From Pseudomonadota bacterium (GTDB lineage: Bacteria > Myxococcota_A > UBA9160 > UBA4427), in NCBI GenBank assembly GCA_027295775.1, contig JAPUKG010000288.1:1-36970 (forward strand): 36,970 nt of DNA, read 5' to 3'. The notes under the pieces were generated by a model. It had not been told where the DNA came from, did no database searches, and saw nothing but the letters and a program-made list of their open reading frames with translations. Below, piece by piece: positions 1-36,970 of this stretch. The position numbers were made by a program, and so were the translations under genes. Each line of letters opens with the position of its first letter. The first letter of the stretch is position 1.

Positions 1-63
1 GTGGGCCGATCGAGTCGTGCTCCGATGAGCGGCGACCCCTGTGCGCACCACCCCTTTGGGATT

Positions 64-1971
64 CTACTCCGTCGGCGTGAATCCGAGGGACTCGAGCTCC
101 TTTCGAAGAGGAGAATTCGGCTCGAGCAGACGGCGCAGGGCTCTCACGGCCGGGCGATCCCAGCGCGCCTTCGGAACCGCAAAGTCGTAGTTCTCCGGGC
201 GGAGCCCCTGGAATCGCAGCCCCGCCCTCTCGGCCACGGTTTCGATGGCGACACCCCAGTCGGCGCGCTTCTGCGCCACCGCCGCCGCCACTGCGAAATG
301 CGAGCGCGGCTCGTAGGCGAAGCCCGGCGGGCGGCGCTCGCCCAGGAGCTCGTCGATCAGCACCCGGGTGCCCGCGCCGCGGTTGCGGTTGACCATGCAC
401 AGGCTGGGATCCGCCAACAGGGCCTCGGTGTCTCGGGTCTCGTCGGCCCGGGTCACGACGCCCTGCATGCGCCGGTAGCCGGGCAGCAGGCGCAGGCCGG
501 CGTCGAGGAAGGGCTCGTTGTAGCGATCGGTCTCGGGGTCGAGCAGGTGGATCGGTGCGAGGTCGCACTCGCCGCGACGCGCGGCGGCCAGCCCGCCCTG
601 GCTCCCCACCGCCAGGAGCTTCACCGACAGCCCCTGCCGCGCCAGTGCGCTGGCGATGACGTCGAGCCCGGCGCAGTGGCTGCCGATCACCACCAGGTCC
701 GGGACGGCGAGCTCGCGGCCAATGCGGATCACCTCGACCTCGGCGTCCGCCTCGACGATCTCGGTGTTGCGGCCGATGCGCACGAAGCCGTCGGCCCGGC
801 TGAAGGCAGTGACGCTACCGCTGCCCTTGCCCATCGGGTAGGCCAGCAGGCCCGCTTCATTCTGAACGAGACCGACGAGCAGATACTCGAGGCGCCCGCG
901 CTCGGAGGCGGTCTGGAGGGCGAGTCGCGCGGTCACGCTCTCGCGTGCCTCTTCCCCCAGCCCCGCCATCGAGCGGATCACCGGGGCCACGAACTCGTGG
1001 AAGGTGAAGATCGCCGATGTCGGGAAGCCGGGCAGGACGACGACGGGCAGGCGTCCGTGCGCCGCCAGGCAGATCGGTTTGCCCGGCTTGAGCGCGACGC
1101 CGTGCACGACCACGCCGGGATCGAGCTCCCCCACCACCCGGGCGTTCAGGTCGCCTTCCCCCTTGGAGGTGCCGCCCGAGAGGAGCACCAGGTCCGCGTC
1201 CTCGAGGGCGCCGCGCAGGGAGGTGCGCAGCGCGTTCACGTCGTCGCGGAACGCGCCGAGGAAGCGGGCGTCGCCGCCGATCTCGCGCACGGCATCCGCC
1301 AGGATGCGCCCGTTGCTGTCGTAGACGAGGCCCGGCCGCATGGCTTCGCCGGGCTGTACGATCTCATCGCCGGTGGAGAGGATGGCAACCCGCGGCCTGC
1401 GCACGACCGCCACCCGGTCGCGCCCGATCGCCGCCAGCACGCCGGTCTCCCGGGAGCTCAGCTTCGCACCCGCGAAGAGCACCGTCTCGCCACGGCCCAT
1501 GTCCGTGCCCGCGAACGAGACTGAGGCGCCGGGCGTGCGCGGGCGCCGCACCAGCACCCGGGCCCCGCCGGCCGGGCCTGCCTCCTCGAGGTCGGTGAAT
1601 TCCACCGGGACGACGGCGTCCGCACCCCGGGGCAGCATGCCGCCGGTGGCGATCGACGTCGCGGTGCCGGGCTTCACCTCGAGCTCGGGGGCCACACCGG
1701 TGGGGATGGTCTCGTCGTTCACGCTGAGCCGGACGGGCTCCTCCTCGGCCGCGCCGAACGTATCCTCGGCGCGCACGGCGAAGCCGTCCATATTCGAGCG
1801 GTCGAAGCCCGGAACGTCGACCTCCGCCCGAACGTCCTCGGCGAGTACCCGGCCGAGGGCGTCTTCCAGGGGGATCGTCTCGGCGCCCCGGGGCGCGGCG
1901 TCGATGACCGCGCGCCAGCGCTGCTCGGCCTCGTCCCGGTCGATCACCTCCAGGAACTGACTCTGCTTCAC
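64..1971 (-). CDS. MoeA-like molybdopterin molybdotransferase fused to C-terminal LysR/PBP-like substrate-binding domain
   Basis: Translation from GTG at 1971 (VKQSQFLEVIDRDEAEQRWRAVI...GFDRSNMDGFAVRAEDTF...SGGTSKGEGD...PGFPTSAIFTFHEF) is MoeA-like; C-terminus (PDLVVIGSHCAGLDVIASAL...GECDLAPIHLLDPET...NRNRGAGTRVLIDELL) is PBP-like. Start overlaps the upstream moeA stop (GTGA). Only this part of the 1138-aa ORF is real. Confidence 0.92.
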   Translation of the reverse strand: MKQSQFLEVIDRDEAEQRWRAVIDAAPRGAETIPLEDALGRVLAEDVRAEVDVPGFDRSNMDGFAVRAEDTFGAAEEEPVRLSVNDETIPTGVAPELEVKPGTATSIATGGMLPRGADAVVPVEFTDLEEAGPAGGARVLVRRPRTPGASVSFAGTDMGRGETVLFAGAKLSSRETGVLAAIGRDRVAVVRRPRVAILSTGDEIVQPGEAMRPGLVYDSNGRILADAVREIGGDARFLGAFRDDVNALRTSLRGALEDADLVLLSGGTSKGEGDLNARVVGELDPGVVVHGVALKPGKPICLAAHGRLPVVVLPGFPTSAIFTFHEFVAPVIRSMAGLGEEARESVTARLALQTASERGRLEYLLVGLVQNEAGLLAYPMGKGSGSVTAFSRADGFVRIGRNTEIVEADAEVEVIRIGRELAVPDLVVIGSHCAGLDVIASALARQGLSVKLLAVGSQGGLAAARRGECDLAPIHLLDPETDRYNEPFLDAGLRLLPGYRRMQGVVTRADETRDTEALLADPSLCMVNRNRGAGTRVLIDELLGERRPPGFAYEPRSHFAVAAAVAQKRADWGVAIETVAERAGLRFQGLRPENYDFAVPKARWDRPAVRALRRLLEPNSPLRKELESLGFTPTE

Positions 1972-3206
1972 TCGCTCTCCTCCTCGTCGTAGAGGAGGAC
2001 CTCCACCTCGGTGCCCTCGGGCATACCCTCGAGCGCGCGCGGGACGATCACGCAGCCGGCGGCGCGCACCGTCGACGACAGAATCGACGCGCCGGACGTG
2101 GCCAGCGGAATCGCGGCGCCGCGCTCCACCGCCACCCGCACGTAGTCGGTGCGCCCGACCGCGGAGGCGATCTTGCGCGCCAACGGAAGGCGCCGCCGAC
2201 GGTGAGGCCAGCGGCGCGAGCGGCCGCCCCGAGCCCTCAGGGTGGGGCCGGCGAAGAACTCGTAGGCGCACAGGCAGCTCACCGGATTGCCGGGCAGGAG
2301 GAACACGAACCGTTCGCCGATGCGGCCCACACCGGTCGGGCTGGACGGACGCATCGACACGCCGTGGAAGTCGAGGCTGCCGAGCTCGGACAGGAGCCGC
2401 GGCGCGTGATCCTCGACGCCCACGGAGCTTCCCCCCGAGACCAGCACGACGTCGGCCTCCGGGTCGCTCATGGCCTCGGCGATGGGTCCCGGATCGTCCG
2501 GCAGGATCTCGAAGGGAAGGCACACGCCGCTGTCCCGGGCGACCAGGCCGCGCAGTGTCACCGAGTTGCTGTCGACGATGCGCGGACCCTCGGGCTCGCG
2601 GCCCGCCGGCAGAAGCTCGTCGCCCGTGACGACCAGGCGCACCCGGGGCCGGCGCACGCACTGCACCGAGGCGACGCCGATCGAGGCCAGCAGGCCCGCA
2701 TCCTGCGGCCGGAGCCGCCGCGCCGCTCGCAGCACCGCGTCTCCGGCACGGATGTCCTCGCCCGCAGCGCCCACGTTCTGGCGCGGTGCGACCGGCTCGC
2801 GGACCGACACGCTGCCGCCCTGCTCGGCGCACACCTCGGCCATGACCACGGCGTCGGCGCCGTCCGGGAGGGGCGCGCCGGTCATGATGCGGACGGCCTG
2901 CCCGCGCTCCACCCGGCCCTCGAATGAGCGACCGGGAAGCGCCTGGCCCCGGAGCTCGAGCGCGATGGGGTCGTAGTCCGACGCGCCGAAGGTGTCCGCG
3001 CCGCACACGGCGTAGCCGTCCATGGCCGAGCGCGCGAAGCCCGGCACGTCGAAGCGCGAGCGCACGTCCTGCGCCAGGACACGCCCCACGCAGTCCAGGA
3101 GCGCGACGGACTCGGCGGGCAGGGGGCCGGCGCCCTCGGCGAGGAAGGCCTCGACCTCCTCCACGTCGGCCCGCTCGGCGAAGCCCTTCATGCGTACGTC
3201 GCGCAT
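1968..3206 (-). CDS. moeA: Molybdopterin molybdotransferase MoeA
   Basis: 412 aa; RFDVPGFARSAMDGYAV, TGAPLPDGADAVVM, VSGGSSVGVEDH and LPGNPVSCLCAYEFF motifs; GGAGG Shine-Dalgarno upstream of ATG 3206. Confidence 0.93.
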   Translation of the reverse strand: MRDVRMKGFAERADVEEVEAFLAEGAGPLPAESVALLDCVGRVLAQDVRSRFDVPGFARSAMDGYAVCGADTFGASDYDPIALELRGQALPGRSFEGRVERGQAVRIMTGAPLPDGADAVVMAEVCAEQGGSVSVREPVAPRQNVGAAGEDIRAGDAVLRAARRLRPQDAGLLASIGVASVQCVRRPRVRLVVTGDELLPAGREPEGPRIVDSNSVTLRGLVARDSGVCLPFEILPDDPGPIAEAMSDPEADVVLVSGGSSVGVEDHAPRLLSELGSLDFHGVSMRPSSPTGVGRIGERFVFLLPGNPVSCLCAYEFFAGPTLRARGGRSRRWPHRRRRLPLARKIASAVGRTDYVRVAVERGAAIPLATSGASILSSTVRAAGCVIVPRALEGMPEGTEVEVLLYDEEESE

Positions 3207-3224
3207 CGCCCTCCAGAATAGCCA

Positions 3225-3254
3225 CGGGCAGGGAGGCCTCGGCCCCCCTGCCCG
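3225..3254. terminator. Intercistronic GC hairpin between AOR and moeA (attenuator, processing site or partial terminator)
   Basis: CGGGCAGGG (3225-3233) and CCCTGCCCG (3246-3254) form a perfect 9-bp stem with further pairing inside; no clear U-tract. Confidence 0.5.
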
Positions 3255-3281
3255 CTTTGTCAGCCGTCGTCGACGCGACGA

Positions 3282-5015
3282 TTAGCCAGAAGCCTTCGCG
3301 GCAAAGAGCTCGTCGCGCAGCTCGAAGCGGGTCTTCACCTGCTGGATCACGTCCAGCGGCACGTCGAACACGATCGAGTGGTCGGGACCCACGCCCTCCT
3401 CTCGCAGGCAGGCCGGAATATCGTCGTCGGCCTCGGTAAAGCCAGCGCGCCGGTTGAACTCCCACTCGTCCTGGAGGCACTCCCAGCCCTGGTCTGCGAT
3501 CTGCTGGCGGCTCACCTCCTCGCCGTAGAGCAGGCCGTAGTACTCGCGGATGTCGTCCAGGGTGGGCTGCAGGAACTGGCAGAAGCCCGACGAGTCACAC
3601 ACCGCGTTCACGAGCTGCACCTCCTGGGAGGCCTGGGCCCACTGGTCCGCCGGCATGCCCGGGTTCACGATCAGGCCCGCCGTGTGATCGGCGCCCATGG
3701 GCCCGATCGCGTAGCTGATGCCCGTGGCCTTCAGGGGACGCGGATCCCAGGCCGGGACCGCCTGCCCCCGCACCACCGGGACTCGCTTGTGGCCGGTGCG
3801 CACGCCAACCGAAACGGCGCCGTTCCCGACCGCCACGCCGAGCTCGGTGCCTTCGGCGATCTCCCGGACGAGCTTCTTCATGGCCTCCGCGTCGCCCCAC
3901 TCCATCTCGCCGGCGTCCATCAGGATGGCGATGGCGGCGCCGGTCTCGATGGTGTCGAGGCCCACCTCGTCGCACAGCCGGTCGAGATCCGCCACGTCCT
4001 CCCAGCTCGCCACCGCGCAGTTGGCACCGAGCAGGGTCAGCGTCTCGAACTCCAGGGCCGACGTCTTGTAGTTGCCCTCGGCGTCGTGGACGATGTTGCT
4101 GCACTGCACGATGCAGCCGGTCATGCAGTTGTGCATCTCGCCGCCGCGCTCTTCGAAGCTCGCGTTGATGTTCTTCCCATCCAAGGTATCGGCGTCGGGC
4201 GACTGGCCCTCGGTGCGGTTCTTGTACGGGAAAGTGTGGAGCATGTTCGCCACCGGCACGACCGAGCTGGTACCGGTCTTGAACATCTGCGGTCCCGCGA
4301 GGTAGTCCTTCGTGTAGGTCTTGCACTTGGCGGAGAAGCCCTTCATGTCCGCCGGCCGGCGCACGCGGGCCCTGCCGGGATCGACCGCCACGTACTTGAG
4401 ACCCTTGCTCCCCATCACGGCGCCAAGACCGCCGCGGGCGGCGTGCCGCGCCGGACGCCGCTCCTTCTGCTGGTCGGTACACGCCACCGACGCGCCCGTG
4501 AGCTGGAGCTCCCCGGCCGGGCCGATGGTGATGAAGGACGCCGTCTTCGAGTAGTTCTCGGCGAGCTTCTCGCAGCACGCGTAGTTCCACATGCCCTTGT
4601 AGTCGTCTGCCGCCACCACCTTCATGCCGTCGGTGGTCAACTCGAGCCCGTAGCGCTTCTCGGGATCCGACGGCTTGCCGGTGACCACCACGACGCGGAT
4701 GCCGAGCTTCATCAGGTCCTGGCCCGGATTCCCGCCGGCGTTGGCCTCCTTGATGCCGCCGGTGAGCGGGCTCTTGCCGCCGATCGAAATGCGCCCGGAG
4801 GTGGGCGCCATGGTTCCGGACACCACGCCGGGCGCCATCACCAGCACGTTGTCGGGCCCGAGCGGGTCGCAGGTGGGGTCGCACTCCGCCAGCAGGATCT
4901 TCGCGGAGAGCGCGCGTCCGCCAAGGAGCTTCCACTCGTCGGGGTAGGGCTCCTCGCTGACGGTCTGGTTGGTCATATCGACGCGGATCAGGCGGTCGCC
5001 CTCCGGTCCGGCCAT
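3282..5015 (-). CDS. Aldehyde ferredoxin oxidoreductase family protein (tungsten/molybdenum pyranopterin enzyme)
   Basis: 577 aa; N-terminal LLGGRALSAKILL, MAPGVVSGTMAPTSGRISIGGKSPLTGGIKEANAGG, MHNCMTGCIVQCSN (Cys cluster) and NAVCDSSGFCQF, all typical of the AOR family. Confidence 0.95.
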   Translation of the reverse strand: MAGPEGDRLIRVDMTNQTVSEEPYPDEWKLLGGRALSAKILLAECDPTCDPLGPDNVLVMAPGVVSGTMAPTSGRISIGGKSPLTGGIKEANAGGNPGQDLMKLGIRVVVVTGKPSDPEKRYGLELTTDGMKVVAADDYKGMWNYACCEKLAENYSKTASFITIGPAGELQLTGASVACTDQQKERRPARHAARGGLGAVMGSKGLKYVAVDPGRARVRRPADMKGFSAKCKTYTKDYLAGPQMFKTGTSSVVPVANMLHTFPYKNRTEGQSPDADTLDGKNINASFEERGGEMHNCMTGCIVQCSNIVHDAEGNYKTSALEFETLTLLGANCAVASWEDVADLDRLCDEVGLDTIETGAAIAILMDAGEMEWGDAEAMKKLVREIAEGTELGVAVGNGAVSVGVRTGHKRVPVVRGQAVPAWDPRPLKATGISYAIGPMGADHTAGLIVNPGMPADQWAQASQEVQLVNAVCDSSGFCQFLQPTLDDIREYYGLLYGEEVSRQQIADQGWECLQDEWEFNRRAGFTEADDDIPACLREEGVGPDHSIVFDVPLDVIQQVKTRFELRDELFAAKASG

Positions 5016-5097
5016 TTTTTCTTCCTCCTTGCAGTCCCGCTCGAGCGGCCTGCGTGTGCTGGATCGAAACCTGTTGGGGCGGGGGGCGCCGGGCGGG

Positions 5098-5367
5098 TCA
5101 GCCGCCGGCGATTGCCGCCAGAACCTCGACCCGGTCGTGCTCGTCCACCTCGGCGTCGAGGGCGCCGTCGCCCAGCTGCTCTCCGTTGAGGAAGAGCTTC
5201 ACGAAGCGCTGCACCGCACCGTCCGCGTCGATCACCTGGGGCAGAAAGCCCGGGTACTTCTCCTCCACCGCCTCCAGGCAGGCGAGCACGGTCGACCCGG
5301 AGACGAGGATCTCGGCCTCGCCTCGCGTCGGACCCCGGTACGCCGTCGGAACCTGGACTACGGGCAT
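5098..5367 (-). CDS. MoaD/ThiS-like ubiquitin-fold sulfur carrier protein
   Basis: 89 aa ending in AAIAGG (C-terminal Gly-Gly); FVKLFLNGEQL...DEHDRVEVLAAIAGG is the typical MoaD C-terminal half; directly upstream of AOR. Confidence 0.9.
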   Translation of the reverse strand: MPVVQVPTAYRGPTRGEAEILVSGSTVLACLEAVEEKYPGFLPQVIDADGAVQRFVKLFLNGEQLGDGALDAEVDEHDRVEVLAAIAGG

Positions 5368-5486
5368 GGAAGGAGCATTCTAACCGCTCTCACGGCTCGT
5401 TGGGCAAGTCGCGGGGGCGGTCCCGCGGGGATGAGAGCTTCCCCCGAGCGATCCGGGGAGTGTGCACCTTTCTATACTGGCCGACC

Positions 5487-6425
5487 GTGTCCTACCCCGT
5501 CTCGCTTGCCTGCGTCGGCCTTGCAGCGCTCGCCCTCGCCTCGGCCCCCGATGCTCAGGGCCAGTCGTACGGGCACGGGCTTCCGCCGCCGCCGCGGTCG
5601 CTCCTCGAGAGGATGGCGGAGGCGGACGCCGTCGCACTCGCCGTAGTAGAGACCGTCGAGCTGGGACGGGTTCGGTTGCGCGACGCGCAGCCGCTGGTCG
5701 GGGAGGTGGCGGTGACCTTCGAGATCAAGCGCGCGCCCGCCAAGCCGCCCGAGCTGGCGCCGGGCGACTCGGCGCTGCTCCTCCTGCGCGGTGCGCGCTC
5801 GCCCTACGTCCTGGTCGATCGGTCGAGCGAGATCATCCGCCTCGAGGGACCGGAGGAGTGGCCCACCTGGCGCTCGGCGGTTCGCGCGCTGTTGGGAAGC
5901 GCGGGACGCGCCGACGCGCTCCTCGCGATCTACGAGACCTGGATCGACGGACCCTCCGAGGGTCTGCGCCAGGAGGCTCTGCGCGGACTCCGCGATCCGA
6001 GCTCGCCCTTCCAGCCGCTGCCGGCGACGTTCGCCGAGGGGCGCGTGGCGGTCGCGACCGATCCGAGCGTCGACACGGCGCGGCGCAGCGCCTCGGCGTT
6101 CGCCGCCGGGCTGAGTCCGTCGGGCGCGCCGCTGCTCCTGGCGCGCATGCCGGGCGACGCGGAGAGCGCGCTGGCCGAGGTCTTGAGCGTGGCCCTGGTC
6201 CGGGCCCCCCGAAGCCCCGACGCGCGGGACGCGGTGCTGCGATCCCTCCACCACGAGAGCCCCGAGATCCGGAGGACCGCGCTCCCACACACATCGGGCT
6301 TCGCAGACGACCCCGAAGTCGTAGCGGCCCTCGACCGGATCGCGTCGGCGGACCCGGACGACGAGGCGCGCGCCCTGGCCGAGCGGATCTTGCGGCGCGT
6401 GCGGAGGGAAGGGCGGCGACGCTGA
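5487..6425 (+). CDS. Secreted HEAT-repeat-like protein of unknown function
   Basis: GTG start followed by a signal-peptide-like VSYPVSLACVGLAALALASAPDAQGQ; C-terminal alpha-helical repeats (DARDAVLRSLHHESPEIRRTAL...DPEVVAALDRIASADPDDEARALAERIL). The ORF track start (5400) is upstream in the same frame. Confidence 0.7.
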   Translation: MSYPVSLACVGLAALALASAPDAQGQSYGHGLPPPPRSLLERMAEADAVALAVVETVELGRVRLRDAQPLVGEVAVTFEIKRAPAKPPELAPGDSALLLLRGARSPYVLVDRSSEIIRLEGPEEWPTWRSAVRALLGSAGRADALLAIYETWIDGPSEGLRQEALRGLRDPSSPFQPLPATFAEGRVAVATDPSVDTARRSASAFAAGLSPSGAPLLLARMPGDAESALAEVLSVALVRAPRSPDARDAVLRSLHHESPEIRRTALPHTSGFADDPEVVAALDRIASADPDDEARALAERILRRVRREGRRR

Positions 6426-6914
6426 GCGCGCGGGGACGCTCGCGAGGGATCGACCGAGGCGGCGGGGCCTTCCCGATCCTCCGACGGGGCTAGCACTCGG
6501 AGGCTCTCTGCGGAGCAGCCCTCGTGCACCCATGGCGCGCGCGACGGCGCGCTCGATGGTGCGGGCGATGAGCCCTTGGGAAGACCCGAGACCGGCTCGG
6601 CGCTCCGGTTTTGGCCTCGCCGGCACGGCACTCGGTGAGGCTCCCCTCTGTCTCCGCGCTCTTTTTTGGAAGCTCCCGGGTCCAGGAAGGCTTCCGCCGC
6701 CGCGATGCACTGCGTCGAATGGCGGGCGGCAGTGGCGCTCACTTCGGCGTCAAGGACACCCTCGATTCGACGAGCGGATCACCTCGCTCCCACCGACGCC
6801 AAACAACGCACGACGCCTGCGACGCGACGATCGGTCGGCGGGCACGAGACCTCGGTCTCCTCTCTCGCGACGCGTCGTCGTACAGGATCAACGTACGCCC
6901 AACGCGCGCGATGT

Positions 6915-7868
6915 TCAATCGGAGTTTCCACCGAAGTCGCGTTTTTTTTCGATTTGGCGCGAGATGTCAATCGCGCCCACCTCTGCGCGCGGCGTGTAGT
7001 AAATACGGTGGGCGAGAACGTGCCAGAAGCGCTCGTCGGGAAGCGAGAAACGCCCCGCCCCAGGGGCGGGGGCTCTCGCACCGTCCCAGCCGGGCAGCCA
7101 CGCGGTGAGGCGGCCTTCGCGCCCGGGCTGGTGATGGACGCAGCCCGTGTCGAGCCCGCGCAGACCCGGCGCCACGTGCAGTCCCTGCCGGGCCCAGTGG
7201 CCGTAGACGACGCCGTAGTCGCGGGACCGCACGCTCCAGTGCGCGTGCCATGCACCCTCGGGCTCCGCGGGGGGGTGACTGGACCACGCGCCCTCGGCCG
7301 TGACGGAGCGACCGCGCACCATGCGCAGGAGGTCGTCGAGATCTGGATCGGATCTCGGATCGCCCGACAGGAAGGCCGCCGCGTCGGCCTCCGGCGCGCG
7401 GAGACGCGCCTCGATGCGGCGGGCGCGGGACTCGAGCTCCTCGAGGGACCAGTCCGGATGAACGGACGCGTGCACCATGGCGAAGGCGCGGCCAGGCCCT
7501 TCGCCCTCGAGCAACCCGCTCTCCAGGAGCGGGCATTTCCGCAGCCAGTCGAGCCAGTCCTGTGCCTCAGGCGCTTCGAGAACATCGCCGTAGGTGTCGT
7601 CGGGCCCGAGCTCTGCCAGCCCGAGACCAATACGAACCAGCTGGAGGTCGTGGTTGCCGAGAACGCAGCGGGCGCGGCCCCGCTCCACTAGCTCGCGAAC
7701 GCGGCGCAGCACGCGCAGGCTCCCGGGTCCGCGATTGACCAGGTCCCCTACCAGCCACAGCTCGAAGTCGTCGCCGAACTCCCCGGCGGCGCGGTCGATC
7801 AGCTCCTCGAGCTCGTCCGCACAGCCCTGCACGTCGCCGACGAAGATCCGCTGCATCGCCCGCTGCAC
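6915..7868 (-). CDS. Metallophosphoesterase, symmetrical Ap4A hydrolase (ApaH)-like
   Basis: IFVGDVQGCADELEELI, WLVGDLVNRGPGSLRVLR, CVLGNHDLQLV, YGHWARQGLHVAPGLRGLDTGCVHH; PPP-family metal and active-site motifs. Confidence 0.9.
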   Translation of the reverse strand: MQRAMQRIFVGDVQGCADELEELIDRAAGEFGDDFELWLVGDLVNRGPGSLRVLRRVRELVERGRARCVLGNHDLQLVRIGLGLAELGPDDTYGDVLEAPEAQDWLDWLRKCPLLESGLLEGEGPGRAFAMVHASVHPDWSLEELESRARRIEARLRAPEADAAAFLSGDPRSDPDLDDLLRMVRGRSVTAEGAWSSHPPAEPEGAWHAHWSVRSRDYGVVYGHWARQGLHVAPGLRGLDTGCVHHQPGREGRLTAWLPGWDGARAPAPGAGRFSLPDERFWHVLAHRIYYTPRAEVGAIDISRQIEKKRDFGGNSD

Positions 7869-7879
7869 CTCGACTGGGG

Positions 7880-8233
7880 TCAGGACGTGGACCGCAGCCA
7901 GGCGATGGTGGCGCCCCAGCCACCCCGCCCCGGCGGCGCCTCGACGAAGCGCTCGATGCGGGGGTCGCCCTCCAGGAACGCGCGCACGCGCGCACGCTGG
8001 ACGCCCTTGCCGCGGCCGTGGATGAGCCGCACCTCGCGGAAGCCCGCCTCCCGCGCGGCGTCCAGATAGGCGTCCACGACCTCGACGATCTCGCGCGGGT
8101 GGAACGAGTGCAGGTCGATCGATTCCTCGATCGGGACCACGACGGGGGGATCGTCACTCAACAGAGCCGGAGTGTACGGGCTGCAAGATTTCGCCGCCTG
8201 GCTCGTAGAAGGAAGGGAAGGACCCGAATGCAC
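7880..8233 (-). CDS. Smr domain (MutS2 C-terminal-like) protein; start uncertain, likely downstream of the ORF start
   Basis: ESIDLHSFHPREIVEVVDAYLDAAREAGFREVRLIHGRGKGVQRARVRAFL: Smr LDLH and HGxG motifs. Confidence 0.88.
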   Translation of the reverse strand: MHSGPSLPSTSQAAKSCSPYTPALLSDDPPVVVPIEESIDLHSFHPREIVEVVDAYLDAAREAGFREVRLIHGRGKGVQRARVRAFLEGDPRIERFVEAPPGRGGWGATIAWLRSTS

Positions 8234-8896
8234 CTCTACGCGACCATGCGCCTGACCCCGTGGGGCGGGCTAGGCTTCCGGCGGGTGCCGGCTACGGCCG
8301 CGCCGAGAGCGCCCGCGGAGACCCGGACCCTGAGTGACGAGTCCATCCCCTCCCTGGTCGAGCGCGCCCGCTCCGGCGACTCCGAGGCCTACGGGGAGCT
8401 CTTCGCCCGGTTCCAGGTGGACGTGGTCCGCGTATGTCGGCGCATGCTGGGTGCGGGCCCCGCCGCGGAGGACGCGACCAGCGAGGTCTTCCTGCGCGCC
8501 CGGCGTTCCCTGGGCGACTTCGACGCCGGGCGTCCGCTGCGGCCGTGGCTCCAGTCGATCGCCGCTCACTACTGCGTGGACCTGCTGCGCCGGCGAAGCA
8601 CCGAGGCGCGGCTCTTCGACGAGCGCGAGCTCCGCTCGGAGGAGCTCACGCACCCGGGTCCGTCGCCCCTCGTGCAGGCGCTCCAGGCGGAGGAGCGAGC
8701 GGTGCTGCTCGGCGCCATCGACGGGCTGGACGCCCGCTACCGGCTGCCGCTGGTGCTCCGCTACTTCAGCGAGCTCGACTACCGGACCATCGCCGAGGTA
8801 CTGGGGGTCACCCGGGAACAGGTGGGGACCCTGCTCTTCCGCGCCAAGCGACGACTGCGCCAGAGACTGGCGGATCCCGGGAGTACCGAGCGATGA
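8228..8896 (+). CDS. RNA polymerase sigma factor, ECF subfamily
   Basis: Region 2 (AYGELFARFQVDVVRVCRRMLG...EDATSEVFLRA...FRPWLQSIAAHYCVDLLRRR-like) and region 4 (LPLVLRYFSELDYRTIAEVLGVTREQVGTLLFRAKRRLRQRL); SD GGAAGG before ATG 8228; ATGA overlap with the next gene. Confidence 0.93.
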   Translation: MHLYATMRLTPWGGLGFRRVPATAAPRAPAETRTLSDESIPSLVERARSGDSEAYGELFARFQVDVVRVCRRMLGAGPAAEDATSEVFLRARRSLGDFDAGRPLRPWLQSIAAHYCVDLLRRRSTEARLFDERELRSEELTHPGPSPLVQALQAEERAVLLGAIDGLDARYRLPLVLRYFSELDYRTIAEVLGVTREQVGTLLFRAKRRLRQRLADPGSTER

Positions 8897-10524
8897 GTTG
8901 CATCTCCGAAGCGGTCTACTCGGTGTACGTCGACGGTGAGCTCGAGGACGCGCAGGTTCGCGAGGTCGAGAGCCACCTGGTGCAGTGCCGCGAGTGCCGC
9001 GCGCTGGTCATGGCGCTTCGGGACGAATGCTCCACGCTGCGGGACGCGCTCCAGGAAAGCGCGCCCGCTTCGGTCCACCGCGTCGCGGCGGCACCGCCGG
9101 CGCGCGGTCTCGCGATCGGTGTGCTGCCCTCCCTCGCCCTCCTGGCCCTGGCGGCCACGGTCGCGGGATGGCTGATCGAAACCCGGCTGCCCGCCTCGGT
9201 CCGCTGGCTCAATCCGGTGAACCTGATCGGAGCTTACGAGATGGCATTCGACCTCCTCTTCTGGATCCGCAATCAGGCGCCCGAGCTCCTCGAGCTGCTC
9301 ATCGCGGTGGCCGCGACGGCGAGCGTCTCCGCGATGCTGACCTTCGCGGTCACGGCGCTCTTCCGTCGCTTCGCGGGGCCCGCGGTGATGGGGCTCCTGG
9401 TCCTGGGACTGGTCGCAGCGCCCCGGAGCGAGGCCGTGGACATCCGCTGGCACGAGGATTGGGTGACCATCGCCGCAGGGGAGGTGCTGGACGAGACCCT
9501 GATCGTGAGCGCGAAGACCGTGCGCATCGACGGCATCCTCAACGGCGACCTGGTGGTGATGGCCGAGCGCGTGGTCATTGAGGGCGAGGTGCGGGGCAAC
9601 GTGTTCGCCGGCGCCCGAAGCCTGAATCTCGGCGGCGTCGTCATGGGCTCGGTGCACGCCGGTAGCGAGCGGATCCGGGTGACGGGGCGGGTGGAGGGAG
9701 ACCTCTACGCCGCGGGCGAGCAGATCGAGCTGGAGAAGGAGGGGAGCATCGCCCGCGACTTCCTCACCTTTGCCGACGGTGTGCTGATCGACGGGAGCGT
9801 GGGACGGGACGTCTTCTCCGGCAGCGACTGGGTCGAGATCCGGGGGTCGGTGGGGCGCAACCTGCACGCGATCTCGCGCCGGGTGGAGCTGTTCGACGGC
9901 GCCGCGGTCGGAGGCGACGCCCACGTCGAGCTGCCGAAGGGACGCACTGCCGAGATCTCCGACGGCGCGAGCATCGGGGGCGAGCTTCGGGAGAGTGTCC
10001 ACAAGCACGAGCTGGGCGATCGCGATCCCCACTGGCTGCGTGCCAAGTACTACGGGTATCTGGGCATCGTCCTGACCTCGATGTTCCTGGTCGGGCTCGG
10101 GCTCCACGCCCTCGCGCCGGGTGTCTTCACCTCTCGCCTCGAGACCCCGGGCTCATTCGCCCGCGCGCTGGGCCTGGGACTGGCGGCGCTGCTCGGGGCG
10201 CCGATCGCGCTCGCCCTGGTGGCGATCACCCTGGTGGGCATCCCGATCGCCATCATCGGCTTCTGGACCTACCTGACCACCCTGTTCGTCGCCACCATCG
10301 TGATCGCCGCCCTGGTCGGCTCCGCCGTCATGCGCTCGGAGTCCGACAGCACCAGCCGCTTCGGGCTCCAGCTCCTCGTCGGGCTCCTCCTGGTCGGCCT
10401 GTTCGCCAGCCTCCCCTACGTGGGCGGATTGTTCCAGGGGCTGATGCTGCTGGCGGGACTCGGGCTCCTGGTCGAGCGAGCCTTCGCCGCCTACCGCGCC
10501 TCGCGTCCGCCGACCGTGGCGTAA
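8893..10524 (+). CDS. Zinc-finger (ZAS/HC2) anti-sigma-like domain fused to a bactofilin-like (polymer-forming) beta-helix with multiple TM segments
   Basis: N-terminal HLVQCREC (HxxxCxxC); several hydrophobic helices; beta-helical repeats VRIDGILNGDLVVMAERVVIEGEVRGNVFAGARSLNLGGVVMGSVHAGSERIRVTGRVEGDLYAAGEQIEL...; C-terminal TM block. Confidence 0.85.
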   Translation: MSCISEAVYSVYVDGELEDAQVREVESHLVQCRECRALVMALRDECSTLRDALQESAPASVHRVAAAPPARGLAIGVLPSLALLALAATVAGWLIETRLPASVRWLNPVNLIGAYEMAFDLLFWIRNQAPELLELLIAVAATASVSAMLTFAVTALFRRFAGPAVMGLLVLGLVAAPRSEAVDIRWHEDWVTIAAGEVLDETLIVSAKTVRIDGILNGDLVVMAERVVIEGEVRGNVFAGARSLNLGGVVMGSVHAGSERIRVTGRVEGDLYAAGEQIELEKEGSIARDFLTFADGVLIDGSVGRDVFSGSDWVEIRGSVGRNLHAISRRVELFDGAAVGGDAHVELPKGRTAEISDGASIGGELRESVHKHELGDRDPHWLRAKYYGYLGIVLTSMFLVGLGLHALAPGVFTSRLETPGSFARALGLGLAALLGAPIALALVAITLVGIPIAIIGFWTYLTTLFVATIVIAALVGSAVMRSESDSTSRFGLQLLVGLLLVGLFASLPYVGGLFQGLMLLAGLGLLVERAFAAYRASRPPTVA

Positions 10525-10623
10525 TCGCGCCCGCCGCGGGACGCCCGACGCTCCGGGCCCGCCGGCTGGCCGAGACTGAACCTGTTCCGCTCTTGAGACG
10601 GTCCCGGTGATAGGATCGGCCCC

Positions 10624-12879
10624 ATGTCCATGTGGAAGTCGATCTTCGGAGTCGTCGCCATCACGGTCGCGGTCGGCGTGGCGGCGATCTTCGCCACCGG
10701 ACGGGGATGGTTCGGGAACCACGAAGGTCCCGGGGAGGTCACGCCGGTCTCGATCCCAGACGCGGTCGTGAGCGGACGGGCCGCCCGCCAGCGCGCCGCC
10801 GCCGTTGCGGTCTCCGTCGCGCTCTCCGTCGAACAGGGCGTGACCGAGCCCAAGCAGATCCTGTTCGGCGACCTCCACGTGCACACCACCGTCTCCTTCG
10901 ACGCGTTCATGCTGAGCCTCCCGCTCCTACAGGGCGAGGGCGCGCACCCACAGGCCGACGCGTGCGACTTTGCCCGCTTCTGCTCGGGCCTCGACTTCTG
11001 GTCGATCAACGACCACGCCGAGGGCTTCACCCCGATCGAGTGGCGGGAGACGGTCCAGTCGATCCGCGAGTGCAACGCCGTGGCAGGCGACGCGGCGAAC
11101 CCGGACGTCGTGGCCTTCCTGGGCTGGGAGTGGACCCAGGTGGGAACCACGCCGGAGGATCACTACGGCCACAAGAACGTGATCCTGCGCCACACCGATG
11201 ACGAGCGCATTCCCGCACGGCCCATTGCCGCCATCGGGCGGGCGAGCCAGGCCTTCCGCAGCTTCCCGGGCCCCTTCCAGCTGGGCCTGCTGGCCGTGGC
11301 CGGGGGCGACGCGCGCTACAACGACTTCGCGCGCTTCGCGCAGGAGCGCACTGCGTTCGGCGAGTGCCCCACCGGTGTCCCGGTGCGCGAGCTCGGCGAC
11401 TGCGTCGAATACACGCGCACGCCCGCCGAGCTGTTCGAGAAGCTCGACGACTGGGGCCACGAGGCCATCGTCATCCCCCACGGCACCACCTGGGGGTTCT
11501 ACACGCCGCCGGGAAACACCTGGGACAAACAGCTCGAGTCCCACCACGACCCGGATCGCCAGACCCTGATCGAGATCTACTCCGGCCACGGCAACTCCGA
11601 GGAATACCGCGACTGGCGGGGCGTGGACTTTGCGGCCGACGGCAGCGCGCGCTGCCCCGAACCCGAGGACGACTACCTGCCGAGCTGCTGGCGGGCGGGC
11701 GAGATCATCCGCGCGCGCTGCAGCGCGGCGGGCCTGGGCGCCGACGAGTGCGAAACGCGCGCCGCCGAGGCCCGCCAGCTCGCAGCGGAAGCCGGCGCCG
11801 CGGGGCACCTCACCGTGCCCGGCGTAGAGATGGAGGAGTGGCTGGATTCCGGGCAGTGCCGCGACTGCTTCCAGCCCGCCTTCAACTACCGCCCGGGCGG
11901 CTCGGCCCAGTACATAATGGCGATCCGGAACTTCGACGACCCGGCCAACCCGAAGCGCTTCCGCATGGGCTTCATGGCGTCGAGCGACAACCACACAGCG
12001 CGGCCCGGCACCGGCTTCAAGGAGCTGAATCGTCGCGAGATGACCGAGGCGACCGGACCCGCCGAGGACCAGCAGGTCCCGCTGCTGACGCGTCCAGATC
12101 AGGAGCCCGCGCCGCGTTCGGTGCCGTTCGACCCCGAGACGACGACGCTGGTCGCGTTTCAGCTCACCGAAGGCGAGCGCCAGGCCTCGTTCTTCCTGAC
12201 GGGCGGCCTCGTGGCGGTGCACTCGGAAGGCCGCGACCGGGACGCCATCTGGCAGGCCATGGACCGCAGGGAGGTCTACGGCACGAGCGGCCCGCGCATC
12301 CTCCTCTGGTTCGACCTCGTCCGCGGCGAGCAGCGCCTGCCCATGGGCAGCGAGGTCACGACCACGGCGAACCCGACCTTCGAGGTGCGCGCGGTGGGCT
12401 CGTTCGAGCAGAAGCCCGGGTGTCCCGACTACTCGACCGGCGCGCTCACAGCGGAGCGGCTCGAGCACGTCTGTCGCAGTGAGTGCTACCACCCGTCCGA
12501 CACGCGCCGTCCCATCACGCGGATCGAGGTGATCCGCATCCGCCCGCAGGTAGAGCCGGGCGAGGACGTGGCCGAGCTGATCGACGATCCCTGGAAGATC
12601 TTCGACTGCCCCGGAGACCCCGCGGGCTGCAGCGTGCGCTTCGAGGATCCCGACTTCGCCGAAGCCGGACGCGACACCCTCTACTACGCCCGCGCCGTCG
12701 AGGCCCCCGCCCCCGCCATCAACGCCGCCAACCTGCGCTGCGAGTCCGACGACGAGGGCACCTGCGTCGAGGTCCACCCCTGCTTCGGAGACTTCCGCAC
12801 CGACTACGAGGACGACTGCCTCAGCGAGACCGAACAGCGGGCCTGGTCGTCGCCAATCTTCGTCGACTACGCCCCTTAG
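10624..12879 (+). CDS. DUF3604 domain-containing protein (PHP-like)
   Basis: 751 aa; N-terminal hydrophobic segment; ILFGDLHVHTTVSFDAFM, FWSINDHAEGF, LGWEWTQVG, GFMASSDNHTARPGTGFKE. Confidence 0.92.
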   Translation: MSMWKSIFGVVAITVAVGVAAIFATGRGWFGNHEGPGEVTPVSIPDAVVSGRAARQRAAAVAVSVALSVEQGVTEPKQILFGDLHVHTTVSFDAFMLSLPLLQGEGAHPQADACDFARFCSGLDFWSINDHAEGFTPIEWRETVQSIRECNAVAGDAANPDVVAFLGWEWTQVGTTPEDHYGHKNVILRHTDDERIPARPIAAIGRASQAFRSFPGPFQLGLLAVAGGDARYNDFARFAQERTAFGECPTGVPVRELGDCVEYTRTPAELFEKLDDWGHEAIVIPHGTTWGFYTPPGNTWDKQLESHHDPDRQTLIEIYSGHGNSEEYRDWRGVDFAADGSARCPEPEDDYLPSCWRAGEIIRARCSAAGLGADECETRAAEARQLAAEAGAAGHLTVPGVEMEEWLDSGQCRDCFQPAFNYRPGGSAQYIMAIRNFDDPANPKRFRMGFMASSDNHTARPGTGFKELNRREMTEATGPAEDQQVPLLTRPDQEPAPRSVPFDPETTTLVAFQLTEGERQASFFLTGGLVAVHSEGRDRDAIWQAMDRREVYGTSGPRILLWFDLVRGEQRLPMGSEVTTTANPTFEVRAVGSFEQKPGCPDYSTGALTAERLEHVCRSECYHPSDTRRPITRIEVIRIRPQVEPGEDVAELIDDPWKIFDCPGDPAGCSVRFEDPDFAEAGRDTLYYARAVEAPAPAINAANLRCESDDEGTCVEVHPCFGDFRTDYEDDCLSETEQRAWSSPIFVDYAP

Positions 12880-13174
12880 GCCGCCTGCGATCAGAAGGGG
12901 GCGAACCGGACCCGTGGGGATTTCGCCTTAATCTTCGGAGACCCGTGCGGCCGGATTTGCGTCCACCCGCGCGCGTTTGCAGCGCTACTTGCGATCGGAA
13001 GAAGCGCCGCGGAGCCCCACGGGAGGGTGTGCACCGGCGCCCGCATCTCCGTGGCGGCCTTTTCGCTAAGCTGCCGCGGGCCGAGTCGCCGCGCATCTCC
13101 AACCGAAGCGCCGGCTCCAACGCGCGGGACCCGCGCAACCGTGCCACTGACTGCCTCGGAGTTTCGGAAGACAG

Positions 13175-14566
13175 GTGGGGCGCCGAATCATCATCTGCGA
13201 CGGAGCGGAGCTCGCCCGGCTCTGGGGCCGGATCGGCGCCGGGGAGGACGAGGAGCTCACCTGGGTTCCGAGAGAGGACGAGTCCCGGGCCCGCCCGCCC
13301 GGGTTCCGCTCGCTCCAGGGCGGGCTGTGCGTGGAGGCGATCTCCAAGCTCAACCCCAAGTCGGGGGACGGCTTCGCGCTGGCCACCGACGACGGGCCGT
13401 GGATTCGCGCGGCGGGGCCCGCGATCGTGAAGGCGGCGCCCGAGGCGCCGATCCTGGTGTTGACCGACACCCTGTCCGACGACGACCTGCCGGATCACCC
13501 GTGCATGCGCCGCACTGGCCTCAAGACCCTGATCCGCGACGACGTGGACGAGGAGTTCCTGCACCTCTCGAATCTTCGCCGCGTGGTGGAGATCCGCAAG
13601 CTCCTGGAGAACCGCGAGAAGGTCGGCATCCTGCTCCAGCCGGATCCGGATCCGGACGCCATCGCGTGCGGCTACACGTTGCGGGCGATCCTGGGACGCA
13701 AGCGCACCACGGCCCCGCTCGTTTCCTTCGGCGAAGTGCAGCGGCCCGAGAACCAGGCGCTGGTCCGGGCCCTCGGCCTCGAGATCCGCACGATCACGCC
13801 CGACGAGCTGGACGAGTTCGACGGGCTGACCCTGCTGGACGTCCAGCCCAATGTGTTCGGCGAGAACCCGCCGGCGCGGGTGCTGTCGGTGGACGTGGTG
13901 ATCGATCACCATCCCGAGCGAACCGGCTACGACGCCGTCATCCGCGACATCCGACCGAGCTATGGCGCCACCGCCACCATCATGACCGAGTACCTGCGGG
14001 CGATCGACTTCGACCTGCGCCCCAAGCTCGCCACCGGGCTGCTGTACGGAATCAAGAGCGACACCCAGCTCCTGGGGCGCGAGACCAGCGACCGGGACAT
14101 GGCGTCGTTCGCCTACCTGCACGCCCATCACAGCCCGGCCCTGCTGCGCCGGATCGAGCGGCCCGCGCTCCCCATCGACGGCGTGCGCGCGCTTGGCCGC
14201 GCGCTCTCGAAGGCCGAGGTGCGCGACGGCATCAACATCCTCGTCCTGGGACGCGTCCGCGAGGACGTCATCCCGCAGGTCGCCGATATGGCGCTCCAGA
14301 CCGAGGGCGCCGAGTGGGCCGTAGCCGCCGGCATCGTGAACTCGGACCTGGTCTTCTCGGTGCGCAACGTGGGCTACGTGCGCGCAGCGGGCGAAGTGGT
14401 GCGCGCCGTGGTCGAGGGCCTGGGCGTCGGCGGCGGACACCGCAGCATGGCCAAGGGCATCATCCCCCTGAAGTCCTTCCGCAAGGTCTACGGCCGCGCC
14501 ACCCGGGACCAGATCCACAGCGCCCTGTACGACGCCTTCGTCCGTGCCATCCATCAGGACGAGTAG
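13175..14566 (+). CDS. DHH family phosphoesterase
   Basis: GTG start; VGILLQPDPDPDAIACGYTLRAIL, LDVQPNVFG, VDVVIDHHPER, GLGVGGGHRSMAKGI (DHHA1-type GGGH). Confidence 0.92.
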   Translation: MGRRIIICDGAELARLWGRIGAGEDEELTWVPREDESRARPPGFRSLQGGLCVEAISKLNPKSGDGFALATDDGPWIRAAGPAIVKAAPEAPILVLTDTLSDDDLPDHPCMRRTGLKTLIRDDVDEEFLHLSNLRRVVEIRKLLENREKVGILLQPDPDPDAIACGYTLRAILGRKRTTAPLVSFGEVQRPENQALVRALGLEIRTITPDELDEFDGLTLLDVQPNVFGENPPARVLSVDVVIDHHPERTGYDAVIRDIRPSYGATATIMTEYLRAIDFDLRPKLATGLLYGIKSDTQLLGRETSDRDMASFAYLHAHHSPALLRRIERPALPIDGVRALGRALSKAEVRDGINILVLGRVREDVIPQVADMALQTEGAEWAVAAGIVNSDLVFSVRNVGYVRAAGEVVRAVVEGLGVGGGHRSMAKGIIPLKSFRKVYGRATRDQIHSALYDAFVRAIHQDE

Positions 14567-14592
14567 AGGACGCGCTCGTAGGGAGGATCTAC

Positions 14593-15156
14593 ATGGCTCG
14601 CATGAACGGGGTTCCGGAGGACCGGGCAGACCTCGTCTCGCGCCTCTTCTTCAGGGCTGTTCGCAAGCGGACCGGCAAGGTCGCCGAGTCCTGGAAGATC
14701 GCCTCGCACGCTCCCGGGATCCTCCGGGGCTGGGCCGCCATGGAGTGGTTCCTCGATCGCGCGAACCGCGTGGAAGCGAAGCTCAAGCGATTGGCGCAAC
14801 TCAAGGTGGCGCTGATGGTCGGGTGCCCCACCTGAATCGACATCCACTCTGCCGGGGGCAGAGAGATCGGCATCACCGAGGACCAGCTCCGCAACATCTC
14901 GAGCTATCGCGAGAGCGACGCGTTTAGCCCGCTGGAGAAGGCCGTCCTCGAGTACGCGACCCTGATGACACGCATTCCCGTGGACATCCCGGGCGAGCTC
15001 TTCGCGGAGCTCCAGAAGCACTTCGACGAAGCGGCATTGGTGGAGCTGACGACCGCGATTGCCCAGGAGAACTTCCGCGCCCGCTTCAACCGCCCCTTCG
15101 AAGTCGAGTCCATGGACTTCTCCGAGGGCGCGTTCTGCCCGCTTCCGGAGCGCTAG
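14593..15156 (+). CDS. Selenocysteine-containing carboxymuconolactone decarboxylase/AhpD-like protein (in-frame TGA at 14833-14835 read as Sec81; CPTU motif)
   Basis: ATG 14593 preceded by GGGAGG; frame reads ...LAQLKVALMVGCPT[TGA]IDIHSAGGREIGITEDQLRNISSYRESDAFSPLEKAVLEYATLMTRIPVDIPGELFAELQKHFDEAALVELTTAIAQENFRARFNRPFEVESMDFSEGAFCPLPER*. Continuous CMD-family homology on both sides of TGA; TGA sits exactly at the second Cys of the family's GCPxCIDI motif; stem-loop follows. Confidence 0.93.
14833..14863 (+). promoter_or_regulatory. Putative bacterial SECIS element
   Basis: TGA (14833-14835), 18 nt, then apical loop GGG (14854-14856) closed by a perfect 7-bp stem CTCTGCC (14847-14853) / GGCAGAG (14857-14863). 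Confidence 0.82.
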
Positions 15157-15833
15157 CCGGTATAGAACGAGTACTCGAAGCCCTCGCTGATCGAGAGCGT
15201 GGTCGACTCGAAGCCGTTCTCACCGGACTGCACGTACTCGACATACGGGCGCAGGCCCTTGCGGAAGGTGAAGATGTTGTCGGCCACGACCACGGCACCC
15301 GGCCGCAGCTGCGGCTTCAGGATCTCCAGGACCGGGAGGTAGAGATCCTTCCAGCCGTCGAGGAACACCAGGTCGACGGGCGACGGGACGTCGCGCAGGG
15401 TCTCGAGCGCATCTCCGAGACGCACCTCGGACCACGCCTCGAGACCCGCCTCCTTGAGGTTGGCGTTGGCCACCGCGTGCTTGGACGGCTCGATCTCGGA
15501 GCCGATCACCTGCCCGCCGCCGTTGTCCCGCAGCGCCGCTGCCAGGTAGATCGTCGAGATGCCGAAAGAGGTGCCGAACTCGACCACATTCCGGGCGCCG
15601 AGAGCGCGCGCGGTCAGGTGGAGGAACTCGCCGGCCTGGCGGGAGACCGGGATGTAGCACTCCTTCATCGCCTCCGGTGTGACGGTCTGGGCGAAGCTCT
15701 GGCGCCGCAGCCAGCCGACGACCAGCTTCGGCGCCAGCGACAGGAAGCGGATGCGGTCGCCCTTGGCGGCCTCGTGAAGCCGGTCGAGAACGGACCGGGC
15801 CGGGTCGCTGCGGAGCGAGTTCGGGGCGGGCAT
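15153..15833 (-). CDS. Class I SAM-dependent (O-)methyltransferase
   Basis: NVVEFGTSFGISTIYLAAALRDNGGGQVIGSEIEPSKHAVANANLKEAGL, VDLVFLDGWKDLYLPVLEILKPQLRPGAVVVADNIF; GGAGGAG SD upstream of ATG 15833. Confidence 0.9.
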   Translation of the reverse strand: MPAPNSLRSDPARSVLDRLHEAAKGDRIRFLSLAPKLVVGWLRRQSFAQTVTPEAMKECYIPVSRQAGEFLHLTARALGARNVVEFGTSFGISTIYLAAALRDNGGGQVIGSEIEPSKHAVANANLKEAGLEAWSEVRLGDALETLRDVPSPVDLVFLDGWKDLYLPVLEILKPQLRPGAVVVADNIFTFRKGLRPYVEYVQSGENGFESTTLSISEGFEYSFYTG

Positions 15834-15881
15834 GGGCTCCTCCTCTGGTAGGTTCCCTCTGAATCCCGGAGGGAGGAGCCC

Positions 15882-16325
15882 ATGATACGAGGCAGCTGTC
15901 TGTGCGGGGGAATCCGTTTCGAGATCAGCGGACGCGTCACCCCCATCCAGATCTGTCACGCCCGGCGCTGCCAGAAGACCACCGGCTCGGCCTTCGCCCC
16001 CGAGGCGGCGTGTCGTGCGGACCGCTTCCGCTGGATCGCGGGGGAGGACCTGATCCAGGTCTACGAGGCGCCGCTGCTGCGGGAACCGCCGCCCCTGCGC
16101 CGGGACTTCTGCCGGGTGTGCGGCTCGCCCGTGCCCGTGGTGCGCGAGGACAGCGACTTCGTCGGCTTCATGGTGGGCGTCCTGGACGACGACCCGGGGT
16201 CCCGGCCGTTCCGGCACATCTTCCTCGGACAGCGCGCCGCCTGGGACGAGCTGTCCGACGACCTGCCCCGGTTCGACGAGCGGCCGCCGGCGGATCAGCG
16301 GCTGCCCCAGAGGCGGTCATCGTGA
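15882..16325 (+). CDS. GFA (glutathione-dependent formaldehyde-activating-like / CENP-V) family protein
   Basis: GSCLCGGIRFEISG...ICHARRCQKTTGSAFAPEA...RDFCRVCGSPVPV: zinc-binding Cys pattern of the GFA fold. Confidence 0.9.
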   Translation: MIRGSCLCGGIRFEISGRVTPIQICHARRCQKTTGSAFAPEAACRADRFRWIAGEDLIQVYEAPLLREPPPLRRDFCRVCGSPVPVVREDSDFVGFMVGVLDDDPGSRPFRHIFLGQRAAWDELSDDLPRFDERPPADQRLPQRRSS

Positions 16326-16885
16326 GCGGACGGACCCGTCGGATCGCACCGCTGGCGCCGGATCGCTGGGACGAGCAGACGCGCGAGATCTTCGGCTCGA
16401 ACGATCGGCCGCTCAATATCCTGGCCACCATCGCGCACCATCCCAGGCTGCTGCGGCCCTTCCTGGCCTTCGCCGCCACGCTCTCCGTGGCCGGCACCCT
16501 TCCGAGGCGCATCTCGGAGCTGCTCGCGCTGCGCGCGGCCTGGAACTGCCGCTCCGCCTTCGAGTGGGGACACCACGTGGAGTACGGACGGGCGGCGGGC
16601 CTCAGTGAGGACGAGATCCGCAGGGTGACCGCAGGCCCGGACGATCCGGCGTGGTCGCCGGGAGATCGGGCGCTGCTCCGGGCTGCAGACGAGCTTCACG
16701 AGAGCCAGGACGTGACGGACGAAACCTGGGCCCGGCTTCGCAAGGACTGGGAAGAGGCCGAGCTGGTGGAGATCCCGTTCGTCGTCGGGAACTACACCAT
16801 GCTCTCGATGGTGGCGAACTCGACCGGGGTGCCGTTGGAGGAGGGGCTCCCGCCCCTGGGCCAGTCGGCGAGCTCCAACGAGTAG
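16322..16885 (+). CDS. Carboxymuconolactone decarboxylase family protein (non-Sec)
   Basis: GTG start overlapping the GFA stop (GTGA); ISELLALRAAWNCRSAFEWGHHVEYGRAAGLSEDEI is typical of CMD proteins with an FEWxHH active-site region. Confidence 0.9.
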   Translation: MSGRTRRIAPLAPDRWDEQTREIFGSNDRPLNILATIAHHPRLLRPFLAFAATLSVAGTLPRRISELLALRAAWNCRSAFEWGHHVEYGRAAGLSEDEIRRVTAGPDDPAWSPGDRALLRAADELHESQDVTDETWARLRKDWEEAELVEIPFVVGNYTMLSMVANSTGVPLEEGLPPLGQSASSNE

Positions 16886-16908
16886 GGCCCCGCGTGTGCG
16901 GGGCCCTA
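16883..16908. terminator. Bidirectional hairpin terminator between convergent CMD and RRM genes
   Basis: TAGGGCCCCGC (16883-16893), GTGT, GCGGGGCCCTA (16898-16908): perfect 11-bp stem between convergent stops. Confidence 0.72.
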
Positions 16909-16942
16909 TCGTACTGTCGACTCGATGGTCGGTGGTGGGTGG

Positions 16943-17239
16943 CTACCAGCGGCCGCCGCCGCGCCCACCGCCGCCGCCGCCGCCGCCGCCGCCGCGCTGT
17001 CGCTCCTGCGCCTCGTTGACGCGCAATGCGCGGCCGCCGAAGTCACGGCCGTTGAGCTCGTTGATCGCCTTCTCGGCATCCTGCTCGTCCATCTCGACAA
17101 ATCCGAATCCCCGGGAGCGACCCGTCTCGCGGTCGGTGATGACCGCAGACGAGTGAACCGAGCCGAAGGTCTGGAACAGACTCTGCAGATCGGCCTCCGT
17201 CGCGCTCCAAGGCAAGTTTCCTACGTAGATCTTCTTCAC
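16943..17239 (-). CDS. RRM-type RNA-binding protein with C-terminal poly-Gly/Arg tail
   Basis: KKIYVGNLPWSATEADLQSLFQTFG (RNP2) and SRGFGFVEM (RNP1); tail QRGGGGGGGGGGRGGGRW. Confidence 0.93.
   Translation of the reverse strand: MKKIYVGNLPWSATEADLQSLFQTFGSVHSSAVITDRETGRSRGFGFVEMDEQDAEKAINELNGRDFGGRALRVNEAQERQRGGGGGGGGGGRGGGRW
16968..16994. repeat. (CCG)9 trinucleotide microsatellite encoding the Gly run of the RRM protein
   Basis: Nine uninterrupted CCG units on the + strand, in frame as GGC Gly codons on the - strand. Confidence 0.9.
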
Positions 17240-17553
17240 TGAACCGTATCCCCATGCCCGAAGCGGTTTCGGGCTACCGAGTGAGCGCTCGCCCCGACAC
17301 TACCGTGCCGGCTACGGGCCCCCACGAGTTGCGCCCACACGAGTCTCGTACCCGCGTGGAGTGCTTCGAAACTTGATCTGGACCGACTTGCGAACTGAGG
17401 TGGACTCGGCAGGAAATCGGACAAGAAGCGTTCCTAGGCAGGTATAGAGCCTAGGGCATGGCTCTAGGGACCGCTACCACGTCAGCGACGGGTCGGAGGC
17501 GGGGTGGACCAGACCCACCGTTCTTACTCCGGCGGCGGCGCCGGTGTCTTCCC

Positions 17554-19056
17554 TCAGTGTCCCTTGGTCAGGTTGTTGACCGAGATCAGCTTGCGCACCT
17601 GGTTCCCGTCCGGCGGCGTGGACACCAGGTCCCAGGTCTCACGGCGCCAACCGCCTATGTCGGCCAGGTTTGCGAAGGAGGCGCCGGCCGTGTCGATCAC
17701 CCGCACCGGGCGCTCCGGATCGTCGGGCCAGCCGGGATAATCCTCCCGGTCCTCGCTCCAGCGCCCGACGTACTGGCCCACGTCGATGGGCTCGTCCCGG
17801 CTGTCGAAGGACATGTAGTAGATGGGAGCCAGGGTCTGCAGGTCGACATAGAGGATCATGCGCGAGACCGAGGTCGCGCCCCGGCTGTTCACGGTCTTCC
17901 CCTCGATCACCAGGGCGCGCCGCAGATCCCAGCGGTCGCTGGCGAAGGAGAGCCCCCAGGGACCGTACTCGCGGTCCTTCAGCTCCGGGTAGGACGGGTT
18001 CGCCGCGTTGATCGGCGCGAGGAGGTCGTGGACGCCCTTCACTTCCCAGTCGTAGAGGAGCGGACGGATCTCCATCCCCTCGAAGCCGCTCCGCTTGGTG
18101 GTGATCGCGTCGGCGCCGGCGCCCATGGCCCCGGCGGCGCTCACCGCCCCGCCCGCCGATCCGCCGCCCGCGCCGAAGCCCGCGATGGTGGCGGGCTTCA
18201 CGACACCCACGCTGAACGAGGGCATGAAGATCCCCTCGATGCCCGACGCGCCGAGCCGGCGCACGCGTCGCCAGTCCGGGAGATAGGCGTGGAGGTCGTC
18301 GCTGCGGTCGACCTCCTCCAAGTGCTCGACGTCGCGGTACTGCCGCCAGGCATACTCCCGCGCGTCGAAGGGCATGAAGAACTCGCCGCCCGCGACCCAG
18401 TGCTTGGAGCGCGCCGCCTTGTCCCGGTACCCGTTCGCCGCCTGGTCCGCCCGGTGCGCGAGCTGGATCTTGAAGATCTGGCCTTCGAAGGGCTCGGCCC
18501 GACCCTCGCGGCCCACCATGTCCGAGATGCGGAAGCGACCGCGAAAGCCCGCGGCCTGGTAGCGGGTGGCGACGTTCCACGCCCACTCGAGGCCGGCCCG
18601 AGGCTCCGCCGGATCGATCGTGTCGGGCGCGAAGGGAAGTCCGGCGGTGTAGCCCTGGAGACCGCCGTTCTCGAGCAGGCTCGCCTTCCCCTTGAACGCC
18701 TCGGTTGCATCCGTGAAGAACCCGGGCGGCGAATAGTCCGCGAAGCACGGTCCGATCTCCAGGCGCATGCCCTCGTAGAAGAAGCGCTCGCGCTCCGCCC
18801 ACAGCTGGGGCGGGAAGTAGTCCTTCAGCGCCGCCAGCTGCTCGAGATCGAAGGCGTCGCCGGGCTGGAAGGGAACCGGGGGCGCGTCCTGTCCGGGCGG
18901 CCAGCCCTTGAGACCGTCCTCGGGCTGGCAGGAACCCGGCGGGGGAACCGTCCAGGGCGACGCCGCGAACGCCACGGGGCCGGGGAAGCAGAAGAGCGCC
19001 AGCAGCGCCGCAGCGGCCAACCCTCTCCGGTGGCTCCGACGACTCCCCACCCTCAT
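17554..19056 (-). CDS. DUF1329 domain-containing secreted protein
   Basis: 500 aa from ATG 19056; signal peptide RRGLAAAALLALFCFPGPVAFAA; long conserved body typical of DUF1329 (ILYVDLQTLAPIYYMSFDSRDE...). Start overlaps the upstream stop (ATGA). Confidence 0.85.
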   Translation of the reverse strand: MRVGSRRSHRRGLAAAALLALFCFPGPVAFAASPWTVPPPGSCQPEDGLKGWPPGQDAPPVPFQPGDAFDLEQLAALKDYFPPQLWAERERFFYEGMRLEIGPCFADYSPPGFFTDATEAFKGKASLLENGGLQGYTAGLPFAPDTIDPAEPRAGLEWAWNVATRYQAAGFRGRFRISDMVGREGRAEPFEGQIFKIQLAHRADQAANGYRDKAARSKHWVAGGEFFMPFDAREYAWRQYRDVEHLEEVDRSDDLHAYLPDWRRVRRLGASGIEGIFMPSFSVGVVKPATIAGFGAGGGSAGGAVSAAGAMGAGADAITTKRSGFEGMEIRPLLYDWEVKGVHDLLAPINAANPSYPELKDREYGPWGLSFASDRWDLRRALVIEGKTVNSRGATSVSRMILYVDLQTLAPIYYMSFDSRDEPIDVGQYVGRWSEDREDYPGWPDDPERPVRVIDTAGASFANLADIGGWRRETWDLVSTPPDGNQVRKLISVNNLTKGH

Positions 19057-20621
19057 GTCAGGGTCAGTAGCTCGTGGGCGCCGATCATCCGCTCCTGGAT
19101 GGGGATGCCAACGGGGCAGCTCCCCAGACACGGAGCACTGCAGCCGGCGCACACCTCCGCGTTGCGCTCGAGCGCGGCGTAGTGGCTCATGGCGCCCTTC
19201 TCCCAGCCGTAGTCTTCGAAGTACATGCGATGGCGCAGGACGTCGTGGATGGGCAGGTTCTCGGGACAAGATTCCAGGCAGGCGCCGCAGTGGGGCACGC
19301 AGTAGCTGCCCAGGATCTGCCGGTCGTACTCGCGAAGCAGGGCGAGGTCCCGACTCGTGGGCGTTGCGCCCGAGGCGACCAGGTACTCGTCCACGTGCTG
19401 GAGCTTGAACATGGAGATGACCGCGCACGAAACGCTCGGGTTCGAGAGCACCCACTTGAGCGCCGCCTGGGAGTAGGCGTCGGCCTGCTCGCGGAAGCCC
19501 GCCAGGCCGTTGTGCTTGGCGCCCTTCAGGGTCTTCATCGCAACCACGCCCATGTCCTGCTCGCGGCGAGCCCGGTCGATCACCTCCCCCAGCTGGCTCC
19601 AGATGCCGTGGTGGTACGCGACCATCATCACGTCGAAGCGCCCCGAGTCGACGGCGGCGTTCACTACCTGCACCAGATTGGGCGTGTGGGTCGAGAAGCC
19701 GAGGAAGCGCACCTTGCCGGCTTCGCGGAGCCGGTCGAACGCCTCGTGGAGGTTGGGGTCCATCAGCCGGTCGATCTCGTCGCACGAGTGCACGTGGGCC
19801 AGGTCCACGTAGTCCGTGCCGAGTCGGCGGAGGCTACCCTCGACATTCTCCACGTAGGTCTTGACTGGCGTCCCCGGCGGCAGATGTCCCGTCGGCGTGC
19901 AGAACTTGGTGGCGAGGAAGAGCTGACTGCGGTCGACGCCCCGAAGCCCGCGACCCACCGCACCCTCGCTCCCCGCGGCCGAGTAGTCCGGAGAGGTGTC
20001 GATGTAGTTGATGCCCCGCTCGAGGGCGACCTTCACGATCCTCTCGCCGTTCTCGCGGTCGAGGGGACCCGTCCCCATGACGATGTCCGAGACCTCCCAG
20101 CCGGTGCGGCCAAGGCGGCGGTAGCCCTGGACGCGGCTGCCCTTCCATTCCCGCTTCCACTCGGGGTGGGTCTTGACCACGTCCCCGCCGAAGATCTCCC
20201 CGCCCACCGGGAGCCAGCCGCGGCCGTCGTTGCCCACACCGGCGGCGCGCGCGAAGGCGCCCAGCGAGGCGGCCACCAGGCCGGCCAGACCGGCGCCGGC
20301 GCCGGAGGCGATGCCGGTCAGGAAGGAGCGGCGGGACGGGTCGGCGCTGCGCGCGCGCGCCCGGACACTCCACATCACCAGGGCGAAGCTCGCGATGGCA
20401 GCCAGAAGGATGGTGCCGAGTGTCAGCACGAGCCCCGCGAGGGTGAGCTCGAGGCCGGAGAAGAGGGCCAAGCCCACCTTCTGCAGCGCGGCGCCCGCCG
20501 GGAAGGCCGACGGATCGAGACCGATGGCGGTCCGGTACAAGAAATAGCCGCTCACGGTGAAGCCGACGACGAGTGCGGCGGCCAGGCAGAGCAGGAACAT
20601 GGAACGAGGTCGAATCGACAT
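19053..20621 (-). CDS. Membrane-anchored aldo/keto reductase with C-terminal 4Fe-4S cysteine clusters and internal Tat-like motif
   Basis: Two N-terminal TM helices, then SRRSFLTGIASGAGAGLAGLVAASLGAFARA; AKR barrel (GINYIDTSPDYSAAGSEGAVGRGL...LFLATKF...YVDLAHVHS); CVPHCGACLESCP and CAGCSAPCLGSCP. Confidence 0.88.
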   Translation of the reverse strand: MSIRPRSMFLLCLAAALVVGFTVSGYFLYRTAIGLDPSAFPAGAALQKVGLALFSGLELTLAGLVLTLGTILLAAIASFALVMWSVRARARSADPSRRSFLTGIASGAGAGLAGLVAASLGAFARAAGVGNDGRGWLPVGGEIFGGDVVKTHPEWKREWKGSRVQGYRRLGRTGWEVSDIVMGTGPLDRENGERIVKVALERGINYIDTSPDYSAAGSEGAVGRGLRGVDRSQLFLATKFCTPTGHLPPGTPVKTYVENVEGSLRRLGTDYVDLAHVHSCDEIDRLMDPNLHEAFDRLREAGKVRFLGFSTHTPNLVQVVNAAVDSGRFDVMMVAYHHGIWSQLGEVIDRARREQDMGVVAMKTLKGAKHNGLAGFREQADAYSQAALKWVLSNPSVSCAVISMFKLQHVDEYLVASGATPTSRDLALLREYDRQILGSYCVPHCGACLESCPENLPIHDVLRHRMYFEDYGWEKGAMSHYAALERNAEVCAGCSAPCLGSCPVGIPIQERMIGAHELLTLT

Positions 20622-20643
20622 CGAATCCCTCCAGTGCCCAGAA

Positions 20644-21396
20644 TTATAGGGCTCCCTCGGTCCGGCCTGGGGTGTATATCCCCACCAGGGAGACGGACAG
20701 CTCCGCGGCCGCCCGCTCGGCTCGAACGCGCGCCCCATCGAGCGCGTTGGCCAATGACGCGGGCGGCGAGGACGGCTCTCCCCAGGGGAGTCGGAGCGCG
20801 ATCCGCGCCTCCCTGTCCGGGAGACCCAGCTCGGCCCACCGCTCGAGGTACAGACGAGCCGCGTCGAGGGTCCACGCCACCAGTCCGACGCCGCGCTCGG
20901 CGGCGCGGCTGGCGGCGGCGCCGGGCGGAGCCTCGGACCCGGCGCTCTCGTCGGCCTCGAGCCAGATCGGCGGTCCTCCCGGCCGGTGCGGCTTCGGGTG
21001 GACGTCGACTCCGGAGAAGGTGTGGACTGCACCCGCGTGCTCGACCGGCTCATCGGACCACGCCTGCCGCAGCACGGCGAGATCGTCCTCCAGGCGCGAC
21101 GCGTCGTCCCCGGCACTCGCGAGCGCGAGCTCGACCCGTCCCGCCGCCAGCCCGTCGAGGCTCGCCAGGTCTTCGGCGATGCGCAGCGGATGGTGGAGGG
21201 GCGTTCGGATCCCCGCGGCCACGATGCCGACGCGCGCCGTGCGCGCCGCCGCCGCCGCACACGCGTGCAGGATCGCGGGCTCGCCGCCCCCGCCCTGGGA
21301 CTCGATCCAGAGGAGATCCGCCGGCAGCGCGTCGGCTTCGTCGAGCCCGGCGAGGGGATCGGCGGCGTCGCTGCGCAGGGCCATGCGAACCGTCAC
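20644..21396 (-). CDS. LLM-class (luciferase-like) flavin-dependent oxidoreductase-like protein
   Basis: TARVGIVAAGIRTPLHHPLRIAEDLASLDGLAAGRVELALA...FSGVDVHPKPHRPGGPPIWLEA: bacterial luciferase-like pattern; short (250 aa). Confidence 0.75.
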   Translation of the reverse strand: MTVRMALRSDAADPLAGLDEADALPADLLWIESQGGGGEPAILHACAAAAARTARVGIVAAGIRTPLHHPLRIAEDLASLDGLAAGRVELALASAGDDASRLEDDLAVLRQAWSDEPVEHAGAVHTFSGVDVHPKPHRPGGPPIWLEADESAGSEAPPGAAASRAAERGVGLVAWTLDAARLYLERWAELGLPDREARIALRLPWGEPSSPPASLANALDGARVRAERAAAELSVSLVGIYTPGRTEGAL

Positions 21397-21443
21397 GCCA
21401 ACAACGATAGGGGGCGCGGGGCGCCGCGTCGTATACTGGCCGG

Positions 21444-21962
21444 ATGCCCGCGAATCGACGCGTTCGTGCGACCTTCACCGGGGTCGTGCCGCTGCGCGGC
21501 GAGGGCGGGTCGGGCGTCTTGCTGAGCTTCCGGCCGGTGTACGCCCGCATCGACGTCGAGCGCATCGACGACTTCGCCTACCTGGGCCCAGACCTCGAGC
21601 TCCCGGCGGTGGACGGCCTGGGCAAGGTGTTCCGCATCCTGCGCGCGGCGCGGATCGCGGTTCCCGGCAAGCCCATGGACTGGGTGGACCGAGAGCGCGA
21701 GCTGACGGCGTTCCTCGAGCGCGCGGTCGGCACCAATCTACTCCTCCAGCTGCGACCCCGCAGCCGCATGCGCTTCACCGCGTGGACCGAGTCTGGCGTC
21801 GAAACGGTGGAGGACGTGATCGACGTGCTCGAGGCGCCCGACGCCTACCTGGTGATACGTCGGCGCGGCCGCTATCCGGTGCGCATTCCCCGAAGCTCGG
21901 TGGTGCGCCAGCACACCGAGTGCGAGCGCTGGTACGAGGTCCTCGACATCGAGCGGGCCTGA
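21444..21962 (+). CDS. Hypothetical protein
   Basis: 172-aa ORF with good codon structure and a TATACT box 6 nt upstream of ATG; no family recognised. Confidence 0.65.
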   Translation: MPANRRVRATFTGVVPLRGEGGSGVLLSFRPVYARIDVERIDDFAYLGPDLELPAVDGLGKVFRILRAARIAVPGKPMDWVDRERELTAFLERAVGTNLLLQLRPRSRMRFTAWTESGVETVEDVIDVLEAPDAYLVIRRRGRYPVRIPRSSVVRQHTECERWYEVLDIERA

Positions 21963-21981
21963 GAGTTGGTACCATCGCCGG

Positions 21982-22449
21982 ATGGCGGAGAAGACCGTCG
22001 TCCCGAGCGTTGCGGACCTGAAGCGCTTCATCGGCGTGGCCCTGGGCACCACCGACTGGATGACGATCACCCAGAAGCAGATCGACGCCTTCGCCGAGGC
22101 CACCGGCGACCACCAGTGGATCCACGTGGATCCCGAGCGCGCGAAGCGGGAGTCGCCCTTCGAGACCACCATTGCCCACGGCTACCTGACCCTGGCTCTG
22201 GCGCCGGCCCTGCTTCCCCAGATCCTCCACGTGGAGGGCTGCTCGGCGATCCTGAACTACGGCGTGGAGAAGATGCGGTTTCCCTCGCCGGTGCCGGTGG
22301 ACGCGCGCGTGCGGCTCTCGGCGAAGATCGTGGGCGTCCGCGAGACGCCGGCGGGTGCCGCGCGGGTCACGATCTCCTTCACGTTCGAGGTGGAGGGATC
22401 GACGCGCCCGGCGTGCCACGGCGACGCGATCCTGATTTACCGGCCATGA
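21982..22449 (+). CDS. MaoC family dehydratase
   Basis: ITQKQIDAFAEATGDHQWIHVDPERAKRESPFETTIAHGYLTLAL: hotdog MaoC hydratase motif. Confidence 0.93.
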   Translation: MAEKTVVPSVADLKRFIGVALGTTDWMTITQKQIDAFAEATGDHQWIHVDPERAKRESPFETTIAHGYLTLALAPALLPQILHVEGCSAILNYGVEKMRFPSPVPVDARVRLSAKIVGVRETPAGAARVTISFTFEVEGSTRPACHGDAILIYRP

Positions 22450-24089
22450 AGATCGGCATCGCACAGGTAAACCCCACGGTCGGGGACCTAGCTGGAAATC
22501 GCCGACTGGTGGAGGAGGCGGCCGCCAAGGCGGCGGAAGAGGGCGCCGATCTGGTCGTGCTGCCGGAGATGGTGCTCACCGGCTACCCGCCCATGGACCT
22601 GCTCGAGCGGGACGGCTTCGTGCGCGACCAGATGCGCGAGCTCGAGGCACTGCGGCCGGCGTCGAAGCGCGTGGCCATCGTCCTGGGCGCCGTACTCCCC
22701 TGGCCCGAGGGCCGTCCCAAGAAGCTGGCGAACGCGGCGGTGTTGCTGGCGGGGGGCGAGCAGGTGGCCGCTCACCCGAAGTCGCTCCTCCCCACCTACG
22801 ACGTGTTCGACGAGAACCGCTACTTCGCTCCCGCCGAACGGCGCGAGCCCGTGACGCTGCCGGGGAGCGGCGCAGCGCTGGGGCTGACGGTGTGCGAGGA
22901 CACCTGGGTCGACACCAAGTCCTACGACGTCGATCCCACCGAGGAGCTGGTGGCGGCGGGCGCGTCGCTGATCCTCAATCCGTCGTGCTCCCCCTGGCAC
23001 GTGGACCGGCCGCGCCAGCGCCGACTCATGCTCTCCGAGCTGGCGCGGCGCCACCGCGTGCCGATCGTGTTCGTGAACCAGGTGGGCGGGAACGACGAGC
23101 TGGTCTTCGACGGCGCCTCGTTCGTCACCGACGCGAACGGTCGAATCCGTGCCTCGCTCCCGCTCTTCGAGCCGGGCTTTGCCGTCGTGGATCTCGCCGC
23201 CGTCGGTCCGGGGCTCGAGCCCGACGCCGTACTGGAGCCCGAGCCGGTGGCGCAGCTCCAGGCCGGACTCGTGCTCGGCATCCGCGACTACTTCGGCAAG
23301 CAGAACCTGCCGCCGGGGGCGGTGGTGGGACTCTCGGGCGGCATCGATTCCTCGGTTACTGCGCACCTTGCGGTGGAGGCGCTCGGGCCCGATCAGGTCG
23401 TCGGCGTGGCCATGCCGGGGCCGTTCTCGTCGGAGCACAGCATCGCGGATGCGCTGGCCCTCGGCCGCAATCTCGGGATCGAGGTGCGCCGGGTGGACAT
23501 CGCGCCCATGTACAGTGCCTACCGCGACGCCTTCGCGGCACTCTTCGGCGAGCGCGAGGACTACGGGCTCACCCAGCAGAACATCCAGTCGCGCATCCGC
23601 GGCGCCATCGTGATGGCGGTCTCCAACGAGGAGCACCGGCTCGTGCTCGCCACCGGCAACAAGAGCGAGCTTTCGGTGGGCTACTGCACGCTCTACGGCG
23701 ACACGGTCGGAGGGCTCGGGGTCCTGGGCGACGTGTACAAGCGAGACGTCTACGCGCTGGCGCGCTACGCCAACCGGGATCGGGAACGCATCCCGGCGAA
23801 CACCATCGACAAGCCCCCGTCCGCCGAGCTCGCCCCGGACCAGCTCGACTCCGACGACCTGCCCGAGTACGACGTCCTCGACGCGGTCCTACAACAGGCC
23901 ATCGAGGAGGGCCGCAGCGCCGCGAGCATCGAGCCGCCGCCAGGCTGCGATCCCGAGACCGCCGCGGCGGTGGTCGCGCGGCTGGACCGCAACGAGTTCA
24001 AGCGCCGCCAGACGCCGCTCGTGTTGCGCACGTCACCCAAGGCCTTCGGCACGGGCCGGCGGTTGCCGATCGTCCACCGCTACTTCTGA
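22446..24089 (+). CDS. nadE: NAD+ synthetase, glutamine-dependent type (nitrilase/glutaminase + NadE domains)
   Basis: IAQVNPTVGDLAGNRRLVEEAAAKAAEEGADLVVLPEMVLTGYPPMDLL; CEDTWV; NPSCSPWHVDR; GLSGGIDSSVTAHLAVEALG; ATGNKSELSVGYCTLYGDTVGGLGVLGDVYK. ATGA overlap with the maoC-like gene. Confidence 0.96.
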   Translation: MKIGIAQVNPTVGDLAGNRRLVEEAAAKAAEEGADLVVLPEMVLTGYPPMDLLERDGFVRDQMRELEALRPASKRVAIVLGAVLPWPEGRPKKLANAAVLLAGGEQVAAHPKSLLPTYDVFDENRYFAPAERREPVTLPGSGAALGLTVCEDTWVDTKSYDVDPTEELVAAGASLILNPSCSPWHVDRPRQRRLMLSELARRHRVPIVFVNQVGGNDELVFDGASFVTDANGRIRASLPLFEPGFAVVDLAAVGPGLEPDAVLEPEPVAQLQAGLVLGIRDYFGKQNLPPGAVVGLSGGIDSSVTAHLAVEALGPDQVVGVAMPGPFSSEHSIADALALGRNLGIEVRRVDIAPMYSAYRDAFAALFGEREDYGLTQQNIQSRIRGAIVMAVSNEEHRLVLATGNKSELSVGYCTLYGDTVGGLGVLGDVYKRDVYALARYANRDRERIPANTIDKPPSAELAPDQLDSDDLPEYDVLDAVLQQAIEEGRSAASIEPPPGCDPETAAAVVARLDRNEFKRRQTPLVLRTSPKAFGTGRRLPIVHRYF

Positions 24090-24098
24090 GGTGCGGGT

Positions 24099-24575
24099 CT
24101 AGACGGTGGCGGCGACGGGGACGGCCTGGCGGACGTTCTCAGCGCGGGCGCCGCGGGGGCCCTCCTGGACCACGTACTCGACGGCGTCGCCTTCGGAGAG
24201 GGCGTCGTAGTCGGCGGCGTTGAGGCCCGAGCGGTGGAAGAAGACCTCCTTGCCGTCGTCGCCGCGGATGAAGCCGAAGCCCCGGTCGCGCACCATCTTC
24301 TTGATCTTTCCACGGCACTTGGGACCGGAGGGCACCGGCGGGGCCAAGCGCTGTCGGCGGCGGCCGCGGGTGCGGCGCGGAGCGGAGTTCCGGAAGCGAT
24401 CGCTCGCGACGAACTCCTCACGGAATAGATGGACGGGGACCTCCAGGTCCTGGAGGTCGCTCTGCTCCGGGGAGAGCAGCACCTCGTCATCGCCGACTTC
24501 GACCACCGAGTAGCGCATGCTCGTGTTCTTGTGCGTAACGAGCAGGCCGGATTCGATCTCTTCCAGTGACAACAT
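24099..24575 (-). CDS. Cold-shock-domain protein with unusual N-terminal extension
   Basis: C-terminal CSD: GKIKKMVRDRGFGFIRGDDGKEVFFHRSGLNAADYDALSEGDAVEYVVQEGPRGARAENV; ~85-aa N-terminal region of unknown family. Confidence 0.9.
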   Translation of the reverse strand: MLSLEEIESGLLVTHKNTSMRYSVVEVGDDEVLLSPEQSDLQDLEVPVHLFREEFVASDRFRNSAPRRTRGRRRQRLAPPVPSGPKCRGKIKKMVRDRGFGFIRGDDGKEVFFHRSGLNAADYDALSEGDAVEYVVQEGPRGARAENVRQAVPVAATV

Positions 24576-24732
24576 GGCGCGACCTCGGTAGCTCTTCGCA
24601 CGCTTCGAGCAGTAGAGCTGCTCCCAGAAACGCGTTCCCGGGCGGCGAAGCCGGGAGCGAAGGGCGGCGTAACATAGGCGATGTCCCGAGTCCGGTCAAA
24701 CGTCGCTGACAGCGGCTCACCGCGGGAGGGCC

Positions 24733-26055
24733 ATGAGAAGTCCAGTGAGAAGTCGTTGGGCGCTCGCGTTCTGTTCGGCAATTGCCGCATCGTTGCTGAC
24801 GTGCGAGCACGCGAGCAACGACCGGGAAGGCCTGCTTCGGGTCGGCACGAGCGGCGATTACACGCCCTTCAGCTTCGCGCCGGCCGGGGGCGGCCTGGAT
24901 GGGTTCGACGTGGCTCTCGCCCGGGCGTACGCCGCAGACCGGGGCCTCCGCCTCGAGCTCGTCCCCTTCCGCTGGCCCGACCTGCTGGACGACCTCGCCG
25001 CCGGGCGCTTCGACGCGGCCCTCTCCGGCATCACGGTCCGCCCCGAACGTTCGGTGGTGGGCCGCTTCTCGGTCCCGCTGGCGGAGAGCGGCGCCCTGGT
25101 GCTGGTGCCCGAGGCCGCCGCGCTCGCGGACCTGGCGAGTCTCGACCGGGAGACCGTGCACATCGTCGTCAACGAGGGTGGCCATCTGGAGCGGGTCGCG
25201 CGGGGGCGCTTCCGCCGCGCGCAGATTCGGGCCATCGCGGACAACCCCGGGGTCCTGGAGGCGCTGGTCGAGGGCCGTGCAGACGCCGCCGTGACCGACA
25301 CGCTCGAGGCTCCTCGCTGGATGGCGGGGCGAGCGCTCCGGGCGCTCGGGCCGTTCACGCTGGACCGCAAGGCCGCCCTGGTCCGGGCGGACCGGCCCGA
25401 GCTCGCCGCCGATCTCGACGCCTGGTTGCTGGACCGGGAGGCGAGCGGCCGGCTCGAGTTGCTCCGCCGGGAGTACCTGGGCGTGGTCTCCTCCCGGACG
25501 GCGGCCCCGGTCTCCGCGCTGTTCGCGTCCATCGACGAGCGGCTCTCGCTCATGCCCTTCGTGGCCGACGCCAAGCGGGCTCAGGGGCTTCCTGTAGTGA
25601 ACACCGAGGTCGAGGAGCGCGTGATCCGCTCGGCCGTGGCCGGCGTGCGCCGCGCGGAGGTCGGGACGAACGCTGCGCCCCTGGCGGAGGAGGCGGTGGA
25701 GCGGCTCTTCCGGTCACTCATCGACGCGGCGGTGGCGGTGCAGCACGCCACCCTGGCGACGCCAGCGGACCCCGGGCGGCAGCCCCTCGACCTCCAGGAG
25801 CAGATCCGGCCGGCGCTCCTGCGCATCGGGGAGCGCATCGCCGCGCTCCTGGTGCACCTCCCCGCACGGCTGGACGCCGACCGCGTGCGGCAGAGCGCGG
25901 CGCGGGAGCTGCGCAACCTCCGCCTCCAGCCCGACGTGCGGGACGGGCACAGCCGAGCCATCGCCGACGCCGTCCTCGGTCTACGCGCGGCCGAGGGCGC
26001 GGACCAGGAGTCCAGCCAGCACGGGGAACACGACGCAGGCCGCGTAGCGCAATAG
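24733..26055 (+). CDS. Secreted fusion: periplasmic-binding-protein-fold cyclohexadienyl/arogenate dehydratase (PheC-like) + AroQ-gamma-like chorismate mutase
   Basis: LRVGTSGDYTPFSFAPAGGGLDGFDVALARAYA...WPDLLDDLAAGRFDAALSGITVRPER...VNEGGHLERVARGRFRRAQI...ADAAVTDTLEA is PheC-like; DERLSLMPFVADAKRAQGLPVVNTEVEERVI...EEAVERLFRSLIDAAVAVQ is AroQ-like; N-terminal signal-like segment. Confidence 0.82.
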   Translation: MRSPVRSRWALAFCSAIAASLLTCEHASNDREGLLRVGTSGDYTPFSFAPAGGGLDGFDVALARAYAADRGLRLELVPFRWPDLLDDLAAGRFDAALSGITVRPERSVVGRFSVPLAESGALVLVPEAAALADLASLDRETVHIVVNEGGHLERVARGRFRRAQIRAIADNPGVLEALVEGRADAAVTDTLEAPRWMAGRALRALGPFTLDRKAALVRADRPELAADLDAWLLDREASGRLELLRREYLGVVSSRTAAPVSALFASIDERLSLMPFVADAKRAQGLPVVNTEVEERVIRSAVAGVRRAEVGTNAAPLAEEAVERLFRSLIDAAVAVQHATLATPADPGRQPLDLQEQIRPALLRIGERIAALLVHLPARLDADRVRQSAARELRNLRLQPDVRDGHSRAIADAVLGLRAAEGADQESSQHGEHDAGRVAQ

Positions 26056-26529
26056 TGCGAAGCGCCAGCCGAGGATCGGCACCTCCCAGGCCACCAGACG
26101 CTGCACCGCCAGCAGCGACCAGCCCGTCAGGTAGGCGACCACGGCGGCGGGGGCGGCGCCCGATCGCAGCAGCGCCGCCGCCAAAGGCATGGAGACGAAG
26201 GGGCCGGCCGGCGTCATCATCCCGGCGACCGCGGCGATCAGGATGCCGCGAACGCCCGCCTGCTCTCCCAGCGCGCCGCTCACCCACTCGTGGGGCACGA
26301 GCTTCTCGGCGAGCCCGGCGGCGAGGAACGAAACCGCGATGATCGCGGCGAAGCGGAGCAGCAGGCTCGCGCCGTTGCCCAGGCCCTCACCGAGGAGCTC
26401 CCGCCCCCCCTTCTGGTAGGCGAGCACGCACAGCACGGCGAGCACCGCCAACATCATCCACAGCGTCCGGTCCGACAGAGGCGCAAGCAGGGACAACGGT
26501 CCGCTCCTTCCCGTGGCTCGCTCCGCCAT
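25981..26529 (-). CDS. Permease (UPF0718/ArsP-like half-size membrane protein)
   Basis: 182 aa, several TM helices, MMTPAGPFVSMPLAAALLRSGAAPAAVVAYLTGWSLLAVQRLVAWEVPILGWRFALLRY. Only this part of the 533-aa ORF is real; start coupled (TGATG) to the upstream gene. Confidence 0.8.
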   Translation of the reverse strand: MAERATGRSGPLSLLAPLSDRTLWMMLAVLAVLCVLAYQKGGRELLGEGLGNGASLLLRFAAIIAVSFLAAGLAEKLVPHEWVSGALGEQAGVRGILIAAVAGMMTPAGPFVSMPLAAALLRSGAAPAAVVAYLTGWSLLAVQRLVAWEVPILGWRFALLRYAACVVFPVLAGLLVRALGRA

Positions 26530-27488
26530 CAATAGTAGACCGATCGCGCGCGGTGCCGCGGGTGCGCCTTCATGTCCGGGCGCTGGCCCCGGTTCCACAG
26601 GAGATGGTCGAGACGCCCCGCGCTGGCCCAGCCGCCCCCGGATCGGATACTCGCCACCATGCGTTCCACCGCGTGCAGCCCCACGGCGCGGATCTCGACC
26701 TCCTCCGTCGATCCCGCCAGCAGCGGCTCCTCGCGGTCGATCCGCTGTGCCAGGTCCGGTGCGTAGCGGAGCACGCCCTCGCGCCGCAGCACGTGGGGCA
26801 CGAGGTTGTCGGCGAAGATCGTGAGCTGGTCGAGATCGCCGAAGCGGCCCGGCCCCTCTCCCCCGAAGGCCAGTGAGAGATCCGACGCGGTGAGCTGAGC
26901 GCGCTTGTAGAGGGGAACCGCTTCCCCCGCATATTGGGAGACGTCGCGGTAGTACGGCATCTCGCCCAGCAGGTGGACCAGCTTCTCCGCCGACTCTCCC
27001 GCGGCGGCCACGAGCGCCTCGTAACGACCGTCGTACTTCTCCTCCAGGAGCGTTCCGAGCTGTCGCAGCGCCTCCGCGAAGTGACCCATGAGCTCGCTCA
27101 TTTCGAGGACCGACAGGTCCTGACCAAAGACCTCGGCGCATTCTCGCGCATCGACCGCTCGGATCTCGGCCGCGCTCCAGGCGCCGCACTCCTCGAATCG
27201 CTCCTTCAGGCCCATGGCCATGGTGAAGTAGCCCGAGCAGCCGGGCCGCTTGTTCATCTGGGGGAACCAGCCCGAGCCGAAGTTGAGCGCGCCGAGGGTC
27301 ACGACGTAGGCGAGGGTCTCTTCGGCGCGGCCGAGGTGGTGGTGTTCCGGGTCGAGAACGCCGGGCTCCAGCGCCTGGGACGCCAGCTCCGACGCCAGCG
27401 ACTCGAGTCGCTCGTCGTCGATGTGGACCGAGTGCGCGCGCTCCGCCACCCGCGCCGCCGCGCGGCGGATCTCGGCGAACAGTCCCAT
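26529..27488 (-). CDS. Queuosine salvage-like protein (Qng1/DUF2419-like nucleotide N-glycosylase)
   Basis: VHIDDERLESLASELA...EETLAYVVTLGALNFGSGWFPQMNKRPG...YYRDVSQYAGEAVPLYKRAQLTASDL...LTIFADNLVPHVLRREGVLRY: matches my recollection of the DUF2419 (queuosine salvage) pattern. Confidence 0.85.
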   Translation of the reverse strand: MGLFAEIRRAAARVAERAHSVHIDDERLESLASELASQALEPGVLDPEHHHLGRAEETLAYVVTLGALNFGSGWFPQMNKRPGCSGYFTMAMGLKERFEECGAWSAAEIRAVDARECAEVFGQDLSVLEMSELMGHFAEALRQLGTLLEEKYDGRYEALVAAAGESAEKLVHLLGEMPYYRDVSQYAGEAVPLYKRAQLTASDLSLAFGGEGPGRFGDLDQLTIFADNLVPHVLRREGVLRYAPDLAQRIDREEPLLAGSTEEVEIRAVGLHAVERMVASIRSGGGWASAGRLDHLLWNRGQRPDMKAHPRHRARSVYY

Positions 27489-28436
27489 CTAGGCGGGCAT
27501 CCCGAACAGGGTCAGGGCGCCGGGAAGGAGCTCGATCGTCGCGGGCAGGCTGCCCAGAGGCTCCCCGTCCACCTCGAGCCACACCTCGCCGGGCGCCGCG
27601 TCCGCCTCGATGAGGACACCGCGGTGCACGGAGACCGCCGGATCGGCCAGGTGCCGACCGCGGTAGATCGGCGGGAACCGCGAGAGCAGGGCGAGCTTCC
27701 CGACGCCCTCCACCAGAACCAGGTCGAGCTGTGCGTCGTCGGGACGAGCGTCCGGCGCGATCTGCATGCCGCCGCCGAAGTAGCGACCGTTGGCGGCGGC
27801 AGCCAGGACGACGGGCCCCCGGTGCACCACCCGACCATCGATGCGCACCATCACGTCCTGCGGTCGGTAGCGCGCGATGCCGCGCAGCGTTCCGATCAGG
27901 AAGGAGAGGGTTCCCCCCAGTGCCTTGGGCGCCCGATTCACCAGCTGGGCGACCAACCCGCTGATCCCGAAGCTCGCCACGTTCAGGAAGAACTGGGTCT
28001 GCTGTTTACCGTCGTTGCCCAAGAAGGTGATGCGGCCGGCGTCGATCCGGCGCGTGTTGCCGCGCGCCAGGCCCTCGATGGCGGCGCCGAGATCGCGCGG
28101 CAGCTCGAGCACGCGGGCCAGATCACCACCGGTGCCGAGCGGCAGGACGCCCACCTGCGCGTAGGACGCCAGGTCCGCAGCGAGCAACCCGCTCGCCACC
28201 TCGCTGGTGGTTCCGTCGCCGCCCGCCACCACCAGACGCTCCACGCCGGCGCGCACCGCCTCGCGCGCGATCCGCTCCGCGTCTCGCGGGCCCCGCGTCT
28301 GCTCCACCTCGAGCGAGCCGAGCGCATCCCGCAGCTTCGCCTCCACCTGCCTCCAGCGGCGGCCGGTGGCCCCGTTCCGGCTGGCGGGATTGACGATGAC
28401 CAGGTAGCGCGCCGGCATGGCCCCAGGGTAGATCAC
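27489..28436 (-). CDS. Diacylglycerol kinase family (YegS/DgkB-like) lipid kinase
   Basis: YLVIVNPASRNGATGRRWRQVEAKL, VVAGGDGTTSEVASGLL, VGVLPLGTGGDLARVLELP, NGRYFGGGMQIAPDARPDDAQLDLVLVEG, EVDGEPLG. An internal ATG start at 28418 (MPARYL) is possible. Confidence 0.92.
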   Translation of the reverse strand: MIYPGAMPARYLVIVNPASRNGATGRRWRQVEAKLRDALGSLEVEQTRGPRDAERIAREAVRAGVERLVVAGGDGTTSEVASGLLAADLASYAQVGVLPLGTGGDLARVLELPRDLGAAIEGLARGNTRRIDAGRITFLGNDGKQQTQFFLNVASFGISGLVAQLVNRAPKALGGTLSFLIGTLRGIARYRPQDVMVRIDGRVVHRGPVVLAAAANGRYFGGGMQIAPDARPDDAQLDLVLVEGVGKLALLSRFPPIYRGRHLADPAVSVHRGVLIEADAAPGEVWLEVDGEPLGSLPATIELLPGALTLFGMPA

Positions 28437-28445
28437 GAGCCCTGG

Positions 28446-30119
28446 CTAGGCCGCTGCGGTCTCCTCCGACTCGGCGCCGGGCGCGACGATCTGGTAGCGC
28501 CGGCGGACCGCGGCCGCGTAGCCGGCCGTCTCCTCTTCGGTGCGGGCCGCGTCCCAGCCCGCCGCCCGGGCCGCCGTCGCGGCGATCCGGTCGAGCTGGA
28601 GCAGGCCCTGGCCCTCGGCGAAGATCGCGAGCCGCATTCGCCGTTCCAGGAGGTCGCACAGCGTTACGGGGCACTCGGTGCGGATGGACCACGGGATCTC
28701 GGCGTAGAGGAAGCGGGACGCCCCGATCGGCTGGCGGAGCTCTTCGTCGGCCTCCTTCAGGAGGGTCTCCGACGCGGAGCCGTAGGCGCGCACCAGATGT
28801 TCGGCAGTCGCGCCCGACACGCCGAAACGGGCGCACAGGGAAACTTCGAGCTCGGCCGGATCGCAGCCGTCTTCGCGGAGCGCGTGCTGCGCCGTGAGGC
28901 TCGGACCCGCGGCGCCCCTCCGCGACACGGGCAGCTTCGCCACAGCTCGGTCGACGATGCGCTCTGCGGTCGCCCGATAGGTCGTGAGCTTACCGCCCGC
29001 CGCAGAGATCAGGCCCGATGGATCCTCGTAGATGCGGTCCTCGCGCGATACCGACGAGGACGGGGACGTCTCGTCGGCCGTCGCAACCAGGGGGCGCACC
29101 CCGGCAAAGACCGAGCGCAGGTCATTGGTGGTGAGCGCCGCCTTCGGAAACGCCTCGTTGGCCGCCGACAACAGGTAGTGGACCTCCTCGATGCGCACCA
29201 CGGGCTCGTCGATCTCGTCGCTGAACGCGTCGGTGGTTCCGAGCAGCGAGACGTCCTCCCAGGGCGCAAGGAACACGAGGCGGCCGTCGGACGCCTCGAA
29301 GATGACCGCTACCTCGGACTGGATCCGGCTGCGGGGGATCACCAGGTGGATGCCCTTGGCGGGCCGGATCTCGGGCTTCGCGAGCGGGCGATCGAGCCCG
29401 CGCAGCCGCTCGACGGCGGGCCCAGCCGCGTTCACCACGACCCGGGCCTCGATGGCGCAGGTGCGTCCGCGGGCGAGATCGCGGATGCGCGCGCCCGAGA
29501 GCCGGCCGTCGCTCCCGCGCAGGAAGTCGAAGACCTCGGCGTGGTTCACGGCCTCGCCGCCGAAACGGCGCGCACTCCTGATGGTCTCGAGCACCAGCCG
29601 GGCATCGTCCACCTGGGCGTCGTGGTAGAGGCCTGCGCCGAGGAGCCCGTCGCGGCGAAGGTCGCGGCAGTAGTCGGACACCTGGTCGGGCTTGAGCATG
29701 CGAGAGCGCGTGCTCGACCGGAAGTTGGCCAGAGCCGAGTAGACGAACAGGACGGCGCGGACCTGCCAGAGCGGAAGCTTGCCGCCGGAAAAGGCGGGCA
29801 GGATGAAGGGAAGGGGGCGCACCAGGTGTGGGTCGCGGGCCATCAACAGATCGCGCTCGCGACACGCCTCCCGGGTCACCCGAAGCTGGCCCTCCCCGAT
29901 GTAGCGCATGCCGCCGTGAATCATCTTGGACGAGCGACTGGACGTGCCCGCCGCGAAGTCCGTGCGCTCGACCAGGAGCGCGCGAAGCCCGCGGCTGGCC
30001 GCGTCGCGCAGCACGCCCGCCCCGGTGATGCCGCCGCCCACGACCAGCACGTCGACACCGTCGCGCTCGGCCCGGGTCAGCGCCTCGCTGCGCTCCGCCA
30101 GGGACCAGGCGGCGCTCAC
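28446..30119 (-). CDS. Glycerol-3-phosphate dehydrogenase/oxidase (GlpD-like, FAD-dependent)
   Basis: VDVLVVGGGITGAGVLRDAASRGLRALLVERTDFAAGTSSRSSKMIHGGMRYI; KGIHLVIPRSRI; FLAPWEDVSLLGTTD; GKLTTYR; GTG start overlapping the upstream stop (GTGA). Confidence 0.94.
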   Translation of the reverse strand: MSAAWSLAERSEALTRAERDGVDVLVVGGGITGAGVLRDAASRGLRALLVERTDFAAGTSSRSSKMIHGGMRYIGEGQLRVTREACRERDLLMARDPHLVRPLPFILPAFSGGKLPLWQVRAVLFVYSALANFRSSTRSRMLKPDQVSDYCRDLRRDGLLGAGLYHDAQVDDARLVLETIRSARRFGGEAVNHAEVFDFLRGSDGRLSGARIRDLARGRTCAIEARVVVNAAGPAVERLRGLDRPLAKPEIRPAKGIHLVIPRSRIQSEVAVIFEASDGRLVFLAPWEDVSLLGTTDAFSDEIDEPVVRIEEVHYLLSAANEAFPKAALTTNDLRSVFAGVRPLVATADETSPSSSVSREDRIYEDPSGLISAAGGKLTTYRATAERIVDRAVAKLPVSRRGAAGPSLTAQHALREDGCDPAELEVSLCARFGVSGATAEHLVRAYGSASETLLKEADEELRQPIGASRFLYAEIPWSIRTECPVTLCDLLERRMRLAIFAEGQGLLQLDRIAATAARAAGWDAARTEEETAGYAAAVRRRYQIVAPGAESEETAAA

Positions 30120-31780
30120 AGGAGCTTCCCCGGATTCATGATGCCGGCGGGATCGAGGGCGCCCTTCAGCGAGCGAAGGGCCGCCAGACCGAGTGATCCC
30201 TTCTCCGTCTCCATCCACGGCCGGTGGTCCGATCCGACGCCGTGGTGGTGGGACAGGGTGCCGCCCGCCGAGAGGATCGCGTCGGTGACGTCGCGCTTGA
30301 TCGCCGTCCACTGGGACACCTCGCGGGAGGCGTCGACGGGATAGAGGACCGTGAAGTAGAGACACGCGCCGTCGAGGTAGCTGTGAGACAGGTGCGTCAT
30401 GGCGAACCCGCCCCCGGAGTGGCGCTCGGCGGCGTCCCGGATGACGCGCACCACCGACTCGTGGCCGCTCTCCAGGACGCCCCACGAGAAGGCGGTCTCG
30501 AAGGTATCCACGGCCACGCCGCGATCCAGCATCCAGTCGCGCAGGTACGGCGTGCGGAAGCGCTCGCGGCGCCAGCTCCGGCCCGGCGAGCGGCCGAGGG
30601 GGACGCCGCCGTGGGCCCGCGCCACGCTGCGCGCCCGCGACACTGCCGCCCTCACCGCCCCAGCGCCTCCCTCGGCGCCGTACAGGAGGGCCGCACTGTC
30701 GTCGCGGTAGCCCAGTCTCGCGAGCCCGGAGAAGACCCAGTCGACCGGGTCGATGCGCTTCTCGGGGTCGTGCCGCTGGAGTCGCGAGAGCCCGGTCTCC
30801 GCTCCGTCGGAGAGGCGCAGGAGCGAGAGGCCCGCCCGCCCGCGCACGAGCTCGCGCACCGCCTCGACTCCGTCGTGGAAGCTCCGGAACAGGATCGCGC
30901 GCTCGTCGGAAGACTCCGGTGCCGGCGCGACGCGAACCGTGGCCTCGACGATCACGCCCAGGGTCCCCTCGGAGCCCAGCACGAGCTGGTTCAGATCCGG
31001 CCCCGTCGCGGAGCGGGGAACCGTCGCCGTGCGAACCACACCTTCCGGCGTCACCAGACGAACGGCCACGAGCAGCTCGTCGATGGCGCCGTAGCGGTCG
31101 GACAGCTGGCCGGAGGAGCGGGTGGCGACCCAGCCGCCAAGTGTCGAGTGCTCGAAGGACTGGGGGAAGTGGCCCAGGGTGAGCCCGTGGCCGGCGAGCG
31201 CCACCTCCAGCGCCGGCCCATCGATCCCGGCGCCGAAGGTCGCCAGGCCGCTTTGGCCGTCGATGCGGATCACGGCATCGAGCCGGGTCGTGTCGAGGGC
31301 GATGCTCCCCGCCTGGCCCGGCGCGAGATGGGGCTCGACGCCGCCGACCACGCTGCTCGCCCCGCCGACGGGCACCACCGCCAGCTGGCACTCCGCCGCG
31401 ATACGGAGTACCGCGACGACCGCCGCCTCGTCCGCGGGCGCGACGATGGCGTCCGGCGCCGACTCGATCTCGCCCCGCCGCAGGCGAAAGAGGTCGGGCA
31501 GGCTCCGCCCCAGGGCGTGGGTGACGCGGGCGGCGGCGTCGGTGCGCACGGCCGCCTCGCCGCACGCGCCGCGCAGACGGGCCAGAATCGACTCGGAGAG
31601 GCGGGGGGGCGGAAGCTTCACCTCGGAGAGCTCCGCGCGAGACGGATTGGGCGTGAGCACGCTCCCCAGGCGGCGGCCCAGCTCCTCGATCATCCACTGG
31701 GCGCGCGCCGGAGAGAAGCTCGCGGCGGCCTCCGGCCGCCCCCATCCCTTCCAGTTGAGCGACGCCCGCTCGAGGCTCAC
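30116..31780 (-). CDS. FAD-binding oxidoreductase of alkyldihydroxyacetonephosphate synthase (AGPS) type
   Basis: LNWKGWG N-terminal signature; PNPSRAELSEVKLPPPRLS; HALGRSLPDLFRLRRGEIESAPDAIVAPADEAAV; GGASSVVGG; GGTLSHHHGVGSDHRPWM; NPGKLL C-terminus. Confidence 0.9.
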   Translation of the reverse strand: MSLERASLNWKGWGRPEAAASFSPARAQWMIEELGRRLGSVLTPNPSRAELSEVKLPPPRLSESILARLRGACGEAAVRTDAAARVTHALGRSLPDLFRLRRGEIESAPDAIVAPADEAAVVAVLRIAAECQLAVVPVGGASSVVGGVEPHLAPGQAGSIALDTTRLDAVIRIDGQSGLATFGAGIDGPALEVALAGHGLTLGHFPQSFEHSTLGGWVATRSSGQLSDRYGAIDELLVAVRLVTPEGVVRTATVPRSATGPDLNQLVLGSEGTLGVIVEATVRVAPAPESSDERAILFRSFHDGVEAVRELVRGRAGLSLLRLSDGAETGLSRLQRHDPEKRIDPVDWVFSGLARLGYRDDSAALLYGAEGGAGAVRAAVSRARSVARAHGGVPLGRSPGRSWRRERFRTPYLRDWMLDRGVAVDTFETAFSWGVLESGHESVVRVIRDAAERHSGGGFAMTHLSHSYLDGACLYFTVLYPVDASREVSQWTAIKRDVTDAILSAGGTLSHHHGVGSDHRPWMETEKGSLGLAALRSLKGALDPAGIMNPGKLL

Positions 31781-32541
31781 GCCTCTGCTCTCCGGGACGC
31801 GGTCCCGATCAGGCCCGCGGACTCGAGGCGGGTCGCCTCGCGCAGGATCGCGGTCTCGCTGTAGCTCAGCATGGTCTCGACGATGCGGCGCGCGTCCTCG
31901 GTGTCGCGCCGGGCGAGCGCGTCCAGCAGGCGCCGGTGGGTCTCCAGGGAGCGCGCGTGATCGCGGCTCTCGTTGTAGTAGATGGGGCCGAGCCGCTCGA
32001 GGAGCCGCGTCAACAGATTGGTCAGCAGCTGGTACATGAGGTTGCCGGTGGCCTCGCCCAGCATCGCGTTCATGGCCACGTCGATCTCGAGCGCGACGGC
32101 CGGGTCTCCTCCCTCGTTGGCTTCGCGCTCGACGAGCCGGCGGGCGCGCTCGAGGTGCTCGGGGCGGTGATTGCGAGCCGCCAGCTCGATCACGTGCACC
32201 GTGACATGGCGGCGGAACTCGAGGATCTGGCGCAGGAGCTCGGTGGTGACGGTGGCTCGATCGCGGATCAGGGCCTCGATGAGCTGTAGGGCGGACGAGC
32301 CGGAGAGGGGGCGGACGAAGCTCCCCTGCCCGTGCCGGACCTCGATCAGCTCCAGGAACTCGAGGCGCTTGAGTGCCTCTCGCACGGATCCCCGGTTCAC
32401 ACCCAGGGCCTCCGAGAGCTCGCGCTCGTTGGGAAGCTGGGTTCCGGCGAGCAGCGCGCCGGACAGGATCCGCGAGCAGAGCTGCTCGAAGACGCCGTCG
32501 GCGCGGCGAGCGGACGCAAGGGGCTCGAGATCGATGGCCAC
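31777..32541 (-). CDS. GntR family (FadR subfamily) transcriptional regulator
   Basis: LCSRILSGALLAGTQLPNERELSEALGVNRGSVREALKRLEFLELIEVRHGQGSFV wHTH; FCD-like C-terminal helical domain; GTGA overlap with the AGPS-like gene. Confidence 0.93.
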   Translation of the reverse strand: MAIDLEPLASARRADGVFEQLCSRILSGALLAGTQLPNERELSEALGVNRGSVREALKRLEFLELIEVRHGQGSFVRPLSGSSALQLIEALIRDRATVTTELLRQILEFRRHVTVHVIELAARNHRPEHLERARRLVEREANEGGDPAVALEIDVAMNAMLGEATGNLMYQLLTNLLTRLLERLGPIYYNESRDHARSLETHRRLLDALARRDTEDARRIVETMLSYSETAILREATRLESAGLIGTASRRAEA

Positions 32542-32562
32542 GGCTCCTCCTGGTCGGAGGTT

Positions 32563-32577
32563 AGAGGTCGGACCACT
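32563..32577. promoter_or_regulatory. FadR-family-like operator overlapping a -10-like box (plus ACTATA 32575-32580 = minus TATAGT)
   Basis: AGAGGTC-G-GACCACT near-perfect palindrome (minus strand AGTGGTCCGACCTCT) upstream of the GntR gene. Confidence 0.6.
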
Positions 32578-32655
32578 ATAGAAGTGAAAGACCTACGAAT
32601 CAAGGCGGAACTCGATTTGCGAACGCGTTCCTATTCTGGAATCCGGGGGCTGGGC

Positions 32656-33141
32656 TCAGCTGCAGTCGGCGCAGAGGCCCTCGGCCACGATGCGGAAGCG
32701 GCTCACCTGGAAGGGAAGCCGCCGATCGCTGGCCACGGAGACGGGAAAGCACTCGTCCGGCACGTCTTCGAGGCGCCCACACCGGGTGCAGCAGAAGTGC
32801 TGGTGCGGATCGGGGTTGGGGTCGAAGCGCAGCTCGTTTCCCGGACCCGGCACCTCGCTCACCACCTCGAGGTCCCGCAGCAGGGCGAGTGTGGTGTAGA
32901 CGGTGGCGCGGCTGGCCATGGGGAACTCGCGGGTGATGCCCTCGAGGACCTGGGCCGCGGTGGGGTGATTGGCGCTGCCCAGCAGGTGCCGGACGATGGC
33001 GCGCCGCTGGGGGGTCAGGCTGAGCCCGTTCGCGCGCAGGCGTGCCTCGATCTCTTCGACGCTGTGGGGCAATGGGGGTCCCTCGTCGGCCAGAGGGTAC
33101 CACGGCACCGAGGGTGGGACGGATTCGCTCCTACCCCTCAT
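32656..33141 (-). CDS. Fur family transcriptional regulator (Fur/PerR-like)
   Basis: LTPQRRAIVRHLLGSANHPTAAQVLEGITREFPMASRATVYTTLALLRDLEVV...HFCCTRCGRLEDV...GLCADCS: Fur wHTH and two CxxC zinc motifs. Confidence 0.93.
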   Translation of the reverse strand: MRGRSESVPPSVPWYPLADEGPPLPHSVEEIEARLRANGLSLTPQRRAIVRHLLGSANHPTAAQVLEGITREFPMASRATVYTTLALLRDLEVVSEVPGPGNELRFDPNPDPHQHFCCTRCGRLEDVPDECFPVSVASDRRLPFQVSRFRIVAEGLCADCS

Positions 33142-35407
33142 TCCGTCGCAGCATGTTCAGCGCCGAGCCCGCCTTGAACCACTCCACCTGATCGGCGTTC
33201 AGGGTATGGGTGACCTCGGCGGTGTCCTCGCTTCCATCTCGGTGGTGGAAGATGACCTGCAGGGGTCGGCCCGGCGCCAGCCCCGAGAGACCGGTGATGC
33301 TCACCCGGTCGGTCTCGGCGACCCTGTCGTAGTCGGCCGGGTCGCGGAAGGTCAGGGGCAGAACCCCCTGCTTCTTCAGGTTCGACTGGTGAATGCGCGC
33401 GAAGCTCCGCACGATCGCGGCCGCGCAGCCGAGGAAGCGGGGCGACATGGCGGCGTGCTCGCGGCTCGAGCCCTCGCCGTAGTTCTCGTCGCCCACCACG
33501 ACCCAGCGGCGGCCCTCGGTCTTGTAGTGCCGGGCGATCTTCGGCAGCGGGATGCCGGTCTCTCCGGAGAGCTGATCGAGCCCCTCGCCGGCCTTGCCGG
33601 TGAAGGCGTTGATCGCCCCGATGAACGCGTTGTCGCTGATGTTGTCGAGGTGACCGCGGAAGCGCAGCCACGGCCCGGCCGGCGAGATGTGGTCCGTAGT
33701 GCACTTGCCCTTTGCCTTCAGGAGCAGGGGCAGGCGCTCGAAGTCGCGTCCGTCCCAGGGCTCGAACGGGGTCAGGAGCTGGATCCGCTCGCTGTCCTCC
33801 GGGACCTCGACCCGCACATCCTTCGCATTCTCGCTCGGTGCGACGTAGCCCTCGTCCGAGAAGACGAAGCCGCGCTCCGGGATCTCCGGTGCCGGGGCCG
33901 GGGGCTCGAGCGCGAAGCGCTCCCCACCCGGCGCCTCGATCTCGTCGTGGAGCGGGTCGAACTCGAGGGTGCCGGCCAGGGCATAGGCTACGACCACCTC
34001 GGGACTGCCGATGAAGGAGAGCGTCTCTGGGTTTCCGTCGTTCCGCTTCGGGAAGTTCCGATTGTAGGAGTTGATGATCGAGTTGGCGACGCCCTTCAGG
34101 CTGTCGTCCCGCTTCCACTGCCCGATGCAGGGCCCGCACGCGTTGGCCAGAACGAGGGCGCCAATCGACTCGAGGTCCGCCAGCTGTCCGTCGCGCTGGA
34201 TGGTCTGATGGATCTGCTCCGAGCCGGGCGTGCACCAGAGCGGGGTCCGGGTCCTGGCGCCGCGGGCGGCGGCCTGGCGCGCCACGTCCGCCGCCCGGGA
34301 CATGTCCTCGTACGACGAGTTGGTGCAGCTCCCGATCAGCGCCGAGGAGAGCTGGGCCGGGTAGCCGTGCTCGCGCACGTCGGCAGCCATCTTCGACACA
34401 GGCCGCGCCAGGTCCGGCGTGTGCGGTCCCACCACGTAGGGCTCGAGCTTCGAGAGATCGATCTCGACCACCTCGTCGAAGAAACGCCCGGGATCGCGCT
34501 CCACCTCGGGGTCTGCGCGCAGGAGATCGACGTGCGCGCCCGCCACGTCGGCCAGCTCCTCGCGCCGGGTCGCCTTCAGGTAGGTGGCCATGCGCTCGTC
34601 GTACGGGAAGATCGACGTGGTGGCGCCGAGCTCGGCGCCCATGTTGGTGATCGTACCCTTGCCCGTACAGCTGATCGACGCGGCGCCGGGCCCGAAGTAC
34701 TCCACCACGCGGTTCGTCCCGCCCTTCACGGTGAGCACCGAGCACACGTGGAGGATCACGTCCTTGGGCGAGGCCCAGCCGCCGAGCGAGCCGGTCAGAT
34801 GGATCCCGACGAGCCTCGGGTACAGCACCTCCCACGGCAGGTCGGCCATCACGTCCACCGCATCCGCGCCGCCAACGCCGCACGCGAACATCCCGAGTCC
34901 TCCCGCGTTGGGCGTGTGCGAGTCGGTGCCGATCATCATGCCGCCGGGGAAGGCGTACTTCTCGAGAACCACCTGGTGGATGATTCCCGCCCCGGGACTC
35001 CAGAAGCCAATGCCGTAGCGCGCCGAAGCGCTGCGCAGAAAGTCGTAGACCTGCCGGTTCGTGGTGTGCGCGGCCTCCATGTCCTCGGACGCGCCGCGAT
35101 ACGCCTGGATGAGGTGGTCGCAGTGGATCGTGGTGGGCACCGCCGTCTCATCGAGTCCGGCCTGCATGAACTGCAGGATCGCCATCTGCGCCGTGGCGTC
35201 CTGCATCGCCACCCGATCGGGCCGAAGCTCCAGGTAGCTCTTCCCCGGCTCCAGCTCCTGCTCCGCCGCATTGGCCAGATGCCCGAGCAGCACCTTCTCC
35301 GCGTATGTCAGCGGCCGCCCCAACCGGTCCCGAACGATCCCCAGATTCTTCTCGACACGCCCGTAGACCGACTCGACCAGCGCCCGCGTCGTCTCGATGA
35401 CCGGCAT
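33131..35407 (-). CDS. Aconitate hydratase (mitochondrial-type)
   Basis: 758 aa from ATG 35407 with GGAGG SD; TIHCDHLIQ, GTDSHTPNAGGLGMFACGVGGADAVD, IGSCTNSSYEDMSRAA, NACGPCIGQW, GDENYGEGSSREHAAMSPRFLG. Confidence 0.95.
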   Translation of the reverse strand: MPVIETTRALVESVYGRVEKNLGIVRDRLGRPLTYAEKVLLGHLANAAEQELEPGKSYLELRPDRVAMQDATAQMAILQFMQAGLDETAVPTTIHCDHLIQAYRGASEDMEAAHTTNRQVYDFLRSASARYGIGFWSPGAGIIHQVVLEKYAFPGGMMIGTDSHTPNAGGLGMFACGVGGADAVDVMADLPWEVLYPRLVGIHLTGSLGGWASPKDVILHVCSVLTVKGGTNRVVEYFGPGAASISCTGKGTITNMGAELGATTSIFPYDERMATYLKATRREELADVAGAHVDLLRADPEVERDPGRFFDEVVEIDLSKLEPYVVGPHTPDLARPVSKMAADVREHGYPAQLSSALIGSCTNSSYEDMSRAADVARQAAARGARTRTPLWCTPGSEQIHQTIQRDGQLADLESIGALVLANACGPCIGQWKRDDSLKGVANSIINSYNRNFPKRNDGNPETLSFIGSPEVVVAYALAGTLEFDPLHDEIEAPGGERFALEPPAPAPEIPERGFVFSDEGYVAPSENAKDVRVEVPEDSERIQLLTPFEPWDGRDFERLPLLLKAKGKCTTDHISPAGPWLRFRGHLDNISDNAFIGAINAFTGKAGEGLDQLSGETGIPLPKIARHYKTEGRRWVVVGDENYGEGSSREHAAMSPRFLGCAAAIVRSFARIHQSNLKKQGVLPLTFRDPADYDRVAETDRVSITGLSGLAPGRPLQVIFHHRDGSEDTAEVTHTLNADQVEWFKAGSALNMLRRNEG

Positions 35408-35587
35408 GGGAAACCTCCAGAACGAATCGGATAACTCGACCGTATCACAGGAAAAGTGGAGTCCGCGATCAACACTAGCCTTCTGAACTTCGCTCGGCTC
35501 ACACCGGGCCGTGCCTGGCCCTACCATGGCTCCCCGTTGCCTCTGTGGCACTGACCCTCGACGAAAGGCTGTCTCGCTCCATGGCGC

Positions 35588-35705
35588 GAAGCGCTTCTCG
35601 TAAGGGCAAGCCGGCCGGAGGCCGGCGCGAAGTGAGGCGAAGCCGAACGAATCGGGCGCCCGCAAGGCCGGGTGGGGGTCGTCGCGCGGAGGGCCTCATG
35701 GCCCT
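35588..35705. repeat. Cluster of inverted repeats in the intergenic region (REP/dispersed-repeat-like)
   Basis: GAAGCGCTTC palindrome (35588-35597); GCCGGCC-GGA-GGCCGGC (35610-35626); AGGGCC-TCAT-GGCCCT (35690-35705). Confidence 0.45.
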
Positions 35706-35901
35706 GACCGGAACCATTCCGCAACCCCCAAGACATTTACAGCACCCCCTATGCTCACCACCCAAAGTCTTGTGGTTCTGCACCCCGCCCAAATCCGCTT
35801 CAAGCCACGCTTTGCCACCGGATGAGAGGCCCGGAGCGCGATGACCCCCAGCCGCCCCCAGGAGGAAACCCAGACTCGCGCGTTCGAGTAGGATGGTCAC
35901 C

Positions 35902-36774
35902 ATGCAACCTCGGTCCCTGCGCGTCCCGGGAGCCCACGGCGGAGAGCTCCACCTGCTCGAGTGGAGCGAGGAGGGCGTCCCCATGCTCCTCGTCCACGGC
36001 TTCGGCAACGAAGCTCACATCTGGGACGACTTCGCCCCTTCGGTCGCGCCCTACTATCGCGTTCTCGCCCTCGACCTGCGCGGCCACGGCGACTCGGACT
36101 GGGATCCCGAGCGCCGCTACGACTACGAGCACCACGTGGCCGACCTCGAGGCCGTGTTCGCGAAGCTGGGCATCGACCGCGCCGTGCTCGTGGGACACTC
36201 TCTCGGCGGCCGCGTGTGCACACTCTACGCCGCTGCGCACCCCGAGACCGTGGCCGGCTTCGTGATCGTGGACTCCGGACCCGAGCTCGACGCACGCGGC
36301 ATCGTGCGCATCCGCATGGACGTGGAGGAACACCGCGACCCCACGTTCGCGAACGTCCGCGAGTACGAGAATATGCTGAGCCTCGCGTATCCCGCCGCGC
36401 GCCCCTCCGCAATCGCGCGAATGGCGAAGTACGGCCTCCGGGAGCGCGACGACGGGAAGCTCGTGCTCAAGATGGACACGGGACTCCGGAACTGGGGCGC
36501 CAACCAGCCCGATGCCGAGGCGATCAAGGCGCGGGAGGAGAGGATCCAGAACGAGCTCTGGTCGGCGCTCGGAAAGCTTCTCTGCCAGGCCCTGGTCGTC
36601 CGCGGCGCGGCGTCGGACATCCTCTCCGCAGATACCGCCGACCGGATGGTGGACGAAGTCATCCCGAACGCCCAGCTCGCCGTCGTCGCGCAGGCGGGCC
36701 ACTCGGTCATGACCGACAACCCCGAAGGCTTCCGCGACGCGGTCTGCGCCTTCGTCCTCGGCGACGACGGCTAG
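35902..36774 (+). CDS. Alpha/beta hydrolase
   Basis: MLLVHGFGNEAHIWDDFAP, RVLALDLRGHGDSDW, AVLVGHSLGGRVCTLYAAAHPE (GHSxGG nucleophile elbow), terminal AGHSVMTDNPEGF. Start at 35902 or 35893. Confidence 0.93.
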   Translation: MQPRSLRVPGAHGGELHLLEWSEEGVPMLLVHGFGNEAHIWDDFAPSVAPYYRVLALDLRGHGDSDWDPERRYDYEHHVADLEAVFAKLGIDRAVLVGHSLGGRVCTLYAAAHPETVAGFVIVDSGPELDARGIVRIRMDVEEHRDPTFANVREYENMLSLAYPAARPSAIARMAKYGLRERDDGKLVLKMDTGLRNWGANQPDAEAIKAREERIQNELWSALGKLLCQALVVRGAASDILSADTADRMVDEVIPNAQLAVVAQAGHSVMTDNPEGFRDAVCAFVLGDDG

Positions 36775-36847
36775 GCCCGTGCCGGGTCGCGCGGACGGGT
36801 AAAGCGCTATGCTCCCGCGCCGTCCCCCCCGCCGGCCGAGGAAGCCC

Positions 36848-36970
36848 TTGAAGATCCGGATTGCGCTCCTCTCGATGCTCGTGTGGGTTTCGCCGGTCTC
36901 GGCCGCGGCCCAGGCCCTCGCCCCATCGTCGATCCAGATCGTCGAGAGCCTTCACGCGAAGCTGCTCGAC
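36848..36970 (+). CDS. 5' end of a secreted protein, possibly MlaC-like phospholipid-binding protein (truncated by the window)
   Basis: TTG start: LKIRIALLSMLVWVSPVSAAAQALAPSSIQIVESLHAKLLD; signal peptide plus a VESLHAKLLD pattern seen in MlaC/Ttg2-type proteins; only 41 codons visible. Confidence 0.45.
   Translation, partial: MKIRIALLSMLVWVSPVSAAAQALAPSSIQIVESLHAKLLD

Follow-up and report, generated by a model that had tools for sequence, protein, structure and literature searches.

A candidate CxxU selenoprotein of the AhpD/CMD family in a Myxococcota_A genome

The window analysed here is a stretch of 36,970 nucleotides from a Myxococcota_A bacterium (assembly GCA_027295775.1, contig JAPUKG010000288.1). 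It contains two open reading frame fragments that lie in the same frame and are split by one TGA. The locus raises the question of whether this TGA breaks a former gene, is a sense codon in an altered genetic code, or is read as selenocysteine (Sec), and what kind of protein the restored frame would then encode.

The reading frame around codon 81

Read through the TGA, the frame at 14593-15156 (+) translates into 187 residues with a single internal TGA at codon 81 (14833-14835, +), and closes with a TAG at 15154-15156. A likely ribosome-binding site, the Shine-Dalgarno-like GGGAGG at 14581-14586 (+), lies 6 nt before the ATG, and most homologues likewise have purine-rich sites ahead of the gene. 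Without recoding, the frame at 14593 yields an 80-residue stub. The read-through protein matches the Pfam CMD family PF02627 with 47.2 bits (E=2.3e-12), above the gathering score of 23 bits. The motif around codon 81 is VGCPT-U-IDIHSA, in which the TGA takes the second position of a CxxC motif. The first position, Cys78 (14824-14826, +), does not vary across the 27 Sec and 12 Cys sequences.

These sequences were collected by a homologue search that covered, in overlapping sets, 30 genomes from the same family, 91 from the class and 379 from the phylum. The search yielded 26 further sequences in the phylum with TGA at the aligned codon, or 27 counting that of the window. A set of 12 more distant matches without the TGA was also aligned, and all of them have Cys (TGC or TGT) at the position of codon 81. 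A scan of viral contigs returned no relatives. Both halves of the protein align end to end with homologues, and the mean identity of the 26 Sec homologues to the window protein is 52% after the TGA versus 36% before it, which indicates that the downstream part is under selection as protein. The original prediction had joined the two fragments into one 187-residue CMD-family protein, had placed the TGA at the second Cys of the CxxC motif and had recognized family-like sequence up to the TAG; the translation and the alignments bear out all three statements.

The same alignments speak to the reading of the TGA as a nonsense mutation or an assembly error in a former Cys gene, which would leave a pseudogene or an 80-residue truncated product. 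One base separates TGA from TGC, and the host genome is a draft assembly in 499 contigs (91% complete). However, the same TGA occurs in homologues from many other genomes, which excludes an assembly error, and these homologues share 37-58% identity and cannot be copies of one erroneous sequence. Conservation is stronger after the TGA than before it, and the hairpin described below is codon-constrained. Since the TGA is repeated in divergent homologues, both the pseudogene and the assembly error were rejected, and we regard either as extremely improbable.

A genome-wide reassignment of TGA would also keep the frame open, under a Trp or a Gly code, and codon 81 would then not be Sec. Yet the neighbouring GFA-family gene stops at a TGA (16323-16325), as do several homologues of the selenoprotein gene itself, so that TGA behaves as a regular stop codon in the host genome. 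The aligned residue in the relatives is Cys and not Trp or Gly, and the genome has a tRNA-Sec whose anticodon is TCA. The reassignment was rejected as having next to no probability. We are nearly certain that the TGA at 14833-14835 is a genuine Sec codon, and the reading of the apparently broken gene as a single intact AhpD-like selenoprotein gene is well-supported.

The hairpin after the TGA and the host selenocysteine machinery

A hairpin had been predicted at the right distance from the TGA. The candidate SECIS hairpin lies at 14847-14863 (+) and comprises a 7-bp stem (CTCTGCC/GGCAGAG) and a GGG loop, 17 nt in total, beginning 11 nt after the TGA. This geometry is identical to that of the E. 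coli fdhF SECIS, which a review describes as an upper stem-loop of 17 nt at a distance of 11 nt from the UGA (PMC8659212). Taken by itself, the fold of this one sequence is unremarkable (a 66-nt fold gives z = +0.94, which is not unusual), and ~4% of its synonymous versions reach a stem as long as 7 bp. We therefore judged the hairpin only across homologues. Its conservation at this distance across the 27 sequences agrees with the prediction and makes a convincing comparative case, drawn from pairing, compensation, codon bias and the uniqueness of the pattern.

In an alignment of 26 sequences, which omits one homologue (L076) whose stem is laid out differently, 95.6% of the stem cells are paired versus 39-53% in slid versions, and a compensatory exchange of U-A to G-C is found in the stem of L071. 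The small apical loop, in which a bacterial SECIS is expected to have a G, is GGG in the window and mostly GTC, GTG or GGC in the other Sec homologues. L076 itself (G053:C191:1744-2274) is a divergent Sec homologue that is placed near the Cys forms on the tree with low support. It has an unrelated stem, CTCGTAC/GTACGAG, which still pairs and occupies the same place.

Codon usage in this region is skewed. The Ser86 codon is TCT in 25 of the 27 Sec sequences and TCG in the other 2, whereas TCT accounts for 1.7% of the Ser codons in the rest of these genes. For Arg90, 24 of 25 sequences use AGA or AGG, versus 7.3% elsewhere; binomial p-values for these biases overstate their significance, because the sequences are related. 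Ser86, Gly89 and Arg90 are nearly fixed in the Sec forms and variable in the Cys forms, a pattern in keeping with a constraint that comes from the RNA rather than from the protein. The aligned Cys forms have no such hairpin. The exact TGA-plus-stem pattern occurs in 14 of the 91 class genomes, once in each and always inside homologue matches, and a reversed control pattern has zero occurrences in the same 91 genomes. A scan of the region against Rfam returned no family match, even at E up to 5.

The host genome encodes most of the machinery for Sec insertion. Its tRNA-Sec scores 69.5 bits against a Rfam cut-off of 47 bits; ARAGORN calls it too, and gives TCA as the anticodon. A selA match is found at E=1e-148, and the N- and C-terminal parts of selB lie within one 717-codon frame and together score 294 bits (cut-off 242 bits). 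For selD, only the C-terminal end is seen (34 bits), in a frame running off the edge of contig C214. The remaining selD-family matches in this genome score under the cut-off; one of them (L018) looks by sequence like a thiamine-monophosphate-kinase-type relative. Because selA is found in all 30 genomes of the same family and selD exceeds its cut-off in 26 of the 30, the absent half of selD is best read as an assembly gap. Thus, the expectation that the host carries the sel genes holds for the tRNA-Sec, selA and selB; of selD, the draft assembly shows the fragment on C214. In other genomes of family f1, including those of L085-L088, selD occurs in two forms: one, mostly in frames of 350-410 codons, contains an internal TGA, and the other, mostly in frames of ~760-850 codons, is free of TGA and may be fused to a further domain.

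This machinery, the Cys homologues aligned at U81 and the TGA in independent genomes give strong support to the selenoprotein call. In the proposed mechanism, SelB carrying Sec-tRNA(UCA) would bind the hairpin at 14847-14863 and the ribosome would decode the UGA at 14833-14835 as selenocysteine, a step that has comparative support.

Distribution of Sec and Cys forms

The closest Cys forms (L090, L094 and L095) belong to a different family within the phylum, and further Cys forms were obtained from Syntrophaceae and Hyphomicrobiaceae MAGs. On the maximum-likelihood tree the Sec and Cys forms interleave. The Sec label requires three changes, compared to a shuffled mean of 10.4, and at least two of these are required by well-supported branches. 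This indicates more than one exchange between Sec and Cys within the sampled set. One Sec homologue, L093 (G212:C217:5422-5916), has an extra in-frame TAA 17 codons after the TGA, which may reflect gene decay or a sequencing error.

We had expected a Cys form to accompany the loss of the Sec machinery. This expectation failed in part, as four Cys-form genomes (G331, G368, G358 and G378) carry selA. Two further genomes with matches that also lack the TGA (G231 and G359) gave no selA match.

A second type of CMD protein, with one TGA in the matched stretch (query residues 60-158), was observed in most genomes of family f1 (e.g. L056, L057 and L058), and is probably another AhpD-like selenoprotein. 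The host genome of the window contains no match of this second type.

Predicted chemistry, gene neighbourhood and relation to known families

An AlphaFold2 model built with five sequences has a confident core at about residues 61-160 (block means 82-97); its N-terminus is uncertain and its C-terminal tail is of low confidence. The top fold matches are the AhpD-like proteins PA0269 and Atu0492 (E ~4e-5 to 2e-4), followed by the debrominase Bmp8 and Mlr4105, and the sequence search agrees with the fold search on the nearest structures. PA0269 of Pseudomonas aeruginosa (2ijc, 2o4d, 7xw1) and Mycobacterium tuberculosis AhpD share the all-helical AhpD core and have their CxxC at the same place, but with Cys where the window protein has Sec. 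The AhpD-type redox pair is present as C78 and U81, and by this motif the protein is predicted to work as a CxxC-type redox enzyme. The clade has an additional conserved cysteine near the C-terminus, Cys182 (15136-15138, +), which all 27 Sec sequences and 10 of the 12 Cys homologues share. It is a possible third redox residue, and lies in the low-confidence tail, where the model does not fix its position.

The mechanism of M. tuberculosis AhpD involves Glu118, Cys130, His132, Cys133 and His137 (PMC3141380). The relay Glu, 12 residues before the first Cys, is not kept: position 66 is Arg in the window protein and A, T, R, D or S in the clade. The relay His, four residues after the second Cys, corresponds to position 85, which is His in the window protein, but in only 5 of the 27 Sec sequences. 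Judged by these residues, the protein falls outside the AhpD alkylhydroperoxidases on one of their defining features, the proton relay.

Our preferred reading, which we consider very likely, is that the gene encodes a 187-residue AhpD/CMD-fold selenoprotein with a SECIS-directed Sec81 that acts as a thiol/selenol oxidoreductase and not as a decarboxylase. From the predicted fold and the alignment, Sec81 and Cys78 would sit at the helix start of the AhpD-type redox motif. In the most likely chemistry, the Sec81 selenolate would attack an oxidized substrate, which might be a hydroperoxide, a disulfide or another electrophile. Cys78 would then resolve the Sec81 adduct as a selenenylsulfide, and a dithiol reductant would recycle the pair, possibly via the conserved Cys182. 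Since the AhpD relay Glu and His are not conserved in the clade, a peroxidase step is uncertain. The original prediction had proposed a Sec81/Cys78 selenenylsulfide pair in a peroxidase/reductase-type enzyme and had doubted a true decarboxylase. A Cys78/Sec81 redox pair is indeed likely and decarboxylation unlikely. The peroxidase assignment does not follow, because the relay residues are not conserved and the nearest solved full-length relatives include the debrominase as well as AhpD-like proteins.

The missing relay residues would also fit a selenoprotein that, in the manner of the AhpD-fold debrominase Bmp8 and, by analogy, of the selenoenzyme deiodinases, reductively removed a substituent such as a halogen from a small electrophile. 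Bmp8 (6ohi, 6ohj) is a fold match and ranks with the top full-length sequence hits of the clade profile (6ohi; E=1.6e-16, residues 18-172). However, PA0269 and Atu0492 score about equally or better, Bmp8 is a Cys enzyme with only ~20% identity in the structural alignment, and no genes for halogenated substrates were recognized adjoining the selenoprotein gene. We therefore consider this dehalogenation unlikely, and favor the broader thiol/selenol oxidoreductase.

In the window, the selenoprotein gene starts 26 nt after a DHH-family gene and converges with a gene for a SAM-dependent O-methyltransferase. A second CMD-family protein is encoded 1.2 kb downstream (16322-16885, +), adjoining the GFA-family gene; it has no CxxC, with W-N-C-R-S replacing the redox motif. 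In 10 Sec (L036, L037, L060, L062, L063 and L065-L069) and 2 Cys homologues (L077 and L079), the gene immediately upstream, which has the same orientation, encodes a small DUF4345-like protein, so named from a Pfam match below the cut-off. This protein is probably a multi-helix membrane protein, judging from its sequence, and contains the conserved motif WMLAGPMHWYTDLPAAVPDTGPFN.HFVRDIGCAF and several conserved His residues. This arrangement suggests a functional link between the DUF4345-like protein and the CMD protein. In the host genome of the window, a DUF4345-like relative with 55% identity is unlinked to the selenoprotein gene (L097, C347:9338-9724) and lies beside hydrolase-like and TetR-like genes. 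A more far-reaching proposal, to which we also assign a low probability, would be a distinct, almost wholly Sec-using CMD subfamily with a Sec81/Cys78/Cys182 relay, a DUF4345-like membrane partner and non-peroxide chemistry, such as a reductive loss of a substituent comparable to the reactions of Bmp8 and the deiodinases.

Selenoproteins of the AhpD-like, CMD-domain and related CxxU kinds were described from the Sargasso Sea in 2005 (PMC1088965), and AhpD-like and CMD-like members are listed in recent reviews (PMC9312934, PMC13188914). Compared by description only, the Sargasso Sea AhpD-like (TIGR01926/COG2128 YciW) and CMD-like (PF02627) selenoproteins share with the window protein a common superfamily, Sec as the second residue of CxxU and a bacterial SECIS directly after the UGA (PMC1088965, PMC9312934, PMC13188914). 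MBW1767730.1 is a published CMD-like selenoprotein, and MCB9421940.1 a published AhpD-like one. The nearest curated model is NF053654 (GroundWater_YciW, YciW-related (seleno)protein), which aligns over residues 1-174 of 187 and model positions 1-174 of 179 (E=2.7e-31). The model also matches each of the 11 clade members that were tried. The score of 108.7 bits is below its cut-off of 310, and the protein is thus no equivalog by NCBI's own rule. The peroxidase-related enzyme model TIGR01926 gives 31.1 bits against a cut-off of 81.8. The GSU3128 family (seleno)protein, NF041047, is also a short AhpD-like CxxU selenoprotein (PMC13188914); its 84-position model aligns to residues 59-105 only, with 29 bits against a cut-off of 110. 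A literature search on Bmp8 and YciW-type selenoproteins returned nothing further. The window gene is thus a new selenoprotein in a lineage beyond the reach of the curated models at their cut-offs, and of a CxxU AhpD/CMD kind that is already known.

Standard gene callers would split or truncate this gene, and the description of it as unannotated in the original prediction is plausible for this contig. The 26 homologues, together with the SECIS signature TGA-N12-TCTGCCGNNGGCAGA, can be used to re-annotate related genomes. Sec and Cys forms occur side by side within a single phylum, and some of the Cys forms are in genomes that bear selA, which provides a usable system for the study of Sec/Cys exchange.
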